DNA from: Negativicutes bacterium
GTDB lineage: Bacteria; Bacillota; Negativicutes; Anaeromusales; Anaeromusaceae
Assembly (NCBI GenBank): GCA_009929485.1
Contig: SAAJ01000018.1
Location: 1-58,675 of the forward strand
Reading direction: 5' to 3'
DNA length: 58,675 bases
Shown in pieces: positions 1-58,675 of the stretch. Position 1 is the stretch's first letter; every line of letters begins with the position of its first letter. A program made the translations under genes and the position numbers. The notes below the pieces were generated by a model. It was given only the letters and a program-made list of their open reading frames with translations. It searched no databases and was not told the origin of the DNA.

Positions 1-117
1 ACTTGTGCCTATCTTGTCGGGTCAGCACATTGTTATTGTATTGCCGGGCGTCTCTTTTTTCAAATACCGTTTTTAGATATTACAGGAATGCTCTGTGTTA
101 CGTTTCCCCTTCTCATA

Positions 118-1443
118 TCACACCAAGGCTTTACTCCGCCAGGCGCCGCTGCGCCAGCGCCAGAGCATAGCCAGACCGCGAATCCATTCGTCCACAAGCA
201 TGGCCGCCCAGATACCCGGCAGTCCATAGCCCAAAACAACGCCTAAATAATAGCCCAAGCCAATGTTCACGCTCCACATAGACAAAACAGCCATCACCAC
301 GGGAAATTGCACATCCCCGGCGCCGCGCAAACCGGAAATAAGTACAATGTTAAAAGTCCGTCCCGGCTCTAAAAACGCGTCAATCATAAACACTAGCGCT
401 CCCAAGGAGATAATAGCCTCTTCCGCCGTGAAGATACGCATCAACTCCGTACGCCCCACAAACAATCCAAAGCCGAGCACCCAGGCCGCACCGAAAGCAA
501 TGCGAAAATTACGCATGCCTACGCGCGCCGCCTCGTCAAAACGCCCGGCGCCCACCAACTGGCCGATCATAATGACATTGGCCTGGCCGATAGCCAAGGA
601 AAAAAGAAAGGCCATTTTGATGACCGACCAAGCATAGGTACGCGCTACATAGGCTTCCGAACCTAAATACGACAAAATCAGCGCCATCAGCACCGTCTGG
701 CTCAAGGTGTAGGACATGCTTTCCATCGCTGCGGGAAAACCTATTTTCAACACCTGACGCATCTCCAAAAATGGAAAAGTAAGCAAATGGCGGAAAATCG
801 CAGGTTTCAAGAGGCGGGTAAATAAATACCCTTGCACCAACGCGACCGCCACCGCCTTGCTGCCGACAGCCGCCAGGGCTACCCCAAGAACGCCTAAAGG
901 CGGACAACCAAACAATCCTAAACCCAACACCGCTGAGCCGCAAAGATTGAGGACATTCATCGTCGCCGTCACCGCCAAGCATTGCCTGGTGCGCCCAAAA
1001 CCCTTCAGAATTGCATCGCTGGAAAACAACAGGGCGTCTAGCAAAATAAAACCGCCCACTAACAGTAAATAGGTTTTGGCATGCGCTAACAGTCCTTCTG
1101 ATAAGCCCAGAAAGAGCAGTAACTCTTCTCCAAAAAGAGTCAGCCCAACGCTGGCGGATAGTCCCAGTCCTAAGCTGAACAGCAGCGATACAGCCGCCGT
1201 CTTATCAATGCGTTCGCGATTTCCGGCACCAACATTTTGGGCTACCAGCACCGAGGTTCCGAGCGAAATAACGGCAAAGACCAAGAATACATTCCAGAGC
1301 ACCTGGGTGCAGCCTTCCACCGCCGCAGCTGCCGAACTATCGTAACGGCTGAGGATATATACATTTACGACTCCCACCATAATAATGAGAGCTTGCTCAA
1401 TAAAAATAGGCCAAGCCAATTTAAATAACGATTGCGTCCTCAC
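118..1443 (-). CDS. MATE family efflux transporter
   Basis: A 441-residue integral membrane protein with about twelve hydrophobic segments and two homologous halves, as in MATE (multidrug and toxin extrusion) cation/drug antiporters. Family length is usually 440-460 residues, so it is complete. It starts at GTG, with AAGGAGA five bases upstream on the minus strand. It acts in the cytoplasmic membrane; MATE proteins export organic cations or metabolites using a Na+ or H+ gradient, but the substrate cannot be read from sequence. The upstream gene on the same strand is cut off by a strong hairpin at 1512-1539, so this gene is probably a separate unit. A second MATE gene lies at 5263-6606. Confidence 0.93.
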   Translation of the reverse strand: MRTQSLFKLAWPIFIEQALIIMVGVVNVYILSRYDSSAAAAVEGCTQVLWNVFLVFAVISLGTSVLVAQNVGAGNRERIDKTAAVSLLFSLGLGLSASVGLTLFGEELLLFLGLSEGLLAHAKTYLLLVGGFILLDALLFSSDAILKGFGRTRQCLAVTATMNVLNLCGSAVLGLGLFGCPPLGVLGVALAAVGSKAVAVALVQGYLFTRLLKPAIFRHLLTFPFLEMRQVLKIGFPAAMESMSYTLSQTVLMALILSYLGSEAYVARTYAWSVIKMAFLFSLAIGQANVIMIGQLVGAGRFDEAARVGMRNFRIAFGAAWVLGFGLFVGRTELMRIFTAEEAIISLGALVFMIDAFLEPGRTFNIVLISGLRGAGDVQFPVVMAVLSMWSVNIGLGYYLGVVLGYGLPGIWAAMLVDEWIRGLAMLWRWRSGAWRSKALV

Positions 1444-1511
1444 AACATTCTCCTTAGTCCTCTTTCAGGTGTCAGACTATCGTAGCAAAGAAGCCTTACG
1501 CTGTCAAAGAA

Positions 1512-1539
1512 AAGCAAGGCCGCAGTTGCGGCCTTGCTT
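1512..1539 (-). terminator. Intrinsic terminator downstream of the siroheme/Fe-S gene
   Basis: A perfect inverted repeat with arms AAGCAAGGCCGCA is followed on the minus strand by a T-rich stretch. It sits 29 bases past the stop of the gene ending at 1568 and before the MATE gene. Confidence 0.85.
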
Positions 1540-1567
1540 GCTTCTTCAAGAATATCCCATGGAAAAC

Positions 1568-2428
1568 TTATTGGTCTCCCAGCTTTTTCTCCATGCGCTT
1601 TTGGAAATTCCGCAGCCCATAGCGGGACATAACAGCATTCAGACGCTGGCCTTTTTCACCAATGTCTTCATACACCGCTAAAATAGCGTCCAGATATTTC
1701 GGCACTTCTTTCTCGGCGATAAATTCTGCGACAATCTTGCCTTCCTGTGTATACCTTCCGCCTTTGCCGCCGACATAAATATGGTAGCCTTCCCGCCCTG
1801 TTTGCAGCGCTTTCTTGGGGCACAAACGCACGCAAACACCGCAGGACAGGCATTTTTGATAATCGATTACCAACTCGCCGGACTCCAGCGACATAGCCTT
1901 CGCCGGACAGCGCTTCACGCAAGCGCCGCAGCGTATACAGCTTTCCTTTTTCAACAGCGGCTCCGCTGCTCCTCGGAAACCCACATCATGCCCTTGCGGC
2001 TTGGTGCAAGCATTGGCGCAGCCGCAAACCGTAAACTTCGTCTTGGCCGGCAAATCCTTGCCTACATAGTCTTTATCCAGTAATTTTCCCAGGCTGTTCG
2101 TATCCACCAGGCCGTACGGGCAAGTGCTGTTGCCGGGGCACACCATGACGGGACGCACACGCAAACCACAGACCGCATGCTGTAACCCTGCGTCTAAAAT
2201 AGCCTGCAACGCCTCTTCAAAGCGCTCTTCCGGCACACCGGGGATCTCTACGCCCTGACGCACCGTAAAATGCACTTCACCGCTGCCGAATTTCTCCGCG
2301 AGCGCCGCAATCTTGCGTAAATCCTCTGCGCTTGCATTGCCTGCGCAGTTGCGCAAGCGCATAAGCAACAGGCCCTTCTGCCGTTGGGGAATAAAGCCGT
2401 ATTTTTTATAGTCCGGTTTCGCCGCCAT
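1568..2428 (-). CDS. Siroheme/4Fe-4S reductase-like protein with two ferredoxin clusters (AsrC/DsrAB-like)
   Basis: About 286 residues. A nitrite/sulfite reductase half-domain comes first, followed by a 2x[4Fe-4S] ferredoxin insert and a short C-terminal domain. Siroheme-linked cluster cysteines are visible as C97-x5-C103 and C137-x3-C141. Two CxxCxxCxxxCP motifs follow at about C164-C174 and C193-C203. This resembles the small anaerobic sulfite reductase proteins (AsrC or Fsr-like) that reduce sulfite or nitrite with siroheme, but the physiological substrate is unknown. No AsrA/AsrB partners are adjacent. The ATG at 2452 lacks a ribosome site; the ATG at 2428 has GAGGTG seven bases upstream and is preferred. 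Confidence 0.82.
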   Translation of the reverse strand: MAAKPDYKKYGFIPQRQKGLLLMRLRNCAGNASAEDLRKIAALAEKFGSGEVHFTVRQGVEIPGVPEERFEEALQAILDAGLQHAVCGLRVRPVMVCPGNSTCPYGLVDTNSLGKLLDKDYVGKDLPAKTKFTVCGCANACTKPQGHDVGFRGAAEPLLKKESCIRCGACVKRCPAKAMSLESGELVIDYQKCLSCGVCVRLCPKKALQTGREGYHIYVGGKGGRYTQEGKIVAEFIAEKEVPKYLDAILAVYEDIGEKGQRLNAVMSRYGLRNFQKRMEKKLGDQ

Positions 2429-2464
2429 AACAAAGCACCTCTTCTTGCTCATTTTTATTTTTAA

Positions 2465-3109
2465 TTATATCACTTCTGTTTGCGAAGCAAAGGCCCTCAC
2501 CGGCGAACCATCCGCCTCGCTGAGAGGTAAAGGAAGAGCAAAAAAGTTCGCACCTCTCTGAACCTCCTCTAAGCGGGTTAAATTCTCAATCAATACCAAT
2601 TCCTGCGCCAACAGCTGTTGATGAATTTCAAACGCCTTGCTGTCAATCGCATCAAAGGAAATAGCGTCAATTCCTACCCCTTTTAGCTGACACTTGCCTA
2701 GATAACTCGCGGCTTCCGCCGTTAAAATAGGGTACTGCCGCAAATACTGTTCCTGCCCCCAATAGCGGCTCCAGCCTGTCCAAAACAAAACAAAGTCAGC
2801 TTGCGCCAACAGTTCTTTTTGCGCTTGCAGCTCTCCTAAACCGATTACACCGCCAGCGCAATTTCTCACATCCAATACCGCCGCCCGGCCCACAAACTGC
2901 TCTAAGGGCAACGCATCCAGGGTTTTTCCGTCTGCCAGCATGTGCGCCGGCGCATCCATGTGGGTACCGACATGCGTGTTCATTGCAATTTTCTTTACCC
3001 GATACCCATGGTTCTCCACGGTAGTTACTGTAGAAAATACAGGAGCAGGCGTACCAGGATACACCGGCATGCCTTCGTGCAACGGCTGCGATAAATCGAT
3101 CATTCGCAT
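2465..3109 (-). CDS. Cyclase family protein (KynB-like metal-dependent hydrolase)
   Basis: 214 residues with the family signature HxGTHxDxPxH at H46, H50, D52 and H56, the metal-binding residues of the cyclase/kynurenine formamidase fold. KynB hydrolyses N-formylkynurenine in tryptophan breakdown, but many homologues act on other amides or lactones and no other kynurenine genes are present. It is cytosolic, with no signal peptide. The ATG follows a GAGGAGG eleven bases upstream. It is divergent from the TrmB-type regulator at 3252, with a 142-bp shared intergenic region, so that regulator may control it. Treat the substrate as unknown. Confidence 0.85.
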   Translation of the reverse strand: MRMIDLSQPLHEGMPVYPGTPAPVFSTVTTVENHGYRVKKIAMNTHVGTHMDAPAHMLADGKTLDALPLEQFVGRAAVLDVRNCAGGVIGLGELQAQKELLAQADFVLFWTGWSRYWGQEQYLRQYPILTAEAASYLGKCQLKGVGIDAISFDAIDSKAFEIHQQLLAQELVLIENLTRLEEVQRGANFFALPLPLSEADGSPVRAFASQTEVI

Positions 3110-3184
3110 AATTCATTCCGCCTCCTCAGCTACTTCTCACTTACTAATTTGCGCTTTACTATCTAATCCGTCAAGAGGATTTTA

Positions 3185-3213
3185 TTGACATTTTTTACGC
3201 GCTTCTCTATAGT
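3185..3213 (+). promoter_or_regulatory. Sigma-A type promoter of the TrmB-family gene
   Basis: TTGACA at 3185-3190, a 17-base spacer, and TATAGT at 3208-3213 form a near-consensus housekeeping promoter. The start of transcription would be near 3220, about 32 bases before the ATG. Confidence 0.8.
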
Positions 3214-3220
3214 ATTCATT

Positions 3221-3231
3221 GTAGTGACTAC
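3221..3231. promoter_or_regulatory. Small palindrome at the transcription start, candidate operator
   Basis: GTAGTGACTAC is an 11-base perfect palindrome placed at the expected +1 of the promoter just upstream. The position suits autoregulation by the TrmB-like protein, but no second copy was found at the divergent cyclase promoter, so this is a weak inference. Confidence 0.4.
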
Positions 3232-3251
3232 TAAAAAGGAGTCATCGTTAA

Positions 3252-4067
3252 ATGGATACACTTTGTCAAGAATTACAAGCTTTCGGCCTTACACAATATG
3301 AAGCTAAAACCTACTTAGCTCTTCTACGCCTAGGACGCAGCAACGCCTATAAAGTCAGTAAAACTGCCGGCATCCCTCGCACCCGCATCTATGACATTCT
3401 GGACGCATTAGTCGAACGAGGTGTCGTGATGCTGGAAGCCGACAGCGATGGCACCAAAGCCTATGCACCGTTACCAACTACCGTATTTTTAGAGCAGCTC
3501 CGCACCCAATGGACTCATTCTTACGGACAGTTAGCGGATAAACTATGTCGTCTGGAAGAGCAGCCCCAGGAAGAACGTTATGTTTCCACGGTGCGTGGCC
3601 GAGAGCCTATTCTTGCTTTTTGCCGACAACTGCTGCAAGAAGCTGCCGATAAAATTATCGTCTCTCTTTGGGACGACTTATACCAAGAGCTGCTGCCGGA
3701 ACTAAAAGCCTGCGCTGCACGCGGCTGTACTCTTGGCGGCATCACCTTCCAGGTAGAACAGCCGCTCCCGCCGCTCGCCGCACACCGCGCTTTAAAATTC
3801 CACAAGCAGGAAACTCCTGCAGAGTGGTTTATTCTTTCCGTCGACAGCCGCGATCTGCTTTACGGTCATAGTACCACTAACGAAGGCAGCGCGTTTTTCA
3901 CTAATGACCCCACTCATATTTTTTTAATGGAAGACTATGTGTTTCACGATGTCTTACTCTCTCGACTGAGAGAAAAAACGGACGCTTCATTTCCTCTCAG
4001 CCGCTTTGTCCGTGACGTTGCCTCGGAAATGAAGCTTTCTCCAACACATACGCCTGAAACTAGCTGA
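3252..4067 (+). CDS. TrmB family transcriptional regulator
   Basis: 271 residues. Residues 1-75 form a winged helix-turn-helix of the TrmB/ArsR type (QAFGLTQYEAKTYLALL, then a recognition helix around GIPRTRIYDIL). The C-terminal half resembles the PLD-like effector domain found in this family. TrmB proteins sense sugars or other small molecules and repress or activate nearby metabolic genes. It has its own promoter at 3185-3213 and AAGGAG before the ATG. It lies between a divergent KynB-like cyclase and a downstream FAH hydrolase, which are the likely targets; the ligand is unknown. Confidence 0.85.
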   Translation: MDTLCQELQAFGLTQYEAKTYLALLRLGRSNAYKVSKTAGIPRTRIYDILDALVERGVVMLEADSDGTKAYAPLPTTVFLEQLRTQWTHSYGQLADKLCRLEEQPQEERYVSTVRGREPILAFCRQLLQEAADKIIVSLWDDLYQELLPELKACAARGCTLGGITFQVEQPLPPLAAHRALKFHKQETPAEWFILSVDSRDLLYGHSTTNEGSAFFTNDPTHIFLMEDYVFHDVLLSRLREKTDASFPLSRFVRDVASEMKLSPTHTPETS

Positions 4068-4220
4068 GAGAACACCTTGCAATAGCATATCCTTGTTTCC
4101 TATTTCATCTTTCTGCTCACTATACTTGTCGCATAAGGAACTGACGTTTTACCAAATATCTCCCAAAAGCGAAAGAACGCCCAATCAAAGCATCAGTTCC
4201 GCAAAAGAGGAGGAATCACG

Positions 4221-5087
4221 ATGAAACTTGTCAGCTTCTATCAAAACGGCCAACCCACTCTAGGCATCCTGCAGGAAAACGGCGTTATCCCTGTCGTCAC
4301 AGCCGCTGAGGCCGCATCTTTGTCTGCACCGCGGACCATGGAGGAAGCCATCACCGGAGGCCAAGTCGCTCTTTCCCAGTTGCAAGCGCTTTTGGCAACC
4401 AAACCGACTGTTCTTTCCCTCGATGCCATTACTTACGCGCCTTGCGTCGCCTCGCCGGAAAAAATTCTCTGCGTCGGCCTTAACTACGCCGCGCACAGCG
4501 CCGAATGCAAAGCCGATTTGCCCACCGTACCGGTGATCTTCAGCAAGTTCAACAACACCTTGGCAGCGCACCAGGAACAAATTCCGATACCTCCTTGCAC
4601 TTCTAAAGTGGACTATGAAGCAGAACTGGTCGTCATTATCGGCAAAACCGCCAACAATGTCAGCAAGGAAAAAGCTCTTGATTATGTCTTCGGCTATACC
4701 GCCGGCAACGACCTTTCGGCCCGTGATTTGCAAATGCGCACACCCCAGTGGCTGTTGGGAAAAACCTGTGATCACTTCGCACCTACCGGACCTTGCGTTG
4801 TTACAGCTGATTCGCTGAATCCCGCAAAACTTGAAATTTCCAGCCGCGTCAACGGCGAAATCCGCCAGCATTCCAACACCAGCGACATGATTTTCGATTG
4901 CGCCACTGTCATCAGCTACCTCTCTCAGCACCTAACCTTGAAGCCTGGGGATCTCATCTTTACAGGCACCCCCAGCGGCGTCATCTTAGGCTATCCCGAA
5001 GAAAAGCAGGTCTGGCTGAAAGGCGGCGACGAAGTGGTCATTGAAATCGAAGGTATCGGACGGCTGGTAAACAAACTAAGCGAGTAA
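4221..5087 (+). CDS. Fumarylacetoacetate hydrolase family protein
   Basis: 288 residues of the FAH fold. The conserved CVGLNYAAH segment is at about residues 90-98, followed by the acidic metal-site region DYEAELVVIIGK and the GNDLSARDLQ motif. The C-terminus ends in the usual TGTPSGV and GDEVVIEIEGIG blocks. Members hydrolyse or decarboxylate acylpyruvates and related beta-diketo acids with Mg2+ or Mn2+. Length fits the small two-part acylpyruvase/HpcE-like forms. AGAGGAGG precedes the ATG. The gene stands between the TrmB-type regulator and a strong terminator at 5132-5174, so it is probably a single-gene unit or co-regulated with the cyclase. Substrate not assignable. Confidence 0.9.
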   Translation: MKLVSFYQNGQPTLGILQENGVIPVVTAAEAASLSAPRTMEEAITGGQVALSQLQALLATKPTVLSLDAITYAPCVASPEKILCVGLNYAAHSAECKADLPTVPVIFSKFNNTLAAHQEQIPIPPCTSKVDYEAELVVIIGKTANNVSKEKALDYVFGYTAGNDLSARDLQMRTPQWLLGKTCDHFAPTGPCVVTADSLNPAKLEISSRVNGEIRQHSNTSDMIFDCATVISYLSQHLTLKPGDLIFTGTPSGVILGYPEEKQVWLKGGDEVVIEIEGIGRLVNKLSE

Positions 5088-5131
5088 AAAGATAAATTTA
5101 ACAAGAAGCTTTTATAAATGCTAGTATAGTA

Positions 5132-5174
5132 AAAAAACCCGCAACAGCCTTTTTAGGATTGTTGCGGGTTTTTT
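5132..5174 (+). terminator. Intrinsic terminator after the FAH gene
   Basis: AAAACCCGCAAC and GTTGCGGGTTTTTT are complementary arms around a 15-base loop, followed by a T run. It separates the FAH gene from the MATE gene downstream. Confidence 0.9.
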
Positions 5175-5262
5175 GTGTCATTTAGATGAACTTTACTGAT
5201 TTTCCTTTAAACCAAAAATAAAACGAGCTATAATACCAGAGATACCAAAGGAGGACGAACCT

Positions 5263-6606
5263 ATGAATCACACGGAAGCCCTGGGCAAAGAACCCATCGG
5301 CCCCTTGCTTTGGCGTTGCTCGCTGCCGGCTATTATCGGTATGCTTGTTAACGCCCTCTATAATATTGTGGACAGCATTTTTGTCGGCCAAGGCGTTGGT
5401 GAATTGGCGCTGGCCGCCGTCACGATCGCCTTCCCACTCATGACCATACTTATGGGGATGGGCATGTTTGTCGGTCTAGGCGCTGCTTCCATCGCCTCCC
5501 TGCGCTTAGGCGCTGGCGACAAGCAAGGCGCAGAGTGCATCCTCGGCAATGCTTTGACTCTGCTCTGTCTAATTATGCTGCCCACTACCGGCCTGGCGTT
5601 GCTCTTTTTAGAAGAACTGCTGCAGTGGCTCGGCGCCAGTCCTGAAGTTTTGCCTTACGCCATGGATTTTACCCGCATCATTTTAGGCGGCAGCATTTTT
5701 ATGCATATCAGCTTCGGCCTCAACGGCCTCATTCGTGCGCAGGGAGATGCTAAAACAGCGCTTTATACCATGCTTATCGCCGCTTTGCTCAATACCGCGC
5801 TCAATCCTTTATTTATCTTTGTCTTCCATTGGGGCATCGCCGGTTCCGCCTGGGCTACCGTTATTTCCCAGTTTGTTGCTACTGTCTGGGTACTAACGTA
5901 TTTTCTCTATGGCCGCAGCACGCTGCGCCTGCGCCGCGCCTGTTTGCCGCTGCAAAAAAAGCTGGTCCTCGATATTTCCCGCATCGGCATGGCCCCTTTT
6001 TTGATGCAGCTGGGGAGCAGCTTGGTCATCGTTATTTTCAATTTTACCTTGCTATCCTATGGAGGCAATCTGGCTATCGCCGCTTTCGGCATCGTTAACC
6101 GCGTGCTGATGCTGCTGTTAATGCCGGTTCTCGGCATCAGCCAGGGCGTACAGCCCATTGTCGGCTACAACTACGGCGCTCAGAACTACAGTCGTGTCCT
6201 CCAAGCCATCAAGCTGGCCGCTGGGAGCGCCACTTTAGTTTGTATCGTCGGGCTAGCGGTGGTCCTTACCGGGCATGAAGCGCTTGTCCGCTTGTTTAAC
6301 GACAATCCTGAACTCATCCGTATCGGCTCGGAAGGGCTCTGCATTTTCCTGGCCATGCTTCCTATCATCGGCTTTCAAATCATTGGCGCCAACTATTTTC
6401 AGGCGATAGGCAAGGCTGGCTACTCTATTGTTTTCAATCTGCTGCGCCAATTCATCCTGCTCATCCCGTTGGTCTATCTGTTGCCGCAATGGCTGGGCCT
6501 CAACGGCATCTGGACAGCCGGTCCGGTAGCCGACCTTGGCTCCGCCTGCTTAACCGGCTTTTTCCTACTAAAAGAATTGCGGCGGTTGAAAGCAAAGGGG
6601 ATTTAA
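5263..6606 (+). CDS. MATE family efflux transporter
   Basis: 447 residues with about twelve membrane segments. The first helix region carries the GPLLWRCSLPAIIGMLVNALYN type start common to MepA/DinF-like MATE proteins. It extrudes an unknown organic cation or metabolite using an ion gradient. AAAGGAGG lies seven bases before the ATG, and a TATAAT box is at 5229-5234. It differs clearly from the first MATE gene at 118-1443, so the two are not a recent duplication. Downstream lies a repeat island rather than a gene. Confidence 0.93.
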   Translation: MNHTEALGKEPIGPLLWRCSLPAIIGMLVNALYNIVDSIFVGQGVGELALAAVTIAFPLMTILMGMGMFVGLGAASIASLRLGAGDKQGAECILGNALTLLCLIMLPTTGLALLFLEELLQWLGASPEVLPYAMDFTRIILGGSIFMHISFGLNGLIRAQGDAKTALYTMLIAALLNTALNPLFIFVFHWGIAGSAWATVISQFVATVWVLTYFLYGRSTLRLRRACLPLQKKLVLDISRIGMAPFLMQLGSSLVIVIFNFTLLSYGGNLAIAAFGIVNRVLMLLLMPVLGISQGVQPIVGYNYGAQNYSRVLQAIKLAAGSATLVCIVGLAVVLTGHEALVRLFNDNPELIRIGSEGLCIFLAMLPIIGFQIIGANYFQAIGKAGYSIVFNLLRQFILLIPLVYLLPQWLGLNGIWTAGPVADLGSACLTGFFLLKELRRLKAKGI

Positions 6607-6650
6607 ACAGGAGTAGAGGAAGGGCTCGACGGGGTTGGATTTAATCGCGC
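6604..6650 (+). repeat. Family B dispersed GA-rich repeat, copy 1
   Basis: Starts AACAGGAGTAGAGG and continues into a GGGCTCGACGGGGTTGGATT segment that recurs nearly unchanged at about 37430. It directly follows the MATE stop codon and precedes repeat A copy 1. Confidence 0.75.
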
Positions 6651-6658
6651 CCTTTCCC

Positions 6659-6830
6659 GACGCCAGCGTCAAAACAAGAGCTCGCTCACCTCCTGCGCAG
6701 CCAGCTGAAAGGGAAATCCGGAACTCGCTGCGCTCAAACAACCGGATTTCTAATCCTTCCACCAGTCCTTGCAGGCCCTGCGGACCGCTTCGCTCGCAAA
6801 AGTTTTACCGCAGACGCCGGGCGCGGACGG
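6659..6830 (+). repeat. Family A structured repeat, copy 1
   Basis: About 170 bases that recur in inverse orientation at 53646-53815 and 58195-58368 with high identity. Shared landmarks are CAAAACAAGAGCTCGCTC at one end, a GGAAATCCGG...CCGGATTTC hairpin around a CTCGCTGCGCTCA loop, then GCAAAAGTTTT and CGCAGACGCCGGGCGCGGAC at the other end. Small frames encoding an ERSEF-like peptide run through it but lack ribosome sites. Confidence 0.85.
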
Positions 6831-6893
6831 TCGGCGCTGTATGGACGACATGTTAACCGACGTCTACTGTCTAAAAGGATTCAATTTTGAGTT

Positions 6894-6930
6894 CTAAAGG
6901 AGCCGCCGATTTAATGAGCGGCTCCTAACT
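6894..6930. repeat. Minimal palindrome made of two family D ends
   Basis: GGAGCCGC and GCGGCTCC are separated by nine bases containing TTTAAT. The arms match the inverted ends of the D elements at 36166-36329 and 50562-50725, so this looks like a D element with its interior deleted. It can also form a hairpin between the convergent genes. Confidence 0.6.
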
Positions 6931-6981
6931 ATTTTCTCTGGCTTTTCTCTGTTTCTCTGTGTAAAACGTATTCTCTAGCTC

Positions 6982-8232
6982 CTAAAAAACACTATAAGAG
7001 CCAGCTGCAGGGCGCAGTTTATGGAGACTCCACATGTCGAGCAGTGCACCGCTGGCTTTAAAGGCCTTAACCAGCAACATCGTATGACCAACCTCCACGG
7101 TCAGATAGTTCGGTTCGTCCAGCGGGTTGTAAAAGTTTTCATTCCAAACCTGCCGCACCGGGTCTGGATAGGTTTTAGTGCCGCTGCGCCCGGTAGCTAC
7201 GTGAATCGTGCCAGGAAAACCATTCCCTTTGCCATTCAAAGGAACGGAACGAGCGTAGACATGTTCATGCGCCGTAAAGACGACATCGACTTTGGCTTCT
7301 TGCAAAATCGGCACAAAAGCGTTTCGAAAAAAGGCTGCGTCTCCCCCTTTCCGATTTCCATAAAACGGGCGATGCGTCAGCACAATATTCCAAGGCTTGC
7401 GGCTATGGGCCAAATCTTTTTTCAGCCATTCCTGCTGCAAAAAAAGACTGTACGGCACGAAAGCCCGCTCTTCCCCCATTTGGCTGTCCAGCACCGCCAA
7501 ATGCACATCTCCGTATTCCAAGGAATAGACCTGTCCACGCAGCTCCGCCGGTCCGTTATGCGGCAAAGGCAGTTGCGCCGTAAACAATTGCGGTCGCGAA
7601 TAGATTCGGTTTGGTGTATAGGTTTCATGATTGCCAACAACCGGCACTACTGGAATGGAGTCGATCACACCCTGCCCCGCTTCCAGCCAGCCTTTCCACT
7701 GCCCATAATCCTGCCCCACGTCCACCAAGTCTCCCATATTCACCATAAAAGCCGCATCCGGATTGGCCTGAAATGCTTTTTGCAGCGTATGCCCCCAAAG
7801 TTGGTAAGTAACGCTTTGGGAATCTCCGAAAACCAGAAACTTTACTTTTGAAGATTGATAGGGAGCCGTCCGAAAAGAACGCCAAGCGCTCCAAGTAACT
7901 CCGTCTCCTACACGATATGTATAGCGAACTCCCGGGCGCAATTGCCGCAAGGTAGCCGTAAATTGCTTCACTTCGCCTAAATTGGTCGCCAATACCGCCG
8001 CTTGCGCAGGTACCGTGCGAAACGCCCCGACTGCCGCAGGCCTTGCAGCAGCTTCACCGTACTGGACCAAGCCTGCTCCTGTGTCCATCTTCCAGGAAAT
8101 AGTCTGCGTTGTAGCCGATTCCTCGCTCCAGGTCAAAACAATCTGTTCTGGAGCTGGCGACGCTGCGGCTAAACAACTCCAACTAAATAACCACAGCATG
8201 CTCCCTAGCCAGCCTAGATATATTTTTTTCAT
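6982..8232 (-). CDS. Secreted metallophosphoesterase, purple acid phosphatase-like
   Basis: 416 residues. A signal peptide covers about residues 1-25, then an N-terminal fibronectin-like domain typical of purple acid phosphatases, then a calcineurin-like phosphoesterase domain. The metal-ligand blocks are present in order: FGDSQ, NMGDLVD, VVGNHE, LTHRPFYG and TAHEHVY. The usual second GDxxY motif is replaced by GDSQ, which is seen in bacterial PAP-like proteins. It should act outside the cytoplasmic membrane on phosphate esters; the substrate is unknown. It is transcribed alone, convergent with the MATE gene and divergent from the XRE-cupin regulator. Confidence 0.88.
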   Translation of the reverse strand: MKKIYLGWLGSMLWLFSWSCLAAASPAPEQIVLTWSEESATTQTISWKMDTGAGLVQYGEAAARPAAVGAFRTVPAQAAVLATNLGEVKQFTATLRQLRPGVRYTYRVGDGVTWSAWRSFRTAPYQSSKVKFLVFGDSQSVTYQLWGHTLQKAFQANPDAAFMVNMGDLVDVGQDYGQWKGWLEAGQGVIDSIPVVPVVGNHETYTPNRIYSRPQLFTAQLPLPHNGPAELRGQVYSLEYGDVHLAVLDSQMGEERAFVPYSLFLQQEWLKKDLAHSRKPWNIVLTHRPFYGNRKGGDAAFFRNAFVPILQEAKVDVVFTAHEHVYARSVPLNGKGNGFPGTIHVATGRSGTKTYPDPVRQVWNENFYNPLDEPNYLTVEVGHTMLLVKAFKASGALLDMWSLHKLRPAAGSYSVF

Positions 8233-8522
8233 ACTTGCTTCGCCTTAGCTTTCTTTAATTTTGTTGCCCTTTTCGGCAGCAAGAAATCATTTCCCTTCTT
8301 TTCATAGTCAATTCTAGTGAATCGGTTTCTATTTTCTTCTGAATCTATCGTTAGTCAGTCTCTCCCCCTATATACCTGCGTCTTCCAGCGATTTTTACGT
8401 TCTAGCGCTCCTCTCCCTGACTTATGAGTCAAATTGTTCTTTTTCCGCAGCTGCATTGAATAAACTCATATGTTATAATATAAAAATTGTTAGTAAAACC
8501 ATCATCGTTAAGGAGACTTTTT

Positions 8523-9080
8523 TTGCAAAATCTAACACAAACCATTAGTAAAAATTTAGCCAAATTGCGTCTTCAAAATCGCCTCAGTCTAGACAAACTC
8601 TCGGAGCGTTCCGGCGTAAGCAAGGCCATGCTCAGCCAGATTGAACGTGGCGAATCCAACCCTACCGTCAATACGCTCTGGAAAATCGCCACAGGCCTGC
8701 GTGTTTCTTTTTATGATTTACTGCAGGAAGACAGGCAGGAAATCGAGCTCGTACGTCACGCTTCTTGCCCGCTTATAAACGATACTGCCAACGGCCTGTC
8801 GCTTTTCTCTCTTTTTCCTTTTAAATCCGACAAGCCTTTTGAAGTATTCACTGCCAAACTGCAGCCGCAGTGCACGCATTTTGCATCTCCCCACGCTGTC
8901 GGCTCAGAAGAATACGTGCTGCTGAGCAAAGGCGCCTTATACATACACGTGAACAACACTGACTACAAGTTACAAGGCGGCGACGCCCTGCGCTTTCCCG
9001 CCGACCAGCCTCATCACTATCACAATCCCGGACTCCAGGAGCTTTCTTTTCATTGCATGCTCTACCATGCCTGTTCATAA
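8523..9080 (+). CDS. XRE-family transcriptional regulator with cupin domain
   Basis: About 185 residues. The N-terminal lambda-repressor-type helix-turn-helix (residues about 8-62) contains SGVSKAMLSQIERGESNPTV. It is followed by a C-terminal cupin with the metal or ligand-binding barrel (HAVGSEEYVLLSKG to PADQPHHYHNPG). This architecture is typical of PuuR- or SinR-like repressors that sense amines, amino acids or other small molecules. The start was moved to the TTG at 8523, which has AAGGAG seven bases upstream; the longer frame from a TTG at 8487 has no ribosome site. A TATAAT box sits near 8473. Targets unknown. Confidence 0.87.
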   Translation: MQNLTQTISKNLAKLRLQNRLSLDKLSERSGVSKAMLSQIERGESNPTVNTLWKIATGLRVSFYDLLQEDRQEIELVRHASCPLINDTANGLSLFSLFPFKSDKPFEVFTAKLQPQCTHFASPHAVGSEEYVLLSKGALYIHVNNTDYKLQGGDALRFPADQPHHYHNPGLQELSFHCMLYHACS

Positions 9081-9153
9081 AACAGACCGCGCTTAGCAAC
9101 AATAACTTGCCTAGCGCGGTCTATTCTTTTCAAGCAACAGTAAAATCATGCTC

Positions 9154-10446
9154 TTAAAATAACACTACTTTGTTTCTGCCGCTTTTTTTCGCCTGATACA
9201 AGGCGTCATCCGCCCGTTTCAACCAAGATTCCAGCGTATCCTCGCTCATAAACTCCGCCACGCCGATACTTACCGTCAAAATCAACTGCAACGAGGACAT
9301 TGGCTTGTTCGCCATCTCCCGCCGCAGCTTCTCCGCTGCCGCTAATGCCGCCTCGCTAGTGCTGCATGGCAGCAATACGGCAAATTCCTCGCCGCCCCAA
9401 CGATAAATCGAGTCTACGACACGGAGATTTTGCTGAATCCGTTCCACCACTTCCACTAAAACCTGATCCCCCAGCAGGTGCCCGTGCTCATCATTAATCT
9501 GCTTAAAGAAATCAATGTCAATAAGCAAAATAGATACCGCTTCCCGATAACGCTGGCTGCGCAACATTTCTTGTTCCGCTGTTTCTTCAAACTTGCGGCG
9601 GTTCCAAGCGCCAGTCAAGCGATCCGTCAGCGCCACTTCCTCCAAATGCTCATTCGCCAGGCGCAGCTTACGGTTGCTTTCCTCCAGCATTCTCCAAGCC
9701 ATTTGCAAATCAATCTGCTGTTCTTCACTGCGCTGCAGTTCTTCACGCAGCCGGACTTTAACCTGCACCTTTTCCAAGGCAATGGCCGCCAAAAAAGCGT
9801 ATTGCTCTAATAAGCCCAATTGCTCTTCATTGGGAACGAACTGCTCCTTGCGCCAAGAAATACAAAAGATACCCAGCATCCGGCCGCCGCTGTTCAACGG
9901 ATATACGAGCATCGTACTGACCTGATCCATTTCTGGGGCTTTCAATTTACAGGGAAACCGCTGGTAGTCTGGCACATAGAGCATTTTCCCCAACCTCAGC
10001 ACCTCGCCGCTGGCACCTTCGCCTTTTTTGATTTCACGTTGCGGCAATTCGCTGTAAAGTCCTATAGCGTAGTTTACTTCCAATTTATCGCTCTCATTAA
10101 CAACAGATATATAACCGTCCGGCGCCCCCATAAGCTGTACCGCATCGTTAATGATCGTTTTCAGCAAGTCCCCCACTTCATCCCGGTCTTGCACCAAATG
10201 TCCGGTTATCATCTGTAAAGAAGCTATTTGCCTGGCAAAATCCTCTACCTGCCGCTTTAGCCGATTCTCCTTGCGAAGACGCCGTACCAGCCAAGCACCG
10301 ACAACGCTGATCAAAATACTGCCGCCCGCAGATATCCACCGGTAAAAACGTTTCCGTTCATTCATGGCTGCTTTAATCTGCTGAACATCCACGCCAACAG
10401 CAACAAGCAACGGATATTTCTCCAAGGAATGATAATGAAAAACCAA
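9154..10446 (-). CDS. GAF-GGDEF diguanylate cyclase, N-terminal sensor apparently lost
   Basis: 430 residues from a TTG with no good ribosome site. Residues 1-28 (EKYPLLVAVGVDV) look like the last strand of a periplasmic dCache sensor, followed by one membrane helix (about 36-55), a GAF domain (about 75-215), a coiled coil and a GGDEF domain. The catalytic motif GGEEF is at 351-355 and the inhibitory RxxD (RVVD) is present, so the cyclase core looks active. An in-frame TGA stops the frame just upstream. A plausible original start, ATG 10504 with GAGGAG upstream, leads into a hydrophobic helix in another frame. The gene therefore appears to have lost most of its extracellular sensor by deletion and frameshift. 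Confidence 0.8.
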   Translation of the reverse strand: MVFHYHSLEKYPLLVAVGVDVQQIKAAMNERKRFYRWISAGGSILISVVGAWLVRRLRKENRLKRQVEDFARQIASLQMITGHLVQDRDEVGDLLKTIINDAVQLMGAPDGYISVVNESDKLEVNYAIGLYSELPQREIKKGEGASGEVLRLGKMLYVPDYQRFPCKLKAPEMDQVSTMLVYPLNSGGRMLGIFCISWRKEQFVPNEEQLGLLEQYAFLAAIALEKVQVKVRLREELQRSEEQQIDLQMAWRMLEESNRKLRLANEHLEEVALTDRLTGAWNRRKFEETAEQEMLRSQRYREAVSILLIDIDFFKQINDEHGHLLGDQVLVEVVERIQQNLRVVDSIYRWGGEEFAVLLPCSTSEAALAAAEKLRREMANKPMSSLQLILTVSIGVAEFMSEDTLESWLKRADDALYQAKKSGRNKVVLF

Positions 10447-10504
10447 AAAGAATCAGCCACTCAAGAGCAATGGGCTGTCCCGCCCACGCTGGCTTTCGCT
10501 TCAT
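10373..10504 (-). pseudogene. Remnant N-terminus of the damaged GGDEF gene
   Basis: A 43-codon frame starts at ATG 10504 with GAGGAG about ten bases upstream. It reads MKRKPAWAGQPIALEW and then a hydrophobic run (LILFGFSLSFLG), a typical membrane-anchor start. It continues out of frame across the beginning of the GAF-GGDEF frame and stops at a TAA. It is interpreted as the true N-terminus of that gene, separated from the rest by a frame-changing deletion. Confidence 0.4.
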
Positions 10505-10758
10505 TTGCGGCACGCTCCTCTCGCCTTGCAACTGTAAAAGTATGCCATTTTAATTTCTCGCTGTTATATTCCCTATAGCAATCTTTAATCCCTTTCATCG
10601 CTTCTAGTTTCTTTACTTTCCTCTAGCACCGGCGCTGAGGCTCCTGAAATGTGCTAAAATAAAAGAAGTGAACGAAATCGCCGCCAACGAAAATTTTACT
10701 AAAAATCTCATTAAGGCTATACGATGTTAAATGCTCGTCATTGGAAAGGATGAACTAT
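10505..10758. other. Intergenic region between divergent GGDEF and M20 genes
   Basis: AT-rich spacer with a possible extended box TGTGCTAAAAT near 10652 serving the M20 gene. No convincing ORF, repeat or RNA structure was seen. Confidence 0.4.
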
Positions 10759-12192
10759 ATGTTTTATAAGGATTTAGAGCGGCTAATTGATGAAAAAAAA
10801 CAACGCTGGACCAAGACCAGCGATCAGATTTGGAACTATGCCGAAACAAAATTCCAAGAAACGCGCTCCAGCGAAATGCTCCGCTCGCTTTTAACGCAAG
10901 AAGGCTTCGCCGTCGAAACCGGCGTAGCCGATTTGCCCACTGCCTTTGTCGCCTCCTTTGGCAGCGGCGCGCCAGTCATTGCGTTTCTCGGCGAATATGA
11001 CGCCCTGTCCGGTTTGAGCCAGCAGGACGGCATCGCTGAAAAAATCCCCCTTATCGAAGGAGGCAACGGCCATGGCTGCGGCCATCACCTGCTCGGCGTC
11101 GGTTCCCTGGCGGCAGCCGTAGCGACTAAAGAAATTCTCAAAGAAAACAAGCTTCCCGGAACGGTGCGCTACTATGGCTGCCCCGGCGAAGAGGGCGGCT
11201 CCGGCAAAGCCTTTATGGCCCGCGCCGGCGTCTTTGGGGATGTCGACGCCGCCTTGACCTGGCACCCGTTGACGCACAACGCCATCTGGTCCACCCGTTT
11301 CTTAGGCAACTACCAAGTCGCGTTCCGCTTTCACGGCAAGAGTTCTCATGCCGCTTCCGCGCCGCATGTGGGACGGAGCGCCTTAGACGCCGTAGAACTC
11401 ATGAATATCGGCGTTAATTACCTCCGGGAGCATGTCGTCCCGGACGCGCGCATGCACTACGCCATCACCAACAGCGGCGGCGCTTCGCCCAACGTCGTCC
11501 CAAGCGAGGCGGAAGTGCTGTATCTTCTGCGGGCACCGGAGCTGGCACAGATTCAAGATATTTACGAACGAGTCTGCTCCATCGCTCATGGGGCCGCCTT
11601 AATGACCGGCACTACCCATGAAGTCCTTTTTCAAAAGGCATGCTCCAATTACATTCCGAACAACGCCTTAGAAACAATTATGTATCGCCACTTGCAGCAA
11701 GTGGCTCTCCCTGCGTTACCGGAAAACGAGCAGGAACTGGCGCAGCAGCTTCACCAAACCATGACGCAAGAGGATTTACAAAACGATCTGCATATGGCGG
11801 AATTGCTTTTAGGAGGACAGCACCGCGAGCTGCTGCCCGGCATCCGCAAGCAGCTTGTCGCTGACAGCGTTCTGCCCCATGTTCATACAGCTTCTCTGCT
11901 GCCTGGTTCCAGTGATGTCGGCGACGTCAGTTGGCTGGTACCGACCGCACAGTGCAGCACCGCCTGCTATGTATTCGGCACGCCTGGCCATTCCTGGCAA
12001 ATGGTAGCCCAAGGAACTTCTTCTTTAGCGCACCAAGGCATGCTGACCGCTGCCAAAGCCCTAGCCCGCACCGCGCTGGAGCTTTTCACCCAGCCCGAAC
12101 TGATTCAGGCCGCCAAAGCCGAGCTGCTTCAGACCTTGGATGGCCACACCTACCAGTGCCCCATTCCTCCTGATGTGCAGCCACCGCTTTAA
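10759..12192 (+). CDS. M20 family amidohydrolase, AbgB-like
   Basis: About 478 residues of the M20D peptidase/amidohydrolase family, close in layout to p-aminobenzoyl-glutamate hydrolase subunit B. Metal-site segments are visible: GEYDALSG, the GHGCGHHLLG motif with its histidines, CPGEEGGSGK with the catalytic glutamates, and ALTWHPLTHN. A lid/dimerisation domain lies in the middle and SSDVGDVSW occurs near the end. It hydrolyses amide bonds of N-acyl amino acids or aminobenzoyl conjugates in the cytosol; the substrate is unproven. The start was set to ATG 10759, where GGAAAGGA has an eight-base spacing; upstream TTG and ATG codons overlap that site. Confidence 0.9.
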   Translation: MFYKDLERLIDEKKQRWTKTSDQIWNYAETKFQETRSSEMLRSLLTQEGFAVETGVADLPTAFVASFGSGAPVIAFLGEYDALSGLSQQDGIAEKIPLIEGGNGHGCGHHLLGVGSLAAAVATKEILKENKLPGTVRYYGCPGEEGGSGKAFMARAGVFGDVDAALTWHPLTHNAIWSTRFLGNYQVAFRFHGKSSHAASAPHVGRSALDAVELMNIGVNYLREHVVPDARMHYAITNSGGASPNVVPSEAEVLYLLRAPELAQIQDIYERVCSIAHGAALMTGTTHEVLFQKACSNYIPNNALETIMYRHLQQVALPALPENEQELAQQLHQTMTQEDLQNDLHMAELLLGGQHRELLPGIRKQLVADSVLPHVHTASLLPGSSDVGDVSWLVPTAQCSTACYVFGTPGHSWQMVAQGTSSLAHQGMLTAAKALARTALELFTQPELIQAAKAELLQTLDGHTYQCPIPPDVQPPL

Positions 12193-12206
12193 AGCAGCCA
12201 AGGAGC

Positions 12207-13010
12207 TCAGTCCAAATAGTCCAACAGCGAAGCGTCTTCTGTTGACTCCAGCTGATTTAGTATCGCCTCAAAATCAGTATAGCTGAAAACAGGAATGCGC
12301 CGCAGCAGATAGGGATTGTCTTTATCTGGACGGTTGACGCCCGGCAGCACCGTAAACGCCCCAGTATAACCGCTCTGCTCAGTTTTCCTTGTTACCTCGG
12401 CATTGTAAAAACCTCCGGGATAGGCAAAATAATCAATGGACTGCCCCGCCAGACGCTCTACGCCGCGGCGGCTTTGGGCCACTTCCTTCTCTAACTCGGT
12501 CGCTGCTAATTTTGTCAGATTGGGATGGCTGCGCGTATGGGAGCCAATTTCAATGCCTGCCTTTTCCATCTCTTGAATCTGTTGCACTGAAAGGCGATTC
12601 TTGCGGTTAAAATTACTTTGCACCATAAAAATGGCCGCACGAAACCCTTCCTGTTTGAGCACAGGGAACGCCTGGGTATAGTTATCCTCATAGCCATCGT
12701 CAAAGGTTATCAGCACTGGCTTCTCCGGCAGCGTGACTGGCTCTCCCCGCATGTAAGCGGTCAAGTCGGCCAAGGAAATACTCCGATAGCCCCGCTCCCG
12801 CAATTCCTTCATTTGCCGGGAAAACTCCGGCGTATCTACATTCAAATACGGATAATCCGGAGCTTCTGCGCCCACATAATGGTATAAAAGCACGGGGATT
12901 CCCTTAAAGCCAGCCTGCGCCTGCACGACGACCGGCAAAAACAGCAAAAGCCCGGTTAAAGCCGCGCTCACCCCTATTTTAAAGCAAGCAAAAACAGTTC
13001 TTTTTCTCAT
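12207..13010 (-). CDS. Polysaccharide deacetylase family protein
   Basis: About 267 residues. A signal peptide or anchor (about 1-30) is followed by a NodB homology domain (carbohydrate esterase family 4). The metal and catalytic motifs are visible as TFDDGY, with adjacent aspartates, and SHTRSHPNL, with the HxxxH ligands. The IPVLLYHYVG block resembles PgaB/IcaB-type and YadE-like enzymes. It probably removes N-acetyl groups from an extracellular or wall polysaccharide. The ATG at 13010 is preferred because AGGAG lies nine bases upstream; the upstream ATG at 13019 sits on that site. It is divergent from the radical SAM gene. Confidence 0.87.
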   Translation of the reverse strand: MRKRTVFACFKIGVSAALTGLLLFLPVVVQAQAGFKGIPVLLYHYVGAEAPDYPYLNVDTPEFSRQMKELRERGYRSISLADLTAYMRGEPVTLPEKPVLITFDDGYEDNYTQAFPVLKQEGFRAAIFMVQSNFNRKNRLSVQQIQEMEKAGIEIGSHTRSHPNLTKLAATELEKEVAQSRRGVERLAGQSIDYFAYPGGFYNAEVTRKTEQSGYTGAFTVLPGVNRPDKDNPYLLRRIPVFSYTDFEAILNQLESTEDASLLDYLD

Positions 13011-13058
13011 CAGTTGCATCTCCTAAGCTAGCAATACTATTTTCCGGGAGGAATATTC

Positions 13059-13955
13059 ATGTATTTTGATAATGCCGAAGGTCCTGTTTTTCGTCCCCCC
13101 AGCGAAGCCGACAGCTTGATTCTCCGCGTCACCATCGGCTGTTCCCACAATGCCTGCACCTATTGCAACATGTACCGCAGCGTTTCTTTTCGCATGCGTC
13201 CCCAAGAAGAAATCGACGCGCAGCTGCAGCAGGCGCAGCGCTATGCCGCTCATATTCACCGGGTCTTCTTGGGAGATGGCAATGCTTTGGTGCTGCCCAC
13301 GGAACGTCTCTTGGCTATTTTAGCACAAATTCATGCTTTGTTGCCAAAAGTACGCCGCGTTTCCTGCTATGCCGGCCCCAAAGACATGCTGCGCAAAACC
13401 CCAGAAGAACTGATCTCCCTGCGCCAAGCCGGCCTCAAGCTGGTCTACTACGGCATGGAGTCTGGCGACGACGCCGTACTGGCCCATGTCAACAAGGGAG
13501 TCACCGCCGCGGAGTCCATCGAGGCTGGCCAGCGCATCGTCGCCGCAGGCATTAAGCTTTCGATGATGGTTATTCTCGGCCTGGGCGGTCAAGAAGCGTC
13601 AGCCCGTCACGCCCGTAATACCGCCTTGGCGGTCAGCGCCATCCGCCCGCACATGCTCAGCGCTCTTACGCTGATGATGTACCGCGGCAGCGAGTTGCTG
13701 GAAGAGTTTGAAAGCGGCCGCTTCCCGATCCTTTCTCCTGCCGGCATCATGGAGGAGCTTCATTTGCTGCTGCAGGGCATTGAGCTGCCCCCGGAGCATC
13801 ACTGCCTTTTTCGCAGCAACCATATTTCCAACTATATCAATTTCGCCGGCACGCTGCCCAAAGACAAAGAGCGCCTTTTGTCTGAAAGCCTAGCGGCTAA
13901 AGACAAATTGGCGCTCCTCAAAAACTGGGATCCCTACAACAATGTAGAAAGATAA
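13059..13955 (+). CDS. Radical SAM protein with CX4CX2C cluster motif
   Basis: 298 residues. The [4Fe-4S]-AdoMet motif is C28-x4-C33-x2-C36 in the context GCSHNACTYCNMY, one residue wider than the classical CX3CX2C but known from a subgroup of short radical SAM enzymes. Following blocks (FLGDGNAL, YYGMESGDD) match the SAM barrel of the Elp3/HemN-like superfamily. There is no B12, TRAM or HemN C-terminal domain, so the reaction cannot be named. GGGAGG precedes the ATG by seven bases. It shares a 48-bp intergenic region with the divergent deacetylase. Confidence 0.87.
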   Translation: MYFDNAEGPVFRPPSEADSLILRVTIGCSHNACTYCNMYRSVSFRMRPQEEIDAQLQQAQRYAAHIHRVFLGDGNALVLPTERLLAILAQIHALLPKVRRVSCYAGPKDMLRKTPEELISLRQAGLKLVYYGMESGDDAVLAHVNKGVTAAESIEAGQRIVAAGIKLSMMVILGLGGQEASARHARNTALAVSAIRPHMLSALTLMMYRGSELLEEFESGRFPILSPAGIMEELHLLLQGIELPPEHHCLFRSNHISNYINFAGTLPKDKERLLSESLAAKDKLALLKNWDPYNNVER

Positions 13956-13971
13956 AGGCTGCCGGAATTGC

Positions 13972-14307
13972 TTACCGCAATTGCCGTTCCGCCAGTTCCC
14001 CAAAGAACGGCAGGCTGTAGCGCTCTCCTTGAAAGCCCTTGTACATCATCAGCAGCCAGACAAACAGCGTAGCCGGGCCAATAACAATGGAAATAAGAAT
14101 GCCAATAAACGGCAGCAAATGCGCCAGCAGTGAAATAACCATCAAAGAGCCAAAGGTCACCAGCGACTGCATGGCGTGAAAGCGAACAAAGGTATTTTCC
14201 TTTTCCAGCAGCAAAAATACGATCCCCGACAGCCAGCCTAGCAAATAACACAAGCACGCCGCCGTATTCGCGCTCAAACCCACTGAAGTTTTACCCCAAT
14301 CCGTCAT
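13972..14307 (-). CDS. DUF4870-type small membrane protein
   Basis: 111 residues with three or four hydrophobic helices. The stretch LGWLSGIVFLLLEKENTFVRFHA near residues 23-45 is characteristic of the DUF4870 family: a helix, an acidic turn, then the FVRFHAxQS signature. The cellular role of the family is unknown. It lies just downstream of the enoyl-CoA hydratase gene on the same strand and is convergent with the radical SAM gene. Confidence 0.8.
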   Translation of the reverse strand: MTDWGKTSVGLSANTAACLCYLLGWLSGIVFLLLEKENTFVRFHAMQSLVTFGSLMVISLLAHLLPFIGILISIVIGPATLFVWLLMMYKGFQGERYSLPFFGELAERQLR

Positions 14308-14337
14308 CTTGGCGCCCCCCTTCTCTACGTCCCTGCC

Positions 14338-15120
14338 TTAGCGACCGCTAAAGGCAGGTTTTCTTTTTTCCCGAAATGCTGCTACACCTTCCTGGTGATC
14401 CTCTGTTTCCAGGCACAACGCCTGCAGCTGCGCCTCCATCTGCGCCATCTGTTCAAAGTTCGCTTCTTGGCTGGCATGCAAAGCCGCCTTAGTTTTCGCC
14501 AGCGCCAGCGGCGGCGCTATCGCCAACCGAGCGGCCCAAAAGCCGGCTTCTTCATCCAGTTCATCCGCTTCAGCGAGGTGATTTAACAGCCCCCATTCAT
14601 AAAGGGTTTCCGCTGTAACCGCGTCGCCGATAAACATCAATTCCTTCGCCCGATGCATGCCTAAGAGGCGAGGCAACAAATACAAACCGCCGCAATCCGG
14701 CACCAGCCCCACTTTAGCAAAGCTCTGCGCAAACTTCGCCGACCGGGACGCAATCACCAAATCACAGGCCAAGGCCAGATTAAAGCCCGCTCCGGCCGCC
14801 ACGCCATGCACCTTGGCCAAGACAGGCTTCGGCATTTCCCGAATAATTTTCACCAAATTGCCAACCTCTTCAATAAAAGCCTTCGCCTCCGCTGTCCCGG
14901 CAATGGATTCCAAATAATTCAAATCGCCGCCGGCGCAAAAAGCCCGACCGCTGCCGGTCAAGACCACGACCCTCACCGAAGCGTCGGCTGCCGCCGCCTC
15001 CAGAACCTGACGCAGTTCTTCCGTCATTTCATCATTAAGTGCGTTAAGCGCTTCCGGACGATGCAGCGTCACGGTCAACACTTCCGCCTGCTTTGTTACC
15101 ATTACTGTTTTTTCACTCAT
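14338..15120 (-). CDS. Enoyl-CoA hydratase/isomerase family protein
   Basis: 260 residues of the crotonase fold. The oxyanion-hole blocks are visible: RAFCAGGDLNYLE near residue 65 and AAGAGFNLALACDLVIAS near residue 110, followed by KVGLVPDCGGLYLLPRLLG. The catalytic acidic residues of classical hydratases are not both obvious; an aspartate lies at the second position (VPDCGG). It may be a hydratase, isomerase or PaaG/MenB-like enzyme acting on acyl-CoA. The start was moved from the long frame to ATG 15120, which has GGAGG eight bases upstream. Confidence 0.88.
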   Translation of the reverse strand: MSEKTVMVTKQAEVLTVTLHRPEALNALNDEMTEELRQVLEAAAADASVRVVVLTGSGRAFCAGGDLNYLESIAGTAEAKAFIEEVGNLVKIIREMPKPVLAKVHGVAAGAGFNLALACDLVIASRSAKFAQSFAKVGLVPDCGGLYLLPRLLGMHRAKELMFIGDAVTAETLYEWGLLNHLAEADELDEEAGFWAARLAIAPPLALAKTKAALHASQEANFEQMAQMEAQLQALCLETEDHQEGVAAFREKRKPAFSGR

Positions 15121-15152
15121 CTGTTCCGCCTCCTTCTTATTCTCGCCGACCT

Positions 15153-15536
15153 CTACCACAGGCGCGCACAGAAAAAGCCCGCCCAAGTAGACGCCAAGCA
15201 AAGTATCACATTACTGCCTGCATTGGCGAAGGCTTGACCCATAGCCCCTTCCTGCACCAGATGCAGCGTTTCATAGCTAAACGAAGAAAATGTCGTCAAG
15301 CCGCCCAGAAAGCCTACCGCTATAAACAAGCGCCATTGCGGATCCAGCTCCAACCGTTCCAAAAACAAAGTCATAAATAACCCGATAATAAAAGAACCGG
15401 CCACATTCACAAACAAAGTTCCATAAGGAAAAGCGCTGCCAAAACGCTCCGCCGCCCAAATGGTCACCAGGTACCGCGTCACAGCCCCCATCCCGCCGCC
15501 AAAGGCGATAACCGCCAGATCCAAGGCCATGTTCAT
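15153..15536 (-). CDS. crcB: Fluoride channel CrcB/Fluc
   Basis: 127 residues with four membrane helices. The family landmarks are GGGMGAVTRY near the start, PYGTLFVNVAGSFIIG with the central asparagine, and GFLGGLTTFSSFSYE, the phenylalanine-box/TTFS motif. Fluc proteins are dual-topology dimers that let toxic fluoride leave the cell. The gene overlaps the DUF190 gene by four bases (ATGA) and has AAGGAGA at its start, so the two are translationally coupled. No fluoride riboswitch was recognised upstream. Confidence 0.95.
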   Translation of the reverse strand: MNMALDLAVIAFGGGMGAVTRYLVTIWAAERFGSAFPYGTLFVNVAGSFIIGLFMTLFLERLELDPQWRLFIAVGFLGGLTTFSSFSYETLHLVQEGAMGQAFANAGSNVILCLASTWAGFFCARLW

Positions 15537-15889
15537 CGTATTTTCTCCTTGCCGTCGTTGTGGCGATAGTGGACCACTTCGATGTTCTCCAGGGTAACCA
15601 TACCCTGCCCTACAGCTTCATCCAAAAAAGGCAGCAGTTTGGCGATGTATTCTTCGCTGTCCACCAGTTCCACCACAATCGGCAAATCACTGGACAGCTC
15701 TAAAAGACGCGATGTATGAATACGGCTGTTGGCGCCGAACCCCTCCAGGCCGCGGAACACGGAAGCGCCCGCCAAATCAAGGGCCTTAGCCTTTGCGACA
15801 ATCGCATGATATACAGGCTGTCCCTGATACCGATCCGACTCTCCCACATATACGCGCAAGCGCTGAGCCTGCCCGCTGATTTTTATCAT
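15533..15889 (-). CDS. DUF190 domain-containing protein, partner of CrcB
   Basis: 118 residues. It matches the DUF190 pattern: RLRVYVGESDRYQGQPVYHAIV at the start, the AGASVFRGLEGFG block, and PIVVELVDSEEYIAKLLPFLD, a PII-like alpha/beta fold. DUF190 genes are very often next to crcB and are thought to modulate or accompany fluoride export; the mechanism is not established. It overlaps crcB by four bases and is upstream in the same operon. Confidence 0.92.
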   Translation of the reverse strand: MIKISGQAQRLRVYVGESDRYQGQPVYHAIVAKAKALDLAGASVFRGLEGFGANSRIHTSRLLELSSDLPIVVELVDSEEYIAKLLPFLDEAVGQGMVTLENIEVVHYRHNDGKEKIR

Positions 15890-15992
15890 GTTCGGCTCAC
15901 ATCCTTAGATAGACAGTATTTATTTGTATTTTCGCCATACAAAAGAAAACTCCCTGCTTAGGCGGCAATTACAGCCTGCCTTTTCTCCCAAT

Positions 15993-17213
15993 TTATCGAC
16001 CGCTGGAGTAGCTGCCATCCCAGACAACATCGCGGTAGCGCTGGGGATCTGTATCCCCTTCCGTACTAAACAACAAGATTTGAGATTGCGAAGTAAGACC
16101 CATCATTTCCTTAGCTTCTCGCCATTCGCTGCGCTCTAGCAGCAACGACAGCAGGCCCAGCGGCACCGCTCCGGATTCTCCGGAAATCACCTGTGCATCG
16201 CCGCGAAGCGGATTGCCAAGCACGCGCATACCGCGCGCCGCTACTTCATCGGAGCAGGAAAAAAAGAATTCACCGTAATCACGCAGTAATTCCCACCCCA
16301 TATAATTTGCTTCGCCGCAGGCCAGCCCCGCCATAATGGTATTCAAATCGCCTCCAACCGCATGAGGACGGCCGTCATTCGCTACGGCAGAACGATACAA
16401 GCAGTCAGCTGAACGTGCTTCCACCACGGCTAAACGAGGACGCTCCTCTCCATAGCGCGCCGCCAGTACGCCTTGCAGCATGCCCGCCAGAGAACCGACA
16501 CCGGCTTGAATCATCACATGACTAGGCGCCGTCAAAGCATGGTCTTGTTTTAACTGTTCCAACGCCTCATCCGCCATGGTCGCATATCCTTGCATAATCC
16601 AAAGCGGAATTTCTTCATATCCTTCCCACGCCGTATCCTGAACAATAACCCAGCCTTCTTCTGCAGCCCGGCGAGCTGTGTAGCGAACCGTATCATCATA
16701 ATTCCAGTCCATAATTTCCGCCTCAGCGCCTTCTTGCCGAATCGCTTCTAAACGATATTCCGTCGATCCTTTCGGCATATAGACCACTGCTTTTTGCTGC
16801 AGCATCTTCGCCGTCCAAGCTACGCCTCGTCCGTGGTTGCCATCGGTCGTCGTCGCAAAGGTAATATCTCCCAAGCGGGCTTTTACCTCAGCCCCCGTTA
16901 ATCTCGAAAACGGAAGCTCGCTAATATCCATCCCCAGGCACTCTGCTAAATATTTTCCCATCGCATAGGAACCGCCAAGGCCTTTAAACGCGTTAAGCCC
17001 AAACCGGAAAGACTCATCTTTTACATAAATTCCCCCGACTCCCAAGAGTTCCGCCAAACGAGACAGCGAACGCAAAGGCGTAGGCTGATACTGCGGAAAA
17101 CTGCTATGAAAAGCTCGAACTTTTGCAGTCGCCTCTAAAGAGAACTTTTCCGGAGAACTCGCCGGGTGTTGGTAAAATTTACTGAACCGATTATCTTGCC
17201 AACTAATGTGCAT
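15993..17213 (-). CDS. dpaL: Diaminopropionate ammonia-lyase
   Basis: 406 residues of fold-type II PLP enzymes. The PLP lysine sits in RFGLNAFKGLGG, the phosphate-binding and active-site segment is TTTDGNHGRG, and HVMIQAGVGSLAGMLQG provides the glycine-rich loop. The whole pattern (YVKDESFRFGLNAFK, WNYDDTVRYTARRA, DTAWEGYEEIPLWIMQGY) is diagnostic for DpaL/YgeX. The enzyme cleaves 2,3-diaminopropionate to pyruvate and two ammonia, feeding amino-acid catabolism. The start was set to ATG 17213, with AAAGGGG seven bases upstream, rather than the TTG at 17234. It is a single-gene unit. Confidence 0.93.
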   Translation of the reverse strand: MHISWQDNRFSKFYQHPASSPEKFSLEATAKVRAFHSSFPQYQPTPLRSLSRLAELLGVGGIYVKDESFRFGLNAFKGLGGSYAMGKYLAECLGMDISELPFSRLTGAEVKARLGDITFATTTDGNHGRGVAWTAKMLQQKAVVYMPKGSTEYRLEAIRQEGAEAEIMDWNYDDTVRYTARRAAEEGWVIVQDTAWEGYEEIPLWIMQGYATMADEALEQLKQDHALTAPSHVMIQAGVGSLAGMLQGVLAARYGEERPRLAVVEARSADCLYRSAVANDGRPHAVGGDLNTIMAGLACGEANYMGWELLRDYGEFFFSCSDEVAARGMRVLGNPLRGDAQVISGESGAVPLGLLSLLLERSEWREAKEMMGLTSQSQILLFSTEGDTDPQRYRDVVWDGSYSSGR

Positions 17214-17350
17214 GTCCAATCCCCTTTCTTCCAAGCTGCAAATGAAAAAAGAACTATACAGGAACGCTTACAGGCTCCCTTCCCGCCGCGAACTATCTTC
17301 TGCTACTTTTCGGCATCAGTGATTCTTCCCCCTGCCGCCTCGCAAAAGAA

Positions 17351-17388
17351 AAGCAAGGCTGTATCATTCTCACAACACAGCCTTGCTT
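17351..17388 (-). terminator. Terminator after the 2-hydroxyacid dehydrogenase gene
   Basis: AAGCAAGGCTGT and ACAGCCTTGCTT are perfect complementary arms with a 14-base loop. On the minus strand the second arm is followed by TTCTTTTG. It lies 25 bases past the dehydrogenase stop. Confidence 0.85.
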
Positions 17389-17412
17389 TATAAAGTATAG
17401 CCTCTTTAGATT

Positions 17413-18369
17413 CTACTTATTCACCACATTAAAGGCTTTACCGTCAATGAACGCTTTAATGTTCTCCGCGACTAAGTCTACCAAACGCTGGCGGGATTCG
17501 TAACGGCGCCAGCCGATATGCGGCGTCATAATCACATTATCCATCGCAAAGAGAGGATTGTCGAGAGCCGGCGGCTCCGGATCCTGCACGTCCAAGGCAG
17601 CGCCAGCAAGGCGTCCTTGCTGCAGCGCTTCAATCAAATCGTCTTCTTTGATCAGCGCGCCGCGCGAAGTATTGACGATATACGCAGTGGGCTTCATCAG
17701 GGCAATACGCTCTTTATTGATGATCTGCCGCGTACTGTCCATCAGCGGGCAATGGAGCGTAATAAAATCGCTTTGCCGCAATACGTCTTCCAGCGAGGCG
17801 TTCTTCACATTACCTTCAGTCCACTCTTTTGGGAAGGGATCATACACCAGCACATTCATGCCCAAAGCAACGCCGATTTTTATCGATTCGCGGCCAATAG
17901 CGCCAGCGCCGATAACCCCCAGCGTTTTGCCGGCCACTTCAAAGTGCGGCACTTGCAAGAACTTCGTAAAGTTGGAAAAGTCCTTACGCTCCAGCATGCT
18001 TTGTTGCTGCGGCAGCGAAGCGCTGAGATTAAGCACAAAGGTCATCGCCAGCTGCGCTACCGCCACCGTGCTGTAGCTGGGAATATTGCAAACGGAAATG
18101 CCTTTTTCGCGAGCTGCAATAATATCAATGTTATTATAGCCGGTGCCCGCCTCACAAATCAGCTTAACCGAATCAGGGAACCGGGAAATTACATCTTTCC
18201 CCACCGTCATTTCCTTAGTAATGACCACGGTCTGTCCTTGTACCCGTTCCAAAATTTGCTCGTTACTTGTGTCGTCATAATTGGTCAGCTCTGTCAACGC
18301 CTGTACCGATGAAAAATCAAGTTTTTGGTCAAAATCCAATTTAGTTGCATTCAAAAATACCGTTTTCAT
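17413..18369 (-). CDS. D-isomer specific 2-hydroxyacid dehydrogenase
   Basis: 318 residues. The Rossmann motif GxGxxG is present as VIGAGAIGRESIKIG. The catalytic triad of the family can be seen as Arg in VNTSRGALI, Glu in DVQDPEPP and His in TPHIGW. The enzyme reduces a 2-oxo acid to a D-2-hydroxy acid (or the reverse) with NAD(P)H; glycerate, lactate and hydroxyisocaproate types cannot be separated here. GAGGAGGG precedes the ATG, and its own terminator follows at 17351-17388. Confidence 0.92.
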   Translation of the reverse strand: MKTVFLNATKLDFDQKLDFSSVQALTELTNYDDTSNEQILERVQGQTVVITKEMTVGKDVISRFPDSVKLICEAGTGYNNIDIIAAREKGISVCNIPSYSTVAVAQLAMTFVLNLSASLPQQQSMLERKDFSNFTKFLQVPHFEVAGKTLGVIGAGAIGRESIKIGVALGMNVLVYDPFPKEWTEGNVKNASLEDVLRQSDFITLHCPLMDSTRQIINKERIALMKPTAYIVNTSRGALIKEDDLIEALQQGRLAGAALDVQDPEPPALDNPLFAMDNVIMTPHIGWRRYESRQRLVDLVAENIKAFIDGKAFNVVNK

Positions 18370-18513
18370 ACCAACCCTCCTCGTAAAATAAGCGCTTTTC
18401 GCTTTTTCCCTCGTTAGGATACTTCCTGATCTGTCATTCCATCTGTATTGTAAGACAATTTTCTCTATAATGGAAATGAATATTTCTTATGCAACAAATA
18501 ACTAAAAAGAATA

Positions 18514-19497
18514 CTAGGCTTCACGACATACTACGCACTGACCATCGGCCCCGCAATAGGCAACACAGTTCTTGCTTTGATGCTTCCCTTCATACAGGGC
18601 TTGATCTGCTCGTTTGATACTTTCCTCCATGCCTAAATTCACATCTAGCGCAGCCACGCCCAGCGTAACGGTTATCTCCAGCTTTTCGCCTTGATAGATA
18701 ACCGGTTCCGTCGAAATGGTTTCACGGATGCGCTCGGCAACGTGCAATGCTTCTGACAGAGAAAGTTCCGGCAAAAGAATTAAGAACTCTTCCCCGCCCC
18801 AGCGGGCGACAATATCTTCTTCACGCACAGCCGTCTCCATCCGATGCGACACCAGTTGCAGCACTACATCACCGGCTTCATGACCGTACGTATCGTTAAT
18901 GACTTTAAAGGAATCAATATCCGCCAAAAGCAAGCTCCCCGACTCGCCGCGGCGACGCATTCTAGCCAGCTCCTCACGCAGGCGTTTCGTAGCACTGCGA
19001 CGGTTTTCTAGACCTGTAAGATAATCGGTGCGGACCGTTTTTTCCATTTTATCCAACAGCGTCTGCAGAATCATGTTTTTTTCCTCTAGTTCCGCCGCAT
19101 ACCGCTCCAATTGCTTTTTGGCCTGCCTCAATTCCAGGTGAACTTTCACGCGCGCTCGAAACTCGTCCTCTTGAAACGGTTTCGTAATATAATCTTGGCC
19201 TCCTGCGTCAAATCCTTCGACAATGCTCTGCGCATCCGCTAACGCCGTAAGAAACAGTACAGGGATTTCCAGCGTCGCTTCATCTTCCTTGAGAATTTTA
19301 CAAACCGAAATGCCATCCATCTCCGGCATCAATATATCCAGCAAGATTAAGTCTACGGTGTCTTTTTTTAACATCTCCAAGGCTTCCGCGCCGCTCGCAG
19401 CCAACAACACTTGATACTCTTCTCCAAGGCGTTTGCGAATAATTTTAAGCTCTACCGGGCTGTCATCAACTACGAGTATTTTAGGCCTCTCCTCCAT
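18514..19497 (-). CDS. Response regulator with GGDEF domain (WspR/PleD-like), Cys-rich tail
   Basis: 327 residues. A receiver domain (1-120, phosphoacceptor D54, with DD at 11-12) is followed by a short coiled coil (about 122-155) and a GGDEF domain. The active-site motif GGEEF is at 234-238 and the inhibitory RxxD (REED) at 225-228. It should make cyclic-di-GMP when phosphorylated. The last 17 residues add C311-x3-C315-x5-C321-x2-C324, not part of a normal GGDEF domain. The gene overlaps the CheA-like kinase by 17 bases, so that kinase is the likely phosphodonor, as in Wsp systems. Confidence 0.93.
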   Translation of the reverse strand: MEERPKILVVDDSPVELKIIRKRLGEEYQVLLAASGAEALEMLKKDTVDLILLDILMPEMDGISVCKILKEDEATLEIPVLFLTALADAQSIVEGFDAGGQDYITKPFQEDEFRARVKVHLELRQAKKQLERYAAELEEKNMILQTLLDKMEKTVRTDYLTGLENRRSATKRLREELARMRRRGESGSLLLADIDSFKVINDTYGHEAGDVVLQLVSHRMETAVREEDIVARWGGEEFLILLPELSLSEALHVAERIRETISTEPVIYQGEKLEITVTLGVAALDVNLGMEESIKRADQALYEGKHQSKNCVAYCGADGQCVVCREA

Positions 19498-22060
19498 CTT
19501 GCACCTCCCTCGCCGACTCTAATCGTAACTCTTGAAGGGTCTCCAACAATTCTCTGCGATCCAGCTTCACTAAGTAACGGTCAAATCCTGCCTGCAACGC
19601 CTGCGTACGATGTTCTTCATCCGCCAAAGAAGTCAACGCGACGGCAGGCATATCTTTAAGTCTTTCCTGGCTTCGCAATAAAGCAATCAATTCCAGTCCG
19701 TCCAACTCCGGCATTTCCATGTCGCTGATAAGCACGTCAAAAGGCTCTTCTTGCAAGTACGACCATGCTCTTTTCCCGTTTTCGGCGATCTTCACCGTAT
19801 AACCGGCGCTCGCTAGGCAATTTTGAACCAAGCGAGCAAATACCGACGAGTCTTCCGCCAACAAAATTCGTGCTTTCCGGTCCTGCGTTTTATAAAAAGC
19901 CGCCTCTGGCAACCCTATTCTTTTATTGTATTCCGGCGCCGCATACATAACAAGACTGTGCAAATCCAATACAGTCACAATGCGTCCGTCGACTTGCGCA
20001 GACCCGATTATGCCGCTTCCTTGTACGCCGTGTTCATCCAGCACCAACGGCAGGCGAATCGCGTCATGAATAAAGCTTGCTAAGAAACCGACTTTAGCAT
20101 GAAGCTTCTTCGTAACAATTACATACAGCTTATCCTGCACAAGCTCTCTACTTGCAAAAGGCAAATATTCTTCAGGCTGAAAAACACGCAGCGTCTCTCC
20201 TTGAAGCAGCGCATACTGCTTTCCTCCAACTTCTTGTAATTGTTCGGGTGAAATCTCTTCAATCCTAGCCACGAAAGACAAATCCGCCGCCAGCCACTCG
20301 GGTCCGGAGCACTGAAAGAGAAGCAAATACGTTTCTTCTTGCTCAGCAAGCTCCGGAGCAAACGCTTCTGCTGTTACCAGCTTCTTTTCCCCTAAAGCAA
20401 CTCCCGCTTCTAAGCAAAGCCCCTCCGCATCTAAAATCATCGCGACATTGCCATCGCCAAGTACAGTCAGGCCGGAATAGATCTTTCTGCTTTTCATTAC
20501 CTCCGGCACCGACTTGACCAGCACTTCTTCCGTATCGTAGACGGAATCTACCGCCAAAGCGTAGACCTGCGTTCCCGCTTTAACCACTAAAATCCGCACA
20601 TATTCATCGGCTGAAAGAGTCTCGCCGGCATTGTCCTCTCCTAATAATTCTCTAAGGTATAAAAGAGGCATACATTGTCCCCTCAGGCGCAATACAGGTT
20701 TTCCGTTCACTTTTTCCAAACGTTTATCTCGCCCGCTGTCAGGCAAGATCAGCACTAATTCCCTGACATTCGCTTGGGGAATGGCAAAAGTTTGCCCTTG
20801 GGACAACACGATAAAGGCGGAAATAATAGCCAGGGTCAACGGCAGCACCAGCCGAAACGTCGTCCCCTGCCCTTCGTGGGATTCAATTTCAATTTTTCCG
20901 CCGATCTTTTCAATATTCGCTTTCACTACATCCAGCCCTACGCCGCGCCCCGATAAGGCGGTTACCGTTTGCGCCGTAGAAAAAGCAGGATGCAAAACAA
21001 AGCGCAGCAATTGTCCAGGGCTTAGCAGCTCCAGTTCTTTTTCTGTCGCAAACCCCTTTTGCACGGCAGTTTCTTTGATGCGCTTCAGCGAAATGCCCCT
21101 GCCGTCGTCACTGACCTCAATCACAACGCGTTCGCTCTCGTGATACGCTCGAATCGCCAAGGACGCTTGGCTGGATTTTTTCAGTTTCTGCCGCATACTT
21201 GGCGCTTCAATACCGTGATCTAGGGCGTTTCGTATCAAGTGATTCATTGGATCCATTAACGCTTCAATCATGGAACGATCCAATTCTACTTCCAGCCCCG
21301 CAAGATGCAAAGATACTTCTTTGCCCAGTTTGCGAGACAAATCGCGGACAATACGCGGAAATTTATTCAAAATCCCGCTCATAGGCTGCATGCGCGTCTG
21401 CAATACCTTTTTCTGCAATTGCGTCGTCAACTCGTCAATCCCATTGGAAACCGCTTCTAATTGCGGCGATGTCTGCCTTTGCTGCGAAAGCCTGAGCAGT
21501 TGATTGCGGCGCAAAACCATTTCGCCTGTTAACGCAAGTAAATCGTTTAAAATCCTCTTATTCACACGCACATACTCATCCGAGTTGCTCAAAAGAGACG
21601 GGCCCTCGCCTAGTATGCCGGCTTCCGCCTTTTCTTCCGCAAATTTTGCCGCATGGAAAGGCGCTAAAGAAGGCTCAACCTCCAGTTGTCCATGAAGCTT
21701 TTTCAGCGCTTCCTCCATATCCGGGGGCAAAACAATATCAGGCGGCTCTTGAAGAAGCTTGTGAAGCGCATCCAATACACTCAAAAGCGCATCCATCATC
21801 GGAGACGTCACAATGGCCTGCCGCTCTCTGAGGGCTCCCAAAAAAGACTCCAAGCTATGCGCCACTCGCACCAACGCTTCCATTGAAAAGAAGCCGGCCG
21901 TTCCTTTTATACTATGCGCCCCTCGCAAAATAACGCGTACAGCTTCTTCATCGGCGGCATGCTTTTCCAGCCTTAATAAGGCTTCTTCCATCGCTGCCAA
22001 ATGAGCTTTTGCCTCCAGCACGAATTCTCGTCTCAATTCCTCATCGGTTTCCATCGTCAT
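19481..22060 (-). CDS. CheA-type hybrid histidine kinase with receiver domain (WspE-like)
   Basis: 859 residues. Domain order: Hpt (1-110, phosphohistidine H49 in GAHSIKGTAGFF), dimerisation helices (about 160-240, EYVRVNKRILNDLLAL), HATPase (N-box DPMNHLIRNALDHGIE, G-box SGRGVGLDVV), a CheW-like domain (about 405-545), a second more divergent CheW-like region (about 575-725), and a receiver domain (about 735-850, D780, K832). There is no separate P2 CheY-docking domain. A built-in receiver is typical of WspE/FrzE-type kinases. It sits between the MCP gene and the REC-GGDEF gene in one operon and should pass the MCP signal to the cyclase. An ATG six bases inside (22054) is equally possible. 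Confidence 0.92.
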   Translation of the reverse strand: MTMETDEELRREFVLEAKAHLAAMEEALLRLEKHAADEEAVRVILRGAHSIKGTAGFFSMEALVRVAHSLESFLGALRERQAIVTSPMMDALLSVLDALHKLLQEPPDIVLPPDMEEALKKLHGQLEVEPSLAPFHAAKFAEEKAEAGILGEGPSLLSNSDEYVRVNKRILNDLLALTGEMVLRRNQLLRLSQQRQTSPQLEAVSNGIDELTTQLQKKVLQTRMQPMSGILNKFPRIVRDLSRKLGKEVSLHLAGLEVELDRSMIEALMDPMNHLIRNALDHGIEAPSMRQKLKKSSQASLAIRAYHESERVVIEVSDDGRGISLKRIKETAVQKGFATEKELELLSPGQLLRFVLHPAFSTAQTVTALSGRGVGLDVVKANIEKIGGKIEIESHEGQGTTFRLVLPLTLAIISAFIVLSQGQTFAIPQANVRELVLILPDSGRDKRLEKVNGKPVLRLRGQCMPLLYLRELLGEDNAGETLSADEYVRILVVKAGTQVYALAVDSVYDTEEVLVKSVPEVMKSRKIYSGLTVLGDGNVAMILDAEGLCLEAGVALGEKKLVTAEAFAPELAEQEETYLLLFQCSGPEWLAADLSFVARIEEISPEQLQEVGGKQYALLQGETLRVFQPEEYLPFASRELVQDKLYVIVTKKLHAKVGFLASFIHDAIRLPLVLDEHGVQGSGIIGSAQVDGRIVTVLDLHSLVMYAAPEYNKRIGLPEAAFYKTQDRKARILLAEDSSVFARLVQNCLASAGYTVKIAENGKRAWSYLQEEPFDVLISDMEMPELDGLELIALLRSQERLKDMPAVALTSLADEEHRTQALQAGFDRYLVKLDRRELLETLQELRLESAREVQDGGEA

Positions 22061-22094
22061 TCACCTGCTATCCGGCCTCTACAACGGCAAAAAA

Positions 22095-24293
22095 TTAAAT
22101 CTTAAATCTAGCTACCAATTCCTTCAGCTTGTCTGACATGCCTTCCGTTTCATAGGCGCAGTCGCTAACCGTGCTCGCCTTGGCGGCTGTATCAACAATG
22201 GCTTTTTCCGACTCCTGCAAGCTGCAAGAAATAGCTTGGGTTCCTTTCGCGATCTCATGGGTCGCTTCCGCCATATTCCGCATCATATGAGCCATTTCTC
22301 CCGTACTCTGGGCCACCGCTTCGGCTTGCTGCGCTATCTGCTCATTGGTTTGCGACAGGTTTTTGACTTCTTGCGCGGCCAATACTGCATTTTCTGTAAC
22401 ATGCGAACTTTTGGCCACAATCAAAGCCATTTCCTGACGCAGCGTGGTTTCCGGCCGCTCTTCTTCCGTCAACTCTCGCACATCCTCATCGTTGACAGAG
22501 GCTGCAATGGACCGGGTAATTTTTCTCGTTTCCCCAATAACGTCATTTATGTTTTCCACCGCTTTCACCGCGCTGGCCATATCGTCCTGCATGCTTTCTA
22601 TTTGCGCCGCAATGCGCCCTGCTTCTTCGGAGGTTCTTCTCGATAGTTCCTTTACCTCTCTAGCGACTACGGCAAAGCCCTTACCGGCTTCTCCGGCTCC
22701 TGCCGCTTCAATGGTCGCGTTCAGCGCCAACATGTTCGTCTGTTCTGCAATCGTTCGAATGATGCCGACAATGCTATTGATTTGTTTAGAAGAGCCGTTT
22801 AATGCGTTCATAATAGCAGTTGTTTCCTGCGAACGCGCCTGCGCCTGCCCTGCAATCTGCAAAGAATGACGACACGAAACAGAGACTTTTTGCAGCAACA
22901 GGCTCATTCTTTGAATGCTTTGAGACATTTCTTCCATCCAGCCGCTAACCTGTGTCACTTGTTTAGCTACTTCCAAGGAAACGCCGACGCCCTCCGTAGC
23001 CGCTTGAAACACCTGGTGCGCTTTTTCATCAACTTTGGCTACATGGTTCTCCACTTGCACTACGGAGCTGGCATTTTCTTCCGAACCGGCAGTAATCTCT
23101 TCCACTGCTGCGCTGACTTCGCCCATGGTCGCACTTAACTCTTGCGTATTCGCCGCTACATGAGACGCCGTGTCAACAAGAATATTCGCCTGCGTATGCA
23201 GCTCATCCGTCGCCTTATGCACATCCTTCAACATGCCTTGTAAATCATCCGCCATTCGATTAAAACCGGCAGCTAATTGGACCATTTCATCTTCGTCGCC
23301 GCCTTCGACTGCCGCACGAACGCGCAAATCTCCCTGCGCCAAATCCCCCACCTTGGCATTGAGCGCTTGCAACGGTTCAACCATCCGCCCGGCCAGACGG
23401 TACGTCACAAACACCACCAGACAAATAGCGCCCAAGGTCACGGCTGCAAAGAAAAGTAAAAGCTGCTGCAACGGCTGGTAGACTAAACTTTTTTCCATTT
23501 GAAAACACAATACCCATGGTGTTCCTGAAATGGCTCGATATACCAATACCCGCTCTACGCCTTGCTCTTTATAAGCAACTTGGCCGTTTTCCTGTTGCAA
23601 CGCAAGCTGCAACGCCGCCGCCAGTTCCGGATTTGCCTCTGCATTCAGCGCATTCTTGGAAATCATTTCTTCCGACGGATGCACGCCGATAATGCCTTGG
23701 CGGTTCATTAAAAAGGCCTGCCCCTCTCCTTCATAGTGAAGGTCTTTAACAAACTCAGACAACGCCGTCAGGAAAATATCCGCTCCCAAGACACCCTTAA
23801 CTTGGCCCGCTTCGGTAAACACAGGCATTGAGATCGTGGCCGTCAACTTGCGCGAACCTTCATCTATGTAAAAGTCGCTAAATACCGCCTTATTCGCCTT
23901 AGACGCCGCTTGATACCAAAGCCGTTGGCGTGAATCAAAGCCAGCCGGAGGCGCCCACCCTTTGGCGCTGACCATTTTTCCTGCGGTATCCGCAAAATAC
24001 ATATCCACAAAGTCTTTATCCATCCCTTGATATACGCCAAGCCAAGCGGGAGAAACGGCCGCATTGCCCGATAATTTCCGAACCATGCTTCCCGTTAATT
24101 CTACAACGGCTTTTTTCGTATTCAGCCAGCCTTCTATGCGATGCTCTTGCGCCTCCACAGAAGCTTCCAGCCGTTGCTCGAGCTGCCTTGAAAGCTGCTC
24201 TTTAACAAAAATATATCCGCCTGCCGAAACAAGCAGCAGTATCAAGGCAAACAACCCAGAAAAGGAAAGAACCATTTTTTTCCGTACGCTCAT
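22095..24293 (-). CDS. Methyl-accepting chemotaxis protein with dCache sensor (WspA-like role)
   Basis: About 732 residues. One membrane helix near the N-terminus, an extracellular dCache_1 domain (with RLWYQAA and FSDFYID spaced as in amino-acid-binding dCache domains, and GVLGADI), a second helix, HAMP, and a long cytoplasmic coiled coil. The signalling tip reads [30 protein letters not shown], with Gly instead of the usual Arg before AGE. About 35 residues after the tip an unusually charged stretch ([20 protein letters not shown]) breaks the heptad pattern. The start was moved to ATG 24293, with GGAGGG seven bases upstream. First gene of the kinase/GGDEF operon. Confidence 0.92.
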
Positions 24294-24595
24294 TACTGAA
24301 CCCTCCATATCTCGTCCTACTAGTAAAAATACATTCGTGTTTATCCGCTCAATTCCTTGTTTTCTAGCGGATTGAAAGCAAGAAACCACTTTCTTCCCGC
24401 TTCAGCAGCGGCTAATTTCGCTTTTAAAATCACTGCGTCAAGAAACGCTTCGCCAGCATTTGCAACGCTTCAAGGTCTCTCTTGCAGTTGCGCCCAAGTC
24501 GTGTTATGCTAACTTTATTAATTTCGTCAACCGTATCGCCTTAATCCTCTTTTAGTGTAAAAATTATACAGCCAAGTTATAAGGAGGCTATTATT
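24294..24595. other. Intergenic region between MCP and divergent gene
   Basis: About 300 bases holding two divergent promoter areas. No repeat element, RNA structure or small gene with a ribosome site was seen. Confidence 0.4.
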
Positions 24596-25117
24596 TTGTC
24601 AGTGCCATGGGAATTATTTACCGAAAACACCGCAGAAGCGCATGATCTTTTTGAACGGCTCCCCGAAGTGGCGGCCGCCGATCCCCTTGTTATGGATGAA
24701 ATCATGCGCGGCTTAACGCATGAAGAAGCGCATATCCGCACGCTGGCCGCAGAGCTCGTTGATCGCGTTACCCAAGAGCGCCCTCTTTTTCTCTCTCCTT
24801 ATAAGCGCCTTTTAGTATATGAGCTTTCTAAAATCACCCAACCGACGGTGAGAGCCAAAATTGCTCTATTTTACGGCCGCGTTTTCTGGGATGAATGGGA
24901 TCTGCCGCAGGTAGTGCAGCTCTTAGCAAAATGGGCTCGTCAAGAAGACGATGTTTTAATCGTTGTTCACTCTCTGCTCTCTTTGCATCTTCTGGCTCAG
25001 CAAAAAGAGTGGATTATACCGACGCTGCAAGAAGAAATCTCCGCTGCCTCCAAGCATCCTCTTGAAGAAGTTCGCGGCTTCGCCGCGCAGCTTCAGGAGG
25101 CCTGGAACTATAAGTAA
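24596..25117 (+). CDS. Uncharacterised all-helical protein, possibly HEAT-like
   Basis: 173 residues, not assigned to a named family. The sequence is almost entirely amphipathic helices in pairs (for example EIMRGLTHEEAHIRTLAAELVDRV and LEEVRGFAAQLQEAW), which resembles HEAT/ARM-type repeats used as protein-binding scaffolds. There is no signal peptide or membrane helix, so it is probably cytosolic. It starts at a TTG with AAGGAGG eight bases upstream. It is convergent with rpoN across a shared terminator. Confidence 0.7.
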   Translation: MSVPWELFTENTAEAHDLFERLPEVAAADPLVMDEIMRGLTHEEAHIRTLAAELVDRVTQERPLFLSPYKRLLVYELSKITQPTVRAKIALFYGRVFWDEWDLPQVVQLLAKWARQEDDVLIVVHSLLSLHLLAQQKEWIIPTLQEEISAASKHPLEEVRGFAAQLQEAWNYK

Positions 25118-25134
25118 TACTCTCTTTTGGATGC

Positions 25135-25164
25135 AAAAAGACCGCGCAACCGCGCGGTCTTTTT
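25135..25164. terminator. Bidirectional terminator between the helical-protein gene and rpoN
   Basis: AAAGACCGCG and CGCGGTCTTT form a GC-rich stem with A and T runs on both sides, serving both convergent genes. It slightly overlaps the rpoN stop. Confidence 0.9.
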
Positions 25165-26503
25165 ATTTTCTCTTCCTCTTCGAAGAAGATGGTATATGCA
25201 TTTCTTCGCGATATTTGGCAACCGTACGGCGGGAGATCGGTATCCCCTCTTCGCTCAGCATTTCGCAAAGCTTTTGATCGCTCAAAGGTTCTCCCTGCGG
25301 CTCTTCTTGGATCAAGGCGCGAATGCGCTCCTTGACGCCATCGGCGGCCACATTCTCTCCTCCTACGGCAAAGGCCGCAGCTGGAAAAAAATCTCGCAAC
25401 GGCAGCAAGCCATGCGGCGTCAAGGCGTATTTCCCCGCCACCGTCCGGCTGACCGTCGATTCATGCACACCCAGTTCATCCGCCATCTGGCGCATGGACA
25501 ACGGCTTCATATGCCGCCGCCCGCGCAAGAAAAATTCTTCTTGACACTGCACCAAGATTTCCGCCAACGTTTGCAGCGTCTGCCGCCGCTGATCCAAGCT
25601 CTTCAAAAGCTGCAGCGCCGCATTCAGGCGTCCTTGCACAAATTCCTTAACCGCCGCTCCGCCGCCGGAAGCCATTTTGCGATATTCCTGGCTGATTGTC
25701 AGCCCTTTCCAAGGCATCGCCACTTCCACCCGGAACTCGTCGCCCTGCCGTTCAATGCGCACATCCGGCAGCACATACACAGTTTCCGCTGTAGCAAACG
25801 CCCGACCAGGGCGAGGATCCAATGACCGCAAACAATGCAGCGCCTCATCCAGCTCTTCCTGCGTACAGGATAAAGCCTGGGTCAGCCTCTTCCAGCGCCC
25901 TTGGGCCACATCATCCAAAAGTTCTTTCTCAATTAGCTTAGCCGCCAAGGATTCGCTTGCTCCTTGACGCTGCAACTGCAGCAGCAAACATTCTTCCAGA
26001 CCAGACGCTCCTACCCCGGTAGGTTCTAACGACTGCAGCCAAAACAACGCTGCCTGCACAACCTCGGCATCGCGCCCTAAACAAGCAATCGCTTCTTCCA
26101 TACTGACAGTCAGATATCCCCGTTCATCCAGACAGCCGATAAAAAAGCGCACTAATGGCTGCAGTTCTTGCGGACAACAGCTTTCTACCAACTGCTTTTC
26201 CAGAAACGCGCCCAGCGTTAGCGCCTGCTCCGCCGCAGATCGTTCCCAGGGCGGCGGCATTTCTTCGTCATCAACCGTCGGCGCAGTTCCGGCCGCCGCA
26301 CCGGGAGTATCCAAATAACGCGCCAACGCCTCATAATCCGGCGGCGCACCTTCCTCCCATTCCAAGAGAGGATTTTCTTCCGCTTGCTGCTGTAAATTCT
26401 GCTCTAGCTCCAATGCCGCCATCTGCAGCACCGCCAAAGACTGGCACAGAGCGGGCGTCAGAGTCAACTGCTGTTTTAATTGTGTCGAAAGTTGAAGATT
26501 CAT
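25163..26503 (-). CDS. rpoN: RNA polymerase sigma-54 factor RpoN
   Basis: 446 residues. Region I is glutamine/leucine rich (STQLKQQLTLTPALCQSLAVLQ). The core-binding domain is followed by a helix-turn-helix (SMRQMADELGVHESTVSRTV) and the RpoN box (ISRRTVAKYREEMHIP) near the C-terminus. Sigma-54 directs RNA polymerase to -24/-12 promoters and needs AAA+ activators, none of which is encoded in this window. The ATG at 26503 was chosen over the longer frame from 26557 because region I begins there and GGAG precedes it. Last gene of the thiM-sixA-CYTH/CHAD-rpoN cluster, 19 bases after the CHAD gene. Confidence 0.96.
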   Translation of the reverse strand: MNLQLSTQLKQQLTLTPALCQSLAVLQMAALELEQNLQQQAEENPLLEWEEGAPPDYEALARYLDTPGAAAGTAPTVDDEEMPPPWERSAAEQALTLGAFLEKQLVESCCPQELQPLVRFFIGCLDERGYLTVSMEEAIACLGRDAEVVQAALFWLQSLEPTGVGASGLEECLLLQLQRQGASESLAAKLIEKELLDDVAQGRWKRLTQALSCTQEELDEALHCLRSLDPRPGRAFATAETVYVLPDVRIERQGDEFRVEVAMPWKGLTISQEYRKMASGGGAAVKEFVQGRLNAALQLLKSLDQRRQTLQTLAEILVQCQEEFFLRGRRHMKPLSMRQMADELGVHESTVSRTVAGKYALTPHGLLPLRDFFPAAAFAVGGENVAADGVKERIRALIQEEPQGEPLSDQKLCEMLSEEGIPISRRTVAKYREEMHIPSSSKRKRK

Positions 26504-26522
26504 TTTCGTCACTCCATCATTA

Positions 26523-28013
26523 CTAACCGGCGTGCTCTCGAAGCCAACGCCGGACATAGCGGCGAAAATCCTTCCGGAGCTTCTTCAGATCCGGCAGCAT
26601 GCGCCGCCGCTCATGTTCCTGCCAACCGGCCAAAAAGCCGGCTTCCCACGCTGTCCCCGGAACATCCCTCCATTGCATCAGCAACTGATGCTGTACTTGA
26701 ATGTCGTGGAGTTCTCCCAGGGCGTCCTGAATTTCCACCAGTGTTTCAATCATTTCCGGCGCCAAACGCAGCCGCTGCAACAAACAAAATTCAAAGGCAT
26801 AGCGCACTTTTTTCCCTTGAATGCGCCAGTCATGCAGTTCCTCCTGCAAATCAAGATCCGCCGCGTCCCCCACTTTGCGCAACTTAGTTAGCCACTTGGA
26901 AAGGCGCGTTGTCAGTTCAGACGCAGTCGGCTCTTCCTCCCAGGCGGGCGACAGCAGCCACTTCCACAAGGAAAGCACTAATGGCGTCGACCAGCCTTTA
27001 GCCAATTCGCGAGCCACGTCTTCGGCCAGCACCTGCCTCCGGGCGGACAAGTCCGTTTCCAATTCCCCCAGCACTCCGGCTCCCGCGTCTAGACCGCTGG
27101 CAGCAAGAGTTGCCAAAAGAACATCGGTTTCTCTCACGCCAGCCAGTTGCTCGCCCCAATGACGCAATTCTTCCTGATAATGCTGGCACGCCTCGACCTC
27201 CAAAAAAGGACGACAAAAAGAAAGCACCGAGCGCATCCGCCGCAACGCCACGCGCAGTTGATGGACCGGCCGCACTTCCTCAGGACGCTGCAAAAACTGT
27301 TCTTGCCAATATATCGCTGTACGCAGCCAATGCAGCATCGCCAAGCGGGTCCCCGCCGCACAGCTCGGTGAAATTTCCTCGCTTGCTTCCGTCAAGCCCG
27401 CCAGCAATAAGCCTCGATGAAACTTGCTGCTGCTGGCCGGGAGGAGCGGAAAGCGCCGGGCCAGCTCTTCCCCCAAAGAAAAGAGCGCTGTTTCCTGGCC
27501 GGACACCAATTCCAGCTCCAGTTCCAGTATCGCAGCCCGACGTCCTGCAGCAAGAATTTTCCCTTTGTCGGCGGCAATCTCTACACAACTTCCATCTGGA
27601 AGATCTACACGCAAAAAAGTGCGTTCAAAGTCCGTTTCCAACAGAGCTTGCCAGGACAGTTCCTGCTCTTCCGCCTGCAAGGCCGCCTTCAATAATGCCG
27701 CCGCTTCCTCGTCTTCAAATAAGGCTAGTGAAGGCGCCTGCTTGCGCGGCAGAGGCACATTCCATTCCTGCCGCTGATGCAAGCCGCCCAGACTGGTACC
27801 GCCGCCTTTCAGCGTCGCCATCCAGCTCCCGTTCTCCTGGCGAATACGCAGCGCCATGCGCGCCTTGCGCAAAGAACCTTTTGGCGTATCGTAATAAATG
27901 GCTCGGAAGCGGCCGCTCTGTATTTCACCGCCACCGTCCAGAGTCGGCAAAAAATCCAAAATGGCCTGCCAGCACTTTGGTTCCGCCACCTGCAGCTTCA
28001 GTTCGGTTTCCAT
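26523..28013 (-). CDS. CYTH and CHAD domain protein
   Basis: 496 residues. The N-terminal CYTH domain (1-200) opens with METELKLQ, the ExExK metal/triphosphate signature. The C-terminal CHAD domain (about 215-490) is helical, with conserved basic residues (VHQLRVALRRMRSVLSF, LHDWRIQGKKVRYAFEF). CYTH proteins hydrolyse or bind triphosphates and CHAD domains bind polyphosphate, so a polyphosphate-related role is likely but the reaction is not proven. GGAGGG lies six bases before the ATG. It sits between sixA and rpoN with gaps under 20 bases. Confidence 0.92.
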   Translation of the reverse strand: METELKLQVAEPKCWQAILDFLPTLDGGGEIQSGRFRAIYYDTPKGSLRKARMALRIRQENGSWMATLKGGGTSLGGLHQRQEWNVPLPRKQAPSLALFEDEEAAALLKAALQAEEQELSWQALLETDFERTFLRVDLPDGSCVEIAADKGKILAAGRRAAILELELELVSGQETALFSLGEELARRFPLLPASSSKFHRGLLLAGLTEASEEISPSCAAGTRLAMLHWLRTAIYWQEQFLQRPEEVRPVHQLRVALRRMRSVLSFCRPFLEVEACQHYQEELRHWGEQLAGVRETDVLLATLAASGLDAGAGVLGELETDLSARRQVLAEDVARELAKGWSTPLVLSLWKWLLSPAWEEEPTASELTTRLSKWLTKLRKVGDAADLDLQEELHDWRIQGKKVRYAFEFCLLQRLRLAPEMIETLVEIQDALGELHDIQVQHQLLMQWRDVPGTAWEAGFLAGWQEHERRRMLPDLKKLRKDFRRYVRRWLREHAG

Positions 28014-28031
28014 GAGCGTCCCTCCGGTTCT

Positions 28032-28517
28032 TTATTTCTTACCCAAACAGCCTAAGATTCCTGCCTGAGCATACCAACGCAAGCGCCACCGCTCGCTGCG
28101 TCCGGCGCAGGGCGTCAAGCACGCCGCTGTCGCCGGCTTAAAGGGCAGAGCTGAACCTGCCAAATGTTCCGTCCACAGGCTCAAATACGGTTCGTGACCT
28201 ACAACTAGAACTTGAGCGTCCTCTTCTACTGTTGCTAGTTCCTGCAATAGCTCCGGCAGCTTCCCTTCTTCCAGACAGGGTAAAAGACGCAATTCCTCCA
28301 CCCCTAACACTTCCGCTACAATACTAGCCGTTGATAAAGCGCGGGCCAATGAGCTGGTCCAAATTTGCAGGCGACTGGCATCTGCCAAGCCTCCGGCCAA
28401 CCCTTGAGCCGCTGCAATCACTTTTTCTCTGCCTGGCTCCGTCAAATCCCGTTCTTCATCTTTCATCGGCGGAATCGCCGGCTCCGCTTTCCCATGACGC
28501 ATCAGGATCAATTCCAT
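28032..28517 (-). CDS. sixA: Phosphohistidine phosphatase SixA-like
   Basis: 161 residues of the histidine phosphatase superfamily. The catalytic RHG motif is in ELILMRHGKAEP (residues 2-13) and the second histidine in VVGHEPYL. The short length and early RHG position match SixA, which removes phosphate from histidine residues of phosphotransfer domains. The start was set to ATG 28517, with GGAGG seven bases upstream. It lies two bases after thiM and 18 before the CYTH/CHAD gene, so it belongs to one operon. Confidence 0.87.
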   Translation of the reverse strand: MELILMRHGKAEPAIPPMKDEERDLTEPGREKVIAAAQGLAGGLADASRLQIWTSSLARALSTASIVAEVLGVEELRLLPCLEEGKLPELLQELATVEEDAQVLVVGHEPYLSLWTEHLAGSALPFKPATAACLTPCAGRSERWRLRWYAQAGILGCLGKK

Positions 28518-28519
28518 CT

Positions 28520-29410
28520 TCAATCCTCCATCCATTTTTCGTCGACCGCCGCTTCGCTCTCGTCCGCCTGCGGTTCCTCTTCTACAGCCGTTTTAGCAGT
28601 ATCTTCATAGGCAGGCTTCACTTTGCCCGCGCTATAGTGACGGAAATCCTTGAAATCCAAATTATAAAGGGCGTCAATAAACTTCACGCCAAAGGAGCCG
28701 GGCCCCTTGCTCTTCGCGGCCGCTTTTTCCGCCGCTGCGCCATAAAAAGCAATGGCTGCCGTTGCCGCCAGCAAGGGTTCCTCTTGCGCAACCGCCGTAA
28801 AGGCCGCCATCAGGGAGGTCAGTGCACAACCGGTGCCTGTAACGTATTGCAGCCACTCGTGCCCTGTTTCCGAAGCCAGTAAAAGCTGCCCGTCCGTTAC
28901 ATAATCTTTTTTGCCTGTAGCCGCCACAATGGCGCCGGTATCTACGGAGAATTTCTTGAACGCTTCTAACGGAAGTTCGGTGCTGGCCGTATCCACGCCG
29001 TTCACGATGCCGCCGCTGCCGGCCAAATAAGAGATTTCGCCGTAATTTCCCCGAATCAGCGTCAGCTTGAGTTCCCCCAGCAGTTGCTTGACCGTAATGT
29101 CCCGATACGGCGTAGCCCCCACTCCCACCGGATCCAGCACGACTGGCTTGCCATACTCATTGGCGTAGGAACCCGCTTTCAGAAAATATGTAATCTGTCG
29201 GGTATGCAGCGTGCCAATGTTCAGCACCAACGCATCCGCCGCCCTGGCCAACGCCTCCGCTTCTGCAGCCCCTTCCGACATGATCGGCCTGGCGCCGGCC
29301 GCCAGCAAAATATTCGCCGTCACGTTGGTTACAACATTATTTGTCAGATTATACACCAGCGGGCGCTCTTGGCGCACTTTTTCCCGCAAATCCCAAAGCT
29401 GCTGCAACAC
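28520..29410 (-). CDS. thiM: Hydroxyethylthiazole kinase ThiM with acidic C-terminal tail
   Basis: About 296 residues. It phosphorylates 4-methyl-5-(2-hydroxyethyl)thiazole in thiamine salvage. Recognisable blocks: PLVYNLTNNVVTNVTANILLA, GARPIMSEG, GKPVVLDPVGVGAT, RGNYGEISYLAG and VTGTGCALTSLMAAF, the ATP/substrate site. The family is usually near 265 residues; here about 35 extra residues form an acidic tail (EEEPQADESEAAVDEK). GAGGAG is eight bases from GTG 29410 but too close to the ATG at 29416. No TPP riboswitch is seen upstream. First gene of a run ending in rpoN. Confidence 0.92.
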   Translation of the reverse strand: MLQQLWDLREKVRQERPLVYNLTNNVVTNVTANILLAAGARPIMSEGAAEAEALARAADALVLNIGTLHTRQITYFLKAGSYANEYGKPVVLDPVGVGATPYRDITVKQLLGELKLTLIRGNYGEISYLAGSGGIVNGVDTASTELPLEAFKKFSVDTGAIVAATGKKDYVTDGQLLLASETGHEWLQYVTGTGCALTSLMAAFTAVAQEEPLLAATAAIAFYGAAAEKAAAKSKGPGSFGVKFIDALYNLDFKDFRHYSAGKVKPAYEDTAKTAVEEEPQADESEAAVDEKWMED

Positions 29411-29537
29411 GACCATCACTCCTCATCATTCCACTATGGCTTTCCTGCTTATAACTGCTATTTTTAACAAACAATTACCTAATACTATTCGCACCGGTTG
29501 GCATTTATCCTGCTTGGGATCGCAAGGAGCATAAGAT

Positions 29538-29590
29538 TTTGAACAGGATAATCAGAGAACCGGAGGGTGCGCTTGAGGGCTGCGACGGCG
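29538..29590 (+). repeat. Family B dispersed repeat, divergent copy
   Basis: GAACAGGATAATCAGAGAAC then CGGAGGGTGCGCTTGAGGGC resembles the GAACAAGAGAACCGGAG and GAGGGTTACG modules of the other family B copies. It lies between two genes of the opposite strand. Confidence 0.5.
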
Positions 29591-29600
29591 TCAGCAAAAA

Positions 29601-29635
29601 GAAAACGGGCCAGCCTTAAGGCCGACACCGTTTTC
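29601..29635 (-). terminator. Terminator after the tandem-sensor GGDEF gene
   Basis: GAAAACGG and CCGTTTTC flank an inner GGCC/GGCC pair. On the minus strand the stem is followed by CTTTTTG. Confidence 0.8.
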
Positions 29636-29640
29636 ACGTC

Positions 29641-32208
29641 TTACTGCATTCTTTCTATGACTCGTTTATATTCGCGCTTATTCTCATACATCCGCTGATC
29701 CGCCGTATGCACCAGTGTTTCTACCGAAACCGGCGCTTGCGGATTCAGTTCCGCCATCCCCCGGCTGAGGCTCAAAATCATATTCTCCAGGCGTTCGCGA
29801 TTCTTTTTCCGCAAGGCTTTTTCTACACGCTCCCAAAAAACTTCCGCCTGCTCCAACGTACACCCTTCTAAAATGACCAAAAATTCATCTCCGCCCAAAC
29901 GGCAAAGGACATCATTATGACGCAGGCAGCTCTTCAGCACTTCCGCAATCGCCACAATGGCGGCATCCCCATTACTATGCCCGTATTGGTCATTGATTTT
30001 CTTTAAATTATTGGCATCCGCAAAAATAATAGTCATCGCCTTGGAACGCTCCAGCGAACGGGCATGGATCTGTTCCAGCTCACGAAGTCCTCTGCGCCGA
30101 TTGAACACGCCTGTCAGCTGGTCTGTATCTGCTTGGACCGCCAGCTTTTCTTGCGCCTTCTTACGCATGCCAATGTTAATATACAGCGATAAAATAACAG
30201 CCAGCAAACAGAACAAGACCGTACTTACGATCCAGACTAACTGTCGATTCTGCTCATAAAAGGACGCCGGGCGGTTAAGAACTACACTCCCTAGCGGCAG
30301 CTGATCTTCGGTAAGACCAAACTTCTGCATCACCTGATAGTCGAAAACCTTCCGGCTGGGAGCTTCCCAAAGCACCGGTATCTTCCTGGGTTCTTCGCCG
30401 TTTAAAACACGCCGCAGATACTGCGCCGTCAATTCGCCATGCTCATTGCCGCGACTGACTTTCCCGCCGAGAGCCCCAAAGTCCAGATAAAAGTCCCAGG
30501 GCGTATAAATGGGCACACTGGACTTTTGCGCCAGCAGACGGCAGCTTTCTTCCAGGGTAAAGACATTATTCGAACGATCCTGGGTAAAGGTCAGCAGCAG
30601 CACTACATCCCCTTTCTGCAGCTCTGCTACGCGCTCCTGCAATTCCCACATGTTAAGATCATCCAGGTATATCTTCTCCAGACGCCCCGCAAACGCCGGC
30701 CATTCTGCCTCCAGCTGCTGCCTGTGGAGCTGACTTACAGAGCCGGTATCCTGAATGACCACGATACGTTTGGTTTCCGGCTGTACCTCGACAATGGTCT
30801 CCAGGGTTCCGCGCAAGTCAATGTTTTCCACTACGCCTGTCACCGGATCTCCCGGCTGCAAGGACCTCACTGATCCAACGTCATTCACGCCTGCAAACAC
30901 AACAGGCACGCCTGGAAACAGCTCTTGCCGGTAGTTCTGCACGAATTGATACGCCGCATCATCCACTGCCACAATGGCGTCAAAATGTTTCTGGCTGTAT
31001 TTGGTGCGATACAACTCATACAAATGCTGCATATATTCCGGCGAAATATTGCGGCGCACGTCCATGTAGTCACGGAGCAGCTTGATCGACTCATTTCCTG
31101 CCAGCTCTTTGCGCAGCCCCTCATCTAAATGCTGCTCCCAAATCATATCCGCATCGTACGAATACAAAACCAAAACCTGTTTTTGATCTATATAGGAGCG
31201 GTTGACAATCAAACTTCCCGGCGGCAGCTGCTCCTTGGCAATGCCAAACCGGCGCAGCTGAAGGTCGTCAAACTGAAAGCGATTCATGCTTTCTCGTACC
31301 ACAGGAATTTTAGCGGGAGATTCTCCTTCTAAAACCCGCACCGCAATCTGCGCCGCCACACGGCCCTGGTCAAAGCCGCTGACAAGTTTTCCTCCCAAAA
31401 TTCCATGACCCAAATAAAAATCCCAGGCGCCGTAAACAGGCACGCTGCTCCGGGCCGCTAAACGAGCTGCCGCTTCTTGGTATGAAAAAGACTGTCCTTG
31501 GGCATCTTCAAAAAAGACCAGCAACAGCACAATGCTGTCTTCCCCAAGAGACGAAACCGTATTTTCCAGCTCCGTCATCGTTTTCCCTTCTAAGCGGTGA
31601 AACTGCAGCTGGGGAAATTGGTTTTGCAGCACTTCCCTTTCTTTGTCAATAGCCCGGCCTGTATTGGTCTTGTCATTGATAACATACACATGCCGCACCT
31701 GCGGCTGAATATGCAGCGCCGTCTCTAAGGTGCTCTTCAGGTCGCTTACTTCTGCTACCCCTGTATACCAGGCCTCTTGGCCCTCCAGCATTTCCGGATT
31801 ATAATCATTGACGCCGCAAAAAACAACCGGCGTTTGCGGAAACAGCTGCTGCCGATGCTGCAGCAAAAACTGAAACGCCGTGTCATCGGACGCAAGAATC
31901 AAATCAAAAGGCTTTTTCCATTTGTATTCATATACATCTTTGAGAAGTGGAAAGTAAGCCTGCTCTTTGACATACATACTGTCCATGTCCTCTACACTCA
32001 GCTCAACATGCTTACCTTGCCCCAACAAGACCGAGGAGGCTCCGTCCACAATACTGCGCGTCCATTTATAGCTTTGCCCATAGGAGTTTAAAAGCAAAAC
32101 TCGCTTTGAAACTCCGTTTTCCGCTCGTCCAACTGACTCTTCTTCCGAAATTGCCAAAACACTTAGTACAAGCAAGAAGCAACAAATCAACTGCCACAAT
32201 TTCCTCAA
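29641..32208 (-). CDS. Diguanylate cyclase with two tandem periplasmic ABC-type binding domains
   Basis: About 855 residues. A signal/anchor (about 1-25), two similar ABC-substrate-binding-like domains (about 35-320 and 345-640), one membrane helix (about 665-690) and a GGDEF domain. GGDEF is at 772-776 and the RxxD I-site (RHND) just before it. The two sensor halves share parallel blocks such as DAIVAVDDAAYQFV versus DLILASDDTAFQFL, and AGVNDVGS versus CGVNDYNP, so they arose by internal duplication. It should sense a periplasmic ligand and make cyclic-di-GMP. TTG 32208 is preferred, with GGAGGG seven bases upstream. Monocistronic, ending at the hairpin 29601-29635. Confidence 0.9.
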   Translation of the reverse strand: MRKLWQLICCFLLVLSVLAISEEESVGRAENGVSKRVLLLNSYGQSYKWTRSIVDGASSVLLGQGKHVELSVEDMDSMYVKEQAYFPLLKDVYEYKWKKPFDLILASDDTAFQFLLQHRQQLFPQTPVVFCGVNDYNPEMLEGQEAWYTGVAEVSDLKSTLETALHIQPQVRHVYVINDKTNTGRAIDKEREVLQNQFPQLQFHRLEGKTMTELENTVSSLGEDSIVLLLVFFEDAQGQSFSYQEAAARLAARSSVPVYGAWDFYLGHGILGGKLVSGFDQGRVAAQIAVRVLEGESPAKIPVVRESMNRFQFDDLQLRRFGIAKEQLPPGSLIVNRSYIDQKQVLVLYSYDADMIWEQHLDEGLRKELAGNESIKLLRDYMDVRRNISPEYMQHLYELYRTKYSQKHFDAIVAVDDAAYQFVQNYRQELFPGVPVVFAGVNDVGSVRSLQPGDPVTGVVENIDLRGTLETIVEVQPETKRIVVIQDTGSVSQLHRQQLEAEWPAFAGRLEKIYLDDLNMWELQERVAELQKGDVVLLLTFTQDRSNNVFTLEESCRLLAQKSSVPIYTPWDFYLDFGALGGKVSRGNEHGELTAQYLRRVLNGEEPRKIPVLWEAPSRKVFDYQVMQKFGLTEDQLPLGSVVLNRPASFYEQNRQLVWIVSTVLFCLLAVILSLYINIGMRKKAQEKLAVQADTDQLTGVFNRRRGLRELEQIHARSLERSKAMTIIFADANNLKKINDQYGHSNGDAAIVAIAEVLKSCLRHNDVLCRLGGDEFLVILEGCTLEQAEVFWERVEKALRKKNRERLENMILSLSRGMAELNPQAPVSVETLVHTADQRMYENKREYKRVIERMQ

Positions 32209-32398
32209 TAGACTTCCCTCCAAAATAGCGTTGCCTAAAGCACGTGTGCAATTTCACAAATCAATTCTTGCATTTTTAATTAATTTCAACAATCTTTCAG
32301 TTTCTTCCTGCAATTGCTCTTATTTCAGAAGATTGAATACAAAATTCAAAATTGTAACCATACGAATACAGAGTCGCTTCAGCCTTGCTCCAGTGTCT

Positions 32399-32992
32399 TC
32401 AATCGCCCTGCACCAACTGAAAACAAAGTACCGCCCGCACCGCTTGTTGCGCCTTCACCGGGGCCTCCGCCTTCCAGACCTCGCCCCCCTCCAGTTTAGG
32501 ACCGACTGCGGTAACAACGCCCAGCAGTTGCTCCTGCCGATCATACAGCAAGGCGCGCAGCAGCACTCCCTCTAGCGTCCTGCCAGACTGGTTGCCAACG
32601 TCCACCCGCAAGCTGCGCTCGCTTCCAGTTCCTTCTAGACTATGCCCCGTCAAAGACAAGAGTCTTCGTCCCGCCGCATCGCACACCATCCCCTGCTCAT
32701 CCGGCCGCAAATACCCAGTTGGAGAGACTGGGTATTTCTTTACCGCCGCCTCCCTTTGAAACATCCGCTTATGCAAATACTGCAAAGCGCGGATAACCAG
32801 CATCACCACCCCGAAGGGCGCTGCAAAAAGCAGCCACAGCCATTCCACATACTGCAGCCCCACGCGATAAGATAACCATACTGCCATCACGGCGGCCATC
32901 GTCCAAAGGAGCATCTCTAAAGAGCGCAAAAACATGGCCGCCTCTTCATAGGCAGCCTGCTCTTGGGAATACTCTTTTTGATAACGACGCAT
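32399..32992 (-). CDS. Uncharacterised membrane protein
   Basis: About 197 residues, not recognised. Two hydrophobic helices (about 28-47 and 52-73) are followed by a soluble C-terminal domain with many beta-type segments (SERSLRVDVGNQSGRTLEGVLL, EVWKAEAPVKAQQAV) that resembles FxLYD-like domains concerned with surface display. ATG 32992 is chosen because AAGGAGG lies seven bases upstream. It follows the peptidase gene by 39 bases on the same strand, so the pair is probably an operon. Function unknown. Confidence 0.65.
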   Translation of the reverse strand: MRRYQKEYSQEQAAYEEAAMFLRSLEMLLWTMAAVMAVWLSYRVGLQYVEWLWLLFAAPFGVVMLVIRALQYLHKRMFQREAAVKKYPVSPTGYLRPDEQGMVCDAAGRRLLSLTGHSLEGTGSERSLRVDVGNQSGRTLEGVLLRALLYDRQEQLLGVVTAVGPKLEGGEVWKAEAPVKAQQAVRAVLCFQLVQGD

Positions 32993-33031
32993 ACCGCAAC
33001 CTCCTTGCACATCCTGCTGCAGACTCACAGC

Positions 33032-33841
33032 TTACTTACTTCGCCGCAGCGATTCCTCCGCCAGCCAGCGCTCAAAATCATCTTCAAACACCAGCAAGTC
33101 GCTGCCGGTTGCGTTGGCAAAACCAACTATTTTATCCGGCTTGGCGCGCAGCTGCTGATAATACTTTCGCAACGCCCCTGCGCCAGCGTTCTCCTCCAGC
33201 CGCCAAACCGCCAACGCGCTCATTGCATAACATACCGGCGTCCCGTACACCTCCGCGGTGCGCCGCCACAAGCCCGGCCGCCGCAGCTGACTTAAATACG
33301 GCAAAACCGGCGCCACCCGCAGCGTTTGTCTCCAAACCTCCGGGCCGTCAGCGCCACTGGCCTGAAAGGCGACCACTTCCGCCAGGCCCTCGGAAAGCCA
33401 CAACAGCTCCGCTGCCTGCGCCTCATCCACCAGCGAATATACATACTGGTGAGTCAGCTCATGAATAAAATGTCGCCGCCGCGCCGACGAAGAAGGAACC
33501 CCTTCCACATTAGTCACGACAAAGCGCCCCGCCGTCCAGCCGGCTGTTCTTTGACTCAAGTATAGCGCTTCGCTTTCCGGCATGGCAAACTGCCGCTGTA
33601 AGGCGTTCTGATACTTTAGGCGGTTGGGTGTCAAACAAAGCGTAACCGTTCGTTCCGCCTCCCAAGCATACACTTGTTGCATGGTCCGATTTATCGCCTG
33701 TACCGCCTGCTCGACATCCGCCGCCGCTTGTTGCGGCGTCCCCTCTTCCAGCGTTGTGATGACCGTAAGTCCTGCGGCCTGACAGGAGGCTGCACACAGC
33801 CAAGCTGCCAAAACTCCGCCCAGGAGCCCAGCTATCCTCAC
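33032..33841 (-). CDS. Secreted peptidase MA-like gluzincin
   Basis: About 269 residues. A signal peptide (about 1-22) is followed by a zinc peptidase domain with HELTH in HFIHELTHQYVYSL and a downstream glutamate in WLSEGLAEVVAF, the HExxH...E pattern of gluzincins. This matches the peptidase MA-like family, whose substrates are mostly unknown. GAGGAGG is seven bases from GTG 33841 but touches the ATG at 33847, so the GTG is preferred. It is followed by the uncharacterised membrane protein in what looks like a two-gene unit. Confidence 0.82.
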   Translation of the reverse strand: MRIAGLLGGVLAAWLCAASCQAAGLTVITTLEEGTPQQAAADVEQAVQAINRTMQQVYAWEAERTVTLCLTPNRLKYQNALQRQFAMPESEALYLSQRTAGWTAGRFVVTNVEGVPSSSARRRHFIHELTHQYVYSLVDEAQAAELLWLSEGLAEVVAFQASGADGPEVWRQTLRVAPVLPYLSQLRRPGLWRRTAEVYGTPVCYAMSALAVWRLEENAGAGALRKYYQQLRAKPDKIVGFANATGSDLLVFEDDFERWLAEESLRRSK

Positions 33842-34039
33842 AGCCATTCCTCCTCGCAAACCTAGCTATGTCCATTGTAAAATACCCCCGCGCCCAACGC
33901 AAGAACTCACTCTTGAGCTGGCGCAGCAGTGAACAAATAAATCTGCTTTAACCCTGTAAAAAAGAGGATTCTGCACATAAATAAACGAATGTATGGATAA
34001 TATTATTTCAGCTTTCAAGCACTGGGAGGGTGACCTTCT

Positions 34040-35218
34040 TTGAAACAAAACCTGCAACTTTGGCAACTGCTTCCCCCTGCCCAAGAAAAAATCATCGCCG
34101 CTTTTCAGGAAGACCTGACCGCCAAGCTGGCAGGCTCCGCCTCTTCCCTGTCTTTACTGCCCTCGTTTCTGCTTCCTGCTACAGGACAGGAGGAGGGCGA
34201 CTTCGTAGCTCTCGATTTTGGCGGCACCAACGCCAGAATGGCCCGCATCCGCCTCGGCGGCCAAGGCCGCCACAAAGTATTAAAACAGGTCAGCCGGCCT
34301 CTTGGCCTTCATTTGACGGCAGAGGGCCATGCCGAAGGACTTTTTGATTTTCTCGCTTCGCTGGCTGCGGATATCGTCGAACCGGAAGAACGTCTGCCGC
34401 TGGGCCACACCTTTTCTTTTCCCTGCGAGCAGGCCAATCTACAACAGGCGCAGCTGCTGCGCTGGAGCAAAGAAATTGCCACTCCCGGCGTTATTGGCCA
34501 AGATGTTAATCAGCTATTAAGGGAAGCCTTTGCTCGGGCTGGGCTGCAAATCCAGCCTGTCGCCATTATCAACGACACCATTGCCACCCTGCTGGCAGGA
34601 ACCTATCTGCTGCCAGGCACGCAAATCGGCTCTATCCTTGGCACAGGCCATAATACGGCCTACTTCGAGCCCTCCCTCAACATGCTGCTAAACCTGGAAT
34701 CCGGCGCCTTTCGCGCCATTCCGGAAAACGAATTTGACGCCGCCCTAGATGCCGCCAGTCTGCATCCAGGCGAACAGCCTTTAGAAAAGCGAGTCTCCGG
34801 ACGTTATTTAGGAGAGCTAGTCCGCCTAGCACTGCTCAAAGAGCATCCGCATTGCGGCCTAAAGCAGCCCTACTGCGTCACTCCGTTCCATCTGGCCGCT
34901 TGGCTGCATCCTGGAGAACGCTGTCCCTTTCCCTTGCCGCCGGACGTAGTCGGAACCGCCCGTCAGCTTGCGCAATGGGCCACCTGGCGTTCCGCCCGCC
35001 TGGCCGCCTTAACCTATGTAGCACTATTCCGTCACCTGGGCTCTAGCGGTCCCATCGCCATCGACGGCTCACTTTATGAACACTTGCCAGGCTACGCCTC
35101 GATGGTGCGCGTCACCTTGGAAGAGCATGGCTACCGCATCCCTGTCCGCCTCCTTAAGGGAGGCAGCGCTCTGGGAGCGGCTCTCGCCGCCTGCGCTGCT
35201 TCAAAAAATCTGTTGTAG
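34040..35218 (+). CDS. Eukaryotic-type hexokinase
   Basis: 392 residues matching the hexokinase family of yeast and animals rather than bacterial ROK or glucokinase types. Ordered motifs: LDFGGTN (58-64, phosphate loop), GHTFSFPCEQ (122-131, sugar site), a WSKEIATPGVIGQDV block, AIINDTIATL with catalytic D179, GTGHNTAYFE, NLESGAF, the PGEQPLEKRVSGRYLGELVR block, and AIDGSLYEHLPG. It phosphorylates glucose or other hexoses with ATP. The usual family length is 440-480, so it is a compact version. It starts at TTG with GGGAGGG upstream. Neighbours do not suggest a sugar operon. Confidence 0.88.
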   Translation: MKQNLQLWQLLPPAQEKIIAAFQEDLTAKLAGSASSLSLLPSFLLPATGQEEGDFVALDFGGTNARMARIRLGGQGRHKVLKQVSRPLGLHLTAEGHAEGLFDFLASLAADIVEPEERLPLGHTFSFPCEQANLQQAQLLRWSKEIATPGVIGQDVNQLLREAFARAGLQIQPVAIINDTIATLLAGTYLLPGTQIGSILGTGHNTAYFEPSLNMLLNLESGAFRAIPENEFDAALDAASLHPGEQPLEKRVSGRYLGELVRLALLKEHPHCGLKQPYCVTPFHLAAWLHPGERCPFPLPPDVVGTARQLAQWATWRSARLAALTYVALFRHLGSSGPIAIDGSLYEHLPGYASMVRVTLEEHGYRIPVRLLKGGSALGAALAACAASKNLL

Positions 35219-35263
35219 GGCTGCACGCCTTTTTAACTTGTATTTTGAACAGGAGAGATTACT

Positions 35264-36163
35264 GTGCGCAACCACCCGCTAATTCTCATCGCAGATGACC
35301 AACCCATGCTGCGCCAAATGCTGCGCGATGCTTTAGCTTCAGAAGGCTATGAATTTATTGAAGCCAGCACCGGCCATCAGGCTATTGATCTTTTTCGCCA
35401 GCACAAACCGGACATCGTCCTCTTAGACGTCATCATGCCGGGCATCGACGGTCCCAATGCCTGTGCCGCCCTACGCGCACTCCCGGAGGGACACACAGTA
35501 CCCATTCTGATGATCACCGGCCGCGATGACGATCAAACCATCAACATCGCTTTTGCCGCCTGCGCTGATGATTACATCACTAAGCCTTGCAATATGTTGG
35601 TTCTGCGCCATCGGGTCAAACGCCTTTTAGAAGCGGAGCGGCATCGCAAGGTTATTGAGCAAATGGCTATGATCGACGGCCTCACCGGCCTTTTGAATCG
35701 CCGTATGCTTACGCAAAAGCTAACCCAAGCCATGCGCAACTCTCGCGACTCCAAAAAGCCCTTGAGTTTGATCCTCCTGGACATCGACCACTTCAAGAAA
35801 ATAAATGACACCTACGGCCACACCAGCGGCGACCAGGTGCTGCGAACTTTATCCGCACTTTTGCAAAAAGAAGTGGGAAAACAAGGCTTTGTCGGCCGCT
35901 ACGGCGGTGAAGAATTTATTATCGTCTTGCCTGACACCGTGGTACATGCCGCCTTTTCTGTGGCTTCCCGGGTGCTCGCCAAGCTTCAAAAGCTGCCCAT
36001 CGTTGTCGCTGACGCTCCGCAGCCTCTTTTTATTACCGCCAGCCTTGGCGTTACTCAGCTGCGTTATCAGCCACCAGATACCTTCGACGAATTCGTCAAG
36101 CGCGCGGATGAAGCTATGTACGAAGCCAAAACCCAAGGCCGATGCCGCGTCTGCCATGGCTAG
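35264..36163 (+). CDS. Response regulator with GGDEF domain
   Basis: 299 residues. A receiver domain (1-120, acidic pocket D11-D12, phosphoacceptor D55) is joined directly to a GGDEF domain whose active site GGEEF lies at 214-218. Unlike the other complete cyclases in the window it has no RxxD inhibitory site, so product feedback is probably absent. It starts at GTG with AGGAG upstream. It follows the hexokinase by 45 bases, possibly in the same transcript. No cognate kinase is adjacent. Confidence 0.92.
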   Translation: MRNHPLILIADDQPMLRQMLRDALASEGYEFIEASTGHQAIDLFRQHKPDIVLLDVIMPGIDGPNACAALRALPEGHTVPILMITGRDDDQTINIAFAACADDYITKPCNMLVLRHRVKRLLEAERHRKVIEQMAMIDGLTGLLNRRMLTQKLTQAMRNSRDSKKPLSLILLDIDHFKKINDTYGHTSGDQVLRTLSALLQKEVGKQGFVGRYGGEEFIIVLPDTVVHAAFSVASRVLAKLQKLPIVVADAPQPLFITASLGVTQLRYQPPDTFDEFVKRADEAMYEAKTQGRCRVCHG

Positions 36164-36165
36164 TT

Positions 36166-36329
36166 AAGGAACCACTAACTTATTCACAGCTCACGCCAAA
36201 ACGGACTTTTTTCCGCCAGGCCTTGTCAGAAAGCCTCGGTATAGCGCCGCTATGCCTGCGTTTTCTTTCGCGCCTGCCGAAAAACATTCTAGCCTTGGCG
36301 GAGTGTTCATTAAATTAGCGGCTCCTTTA
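36166..36329 (+). repeat. Family D inverted-end element, copy 1
   Basis: The left end AAGGAACCACTAACTTATTC pairs with the right end, whose complement reads AAAGGAGCCGCTAATTTAAT. The interior holds GTCAGAAAGCCTCGG followed by AGCGCCGCTATGCC. It matches 50562-50725 in the same orientation and 46324-46490 inverted. It begins three bases after the GGDEF stop codon. It encodes nothing and looks like a small non-autonomous mobile element. Confidence 0.8.
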
Positions 36330-36448
36330 AGTTTGGTATTTTTAAAAATCTTATTATTGGTCGTGGTTCTGCCGAGGCATAATCTGCTAAAAAAGACCGC
36401 TTTAAGTTGAAGAGTGAGTGAATTTAGCACTGGAGGGGAGGCAATTTT

Positions 36449-37399
36449 ATGAAAGCTATTGTTCTGGATCAGTTTGGAGGACCGGAAGTATTGCAGTTGC
36501 GTGATATGCCCCTGCCAGAGCCAGGACCTGGGGAAGTTCGCATTGCCGTGTACGCTGCCGGCGTCAATCCCGTGGACGCCAAAGTGCGCCAAGGAGCGCT
36601 TTACAATCGCCCCCAAGGTCAAGTGAAGCACACGATGCCTCTCATTCTCGGCTGGGATGCTGCAGGTATTATCGACGCCGTAGGCTCTTATACCAGCCAC
36701 TTCTCGGTAGGCGAGGCGGTATTTGTGCGCCCGGACATCCGCCGCAACGGAGCTTATGCGGAATATCTGGTGGTAGAAGAAAATCTTGTCGCCCCCATGC
36801 CCAGCAACCTCTCTTTTGTTGAAGCCGCTTCCCTTCCCCTGGTCGGACTCACGGCCTGGCAGGCCCTTCTAGAAGCAGGCGGACTGCAGGAAGGCTGGAA
36901 GGTATTCATTCATGGCGGCAGCGGCGGTGTCGGTTCGCTGGCCATTCAACTTGCCAAAGCCTACGGCGCTTGGGTCAGCACGAACGCCAGCCGTGACAAT
37001 CTCGACTTCGTCCGCTCCCTCGGCGCTGACGAAGCTTTGGATTATGCATCTGACGAAGAATCCTCTCAGCATGGCTCTTTTGACTTGGTGCTCGATACGC
37101 GCGGCGGCGAAGCCGGCCGCAACAGCTATCAAATGCTCCGCCCAGAAGGCATTTTAGTCTCCCTCATCAGCAAACCGGATGAGCAGCTGATGGAGAAATT
37201 TGAGGTCCAGGCTCATTATGTATTCATGCAGCCCAATGGCGAACAGTTGGCCGCCATTGGCCGTTTGGCCGAACAGGGCCTAATCCGCCCCCAAGTCAGC
37301 CAAGTTCTTCCCTTAGAGCAGGCGCAAAAAGCCCACGAACAGATCGAAACCGGGCATACGCGCGGCAAGATCGTCCTGCAGGTGCGAAGTGAAGAATAG
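36449..37399 (+). CDS. NADP-dependent quinone oxidoreductase-like alcohol dehydrogenase
   Basis: 316 residues of the zinc-independent MDR superfamily. The N-terminal GroES-like domain (FGGPEVLQLRDMPLPEPGPGEV) is followed by the nucleotide-binding fold with VFIHGGSGGVGSLAIQLAKAYGA (about 152-174). The zinc-ligand cysteines of classical alcohol dehydrogenases are absent, as in QOR/zeta-crystallin types. It reduces quinones or activated double bonds with NADPH; the substrate is unknown. GGAGGGGAGG precedes the ATG. A strong hairpin at 37703-37740 closes the region downstream. Confidence 0.92.
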   Translation: MKAIVLDQFGGPEVLQLRDMPLPEPGPGEVRIAVYAAGVNPVDAKVRQGALYNRPQGQVKHTMPLILGWDAAGIIDAVGSYTSHFSVGEAVFVRPDIRRNGAYAEYLVVEENLVAPMPSNLSFVEAASLPLVGLTAWQALLEAGGLQEGWKVFIHGGSGGVGSLAIQLAKAYGAWVSTNASRDNLDFVRSLGADEALDYASDEESSQHGSFDLVLDTRGGEAGRNSYQMLRPEGILVSLISKPDEQLMEKFEVQAHYVFMQPNGEQLAAIGRLAEQGLIRPQVSQVLPLEQAQKAHEQIETGHTRGKIVLQVRSEE

Positions 37400-37559
37400 A
37401 ACATGAGTAGATGGAGTAAAGGGAGGGCTCGACGGGGTTGGATTGAACAAGAGTCGCGACGAGAAAACCGGCGACGGCGCTGGATGCGCCTAGTGCCGGA
37501 TGCGCCATGGAAGGAGAAGCATCCGGTCTCCAACAGAAAAATGAGGGTTACGGGGTACT
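37400..37559 (+). repeat. Family B repeat, long composite copy
   Basis: AACATGAGTAGATGGAGT leads into the CTCGACGGGGTTGGATTGAA segment seen at 6630, then GAACAAGAGTCGCGACGAG, a GCGACGGCGCTGGATGCGCC segment that also occurs inverted at about 53850, and finally ATGAGGGTTACGGGGTAC. Directly adjoins the quinone oxidoreductase stop codon. Confidence 0.75.
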
Positions 37560-37586
37560 AATAATAATAAATGAAGGTCCAACAAT

Positions 37587-37695
37587 AAAAACCCTTTCGC
37601 GTCTTTCGTGTGTTTCGCGGTTCGTTATCAACGTCCTGCCAAATTATTATCCAACCGCGAAAATCGCGAAACACACGAAATATAAATTCTGGTAT
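37587..37695 (+). repeat. Family C element, copy 1
   Basis: AACCCTTTCGCG, TTCGCGGTTCGTTATC and a closing TATAAATTCTGGTATA also appear in the same order at 54354-54444. In this copy CGTGTGTTTCGCGGTT is inverted as AACCGCGA...CGCGAAACACACG, giving a long hairpin. Confidence 0.75.
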
Positions 37696-37702
37696 ATTCA
37701 AA

Positions 37703-37740
37703 AGGCTGTAGAAAACTTAGCGACAAGTTTTCTACAGCCT
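37703..37740. terminator. Bidirectional terminator
   Basis: AGGCTGTAGAAAACTT and its perfect complement are separated by AGCGAC, giving a 16-bp stem. T-rich DNA follows on both strands, serving the convergent quinone oxidoreductase and secreted-protein genes. Confidence 0.88.
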
Positions 37741-37766
37741 CAACTTTTTATTTTTTGGCATTCTTC

Positions 37767-38624
37767 TCAGGATAACAGATGCCGCAAGTAAGCTTCCTTG
37801 AGACGATCCACCACTTTTAGGTAGCGTTCGGTCATCATGCTTTCACCGCGCACACCGGCTGCCAGTTGCACGCTCAGCCAATACAGATCAATCCCTGGCC
37901 GCAAATCGCTTACCAAACGCAAATAGGCAGCTTTGCGCACTAAGCGCACTTCCTCCTGTACGCCCCGATCCATGTCTAGCTGCTTCAAGCCTTCTAAAAT
38001 TACCGTTGCCGAAGAACGAGGCAGTAACTGCAAATAGAAAGGAACGCTCTGGCTTTCAGTCTGCCAAAAATAGCGCCGCCCCTCAGACAACAACGAAACC
38101 TCTTGCGGCTGCAGACGCACCCAGCCGCCTTCTCCCTGTTTTTGCAGTACAACGCCGCCTTGCTCATCACGAACCGTTACAAGGCTCTTGGGTTCGCCTA
38201 CCCAGACCAAATCCACACTATACCCTGGCAGCAGCGATGCCGCCGTTCCTGGGCGCAGCACCGTATCTTCGCGGCTATACGCAAGCCCCTGCAGCGGTTC
38301 TTTGCGCAGATACTCCACATATTGCGGCACTACCGTCCACAAGGAATCAAAGGTAACCTCCTGGGGCTGCAAAATTACGCCGCCCCCTTCTCGAGGCTGT
38401 GCTTGCGCCAAGGGGTGCAGCACCAACGGCAGCTTAGATAATGCGCCTCCAATGAGAATATCTCCCGCTACCAATGGCATATCTTCCTGCGCTGGAATGG
38501 CCGCGCCTTGATGTATTACTTTCCAACCAGCCACATTGCCTGTCACATATGCTAGTGGTGGAGCTGCATAAGAAATACTGCACCAACAAAGCAAGAAAGC
38601 TAAAACTACCCCGCATCTGCCCAT
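37767..38624 (-). CDS. Secreted protein of unknown function, weakly FecR-like
   Basis: 285 residues. A clear signal peptide ends at about CSISYA (residues 15-20). The first part (AYVTGNVAGWKV, then LVAGDILIGGALSKLPLVL) follows the FecR-like pattern of short beta strands around a GD turn; the rest is unassigned and ends in amphipathic helices. The ribosome site is weak (GGGGGCGG). It is divergent from the MarR gene. The function cannot be stated; a cell-envelope or ligand-binding role is possible. Confidence 0.65.
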   Translation of the reverse strand: MGRCGVVLAFLLCWCSISYAAPPLAYVTGNVAGWKVIHQGAAIPAQEDMPLVAGDILIGGALSKLPLVLHPLAQAQPREGGGVILQPQEVTFDSLWTVVPQYVEYLRKEPLQGLAYSREDTVLRPGTAASLLPGYSVDLVWVGEPKSLVTVRDEQGGVVLQKQGEGGWVRLQPQEVSLLSEGRRYFWQTESQSVPFYLQLLPRSSATVILEGLKQLDMDRGVQEEVRLVRKAAYLRLVSDLRPGIDLYWLSVQLAAGVRGESMMTERYLKVVDRLKEAYLRHLLS

Positions 38625-38718
38625 TGCTTCCGCCCCCAGTTCTTCTATTTTCCCTTTTATTTCGGCGTCCTTGCAGCAACCCCCTCTCCGGCTGGGAAAA
38701 AAACAGATTTTGTATTAT

Positions 38719-38740
38719 AATAAAGTCAGCTGATTTTATT
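38719..38740. promoter_or_regulatory. MarR operator overlapping the -10 box
   Basis: A 22-base near-perfect palindrome with outer halves AATAAA and TTTATT around TCAGCTGA. It overlaps a TATAAT box at 38716-38721 and ends 17 bases before the MarR start codon, the usual place for autorepression. Confidence 0.65.
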
Positions 38741-38756
38741 GCAAAGGACGAATGCC

Positions 38757-39260
38757 ATGGGTTATTATGATTTGAGCCACAGCATGGGACGCTGGATCTC
38801 CTTCATTTATCGAATGTCCCAATCCTATGTGGATCAATATTTCAAACGCTACAATCTCAGCAGCGGTCAGTTTGCATTTCTCTTGCTGCTCTACCGTGAA
38901 GACGGACGCAAGCAAGATGATCTGGCCAAAGCCATTGACATGGACAAGGGAACTACCGCCAGAGCGCTGGCCAAGCTGGAAGCATCCGGCTACATTGTCC
39001 GCATCCGCGACGAAAAGGACCGCCGCGTCCTGCGGGTGCATTTGACGGACAAAGCCCGTGAAGTGCGCAAGCCTATTTACGATGTACTGCATCGCTGGAA
39101 CGAAGTCTCCGTCCTCGGCCTGACGCCGGAAGAAAATCAAACACTCCTAACGCTGCTGCGCAAAGTCAGCCTAAACATCCGCGACCAGAAAGAGCGCGGC
39201 TGGCAAGCGCCCTTGCGCGACGCTTCCGAGCTTCTGGAAGAGTCCCCCAAAAAAGACTAG
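38757..39260 (+). CDS. MarR family transcriptional regulator
   Basis: 167 residues with the winged helix-turn-helix of MarR proteins: YNLSSGQFAFLLLLYREDGRKQDDLAKAI, the recognition helix DKGTTARALAKLEASGYI, and the wing DEKDRRVLRVHLTDKA. Dimerisation helices lie at both ends. MarR proteins usually repress exporters or redox genes and release DNA on binding phenolic compounds. ATG 38757 has AAAGGA eight bases upstream; an earlier TTG does not. A palindrome overlapping its own promoter suggests autoregulation, and the divergent secreted-protein gene may share control. Confidence 0.92.
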   Translation: MGYYDLSHSMGRWISFIYRMSQSYVDQYFKRYNLSSGQFAFLLLLYREDGRKQDDLAKAIDMDKGTTARALAKLEASGYIVRIRDEKDRRVLRVHLTDKAREVRKPIYDVLHRWNEVSVLGLTPEENQTLLTLLRKVSLNIRDQKERGWQAPLRDASELLEESPKKD

Positions 39261-39274
39261 CAAAAAACTCGATC

Positions 39275-39313
39275 AAAAAGAGCGCTATGCCTCAACGGCA
39301 TGCGCTCTTTTTT
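39275..39313. terminator. Bidirectional terminator between MarR and hemerythrin genes
   Basis: AAAAAGAGCGC-TA-TGCC pairs with GGCATGCGCTCTTTTT around TCAAC, with T runs in both directions. Confidence 0.88.
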
Positions 39314-39319
39314 ACTATC

Positions 39320-39724
39320 TCACTGAGCCCGAACTGACTGGCCCACTTTCTTATCTTCACCAACAATATGGTCAATCAGCCAATTGGCGATAAAATCCAT
39401 AATCTGTACAAGGTACGCCTCTTGATTTTCGTCTACAGCGGACAAATCCACCGCTTCCACCTGCGCCAAAAAATTTTGGTGCAATATTTTATGCGAAAAG
39501 CGTTTTTTATACCTTGCTTTTTGCATAAGCCCTTCTTCAAAATGAAAATGATACACCGTATACTCTTTCAGTTCCTGTAAAATTTCTACAATCTGGTCAT
39601 ACTTATCAAGCGCTAGTTCATTACGCATTAATTCGTATACCCGATTGGCAATATCGATTAGTTTCTGATGCTGTTCATCAATTTCCGCCACGCCTACTTC
39701 ATATTCTTCTTTCCATTGCAACAT
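39320..39724 (-). CDS. Bacteriohemerythrin
   Basis: 134 residues of the four-helix hemerythrin fold. The di-iron ligand pattern is present: H in IDEQHQKL, HxxxE in YHFHFEEGLM, H in KILHQNFL, and HxxxD in WLIDHIVGEDK. These proteins bind oxygen reversibly and may buffer or sense O2 in anaerobes and microaerophiles. Length is normal for a free-standing domain. It is followed on its 3' side by a terminator shared with the MarR gene. Confidence 0.93.
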   Translation of the reverse strand: MLQWKEEYEVGVAEIDEQHQKLIDIANRVYELMRNELALDKYDQIVEILQELKEYTVYHFHFEEGLMQKARYKKRFSHKILHQNFLAQVEAVDLSAVDENQEAYLVQIMDFIANWLIDHIVGEDKKVGQSVRAQ

Positions 39725-39831
39725 TTGCTAACACCCTTTCCGCCGCACATCCTGAGCCGATTTTAAACTGACTTGATTATACCATACATCCCCTGAACAT
39801 TTCCAAATAAATTCTTAATTAGTTTTCATTA

Positions 39832-40235
39832 TTAAATGCTTTGCTTAACCTTTATCTCTTCCTCATACCAAGCAACGCCATTGCCTCCCTGGCTCTTTAC
39901 ACGATACATCGCCAAATCGGCCAATTGTACCAGTTCATCCCAACTGCTGGTACGCTTCTCCGACATGGCCAAACCCAAACTTACGGTTGTCTGAATGATC
40001 TTACCCGCCCCCACGGAACAAGCACATTGCATACAACGATAGAGAAAAAATCAGGTATCGCGTAACGCAACGCCAGCAACGCCGTACCCAGTAAAAAAAG
40101 CAGCTGACTTACGCTCCAAAAGCCAGTAATATTGAGCATCGAAGACGTATAGCGCCACGCCATCAGCATAACCAAGCTGTTAACGCCAGCCACCAACATT
40201 AGGGAAATTACAAGCATTCTCAAGTCCAATTGCAT
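39832..40235 (-). pseudogene. GGDEF protein remnant with internal deletion
   Basis: From ATG 40235 the frame encodes two membrane helices (LVISLMLVAGVNSLVMLMAW, then a second around LLFLLGTALLALRY), followed by IPDFFSIVVCNVLV, as in multi-helix sensor GGDEF proteins. It then runs into an unrelated out-of-frame tail and stops at 39981. In another frame, from about 40010 to 39832, the end of a GGDEF domain is readable: TTVSLGLA, LADLAMYRVKSQGGNGV. The missing middle, including the GGDEF motif, would be about 250 residues. The locus cannot make an active cyclase. Confidence 0.8.
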
Positions 40236-40410
40236 CGCACAACTCCTATTTGCTCGCTCCAGACTTCCACAACCGTTTCAGCCCCTATCCCCTGCTTCTA
40301 GTTTTTGCTGAAATGATTTTCACATTGCTTTGAATCAACGCATTTTCTCCTTTCCTATATTCCCGTTCACACCTAAAAGTCCTGTAGTAATGGGTACTAT
40401 GTCTCAAAAA

Positions 40411-40443
40411 AAGCAAGCTGTTTGCCAGGCAAACAGCTTGCTT
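40411..40443 (-). terminator. Terminator after pdxT
   Basis: A 16-bp perfect inverted repeat AAGCAAGCTGTTTGCC with a one-base centre, followed on the minus strand by TTTTTTTGAG. It lies about 20 bases after the pdxT stop. Confidence 0.9.
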
Positions 40444-40461
40444 CGAAAACGTATTCTTTCT

Positions 40462-41037
40462 TCATTCGGTTACCATCTTCAAAAAATATTGATGAATGCG
40501 ATCATCATTAGTCAGCTCCGGATGAAAAGAGGTTGTCAAAATCTTTCCTTGGCGAGCGATGACCGCCTTGCCGTTAACCTCCGCCAAGACTTGCACGTCC
40601 GGCCCCACCTTTTCTAGATAGGGCGCGCGAATAAACACGGCGCGAATAGGCTTCTCACCGGCTTCCATCTCCGGCACAAACAAATCCGCTTCAAAGCTTT
40701 CCCGCTGCCTCCCAAAGGCATTGCGCCGCACCCTAGCGCCAAAAAGCCCCAGACGCGGCTGATCGCTGCCGATAATATCCCGGCAAAGAAGAATCATACC
40801 GGCGCAAGTTCCGTAAATGGCCATGCCTTCTGCATAACGTTCTTGAATTTTTTCCAGCAAGCCAAACTTCACCATCAGCTTGCCGATGGTCGTACTTTCC
40901 CCTCCCGGCAAAACCAGACCATCCAATCCTTCCAACTCCTCCGTCTTGCGCACTTCGCAGACTTTTGCCCCACAGCGTTCCAGCATCTGCTTATGCTCTC
41001 GAAAAGCGCCCTGCAGCGCCAATACCCCGATTTTCAT
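40462..41037 (-). CDS. pdxT: Pyridoxal 5'-phosphate synthase glutaminase subunit PdxT
   Basis: 191 residues of the class I glutamine amidotransferase type. The nucleophile cysteine is in AIYGTCAGMILL, the GGESTTIGKL block follows LPG near residue 48, and the catalytic His-Glu pair is in SFHPELT near the end. It releases ammonia from glutamine and channels it to PdxS. The start was set to ATG 41037, where the PdxT sequence (MKIGVLALQGAFREH) begins, five bases after the pdxS stop. The weak ribosome site suggests coupling to pdxS translation. Confidence 0.95.
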   Translation of the reverse strand: MKIGVLALQGAFREHKQMLERCGAKVCEVRKTEELEGLDGLVLPGGESTTIGKLMVKFGLLEKIQERYAEGMAIYGTCAGMILLCRDIIGSDQPRLGLFGARVRRNAFGRQRESFEADLFVPEMEAGEKPIRAVFIRAPYLEKVGPDVQVLAEVNGKAVIARQGKILTTSFHPELTNDDRIHQYFLKMVTE

Positions 41038-41041
41038 CGTT

Positions 41042-41923
41042 CTACCAGCCGCATTCCTGCATGCGCTCATGTGCAGGAATCACGTCAATCTCAATACCGA
41101 CCATGGCCTCTCCCAAATCGCGAGAGATTTCCGCCAACATCTTCGGATCGTTATAATACGTAGTCGCCGCTACGATGGCCTTGGCCCGTTTCACAGGGTC
41201 CCCGGATTTAAAAATGCCGGAGCCCACAAACACGCCGTCACAACCAAGCTGCATCATCAGTGCGGCGTCAGCCGGGGTGGCGATACCGCCGGCGGCAAAG
41301 TTAACTACCGGCAACCGTCCTAATTTGCGGACTTCCCAGACTAGCTCCAAGGGAGCTGCTATATTTTTAGCAAACGAGGCCACTTCTTCTTCCGGCAAAT
41401 TTTGCAGCACTCGAATTTCACTGGAAACCATACGCATATGCTTGACCGCTTCTACTACATTACCCGTTCCGGGTTCTCCTTTGGTGCGAATCATGGCCGC
41501 GCCCTCGCCAATACGCCGCAGCGCTTCGCCTAAGTTTTTAGCTCCGCAAACAAAAGGTACCTTAAAATTATGTTTATTGATGTGAAACTTGTCGTCTGCA
41601 GGCGTAAGAACTTCGCTCTCGTCAATATAATCCGCCCCCAGAGCTTCTAAAATCTGCGCCTCTACAAAATGCCCAATCCGCGCCTTAGCCATGACCGGAA
41701 TGGTGGCCACTTCCATAATCCGCTGCACCACCGCAGGATCCGCCATGCGGGCGACGCCGCCAGCAGCCCGGATATCCGCAGGAACCCGCTCCAGAGCCAT
41801 AACGGCGCAAGCACCAGCTTCTTCTGCAATTTTCGCCTGCTCTGGCGTAGTTACATCCATAATTACGCCGCCTTTGAGCATCTCCGCTAAACCGGCTTTC
41901 ACTCGAAAAGTTCCTTCTTGCAT
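41042..41923 (-). CDS. pdxS: Pyridoxal 5'-phosphate synthase lyase subunit PdxS
   Basis: 293 residues, full family length and very well conserved. It forms the (beta/alpha)8 barrel that makes PLP from ribose 5-phosphate, glyceraldehyde 3-phosphate and ammonia. Diagnostic segments include MKGG-like [41 protein letters not shown], the catalytic lysine in AKARIGH, and [28 protein letters not shown] precedes the ATG. It is first in the pdxST operon, which ends at the hairpin 40411-40443. Confidence 0.97.
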
Positions 41924-42088
41924 CGTACTTCCTCCTATTACTTCCCGCAGCGAAAAGTTAACAGTTCCGCCTCAGGTCTCTTTAAAAATCAAGCGTTTTG
42001 CAAAACACAACTGTAGTATAAATCAATTCTGGACCTATTAAAATATACAGAAATATCATTTTAAACAAGTACAGTTTTAAAAGAAATA

Positions 42089-42126
42089 AGGCTGCAGCCA
42101 ACTTTTTCAAAAGTTTAGCCACAGCC
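42089..42126 (-). terminator. Probable terminator after the dinucleotide-binding protein gene
   Basis: GGCTGCAGCC..ACTTTT pairs imperfectly with AAAAGTTTAGCCACAGCC. The minus strand continues TTATTTCTTTT. Stem has a few mismatches. Confidence 0.6.
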
Positions 42127-42148
42127 CTAACCAATTTGCTAATGCCTT

Positions 42149-42841
42149 TTATGCAGTTCCTTCGGAACTTTTTTTCAATTGCCGTACAATATCCCGTGCA
42201 AAAGGCCCCAAATCTCCTGCCGCATAGGCCTTTAGCGTACCTGCCGCCACTTGGCTTATTGCGCTTTGAATCACAGCGGGATCACAAACGTCCAGCTTAT
42301 GGCGCAGCGTGCTCTCAATATGCACTGCCGCCTCCAGCGCCGCCTGCGTAGCAATGCGGTTGATTTCCGTCACTACATCCGCCACGCCTACGCAAGTTTT
42401 GCCTACCGAAGAAAAAAGCTCCTTCGCCAAAGCAACCAGTTTCTCCGGACCTTGATCGATCACAATCACCGGGTGCTCCCCTTGAGCCATATGATCCGCC
42501 TGTCCGACAATTTTTACCCCCAACGAACGCAGCGGCTCTTCGGTAGCTACATCCAGCTGTTTGCGGCTTAATGCCGTTGCCACGGAAAGCACGGCATAAG
42601 GACGCTCCAGCTTGGCTAGCGTATTTAAAGCCTGCGCCGCCACAGGTCCCGGCACCGCCAAGACAACGATCGCCTCCTCCGGCAACTGCTCTTTGGCTGC
42701 AACCGCTGCCACGCCCAATTCCGCCGCCGCTTCCTGCGCTACCTTTTCATCTCGGTCAAAAAAGACAATCTCATGCTGGTTCTTCCACAATATTCCTAGC
42801 GCACGCCCTAACCGACCTGCACCGATAATGATAATTCTCAT
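42149..42841 (-). CDS. NAD(P)-binding protein, pyrroline-5-carboxylate reductase-like
   Basis: 230 residues. The Rossmann motif GxGxxG is seen at IIIGAGRLGRALG near residue 5, followed by VFFDRD, an acidic residue at the end of strand two. VVLAVPGPVA near residue 60 resembles the F420-dependent NADP oxidoreductase/ProC superfamily. The C-terminal helical part (VTEINRIATQAALEAAVHIES) fits a dimerisation domain. Length is close to ProC (265) but short, and the ProC C-terminal signature is not evident. It probably reduces an imine or keto acid; the substrate is unknown. Confidence 0.75.
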   Translation of the reverse strand: MRIIIIGAGRLGRALGILWKNQHEIVFFDRDEKVAQEAAAELGVAAVAAKEQLPEEAIVVLAVPGPVAAQALNTLAKLERPYAVLSVATALSRKQLDVATEEPLRSLGVKIVGQADHMAQGEHPVIVIDQGPEKLVALAKELFSSVGKTCVGVADVVTEINRIATQAALEAAVHIESTLRHKLDVCDPAVIQSAISQVAAGTLKAYAAGDLGPFARDIVRQLKKSSEGTA

Positions 42842-42854
42842 TTCGCCGCCTCCC

Positions 42855-42884
42855 TTAGGGAACCACTAATTTTTATGAATTACG
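42855..42884 (-). repeat. Solo family D end overlapping a stop codon
   Basis: AGGGAACCACTAATTTTTAT resembles the left end of D copy 1 (AAGGAACCACTAACTTATTC). It overlaps the stop codon of the TPR gene, so the last residues of that protein come from the repeat. Confidence 0.5.
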
Positions 42885-43973
42885 CAGCTCTTTCAGTCTT
42901 CGTTCCACCCAATCTCGACGCGTCGCGTCATCACCGGCATACTTGAGATACTGTTCGTAAGCGCCAATGGTTTCCTGCAACAAATCCTGTCCCCAGCCGC
43001 CCTGCTTGCGGCTGAGGCTTTCCAGCGCCAGCGCCTTGCTATAGTACGCCAAGCCATATTCCGGCTGTATGGACAAGGCCTTGCGAAAATCCGCCAAAGC
43101 TTCACTTTCCTTTTGCTGCCGCAAGAACAAAGCGCCTCGATTATGCCAAAACATAGCCTGTTCCGGTTGAGCGTCAATGGCCCTCGTATAATTTTCAATG
43201 GCGCCGCTCACGTTTTCTCCCGCCGCTTGCATGTTCGCCAATTGATAGTACGCCATAGCCAGCTTCGGTTCTGCTTGCACAGCGGCGTTATAGTCTGCCA
43301 TAGCGCCTTCGTTGCGTCCTAATTTCCGCTGCACATTGCCGCGGTTGTAAAGCCAGTATGCCTGTCCGGGCTGGCGTTTCAGCGCTTCGTCATAATCAAT
43401 CAAGGCGGCTTCCCACTCGCCCAGATACATCAGCTCTCCCGCCCGGGCGGCCAATAGATCCGCCCGGCCAGCCAACAACCCCATGGCCTGCCCATACGCC
43501 TCCGCCGCTTTTTGATGCTGCCCCAAAGCAGCCAGCGCACGTCCTTTATAGATAAAGCCGTCTGGCGACAGCGCGCTATTGAGAGCGGCTTTGGCGTAAT
43601 CGTCCGCCGCCTGCTGCCATTGCTCTAATGCTAAGTACGCATGGCCTCGCTGTTCATACCAGGACCACGAAGCAGGAGATAATTCCAAGGCCTGATTATA
43701 ATCTTCCAAGGCCTCTTGATACCGCTTTTGGGCATAGCGGGCATTGCCCCTTTTAACATAAACAGCTGCCGACTTTTCTTGTTGAAGCACCGTCCCGTAA
43801 ACCGTTTCTGCTTGAGCGTAGTCTTGCGCCGCATAGGCGCTGTCCCCTTGCTGCAGCAAGGTCGCCGATACCGGCGCCTTCGCTGCGGGCTTTGCCGCTC
43901 CAAACGCCTGGGGCAGGCATAAACAGCAAGCCAGTACCAAAACTGCGCCGCCTTTTTTCCAGTTTCCGAGCAC
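42873..43973 (-). CDS. Secreted or membrane-anchored tetratricopeptide repeat protein
   Basis: About 366 residues. A signal peptide (AVLVLACCLCLPQAFGA) is followed by about nine to ten 34-residue TPR units with the W/L-G-Y-A-F/A-P spacing, for example AVYVKRGNARYAQKRYQEALEDYNQALELSP and AMFWHNRGALFLRQQKESEALADFRKALSIQP. TPR domains mediate protein assembly. It lies 37 bases downstream of the penicillin-binding protein on the same strand, suggesting a periplasmic partner in wall synthesis. GTG 43973 is preferred because AGGGGG is seven bases away; the ATG at 43979 is too close. Confidence 0.85.
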   Translation of the reverse strand: MLGNWKKGGAVLVLACCLCLPQAFGAAKPAAKAPVSATLLQQGDSAYAAQDYAQAETVYGTVLQQEKSAAVYVKRGNARYAQKRYQEALEDYNQALELSPASWSWYEQRGHAYLALEQWQQAADDYAKAALNSALSPDGFIYKGRALAALGQHQKAAEAYGQAMGLLAGRADLLAARAGELMYLGEWEAALIDYDEALKRQPGQAYWLYNRGNVQRKLGRNEGAMADYNAAVQAEPKLAMAYYQLANMQAAGENVSGAIENYTRAIDAQPEQAMFWHNRGALFLRQQKESEALADFRKALSIQPEYGLAYYSKALALESLSRKQGGWGQDLLQETIGAYEQYLKYAGDDATRRDWVERRLKELRNS

Positions 43974-44010
43974 GATCATTCCCCCTTTATTCCATCGCAA
44001 TTGGACTTCA

Positions 44011-46104
44011 TCAAAGCGTCTCTTTGGGCGGCGGCGCCGTAGGCGGCTGTGTTGCCGCTTTCCCTTTGCCACCCGGCTCTTCTAAAGGCCTATCTTCCAA
44101 ACGCAACGCCGGAGGCTGTCCTTTGGGGTCTTTGGCGCCTGCACCGGACGTCCCTTTTTCGTTTTCCTTCGTCTTATCCGCTTTCATCTCTCCGTCCAGA
44201 ATAATAGCATCCTTAAGCTCTTCCGGCGGCAGTTGACTGGCCTGGGACGCACCCAGCTCTCCCAGCCCCTTATTGAAGCCGCCTGCCGGACTGGGGAAGT
44301 CCCTTACCGGCAACTTAGCGGTGGCCGCCTTCATAAACTGACGCCAAATGGAAGCCGGATTCTCACCGCCGGTAATACCGCCCAGGCTGCGGTTATCATC
44401 CGCCCCCAGCCAGACTACCGCAGCCAAATTCGGCGTAAAACCAGCAAACCAGGCGTCTTTATAGTCGTTGGTTGTTCCCGTCTTGCCTGCCGCAGGACGG
44501 CCGATGCCAGCGCCAGTGCCGGTCCCCCGGCTAATAACGCCCCGCATCATATCCACCAGCACGGACACGGCCCGACTGTCCACTACCTGAGTGCTTTGAG
44601 GCCGATTGTCTTCCAGCACTTTACCATTCCGATCCACTACCTTCAAGATCGCCATCGAAGGCGCCCGCGCGCCCTGATTGGCCATAACCCCATAAGCCTC
44701 CGCCAATTCCAACGGCGTAACACCCCGTGTCAGACCGCCCAGCGACATCCCCAGCGTCATATCATTCACACTGCCGCTTTTGACCAACGTAGTAATGCCC
44801 ATTTTCTCCGCATTTTCTACAATTTTTTCCGGGCCTACCTGCCGCGCTAAACGCACCGCCACCACATTGAGAGACTGCTCTAAGGCTTGCCGCAGCGTTA
44901 CAACGCCGCGAAAACGCCCGTCATAGTTTTGCGGCGCATAGCTGCCAAAGGTCACCGCCCGGTCATCAATGCGCGCCTCCGGCGACACGCCCTGCTGGAG
45001 TACCGACAAATAAACAAACGGCTTAAATGCCGAGCCTGGCTGCCGTTCCGCCAGCACAGCACGGTTAAACTGGTCCGTTCCCCGGCCTCCCACCATCGCC
45101 CGAATAGCTCCGGTAGACGGTTCAAGCGCAACCAGCGCTCCTTGCGGCTGTTGTACGCCGCCTTCCGAGGTATGACTCTTCGGCAGTTGGCTCCACAAGG
45201 CCTGCTCCGCCGCCTGCTGCATCTCGGAATCCAACGTAGTGTACACCTTTAAGCCGCCGGAATACACCATGCGAGCGCCGTATTTTTCAATCAAACGCTG
45301 CGTCACATAATCTACAAAATAAGACGCTGTTGTTTCTTGCTTACGAGCCCCGCTGCCGCCATAGCGCAATTCTACCTTGGCGGCCTTGGCCGCGCTCAGG
45401 GAATCCAAATAATTGTATTTAACCATCTGCTCCAACACGACCTGCTGGCGCTCTTTGGCACCTTTGGGATTGCGCAGCGGCGACAGCTCGCTGGGCCGCT
45501 GCGGCAAGCCGGCCAGCATGGCGCATTCCGCCAAAGACAGTTCACGCACATCCTTGCCAAAGTAAGCCTGCGCCGCCGCCTGTACGCCATAAGCGCCTTC
45601 GCCGAAATAAATCTGGTTCAGATACATTTCCAGAATTTCGTTTTTAGAGTACTTCGCTTCCAGCTCAAAGGCTAGGAAAATCTCCCGCACCTTGCGCGTA
45701 AAAGTCCGTTCATGCGTCAAAAGCGCATTACGAGCCAACTGCTGCGTAATCGTGCTGGCGCCCTCTGCTACGCCGCCGGAGGTAACATTCACCCAGACCG
45801 CTCTAGCAATGCCGCGCACATCGATGCCGGGATGATCGTAAAACCTGGCGTCTTCCGTCGCAATAAAGGCTTTCTTTAAATGTTCTGGAATTTCCTTCAA
45901 CGGCACCGGCACCCGATTTTCTTCGGCATGCAGCGTAGCCAGCAAGTTCCCTGCCGCATCATACACCTGCGTTGAAGCGGCGCTGTTTTTCTGCAGATCA
46001 CTGCTGCCAAAATCAAAGAACCCGCAGCCGCTCACCAGCGATACAGCAGCCATCAACAAACAGAGAACGCTCCATCCACGTAAACGTCGTAGCATATAGA
46101 TCAT
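44011..46104 (-). CDS. Class A penicillin-binding protein (PBP1A-like)
   Basis: 697 residues. The membrane anchor (about 10-27) ends in the lipobox-like VSGCG. The glycosyltransferase 51 domain (about 55-230) has EDARFYDHPGID and EGASTITQQLARN. The transpeptidase domain (about 310-620) has the nucleophile in QPGSAFKP, SLN in EQSLNVVAVR, and KTGTTNDYKDAWFAG. A charged, Pro/Gly-rich tail follows. It polymerises and crosslinks peptidoglycan outside the membrane. The ATG at 46104 is close to its GAGGTG; ATG 46095 is an alternative. First gene of a unit with the TPR protein. Confidence 0.93.
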   Translation of the reverse strand: MIYMLRRLRGWSVLCLLMAAVSLVSGCGFFDFGSSDLQKNSAASTQVYDAAGNLLATLHAEENRVPVPLKEIPEHLKKAFIATEDARFYDHPGIDVRGIARAVWVNVTSGGVAEGASTITQQLARNALLTHERTFTRKVREIFLAFELEAKYSKNEILEMYLNQIYFGEGAYGVQAAAQAYFGKDVRELSLAECAMLAGLPQRPSELSPLRNPKGAKERQQVVLEQMVKYNYLDSLSAAKAAKVELRYGGSGARKQETTASYFVDYVTQRLIEKYGARMVYSGGLKVYTTLDSEMQQAAEQALWSQLPKSHTSEGGVQQPQGALVALEPSTGAIRAMVGGRGTDQFNRAVLAERQPGSAFKPFVYLSVLQQGVSPEARIDDRAVTFGSYAPQNYDGRFRGVVTLRQALEQSLNVVAVRLARQVGPEKIVENAEKMGITTLVKSGSVNDMTLGMSLGGLTRGVTPLELAEAYGVMANQGARAPSMAILKVVDRNGKVLEDNRPQSTQVVDSRAVSVLVDMMRGVISRGTGTGAGIGRPAAGKTGTTNDYKDAWFAGFTPNLAAVVWLGADDNRSLGGITGGENPASIWRQFMKAATAKLPVRDFPSPAGGFNKGLGELGASQASQLPPEELKDAIILDGEMKADKTKENEKGTSGAGAKDPKGQPPALRLEDRPLEEPGGKGKAATQPPTAPPPKETL

Positions 46105-46202
46105 TTCACCTCATAATTTTTTCCAAAAACAAATATTCTTCATTATATTCGGCATGCTCTCTTGGTTTCCTGCCCCAAAAAGCAGGATGAGAGACAGAGG
46201 AT

Positions 46203-46308
46203 TTTAACAGGAGTAGAGGGAGTAAAGAGAGGGTACGAATGAGGGTTGCGAAGCATGAAGATTGAACAAGAGAACCGGAGTCGCGGGGAGGGTACGCAGG
46301 AGAGAATA
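46203..46308 (+). repeat. Family B repeat, two-module copy
   Basis: AACAGGAGTAGAGGGAGTAA, then GGGTACGAATGAGGGTTGCG, then GAACAAGAGAACCGGAGTCG. Both consensus modules are present in tandem. It lies immediately left of D copy 2. Confidence 0.8.
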
Positions 46309-46323
46309 AAACCTTAATAGTAC

Positions 46324-46490
46324 CCGCAGGGAGGCGCTGCTGCAATGAACTCCCTGGCAAAGCAAAAGATTTTTGAGTCTGGCAAGAAAGAAGGTCGCAG
46401 GAATAGCGGCGCTATGCCGAGATTTTCTGACGCCGCCAGGCGGAAAAAGATTCGCTTTGCCAGGACGAGTTCATAAAGCAGCGCCTCCCG
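46324..46490 (-). repeat. Family D inverted-end element, copy 2
   Basis: The ends GGGAGGCGCTGCT and AGCAGCGCCTCCC are inverted, and ATGAACTC/GAGTTCAT extends them. A second internal pair is CTGGCAAAGC/GCTTTGCCAG. The interior, read on the minus strand, holds TCGGCATAGCGCCGCTAT, shared with D copies 1 and 3. The strong ends suggest a folded RNA or a MITE-like element. Confidence 0.8.
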
Positions 46491-46496
46491 TAAAAG

Positions 46497-46525
46497 AAAG
46501 ACGCAGCACCTCCTGCTACGTCTTT
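46497..46525 (-). terminator. Terminator after the large membrane-anchored gene
   Basis: AAAGACGCAGCA pairs with TGCTACGTCTTT with one mismatch. The minus strand continues CTTTCTTTTAC. It lies 22 bases after the stop of the gene ending at 46547. Confidence 0.75.
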
Positions 46526-46546
46526 GCTTCATAGTTCCAAGATTTC

Positions 46547-48295
46547 CTAATAGGAGTCGGTCTTAAACTGATGCATCACCGCCGGAGCTGCGCCATTTCC
46601 GGCGGTGAAAGAAATATCCACTACATCGCCGGGCCGCACTAACGGCAGCTTGGGTGATAGCGACGCCGCGCCCATAAATACCGGCGTCTGCCCGTCGAGC
46701 ATCAAGAAATAGTACGATTCGCCATGCTGCACTACCTGCGAGATACGCGACACCGCTCCGCGCAGCATATTCTGTTTCATCTCGCCGGAACCCAGATCCA
46801 CTAAGCCAGTTTGGGCCAAATTCTGCCGATATGAGCGATACGCGCTTTCCATATCAGCGCCAACGCCGACGATATTGTAGTTTTCCACTGAGACAAAGGC
46901 CACGGCTTTTAATAAGCCTTCCTTATCCTTCATAGGCATGATATACGTTGGTACGCCGCCGATATTATACAATACCGGACTGCCGGCTCGGTAGGCTTTT
47001 TCCTGCACTTGGCCTTCCGCCGATTTCTTGGCGCTCAGTTCATTGGCGCCAGCCACCTTGTACCAACGCACTTCCTTCGTCCGGGAATTAACCAGCACAA
47101 AACCTACGGTGCTTTCATCCTTACCGGAAGAGGAAATGCCTGTATACCAATAAACGTTGTCGTCATCGCCGTAAATCAAATGCAACCCGTCACCGGCGGG
47201 ACGCAGCGTGCCGGTTTTCGCTAGCAGCGTATTCCAGAAGCCATTGACATACGCACCCCAGTCACGAATTTGATGAAAAAGAAAATCCTCCGGCTGCACC
47301 CGATCTACCCAGCGCGGCACTTCCTCCGGCCCATAACGCTGAATCTCACCGCTTTGCGCGTCAACAACCGCTACACCAACCGCGTCACTGCCGCCGTAAC
47401 CAATTTTATTCCGGTACAACGTCGCCACCCAGTAAGGATGCAAATCGTCATCCACTTCAAAGCTAAGGTCGCCAATCCCCACATCAACAAGCCCTGATAG
47501 ATATAAATGCCGATGCAGATCTTCGAGAAAAAAACCTTTTGTCTGGTATTTCAGCCGAATATCTACGCCATTCACCTGCTGTATCAAATGCACGTCCTGC
47601 GGATTGGTTGCCGAAACCATCACATACCCTTGACTGCCCTTTTGCCGGTTGCTCCACCATTGGAAAAAGCCCCGGTACTCCAAAGGCGCTACGTAGAACA
47701 GTTGATCCTTCACCTTCTGCAGCGACATCTGCCCCAACTGCACCTCACTGCCCAAGGCGGGAATTTCGCCGATCTTCTTATCGGCCAGTCTGGCGGCGAT
47801 TTCCTCGTCGACAATGCGGATCTGACTCAAATTGATAGGCGCCACATCCGACGAAAAAGAACTTTCCGTAACCGGTCCCAGCAAGTTGCGATACTGCTGA
47901 CTGAAAAGAACCGGAGTACTCAGCAAAATAGGGAAAACAAAGAAATTACAAAAAGCAAGAATCAACATGGCCGCCCCAATAAAGGTCATGGCCTTATAAC
48001 GCATCATCAGCATAGCCAAACGACGATGATTGGTAATCTCAACCACCCGTGGCCGTTGTTTAAAAGCCCATGGCAAAAGACGCCGCAACAGTTCTTCCCA
48101 AGCATTACGGGTAATTAAATGAGGAAATCGCTCCGCCAATGCAGATAGGGGCCAGGCTAACAAGGCCAGCCCACCCCAAAAAGCAAGAAACGACCAATCC
48201 GTAAAGCCCAGCGCCAACACCGGCATCCGCACAAATACATAAATCCCCACTAAGATCAGCAGTATACAAAGTCCTTGGATTCTCCGCTTACGCAT
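46547..48295 (-). CDS. Large membrane-anchored protein of unknown function
   Basis: 582 residues, not recognised as a named family. Three hydrophobic helices (about 8-28, 34-53 and 103-125) are followed by about 450 soluble residues predicted to face outside. The outer part repeats a strand-turn pattern: VGVAVVDAQSGEIQRYG, VGFVLVNSRTKEVRWYK and AVAFVSVENYNIVGVG. This resembles PepSY-like VDAxTGE hairpins. AAGGAGG precedes the ATG. It stands alone, with its own terminator, between mqnE and the wall-synthesis genes. An envelope role is possible but not shown. Confidence 0.7.
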   Translation of the reverse strand: MRKRRIQGLCILLILVGIYVFVRMPVLALGFTDWSFLAFWGGLALLAWPLSALAERFPHLITRNAWEELLRRLLPWAFKQRPRVVEITNHRRLAMLMMRYKAMTFIGAAMLILAFCNFFVFPILLSTPVLFSQQYRNLLGPVTESSFSSDVAPINLSQIRIVDEEIAARLADKKIGEIPALGSEVQLGQMSLQKVKDQLFYVAPLEYRGFFQWWSNRQKGSQGYVMVSATNPQDVHLIQQVNGVDIRLKYQTKGFFLEDLHRHLYLSGLVDVGIGDLSFEVDDDLHPYWVATLYRNKIGYGGSDAVGVAVVDAQSGEIQRYGPEEVPRWVDRVQPEDFLFHQIRDWGAYVNGFWNTLLAKTGTLRPAGDGLHLIYGDDDNVYWYTGISSSGKDESTVGFVLVNSRTKEVRWYKVAGANELSAKKSAEGQVQEKAYRAGSPVLYNIGGVPTYIMPMKDKEGLLKAVAFVSVENYNIVGVGADMESAYRSYRQNLAQTGLVDLGSGEMKQNMLRGAVSRISQVVQHGESYYFLMLDGQTPVFMGAASLSPKLPLVRPGDVVDISFTAGNGAAPAVMHQFKTDSY

Positions 48296-48348
48296 CCCTG
48301 AACCCTCCTTGTCCGCTTTCCGTCTCCGGTTTTCTCTTAGCTCCCAGC

Positions 48349-49440
48349 CTACAAAGTACGGATTATTTGATACATAGAGTCTCGCTCCACCGGAACTCGG
48401 CCAATTTGACGAATGGTTTCAATAATTGTTTCCTGCGTCAAAAAGGTAGCCGATTTAGCGCCGGCGGCATGCATAATTTTTTCTTCGCTGACTGTTCCAT
48501 CAATATCATTAGCGCCAAAACCGAGCGCCAACTGTGCAATCGGCAAAGTCAGCATCACCCAGTAGGCCTTGACGTTGGAGAAATTATCCAGCATCAAGCG
48601 AGAAATAGCCATCGTTTTCAGCTCGTCCCACAAAGAGGTCCGCTGATGCGTCGCCTCTAGTTCCGTATTGCCGGGGTGGAACGGAAAACAAATAAACGTC
48701 TGGAAGCCGCCTGTTTCATCCTGCAGCGCCCGCAGCGACAACAGATGATCGACTCGCTCCTCCAGCGTTTCAATATGACCATAAAGCATGCTCGCATTGC
48801 TGCGAATACCCATTTTATGTGCCGTACGCTGTACTTCCAGCCATTCGGAAGCGGTTGCTTTGTTGGGACACAGCTCCTGCCGCACCCGGTCGGAAAGAAT
48901 TTCCGCCCCGCCGCCGGGAATGGACTGCAAGCCCGCCTCCTGCAAGGCTTTGAGCACTTCCGCCACCGACAACCCGGATAACTTGGAAAAATAATGAATT
49001 TCCACAGCGGTAAACGCCTTCCGATGCAATTGAGGCAGTTCCCGTTTCAGCATGCGCAGGACATCCAGATAGTATTCAAAGGGCCAATCCGGATGCAACC
49101 CGCTGACAATATGCAATTCCCGCAAGTCCGGGTCCTGCGCCGCCAGCTTAGCAAGCCGCAATACTTCCTCCTGATTCATAGCGTACGCCTTCTTGTCTCC
49201 TTCATCACGTCCAAAGGCGCAGAACAGGCAACGTGAAACGCAAATATTAGTCAGATTCACATGGCGGTTCACATTAAAATAGACATAATCGCCGCTTATG
49301 CGTTGGCGAACCAGATCCGCCAAATAACCAATACGCGCAATATCCGGCGAAGCAAAAAGCGCCAGCCCGTCTTCCTTGGACAGTCTCTCCCCGGCCCGGA
49401 CTTTTGCTTCAATCGTATCTAAGGGGGTCTTCAACAACAA
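48349..49440 (-). CDS. mqnE: Aminofutalosine synthase MqnE
   Basis: 363 residues. The radical SAM cluster cysteines are C67-x3-C71-x2-C74 (NICVSRCLFCAF). Diagnostic MqnE segments follow: HIVSGLHPDWPFEYYLDVLR, KAFTAVEIHYFSKLSGLS, GLQSIPGGGAEIL and MLYGHIETLEERVDH. The enzyme joins 3-(1-carboxyvinyloxy)benzoate with SAM to give aminofutalosine in the futalosine route to menaquinone. MqnC is similar but lacks this pattern. It starts at TTG with AAGGAG six bases upstream. No other mqn gene is in the window. Confidence 0.92.
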   Translation of the reverse strand: MLLKTPLDTIEAKVRAGERLSKEDGLALFASPDIARIGYLADLVRQRISGDYVYFNVNRHVNLTNICVSRCLFCAFGRDEGDKKAYAMNQEEVLRLAKLAAQDPDLRELHIVSGLHPDWPFEYYLDVLRMLKRELPQLHRKAFTAVEIHYFSKLSGLSVAEVLKALQEAGLQSIPGGGAEILSDRVRQELCPNKATASEWLEVQRTAHKMGIRSNASMLYGHIETLEERVDHLLSLRALQDETGGFQTFICFPFHPGNTELEATHQRTSLWDELKTMAISRLMLDNFSNVKAYWVMLTLPIAQLALGFGANDIDGTVSEEKIMHAAGAKSATFLTQETIIETIRQIGRVPVERDSMYQIIRTL

Positions 49441-49670
49441 ACACTCCTTCCCAACCCTTCGGCCAACGCCGCAGGGAAGAGAGCCTCAACTTATAGACGC
49501 TCCATTGTCCATTTTCTCCAAATTCTTCGCAGAAGTCAACCGAAAATTATTCTTTACCCCTTAGCTTTATACATCCTTGTCCACGCAGCAGGGGTTTGCA
49601 CTGGCTTCGTCGAATTTCACCTACTATATAATTATGTTTCAGCATCCTGTTTCCTGAAAGGAGACAAGCC

Positions 49671-50558
49671 ATGCAACAAGCTATTTTTGACGCGATCCAC
49701 CGCCTGGCCGGCATTGTGCATCGCACGCCGGTCTTAACGTCGCGTTCTTTAGACGAAGAAAGCGGCGGTAATTTGCTTTTTCTAAAATGCGAAAATTTCC
49801 AGCGCACTGGTTCTTTCAAGTTCCGCGGCGCGTATCAGTTTGTCAGTACCTTGACTGCCGACGCCAGAAAACGCGGCGTACTCACCGCCGGCCCTGACAA
49901 CCAGGCTTTGGCTTTAGCCCTCACAGGGCGTTTACTGGAGACGCCGGTACATGTATTGCTTTCAGATACCCTTTCTCCGCAAACTCGCCAGACCCTGCTA
50001 GCCTACGGTGCAATTCTCCATTTCGGTTCCGCTGATTTTTTCAGCCGCGAAAAGGAAGCTTGCCTCATGGCGAAGGAAGAACAGTGGCAATACGTTTCTC
50101 CTTGGGAGCATAAAACGATGCTGGCCGGCCATGCCACCGCCGCCAAAGAACTGATCGACGACGCCTACAGCCTGGATTATTTATTGGTTCCCTGCCGCCA
50201 CGGCGGCCTCCTCGCCGGCAGCGCCGCCTACATCAAGCAAGCGCATCCCCACTGCCAGGTTATCGGTGTCCAAGAAGCCACGGAAGCCGCCGCGCCGCTC
50301 CCGCCCTCTTCCGAGCTGACGGTTTCTCTCATCCAGCGACATGTCGATGACATCATGACGGTTTCCGAAAAAGATGTCCTGCGCGCTATGTTCTATTTGT
50401 GGTCGCGTCTGAAAATCGTGGTGGAGCCCGCCGGTTCCTTAGCTCTAGCGCCGCTTTTAGCCGGGATGCTGCCGCTTTCCGGCAAACGCATCGGCCTTTT
50501 AATCAGCGGCGGCAACATCGACATTGGCCAAGCTTGCAACATCTTCAAGGACTGCTAA
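49671..50558 (+). CDS. Threonine dehydratase-fold PLP protein with altered active-site loops
   Basis: 295 residues of fold-type II. The PLP lysine is kept (K50 in QRTGSFKFRGA), as are KCENFQ, the PAGSLALA block and SGGNID near the end. However, the substrate loop normally SxGNHxQ reads TAGPDNQ, and the glycine-rich phosphate loop normally GGGGL reads CRHGGL. Length is at the short end for IlvA/TdcB catabolic forms, with no ACT domain. It could be a diverged deaminase, a racemase-like enzyme or a non-catalytic PLP binder. AAAGGAG lies upstream of the ATG. Repeat D copy 3 begins just after the stop. Confidence 0.82.
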   Translation: MQQAIFDAIHRLAGIVHRTPVLTSRSLDEESGGNLLFLKCENFQRTGSFKFRGAYQFVSTLTADARKRGVLTAGPDNQALALALTGRLLETPVHVLLSDTLSPQTRQTLLAYGAILHFGSADFFSREKEACLMAKEEQWQYVSPWEHKTMLAGHATAAKELIDDAYSLDYLLVPCRHGGLLAGSAAYIKQAHPHCQVIGVQEATEAAAPLPPSSELTVSLIQRHVDDIMTVSEKDVLRAMFYLWSRLKIVVEPAGSLALAPLLAGMLPLSGKRIGLLISGGNIDIGQACNIFKDC

Positions 50559-50561
50559 TAT

Positions 50562-50725
50562 CGGCGCCACTTATTTATGCACATCTCACACCAACACAAA
50601 TCTTTTTTTCGCCAGACTTTGTCAGAAAGCCTCGGTAGAGCGCCGCTATGCCTTCGTTTTCTTTCGCGTCTGACTAAAAAATCTCGCGCGTTGACGGAGC
50701 GTTCATTAAATTAGCGGCACCTTTT
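50562..50725 (+). repeat. Family D inverted-end element, copy 3
   Basis: GGCGCCACTTATTTATGCAC at the left pairs with the complement of ATTAAATTAGCGGCACC at the right. The interior (TTTGTCAGAAAGCCTCGG, then AGCGCCGCTATGCC) is nearly the same as D copy 1. It begins right after the PLP-protein gene. Confidence 0.8.
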
Positions 50726-50852
50726 ACTTTTTGGAAAAAACACCGTTCTGTGAGCACCATCACAGGCAATTCGCTTCCTTCTGCTTTATACTGGAATCAG
50801 GTTAGCAAAGCCTTTGATTCAAGCAGCGGCTTTGTATAAGGAGGAATGTCTC

Positions 50853-51197
50853 ATGAATACTGCTGTATTTAAAAATCTGCCTGTTGCCCAAGCCGTCGAG
50901 CTGCCTTCATTGGTCGCCAACCGCGACGGTGAAATTGTCAGCCGGACGCTGGCACAAAATCCTCATGGCAATGTGACACTGTTCGCTTTTGCCGCCGGCG
51001 AGGCCATCAGTACCCACGCTTCCCACGGCGACGCTCTGATTACCGTCCTCAGCGGCAGCGCCCGCATTACGGTTGGCGAAACAACGCAGGACGTGCCAGC
51101 TGGCAGCAGCATTCTCATGCCGGCCAATGTTCCCCATGCCGTAGAAGCTGTAGAGGATTTTAAAATGATTCTTTTAGTGCTCTTCCCTGAAAACTGA
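50853..51197 (+). CDS. Cupin domain-containing protein
   Basis: 114 residues forming a single small cupin barrel. Motif 1 is blurred (HASHGDALITVLSG), and motif 2 is PAGSSILMPANVPHAVEAVEDF with one histidine. Such proteins bind a metal or small molecule and may act as sensors or isomerases. No partner gene is coupled to it. ATG 50853 has AAGGAGG eight bases upstream; the longer frame from 50814 lacks a ribosome site. A family B repeat starts immediately at its stop codon. Confidence 0.88.
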   Translation: MNTAVFKNLPVAQAVELPSLVANRDGEIVSRTLAQNPHGNVTLFAFAAGEAISTHASHGDALITVLSGSARITVGETTQDVPAGSSILMPANVPHAVEAVEDFKMILLVLFPEN

Positions 51198-51286
51198 TTA
51201 AACAGGAGTAAATGGAGAGTACGACGGGATTAGATTGAACAAGAGTCACGATGAGAACCGGAGGGCCCGAATGAGGGTTACGAAGA
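51198..51286 (+). repeat. Family B repeat copy after the cupin gene
   Basis: AAACAGGAGTAAATGGAGAG, then ATTGAACAAGAGTCACGATG, GAACCGGAGGGCC and AATGAGGGTTACG in the usual order. It overlaps the cupin stop codon. Confidence 0.75.
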
Positions 51287-51321
51287 CACTCATGCCGTTC
51301 GTAAAAGCTTATAATTTCTAA

Positions 51322-51369
51322 TATAGACTAAGAGAAGCCAGGCTAACGCCTGGCTTCTCTTAGTCTATA
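51322..51369. terminator. Long terminator hairpin overlapping the nitroreductase 3' end
   Basis: A 22-bp perfect stem, TATAGACTAAGAGAAGCCAG.. and its complement, with loop TAAC. One arm contains the nitroreductase stop codon. It probably ends both the nitroreductase operon and transcripts from the cupin side. Confidence 0.8.
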
Positions 51370-51989
51370 AAGGTCACTACTTCTTCCAACGCTTTGCGCG
51401 GCGGACTGCCGAGCGCGGTTGCAGGCACTCCCAAGGGAGTCACCGCCAGCAATTGATAGTCTTCCTTGGCAAAACCTACACACGCACTAATTTCCTTCGC
51501 CGCAAACGTCGGCCCTGTCATCCAGCAGCCGCCATAGCCAAGTGCTGCAGCAGCCAACAACAAGTTTTCCATAGCCGCTGCCACATTCTGAATGCCTGGC
51601 CGAGCCAGTTGCGAGGTTTTAGCCGCCTCCATCACCTGCGGCTCCGTGCAGCCCTGCAAATCGCTTGCCGGGTAAGGCCCGCCATAAGCCAGCACCAATA
51701 CCGGCGCATCGCGAAACACCGTATAATAGGGTAACAAGCCGCGAAAGGAGCGTGCTTTTTCTTCTGTTAAAAAGGCCGCCAATTTGGCATTCTTAGCTTC
51801 GACAATTTTGGTAATCTCCACAATTTTATGCCGGCTGCGTACGACGACAAAATGCCAGTTCTGCACATTTTTTCCCGAGGGCGCCTGCGTCGCCGCTGCT
51901 AAAATCTGACGCAAATCCTCTGCCGGTAGCGGCGTCGGCTGAAAAGCGCGAACGCTTTTACGCTGATAAATAAAATCCAATTTTCCCAT
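51360..51989 (-). CDS. Nitroreductase family protein
   Basis: 209 residues. The FMN-binding start RKSVRAFQPTPLPAEDLRQILAAATQAPSGKNVQNWHF is typical, as is the GYGGCWMTGP segment near residue 150. These homodimeric flavoproteins reduce nitro compounds, quinones or other electrophiles with NAD(P)H. AAGGAGG precedes the ATG. It is downstream of the LUD gene by 12 bases in an operon divergent from an HxlR regulator, an arrangement similar to YodB-YodC style electrophile control. Confidence 0.93.
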   Translation of the reverse strand: MGKLDFIYQRKSVRAFQPTPLPAEDLRQILAAATQAPSGKNVQNWHFVVVRSRHKIVEITKIVEAKNAKLAAFLTEEKARSFRGLLPYYTVFRDAPVLVLAYGGPYPASDLQGCTEPQVMEAAKTSQLARPGIQNVAAAMENLLLAAAALGYGGCWMTGPTFAAKEISACVGFAKEDYQLLAVTPLGVPATALGSPPRKALEEVVTFID

Positions 51990-52001
51990 ACAAGCCCCTC
52001 C

Positions 52002-52631
52002 TTAATAGCCCAGTTCTTCTTCCACCAGCCAAACCTGCAAATCCGTCAGCGGCGGCTTCTTGTCAATAATGGTAGTTACATTGCAAATGCGCGTCGGCCC
52101 CTGACAGTTCATACAGCGACCGCTTTGCACGCAAGGATTGGGCAGCTTCAAGCGCTGGTTGTTGCGCGGCGCCGCAATCGCGCGAATACGCTCTAACGCC
52201 CCCTCTAAATCGTCGACAATCTTGTTGACTCCAGCAAAAACAATTACCTTCTTCGGACCAAAAACCATGGCGCTCACCCGATTGCCGACGCCGTCTACAT
52301 TGACAAGCTGCCCGCCTGCGGTCAACGCATTGGTGCTGGTCAAAAATACATCACAAGAAAGCTCCTTCTGCCTCATCTCCAACACTTCTTCCTTAGACAG
52401 TCCCTGTTTGTTGTGGTTGTATACGACATTGCCCCTGGCTTCTAATTGCTCCGCCACCTGCAGCTGCATCAACGTCCAGGAACCGCCAAACCCGACGGTT
52501 GCCTCCACCGGAATCTCCTCCAACAATTTGGCCACTCCTGCAGTCGCCTGGGAAAAATGCTGCACTCCAAAGCGATTTTTCTTTAAGGCCTCCAACGTCT
52601 TTGCCACCCGCGTATCTGTCTGTGCTGTCAT
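52002..52631 (-). CDS. LUD domain (DUF162) protein
   Basis: 209 residues. The LUD fold is shown by VGFGGSWTLMQL near residue 42, VFLTSTNALTAGGQLVNVDGVGNRVSAM and PKKVIVFAGVNKIV. The family includes LutC and related lactate-utilisation proteins, but stand-alone small members have unknown function. A C-terminal cysteine group (C-x5-C-x2-C, in CVQSGRCMNC, then RIC) could bind a metal or Fe-S cluster. AAGGAGG precedes the ATG. First gene of the operon with the nitroreductase, under a good sigma-A promoter at 52664-52692. Confidence 0.9.
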   Translation of the reverse strand: MTAQTDTRVAKTLEALKKNRFGVQHFSQATAGVAKLLEEIPVEATVGFGGSWTLMQLQVAEQLEARGNVVYNHNKQGLSKEEVLEMRQKELSCDVFLTSTNALTAGGQLVNVDGVGNRVSAMVFGPKKVIVFAGVNKIVDDLEGALERIRAIAAPRNNQRLKLPNPCVQSGRCMNCQGPTRICNVTTIIDKKPPLTDLQVWLVEEELGY

Positions 52632-52663
52632 TCTGCCGCCTCCTTATTTATCTTTTGATTTTC

Positions 52664-52692
52664 ATTATAGGATCCGCTATAATTAATCACAA
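52664..52692 (-). promoter_or_regulatory. Promoter of the LUD-nitroreductase operon
   Basis: On the minus strand TTGTGA, a 17-base spacer and TATAAT. It lies 33 bases before the LUD start codon and close to the HxlR operator at 52715-52730. Confidence 0.7.
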
Positions 52693-52714
52693 GTACAAAC
52701 ATTTTTGTATTATA

Positions 52715-52730
52715 GTATCCAAAAGGATAC
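52715..52730. promoter_or_regulatory. Candidate HxlR operator
   Basis: GTATCCAAAAGGATAC is a perfect inverted repeat with an AAAA centre. It lies 30 bases before the HxlR start and upstream of the divergent operon promoter, where it could control both units. Confidence 0.7.
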
Positions 52731-52759
52731 CATTGTGATAAATAAAGGAGATTTGCGCC

Positions 52760-53122
52760 ATGTTTTGTTTTAACAATGTCGAGTATCAATGCAGTATGGA
52801 ACTTTCCTTAGGCCTAATCGGCGGCAAATGGAAAGCCCTTATTCTTTGGCACTTGGGATGTCATCATACGCTCCGTTTCAGCGAACTGCGCCGCCAACTA
52901 CCCAAAGTCACGCAAAAGATGCTTACCCAGCAGCTCCGTGAGCTGGAGGAGCACGGTCTGGTAAACCGTCTGATTTACGCCCAAGTCCCGCCCAAGGTTG
53001 AGTATTCGCTAACCGAAGAAGGCCAAAGTTTGCTACCGATTTTGGAGCAGCTCTGCCAATGGGGCCAAGGCTACGCCGAGCGGCATGATGCAACCGCCTC
53101 GCCGCAAGCCGCCAACCGTTAG
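52760..53122 (+). CDS. HxlR family transcriptional regulator, possible redox sensor
   Basis: 120 residues of the HxlR/DUF24 winged-helix family: LGLIGGKWKALILWHLG, the recognition helix LRFSELRRQLPKVTQKMLTQQLRELEEHGLV, and the wing YAQVPPKVEYSLTEEG. Two cysteines (C3 and C11) lie in the N-terminal segment, where family members such as YodB and HypR carry the thiol that senses quinones, diamide or disulfide stress. AAAGGAG is upstream. The divergent LUD-nitroreductase operon and the shared palindrome suggest control of electrophile detoxification. Confidence 0.92.
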   Translation: MFCFNNVEYQCSMELSLGLIGGKWKALILWHLGCHHTLRFSELRRQLPKVTQKMLTQQLRELEEHGLVNRLIYAQVPPKVEYSLTEEGQSLLPILEQLCQWGQGYAERHDATASPQAANR

Positions 53123-53128
53123 CTTCTA

Positions 53129-53539
53129 TTAATGAATGGCATCCACAGCCAGCATTAAGCGATAATTTCCCAGCGTCGCCAGCTCATCTAAAAAAGCGGC
53201 CAATTCCGTTTGCCCGGTGAACGCCGCCCGGCACCAATAACAGCCGTCGCCGCTTACCCGATAAGATTCACGCACTGCAGGATGGCTGCGCAGCAGTGTT
53301 TGCATTTCTCCATGGCGGCCACTGCTCAAAATAATGGTAATGAGCGCCGTCGTCGCTCTCCCTGTTTTGCTTTCATTTACCACCGCTTGATAACCGCAAA
53401 TGACGCCTTGCTTCTCCAAGCGGCGTACGCGCTCGGCCACAGCGGGTCCGCTCAAATGTACGGCCTCGCCCAGCTCTTTCCATTGCATCCGTCCCTGCTT
53501 GGATAGAATCTCCACAATCTGCTTATCGATTTCGTCCAT
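53129..53539 (-). CDS. Lrp/AsnC family transcriptional regulator
   Basis: 136 residues. An N-terminal helix-turn-helix (DKQIVEILSKQGRMQWKELGEAVHLSGPAVAERVRRLEKQGVI) is followed by the RAM/AsnC ligand domain (about 63-136), slightly short. Family members bind amino acids as octamers and control metabolic genes. The gene ends seven bases from the convergent HxlR gene and no target is adjacent. Upstream lies the repeat-rich region 53540-54479. Confidence 0.9.
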   Translation of the reverse strand: MDEIDKQIVEILSKQGRMQWKELGEAVHLSGPAVAERVRRLEKQGVICGYQAVVNESKTGRATTALITIILSSGRHGEMQTLLRSHPAVRESYRVSGDGCYWCRAAFTGQTELAAFLDELATLGNYRLMLAVDAIH

Positions 53540-53645
53540 ATGCCGCTCCTTTCTCAGTGCTCTTTGCTTTCCCGGTTCACATCTTAATTTCTCCGTCGAA
53601 CCCTCCCTTTAGAAAGTAGATATCGGTTGCCATGCAAAACAAGCA

Positions 53646-53815
53646 TCCGCGCCCGGCGTCTGCGGCAAAACTTTTGCGAGCGAAGCGGTCCGCAGGGCCT
53701 GCAAAGCCAGCTGGAAGGATTAGAAATACGGATGTCTGAGCGCAGCGAGTTCCCGTATTTCCCTTTCAGCTGGCGACGCAGGAGCTGAGCGAGCTCTTGT
53801 TTTGACACAGATGCC
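53646..53815 (-). repeat. Family A structured repeat, copy 2
   Basis: The complement of the 6659-6830 element with high identity: GCGCCCGGCGTCTGCGGCAA, CTTTTGCGAGCGAAGCGG, AAATACGG...CCGTATTT around GTCTGAGCGCAGCGAG, and GAGCTCTTGTTTTGA. The AAATACGG arms and the CTGCGG/CCGCAG pair are intact, so structure rather than coding appears conserved. Confidence 0.85.
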
Positions 53816-53843
53816 GGGGGACGCTGCTAGATACCATGCCATC

Positions 53844-53880
53844 CTTAGCGCATCCAGCACCGTCGCGCTCTTGTTCAAAA
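53844..53880 (-). repeat. Family B repeat fragment, inverted
   Basis: On the minus strand TTTTGAACAAGAGCGCGACG followed by GTGCTGGATGCGC, matching the long family B copy at about 37445-37490. The only clear family B site in this orientation. Confidence 0.6.
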
Positions 53881-53946
53881 TTCCGTTCCTCGCTTCTTCT
53901 ATATTTATATGCACTTCATTCTCTCCTCAACCGAAAAATCCTTTTC

Positions 53947-54000
53947 AAGCCTTCTTCTCGCTGGCAAGCTTCGCCAGCTTAGAGAAAAAGGCTTTTTTCT
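53947..54000 (+). terminator. Orphan terminator-like hairpin
   Basis: AAGCCTT-TTCTC-CTGGC pairs with GCCAG-GAGAA-AAGGCTT and is followed by TTTTTTC. No gene ends here on the plus strand, so it may end a short untranslated RNA or be another repeat-derived hairpin. Confidence 0.5.
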
Positions 54001-54091
54001 TTCATCAAGAAAGCCAGCACCGCTATTTTCTTTTTTCTCCTAAGCGTTGAAAGGCTATACTGAGAATAGGAAAAACCAGAAGGAGTACGAA

Positions 54092-54141
54092 GATTGAACA
54101 AGAGAACCGGAGTCACGAGAGGGTATGACGGAGGCTGCGGT
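54092..54141 (+). repeat. Family B repeat copy
   Basis: ATTGAACAAGAGAACCGGAG followed by TCACGAGAGGGTATGACGGA, matching the module at 56315 and 58028. Confidence 0.75.
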
Positions 54142-54196
54142 GGCCGTGACTATATTTGAGATTTTTATTGGAGCAAGACGGTCCGGAGGACGCAAA

Positions 54197-54270
54197 AACA
54201 GGAGACAACGGAGTAAAGTTCCGTATGTCTGAGCGCCAGCGAGTTCACGAAACTGCCGTCGTCTCCTGTT
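54197..54270. repeat. Hairpin related to the family A core
   Basis: AACAGGAGACAACGG pairs with the complement CCGTCGTCTCCTGTT, 14 of 15 bases. Between them is TTCCGTATGTCTGAGCGCCA, close to the ACGGATGTCTGAGCGCAGCG core of family A. A partial or degenerate relative. Confidence 0.55.
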
Positions 54271-54324
54271 GTGGCGAGTCGCGCGCAAATCTTGCCTCAA
54301 ATACAGTTATGCCGCCGTTAAAAT

Positions 54325-54351
54325 GGTTCAGGAGAACCGTCCCCCTGAACC
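54325..54351. repeat. Short palindrome (family E)
   Basis: GGTTCAGG and CCTGAACC around AGAACCGTCCC form a compact REP-like hairpin next to family C copy 2. Only one copy occurs in the window. Confidence 0.5.
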
Positions 54352-54353
54352 AT

Positions 54354-54444
54354 AAAACCCTTTCGCGTTTTTCGCGGTTCGTTATCCACAAACCCTTGCC
54401 ACTCATTCTGTTTCAGCCTCTCAAAACTTATAAATTCTGGTATA
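54354..54444 (+). repeat. Family C element, copy 2
   Basis: AAACCCTTTCGCG, TTCGCGGTTCGTTATC and TATAAATTCTGGTATA as in 37587-37695, but the inner inverted copy present there is missing. It ends about 35 bases before the MBL gene, so it lies in its promoter region. Confidence 0.7.
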
Positions 54445-54479
54445 GAAAGAAAAAATAAGCATCTAAAGGAGTTGTTACT

Positions 54480-55232
54480 ATGCACTTGCAATTATTTCGC
54501 CATGCCACCATGCATCTATCCTTGCCCGAAGGGACGATTTTAATTGACCCCATGCTATCTGCGCAAGGAGCCTTAGATCCTGTTCCCCACTCGCCAAACC
54601 CCCGCGCTAATCCCCTTGTACCTTTGCCGCTTTTGCCTAACGAGATTGTAAAAAGCAGCAATGCCTGCCTTGTCACCCATCTGCACCGGGATCATTTTGA
54701 TACTGCCGCAGCACAGCTCTTGCCTAAAGAGCTTCCTATTTTCTGCCCGCCTTTTGCCACTGCAGCGCTACAAGAACAGGGCTTCAAATCCGTCCAAGCG
54801 GCAGCGCCCCAAGCCCATTGGCAGCAGCTACGGTTGATGCTAACCGGAGGCCAGCACGGCTTGGGAGAGATTGGCCAACAAATGGGCGCAGTAGCCGGCT
54901 TTGTCCTTACCGGTCCAGCCAGGCCCCGCATCTACCTGGCTGGCGATACTGTCTGGTGCCCCGAAGTGGCCGAAGCGCTAGCAACGCATCAGCCGGACAT
55001 CATTATTCTCTACGGCGGCGGCGCTCGCTTTACGCATGCCGGCCCTATCACCATGACGGAAAAGGACATTCTCACCGTCTGCCGCCATGCACCCCAAGCC
55101 CAGGTTATCGTCGTGCATATGGAGGCCTTCGACCATTGCCTGCTTTCCCGCAATCAGCTTCGTCTAGATCTTGCCGCCGCGGGAGTCAACGCCCTCGTAC
55201 CTAACGATGGAGACATCATTACGTTGGATTAA
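54480..55232 (+). CDS. MBL-fold metallo-hydrolase (UlaG-like)
   Basis: 250 residues. The metal motif HxHxDH is in VTHLHRDHFD (about 62-71), a later histidine or aspartate in YLAGDTVW (about 157), and a final histidine in VVHMEAFDHC. The start MHLQLFRHATMHLSLPEGTILIDP resembles UlaG-like lactonases. Members hydrolyse esters, lactones or phosphodiesters with two metal ions; the substrate is unknown. AAAGGAG lies upstream of the ATG. A second, different MBL gene follows at 55591. Confidence 0.9.
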   Translation: MHLQLFRHATMHLSLPEGTILIDPMLSAQGALDPVPHSPNPRANPLVPLPLLPNEIVKSSNACLVTHLHRDHFDTAAAQLLPKELPIFCPPFATAALQEQGFKSVQAAAPQAHWQQLRLMLTGGQHGLGEIGQQMGAVAGFVLTGPARPRIYLAGDTVWCPEVAEALATHQPDIIILYGGGARFTHAGPITMTEKDILTVCRHAPQAQVIVVHMEAFDHCLLSRNQLRLDLAAAGVNALVPNDGDIITLD

Positions 55233-55265
55233 GATCGATTTTTTGCAAAATTTTCCTTTTTCCTC

Positions 55266-55294
55266 TTGACAAGTGTTAATTTTTCAAATATTCT
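55266..55294 (+). promoter_or_regulatory. Strong orphan sigma-A promoter
   Basis: TTGACA at 55266-55271, a 17-base spacer and TATTCT at 55289-55294, directly after the MBL gene. No coding gene starts within 250 bases, pointing to a non-coding transcript. Confidence 0.75.
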
Positions 55295-55301
55295 ATTAAT
55301 A

Positions 55302-55411
55302 GGTTCTCTCTTCATTGTGATCCCAGGGAAACCAACCGACGATGGTTTCCCTCCCATAACTCCTCCTCTTTTTCTGAACCCGGAGTCTCGCCAGACTCCG
55401 GGGCTTTTTTT
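55302..55411 (+). ncRNA. Candidate small RNA of about 110 nt
   Basis: It is bounded by a near-consensus promoter (55266-55294) and an intrinsic terminator (55379-55411). Internally GGGAAACCA at 55326-55334 pairs with TGGTTTCCC at 55343-55351, followed by the pyrimidine-rich run CTCCCATAACTCCTCCTCTT, complementary to ribosome-site-like GGAGGA. No ORF with a ribosome site lies inside. It matches no RNA family known to me. It could instead be the attenuated leader of the MBL gene at 55591, about 180 bases away, but a repeat lies between. Confidence 0.55.
55379..55411 (+). terminator. Terminator of the candidate small RNA
   Basis: CCCGGAGTCT pairs perfectly with AGACTCCGGG around CGCC, followed by GCTTTTTTT. 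Confidence 0.9.
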
Positions 55412-55440
55412 ATTTAAACGAGAAATAATGTGCAAGAAAC

Positions 55441-55490
55441 CAACAAGAGTAGAGGGAGTCAAGGGAGGGTTTGAAGGAGGGCTACGGAAC
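55441..55490 (+). repeat. Family B repeat copy
   Basis: CAACAAGAGTAGAGGGAGTC followed by AAGGGAGGGTTTGAAGGAGG and GCTACGG. It lies between the candidate small RNA and the second MBL gene. Confidence 0.75.
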
Positions 55491-55590
55491 ATAGCACAAG
55501 CAGAGAATGCGGATATAAGAAAGGGTTTTTTCGTTTGCAGCGCGAATTGCTATTCTTACAAAATCACCATTGCAAAGGAGTTGTCCCGCG

Positions 55591-56310
55591 ATGACGCAAG
55601 CAAATATAACGTATCTTTTTCACAGCGGCTACAGCGTAGAAACAGCCACGCGCTTTTTGGTCTTTGACTATTACCAGCCCAGCGAGAATCTGCAGTTTTT
55701 GACATCCCGCACCTTCCAAACTACGCCGCCCGCCTGGGTATTTGCTTCTCATTCCCATGGCGACCATTTTGATCCGGTCATTTTCTCCTGGGACTCCCCA
55801 GAGAACCCCATCACTTATGTACTCAGCGATGATGTATTTCCCAAGCGCATCCCCCCCGGCCACCGCTGTCACGTTCTCAAGGAAGGCGAAAGCCTTAGCC
55901 AGGACGGACTTGTTATCACCGCCTACGGCTCCTCCGACCTCGGCCTTTCCTTCCTGGTGGAAGCGGACGGCTTGCGGCTTTTCCACGCCGGCGATCTCAA
56001 CTGGTGGCATTGGAAGGGAGAAACACCGTCCGAGCAAGCCTATGCAAAAAACCTTTTTCACGAAAAAATGGCCGCTTTACGCGGCCAACAAATCGATATC
56101 GCCTTTTTTCCGGTAGATCGTCGCTTAGAGGAATTCCACTCTTTAGGCGCGGAAACCTTCGCCAAAGAAATCAAACCCACTTGGCTGCTGCCCATGCATT
56201 TCGGCAAGGATGTGGAAGCCAGCCGCCTTTTTGCGGCCAAAGCCGCCGAACTTGGCATAAAGACCAAAGTCATTGAACACGCCAACCAGCGCTTTGAAAT
56301 CACCCTATAA
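55591..56310 (+). CDS. MBL-fold metallo-hydrolase
   Basis: 239 residues. The metal motif is in ASHSHGDHFDP (about 49-59) and a later aspartate in FHAGDLNWWHW (about 134-144), with a final histidine in LLPMHFGKD. It starts YLFHSGYSVET, a pattern of small YcbL/UlaG-like hydrolases. Function unknown. ATG 55591 has AAAGGAG ten bases upstream. It shares little identity with the MBL gene at 54480 beyond the metal motif, so the pair is not a recent duplication. Confidence 0.9.
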   Translation: MTQANITYLFHSGYSVETATRFLVFDYYQPSENLQFLTSRTFQTTPPAWVFASHSHGDHFDPVIFSWDSPENPITYVLSDDVFPKRIPPGHRCHVLKEGESLSQDGLVITAYGSSDLGLSFLVEADGLRLFHAGDLNWWHWKGETPSEQAYAKNLFHEKMAALRGQQIDIAFFPVDRRLEEFHSLGAETFAKEIKPTWLLPMHFGKDVEASRLFAAKAAELGIKTKVIEHANQRFEITL

Positions 56311-56399
56311 GAACGAACAAGAGAATCGGAGTCGCGAGAGGGTATGACTGAGGATTACGTAATTTTAAACAGGAGTAGAGGGAGTACAGGGAGGGCACG
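56311..56399 (+). repeat. Family B repeat, two-module copy
   Basis: GAACAAGAGAATCGGAGTCG, then GAGGGTATGACTGAGGATTACG, then AAACAGGAGTAGAGGGAGTA. The two modules are in the opposite order to 46203-46308. It begins directly after the MBL stop codon. Confidence 0.8.
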
Positions 56400-56427
56400 T
56401 ATCTATACATTTTTGTAGAAATCCTTA

Positions 56428-56447
56428 AGGAAGCGGCTCCCTAACTT
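56428..56447. repeat. Solo family D end
   Basis: AAGGAAGCGGCTCCCTAACT resembles the D ends (GGAGCCGCTAA and its complement) and forms a short AGCGGCT-type palindrome. It touches the stop codon of the nucleotidase gene. Confidence 0.4.
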
Positions 56448-57025
56448 TACCCCATTTCATCCAGGCTGAGGGCAAAGCTTTCACCAAAAAGTTCCATGAA
56501 AGTTTCCACTTCCGGCAACGGCGACGCCGCCAGCTCTGCACGGATAGTTTTTTCCGCCTTACGAAATTCCTCGTTGCCTGCCTTGTCTTCTTCCACGCAT
56601 TTTAAGTAGGCGCAGATTTTATCTGCGGCTTTTACCAGTTGCCAAAGCTCTTCTTCCTGCGGCTGCACGAAGAGGAGCTTTTCGTATTCCCCCCGCAACG
56701 GCTCCGGCAGCATAAAACAAAGCTTATTCTTTGCCTGTGTCTCAATGTCATCATAGAGGCTTTTTATTTCGTTGTTGAAGTATTTGATCGGCGTCGGCAA
56801 GTCGCCGGTAAACACCTCCGCCACTTCGTGAAACATGGCCAGCGCCATGACCCGCTCCGCATCTACCTGTCCGCCGTGATAGGCGTTACGAATGAGCGCC
56901 AGCGCGTGCGCTACCGTAGCCACCTGCAAACTATGCTCTTGAATGTTTTCCTTCTGGGTATTGCGCATTAACCCCCAGCGCCAGATTAGACGCATCCGAG
57001 ACAAATATGCAAAAAAATGACTCAT
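56447..57025 (-). CDS. yfbR: 5'-deoxynucleotidase YfbR-like HD protein
   Basis: 192 residues of the HD phosphohydrolase fold. The metal histidines and aspartate occur in ENIQEHSLQVATVAHALA, LAMFHEVAEVFTGDLPTPIKYFN and later helices; the second motif reads HE rather than the usual HD (HEVAE), as in part of this family. YfbR removes phosphate from deoxynucleoside 5'-monophosphates. Length matches YfbR (199 residues). AAGGAG lies before the ATG, which overlaps the end of the EamA gene by four bases, so the two are coupled. Confidence 0.88.
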   Translation of the reverse strand: MSHFFAYLSRMRLIWRWGLMRNTQKENIQEHSLQVATVAHALALIRNAYHGGQVDAERVMALAMFHEVAEVFTGDLPTPIKYFNNEIKSLYDDIETQAKNKLCFMLPEPLRGEYEKLLFVQPQEEELWQLVKAADKICAYLKCVEEDKAGNEEFRKAEKTIRAELAASPLPEVETFMELFGESFALSLDEMG

Positions 57026-57912
57026 GATTCTACTCCTTTACTTGTTTCTTTCTGTTCCAGCGCCAGATATACCGCCGCTAGGATCAACGCACCGCCGCCA
57101 AAAAACGCCGGCGTCAATACCTCCCCTAACAATATCGCACCTAAAAGGCTTCCCACCACCGGCTGCATCAGGAAAAACAGCCCCGCCTTGTGAGAATCCA
57201 CCAAAGCCAGCCCCCGATTCCAGCAAAAATACGCCACAGTCGTAGCAAACACCGCCAAATACAGGACACTAAGCAAAATCGGCAACCGCAACAGCTCCGC
57301 CTGATTCCACGAAGACCACTCCAGCGCCACTGGCGGCACCGCACACACAGTAGCAATCAATACGCCCCAGAAAGTAATACGCAAAGCCGGGTGCCTCGTG
57401 GACAAGCCGCGGGAAATGACCGAATAGTAACCCCAAAGAAGCGCCGCCGCCAACAAAAATAAGTTGGCCCACAAATTATCGGCTTCTCCCTCCTGCGGCA
57501 TGCCGACAATGAGCAGCACTCCCAATAGCGCGATACCGGTAGCCGCCTTTTGCTTGCGACTCATAGGCTCACGCAACAGCCAGACGGCAAAGGCTGACTG
57601 AAATACCGGTGAAAGCGACGTAATCACCGCGCCCAGATGAGCCGAGGAGAGCATCGTCCCGGCAAATTGCGCCGCGATAGAAAGAAAATAGCCGTAAAAG
57701 CCAATGCGCGCCATATCTTTCCAATCCCGGCGGCATTCCAGAGATAGGCCATCTACACGGCACCACAGATACAACAACACTCCTGCAAAAAGATAGCGCA
57801 AAAAAAGCAAGGTAAAGGGTGGTACAACATCTAAAATAAATTTACTTGCCACATAAGCGCCTCCCCAGAGGGAAGCGGCCAGCGATAAATGCAACGGTCC
57901 CTGCCACGACAT
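57022..57912 (-). CDS. EamA/DMT family transporter
   Basis: About 296 residues with ten membrane helices in two EamA repeats: LSLAASLWGGAYVASKFIL at the start and LWGYYSVISRGLSTRHP at the second repeat. Such proteins export amino acids or other metabolites; the substrate is unknown. ATG 57912 is preferred because GGAGG lies seven bases upstream; the TTG at 57918 overlaps it. It overlaps the nucleotidase gene by four bases. Confidence 0.92.
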   Translation of the reverse strand: MSWQGPLHLSLAASLWGGAYVASKFILDVVPPFTLLFLRYLFAGVLLYLWCRVDGLSLECRRDWKDMARIGFYGYFLSIAAQFAGTMLSSAHLGAVITSLSPVFQSAFAVWLLREPMSRKQKAATGIALLGVLLIVGMPQEGEADNLWANLFLLAAALLWGYYSVISRGLSTRHPALRITFWGVLIATVCAVPPVALEWSSWNQAELLRLPILLSVLYLAVFATTVAYFCWNRGLALVDSHKAGLFFLMQPVVGSLLGAILLGEVLTPAFFGGGALILAAVYLALEQKETSKGVES

Positions 57913-58026
57913 AGACAAACCTCCTGCAATACACTAAGTTGATTCTTGTTTATTGTAACAGAATCGCTAGGTAAAGACCAATCTCGGGCTGCGCGAGGAC
58001 ACGTAGCAGAAACGGAAAGCACGGGA

Positions 58027-58122
58027 ATTGAACAAGAGAACCGGAGTCACGCGAGGGTACGAAGGAGGGTTACGGGGTACGTTATTTTAACAAGAGTAGA
58101 GTGAGTAAAGTGAGGGTACGGA
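58027..58122 (+). repeat. Family B repeat, two-module copy
   Basis: TTGAACAAGAGAACCGGAGT, CGAGGGTACGAAGGAGGG, TTACGGGGTACG, then AACAAGAGTAGAGTGAGT and GTGAGGGTACGG. Module order as in 56311-56399. Confidence 0.8.
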
Positions 58123-58194
58123 TTATATTTAAGAGCAAAAAAGTTAGCTAAGTCGTTTAGAGAGAGCTTATCTTTTCGTATGCTAATAGCCTCG

Positions 58195-58368
58195 GTCCGC
58201 GCCCGGCGTCTGCGGCAAAACTTTTGCGAGCGAAGCGGTCCGCAGGACCTGCAAGGCCAGGTGGAAGGATTAGAAATACGGTTGTCTGAGCGCAGCGAGT
58301 TTCCGTATTTCCCTTGCAGCCGGCTGCGCAGGAGCTGCGCGAGCTCTTGTTTTGACGCAGATGGCGGG
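58195..58368 (-). repeat. Family A structured repeat, copy 3
   Basis: Nearly the same as 53646-53815: GTCCGCGCCCGGCGTCTGCG, CTTTTGCGAGCGAAGCGG, AAATACGG...CCGTATTT around GTCTGAGCGCAGCGAG, GAGCTCTTGTTTTGACGCAG. It lies between the EamA gene and the rRNA operon end. Confidence 0.85.
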
Positions 58369-58428
58369 GAAGGACGAGGAGGAACCAAAATCATTTTTTT
58401 AAAACAAACACATCTATTATTTGACCGG

Positions 58429-58447
58429 CACTACCTATCCCTCCCGT
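58429..58447 (-). repeat. Degenerate copy of the 5S rRNA 3' tail
   Basis: On the minus strand GGGAGGGATAGGTAGTGCCGG, one or two bases different from the true 5S end (GGGAGGATAGGTAGTTGCCGG) at 58590-58611. It lies about 150 bases past the 5S gene. Confidence 0.5.
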
Positions 58448-58548
58448 CGCGCCCCCTGTCGTCCTGACGGGCGCGACACTAACGCCGTCCAGGCGTGTCG
58501 CACGCCGCTGCGCGGCCTTAGAAAGACTGGGGTAGTTGCCGGTAAAAG

Positions 58549-58585
58549 AAAAAGCAGCATCTGCTTTCGCAGATACTGCTTTTTC
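58549..58585 (-). terminator. rRNA operon terminator
   Basis: AAAAAGCAGCATCTGC pairs with GCAGATACTGCTTTTT around TTTC, one mismatch, with T runs. The pairing extends outward: GGTAGTTGCCGGT at 58531-58543 is complementary to the end of the 5S gene. Confidence 0.88.
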
Positions 58586-58589
58586 TTAA

Positions 58590-58675
58590 CCGGCAACTAC
58601 CTATCCTCCCAGGCCGCTTCCAGCCAAGTACTTTCGGCGTATGTGGGCTTAACTGCTGTGTTCGAGATGGGAACA
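58590..58675 (-). rRNA. rrf: 5S ribosomal RNA, 3' part (runs off the window edge)
   Basis: On the minus strand TGTTCCCATCTCGAACACAG, CAGTTAAGCCC, GAAAGTACTTGGCTGG and GGAGGATAGGTAGTTGCC are the conserved loop B/C, loop E-like and 3'-helix segments of bacterial 5S rRNA. About 86 of about 117 nucleotides are inside the window. It should be the last gene of an rRNA operon read leftwards. Confidence 0.93.

Follow-up and report, generated by a model that had tools for sequence, protein, structure and literature searches.

Small RNAs (sRNAs) that recognize mRNAs through C-rich regions are known from Bacillus subtilis. The passages of PMC8216469 that treat them describe RoxS and FsrA as binding mRNA targets through such regions, which in RoxS pair with the target Shine-Dalgarno sequence, and FsrA and CsfG as sRNAs with C-rich regions and a similar predicted structure. 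Two surveys that looked for structured RNAs in genomes (PMC6429828 and PMC8632094) report motifs in Negativicutes; by its own account, the method of PMC6429828 largely misses sRNAs. In our literature search, we found no publication describing such an sRNA from Negativicutes.

Here we describe a locus at positions 55266-55411 of a 58,675-base stretch of DNA, which we refer to as the window. We compared it across the four genomes that our collection has for its family, which are labeled as one genus and represent three species by their kinship labels; one of them, G002, is conspecific with the genome of the window. The locus is a unit in which a promoter and an intrinsic terminator enclose no plausible same-strand gene. 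Its features and those of its surroundings are as follows.

54480 to 55232, plus strand: upstream neighbor, a metallo-beta-lactamase-fold hydrolase (PF12706, E 3.3e-15)
55229 to 55357, minus strand: overlapping open reading frame (ORF) of 42 codons, with its ATG at 55357 and a ribosome-site-like sequence at 55358-55372
55266 to 55294, plus strand: sigma-70-type promoter TTGACA-17-TATTCT, 10 of 12 consensus bases; -35 box TTGACA at 55266-55271, 17-nt spacer, -10 box TATTCT at 55289-55294; 0/29 columns vary among the four genomes, spacer included
55301 to 55325, plus strand: predicted 5' tail, mostly single-stranded (mean unpaired probability 0.61-0.64); 0/25 columns vary
55326 to 55351, plus strand: internal hairpin of the predicted fold, with arms at 55326-55334 and 55343-55351 and a loop at 55335-55342
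55352 to 55378, plus strand: CU-rich single-stranded linker containing ACUCCUCCUC, complementary to Shine-Dalgarno (mean unpaired probability 0.90); 55353-55378 invariant in the four genomes
55379 to 55411, plus strand: Rho-independent terminator with a 10-bp stem, a CGCC loop and seven T
55591 to 56310, plus strand: downstream neighbor, a second metallo-beta-lactamase-fold protein (PF13483, E 1.7e-8)

The terminator stem-loop reads CCCGGAGTCT-CGCC-AGACTCCGGG (as a whole CCCGGAGTCTCGCCAGACTCCGGG, 55379-55402) and is followed by GC and then by TTTTTTT at 55405-55411. Judging from the position of the -10 box, transcription would start at about 55301, giving a predicted transcript of 112 nt (55301-55412). 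This RNA folds at -37.6 kcal/mol, whereas 200 shuffled versions average -26.35 (sd 3.31), a z of -3.40, and the predicted fold places a weakly structured 25-nt tail, the hairpin, the open CU-rich linker and the terminator in that order. The hairpin stem has 9 pairs; a tenth, A-U, is exclusive to the window's genome among the four. This overall fold is predicted for the sequences of all four genomes, and the linker is open in every one, with the same mean unpaired probability in each. The first-pass annotation of this DNA had described the TTGACA-N17-TATTCT promoter, the terminator, a size of about 110 nt, a 9-bp internal hairpin and a single-stranded CU-rich stretch, and we recovered every one of these elements at the coordinates above. 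In our best reading, 55266-55411 is probably a stand-alone noncoding RNA gene of about 110 nt, most likely for a trans-acting sRNA that would mask Shine-Dalgarno sequences.

How does this unit compare with the described systems? Like RoxS/RsaE (RF01820, Bacillales), it is about 110 nt long and free-standing, and it has a CU-rich unpaired linker that could pair with Shine-Dalgarno sequences as the C-rich region of RoxS does. The likeness includes a terminator at the RNA end. The RoxS/RsaE motif consists of runs of C, and the linker of the unit carries CUCCUCC. RsaE is, however, absent from the list of Rfam matches to the unit at E<=5, and none of the four genomes has an RsaE match over the cut-off: the best, at 25 bits where 79 are needed, lies away from the unit. 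That weak match (L143, at G000:C73:1807-1895 on the minus strand, and L144) is shared by the two genomes of the window's species and missing from the remaining two. We found no sequence relation to FsrA or CsfG. By eye, the promoter of the unit holds a partial Rex half-site only, and no Fur box is recognizable in it. By analogy, our best reading is that the sRNA would work like RoxS/RsaE or FsrA without membership in the RsaE family.

At gathering scores, Rfam gave no match at the unit, and its single match in the window, a 5S rRNA, sits at the edge; the first-pass annotation had likewise recognized no known RNA family here. The best matches below threshold are the ylbH leader (RF00516) on the minus strand, which scores 24.5 bits where the gathering cut-off is 50 (E 0.0015 for 201 nt searched), and some short or weak sRNA matches. 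In the ylbH match, the minus strand offers a hairpin, a GAGGAG stretch and a second hairpin, and it then continues antisense to the hydrolase gene. The NmsR (RcoF) sRNAs of Neisseria (RF02877) share with the unit a hairpin, a CU-rich open stretch with UCCUC and a terminator; their covariance match extends over the whole model at 15.8 bits against a gathering score of 52. The phylum is unrelated, and this is a likeness of layout only.

Could such an arrangement arise by chance? Promoter-like sites number 8 in 6.7 kb, where 4.9 (sd 2.1) are expected; hence, the promoter match taken alone is poor evidence. We scanned for promoters of at least 10/12 consensus bases that are followed, 40-250 nt downstream, by a terminator stem of 9 bp or more. 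The unit is the sole one of its kind on either strand of the window, and 20 dinucleotide-shuffled versions of the window contained none. The commonness of promoter-like sites, together with a terminator that begins 147 nt beyond the upstream hydrolase gene, would suit a terminator of that gene next to a fortuitous promoter, without any functional RNA. We regard this as very improbable: it leaves unexplained why no column varies in the promoter and its spacer (0/29), in the 5' tail (0/25) or in the linker (0/26).

The unit is present in a single copy in all four genomes, where the alignment shows it flanked by the same two genes, and the copies in the other three genomes are 97-98% identical to that of the window. 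Of the 152 gapless columns from 55262 to 55413, only 4 vary, and the T-run contains a single indel; by comparison, 72/126 columns vary in the 3' flank, 9/29 on the 5' side and 308/1467 across the two neighboring hydrolase genes. Genomes of different species are 98-99% identical in the unit. For the first hydrolase gene the figure is 83-88%, for the second 87-89% and for the 3' flank 62-73%; this flank is 98.3% identical between the two conspecific genomes. Conservation sets in at the -35 box and ends with the T-run.

The four substitutions all fall in or beside stems, and of the three in stem pairs, two retain pairing. Position 55331 changes A-U to G-U within the hairpin stem, and position 55395 yields U-A or U-G in the terminator, whose stem is kept; the change at 55343 costs one genome the terminal stem pair, and 55352 lies immediately outside the hairpin stem. 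Conservation of the hairpins in relatives was the sequence test set by the first-pass annotation. They are essentially intact in all four genomes, with 98.7% of 76 pair cells kept, while their surroundings vary far more. No compensatory double change is seen among these sequences because the four genomes are so closely related, two of them being one species.

Strong conservation is not unique to the unit. In a two-genome comparison, a block at about 49403-49552 on the minus strand, which takes in the start of mqnE (aminofutalosine synthase) and the region upstream of it, is equally conserved (99.3% identical in windows from about 49403 versus 98.6% at the unit). Its identity is 99.3% over 146 nt to the second species and only 90% over 321 nt in the third. 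This block folds no better than shuffles and is possibly a conserved promoter or leader.

The first-pass annotation had stated that no ORF is present. That holds for any plausible plus-strand gene, but the minus strand does contain the 42-codon ORF at 55229-55357. The ribosome-site-like AAAAGAGGAGGAGTT directly precedes its ATG in all four genomes, and the CU-rich linker is the complement of this sequence. Perhaps, then, what is conserved is a gene for a small protein on the minus strand (MGGKPSSVGFPGITMKREPINRIFEKLTLVKR...), with the CU-rich stretch as no more than the complement of its ribosome site? The first 32 codons encode an identical protein in the four genomes, and all three changes in this core are at synonymous third positions, as coding would also give. 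The preservation of AAAAGAGGAGGAGTT-ATG and the weak ylbH match on this strand point the same way. However, third positions of the core vary in just 3 of 32 columns, whereas 210 of 489 do so in the neighboring genes (Fisher p 1.2e-4), and the constraint is therefore stronger than that of coding and acts at the nucleotide level. Beyond the core, 55240-55261 carries four changes, all at first or second codon positions, followed by a frame-shifting indel, so that the products are 42, 44, 40 and 65 aa long and differ in each genome at the C-terminus. Neither codon-like substitutions over the whole ORF nor a conserved end, as would mark a small protein, were found.

The surroundings of the ORF likewise speak against a gene. 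On its strand there is no promoter-like site upstream until 56645, its upstream flank is unconserved between species, and the conserved terminator is oriented opposite to it. A search of 376 further genomes of the class found no convincing homologue; the best match (E 0.017) has an internal stop. A minus-strand gene is thus an improbable account of the locus, and we judge the ORF to be a shadow that the RNA gene would cast. The start codon beside a ribosome-like complement is no great coincidence, because the complement of an RNA that pairs with ribosome sites must resemble one. It is also conceivable, though highly unlikely, that both strands are read: the plus strand would then give an anti-Shine-Dalgarno sRNA, the complement of its linker would be the ribosome site of the peptide, and the sRNA would be the antisense repressor of that peptide.

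The unit lies on the same strand as the downstream hydrolase gene, and its terminator is about 180 nt ahead of that gene at 55591. It might instead be a 5' leader with a conditional terminator, that is, an attenuator or riboswitch for this metallo-hydrolase. By eye, a weak antiterminator could form between ACUCC (55359-55363) and the GGAGU within the terminator. Such a leader is unlikely given what lies between terminator and gene: this stretch is 62-73% identical between species and varies in length, with up to 39 gap positions. No alternative fold appears in the predicted RNA of the window's sequence, where the centroid structure equals the minimum-energy structure, and the plus strand matches no known leader family in Rfam.

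We return to a trans-acting sRNA. The unit would supply both the sigma-70-type promoter that starts the RNA and the terminator that ends it. Its invariant unpaired linker ACUCCUCCUCUUUUUCU, perhaps together with the invariant 5' tail, would pair with the Shine-Dalgarno regions of target mRNAs and so hinder ribosome binding on them, and Hfq may take part in the pairing. An hfq gene is present in all four genomes. A U-rich 3' end, as in Hfq-dependent sRNAs, suits Hfq. We place most weight on a translation-blocking sRNA of this type because of the fit of its pairing to start regions, the presence of hfq, the U-rich end and the precedent of RoxS and FsrA.

The first-pass annotation had suggested that the CU-rich stretch could pair with ribosome sites. 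The mean duplex energy of the linker was -15.5 kcal/mol at 300 start regions versus -10.2 at internal windows, with the starts drawn from 340 kb of one genome (9.6%) and picked partly by Shine-Dalgarno strength, which favors the linker. When 20 shuffled linkers were paired with the start regions, they averaged -13.6 kcal/mol (sd 0.94; best -16.1), and at least one of them equaled the real linker. Pairing with ribosome sites is thus plausible, with starts preferred, but the preference comes from a biased set of starts and is matched by at least 1 of 20 shuffled linkers. These computed energies plausibly fit Shine-Dalgarno masking.

The RNA might, on the other hand, act by binding a protein, as a sponge or sequestering RNA, rather than by base pairing. 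An unpaired CU stretch between two stable hairpins would suit such a role, and the invariant hairpin loop has no start preference (-7.1 kcal/mol versus -7.9 at internal windows). None of the analyses described here pointed to a known protein-binding motif, and we consider a protein-binding role quite improbable.

We then consider candidate targets of the base-pairing sRNA. Target prediction with the CU-rich stretch had been proposed in the first-pass annotation, and we screened for patterns able to pair with the linker or with the 5' tail. Several of the sites occupy Shine-Dalgarno positions in the window's genome. The genes behind candidate sites presumably encode a fumarase subunit, polynucleotide phosphorylase, rubredoxin, an RNA helicase and FabH. 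For some candidates, identical or similar site letters recur in other genomes, matched by letters only. The duplexes of the 15 candidates (-13.5 to -27.6 kcal/mol) fall inside the range of the 300 background starts (down to -30.5), and we claim none of them as a target. Two sites that recur across genomes by their letters, one for the tail and one for the linker, do not precede a long ORF. Searching for an operator with the 20-nt promoter stretch AAGTGTTAATTTTTCAAATA, we found a zero-mismatch copy solely at the unit in each of the four genomes and no other site at up to 2 mismatches; one site with 3 mismatches occurs in one genome.

Purine-rich repeats occur near the gene. One family (AACAAGAGTAGAGGGAGTCA...) is found at 55441, 56369, 58090, 46207 and 37402 and another (CAAGAGAACCGGAGTCACGAGAGGGT...) at 54096, 56317, 58031 and 46267, both confined to the plus strand within the window. 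They are much rarer in a second species, with 2 and 1 copies in a 340-kb sample. We rejected the idea that these repeats act as a sponge: duplexes of the linker with the repeats close to the gene have energies of -15.6 to -21.6 kcal/mol, within the ordinary range of start regions. The window also holds two copies of a 174-nt repeat (53646-53819 and 58196-58369, 93% identical) in stretches without an assigned gene.

How widely is the unit distributed? By blastn against 380 genomes of the class, we found no convincing relative among the 376 outside the genus. Matches at E<=0.1 occurred in 37 of the 380 genomes, 4 of them being the genus itself; among the matches listed for the others, lengths span 17-35 nt. 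We inspected 12 of these non-genus loci: several are complements of the ribosome sites of other genes, and none is a similar unit. The covariance search advocated in the first-pass annotation, run on the same 380 genomes, likewise yielded nothing convincing beyond the genus. At E<=1, it matched 17 genomes, with the four of the genus at 146-150 bits and the rest at or below 29.5 bits, under stricter filters by which weak relatives may be lost. Inspection by eye of 10 of the 13 non-genus matches found none related.

Two of the weak covariance scores, 25.9 and 24.3 bits, belong to loci on the minus strand in another genus of the class (L044, 1501-1606, and L046, 1501-1611). They share a conserved hairpin and a strong second hairpin with each other but no sequence evident by eye with the unit, and this element is perhaps another sRNA or leader. 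A 20-base pattern from around the hairpin loop had a single match in the species collection, a Cohnella record that lacks the rest of the RNA. The unit has no match in the viral collection and none in the plasmid collection. Within reach of these search methods, the putative sRNA appears restricted to the genus.

We conclude that the unit is new in detail and ordinary in kind: it is a real feature and an sRNA candidate conserved in one genus, for which Shine-Dalgarno masking is the likely mechanism. If the host is a member of the Sporomusaceae, which is plausible, the locus would be a clean and testable candidate for Shine-Dalgarno masking by an sRNA in a Firmicute that has two membranes and Hfq; otherwise, it would be one more lineage-specific sRNA. 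In a Sporomusaceae host, the sRNA would also bear on the question of a repeated origin of C-rich sRNAs.
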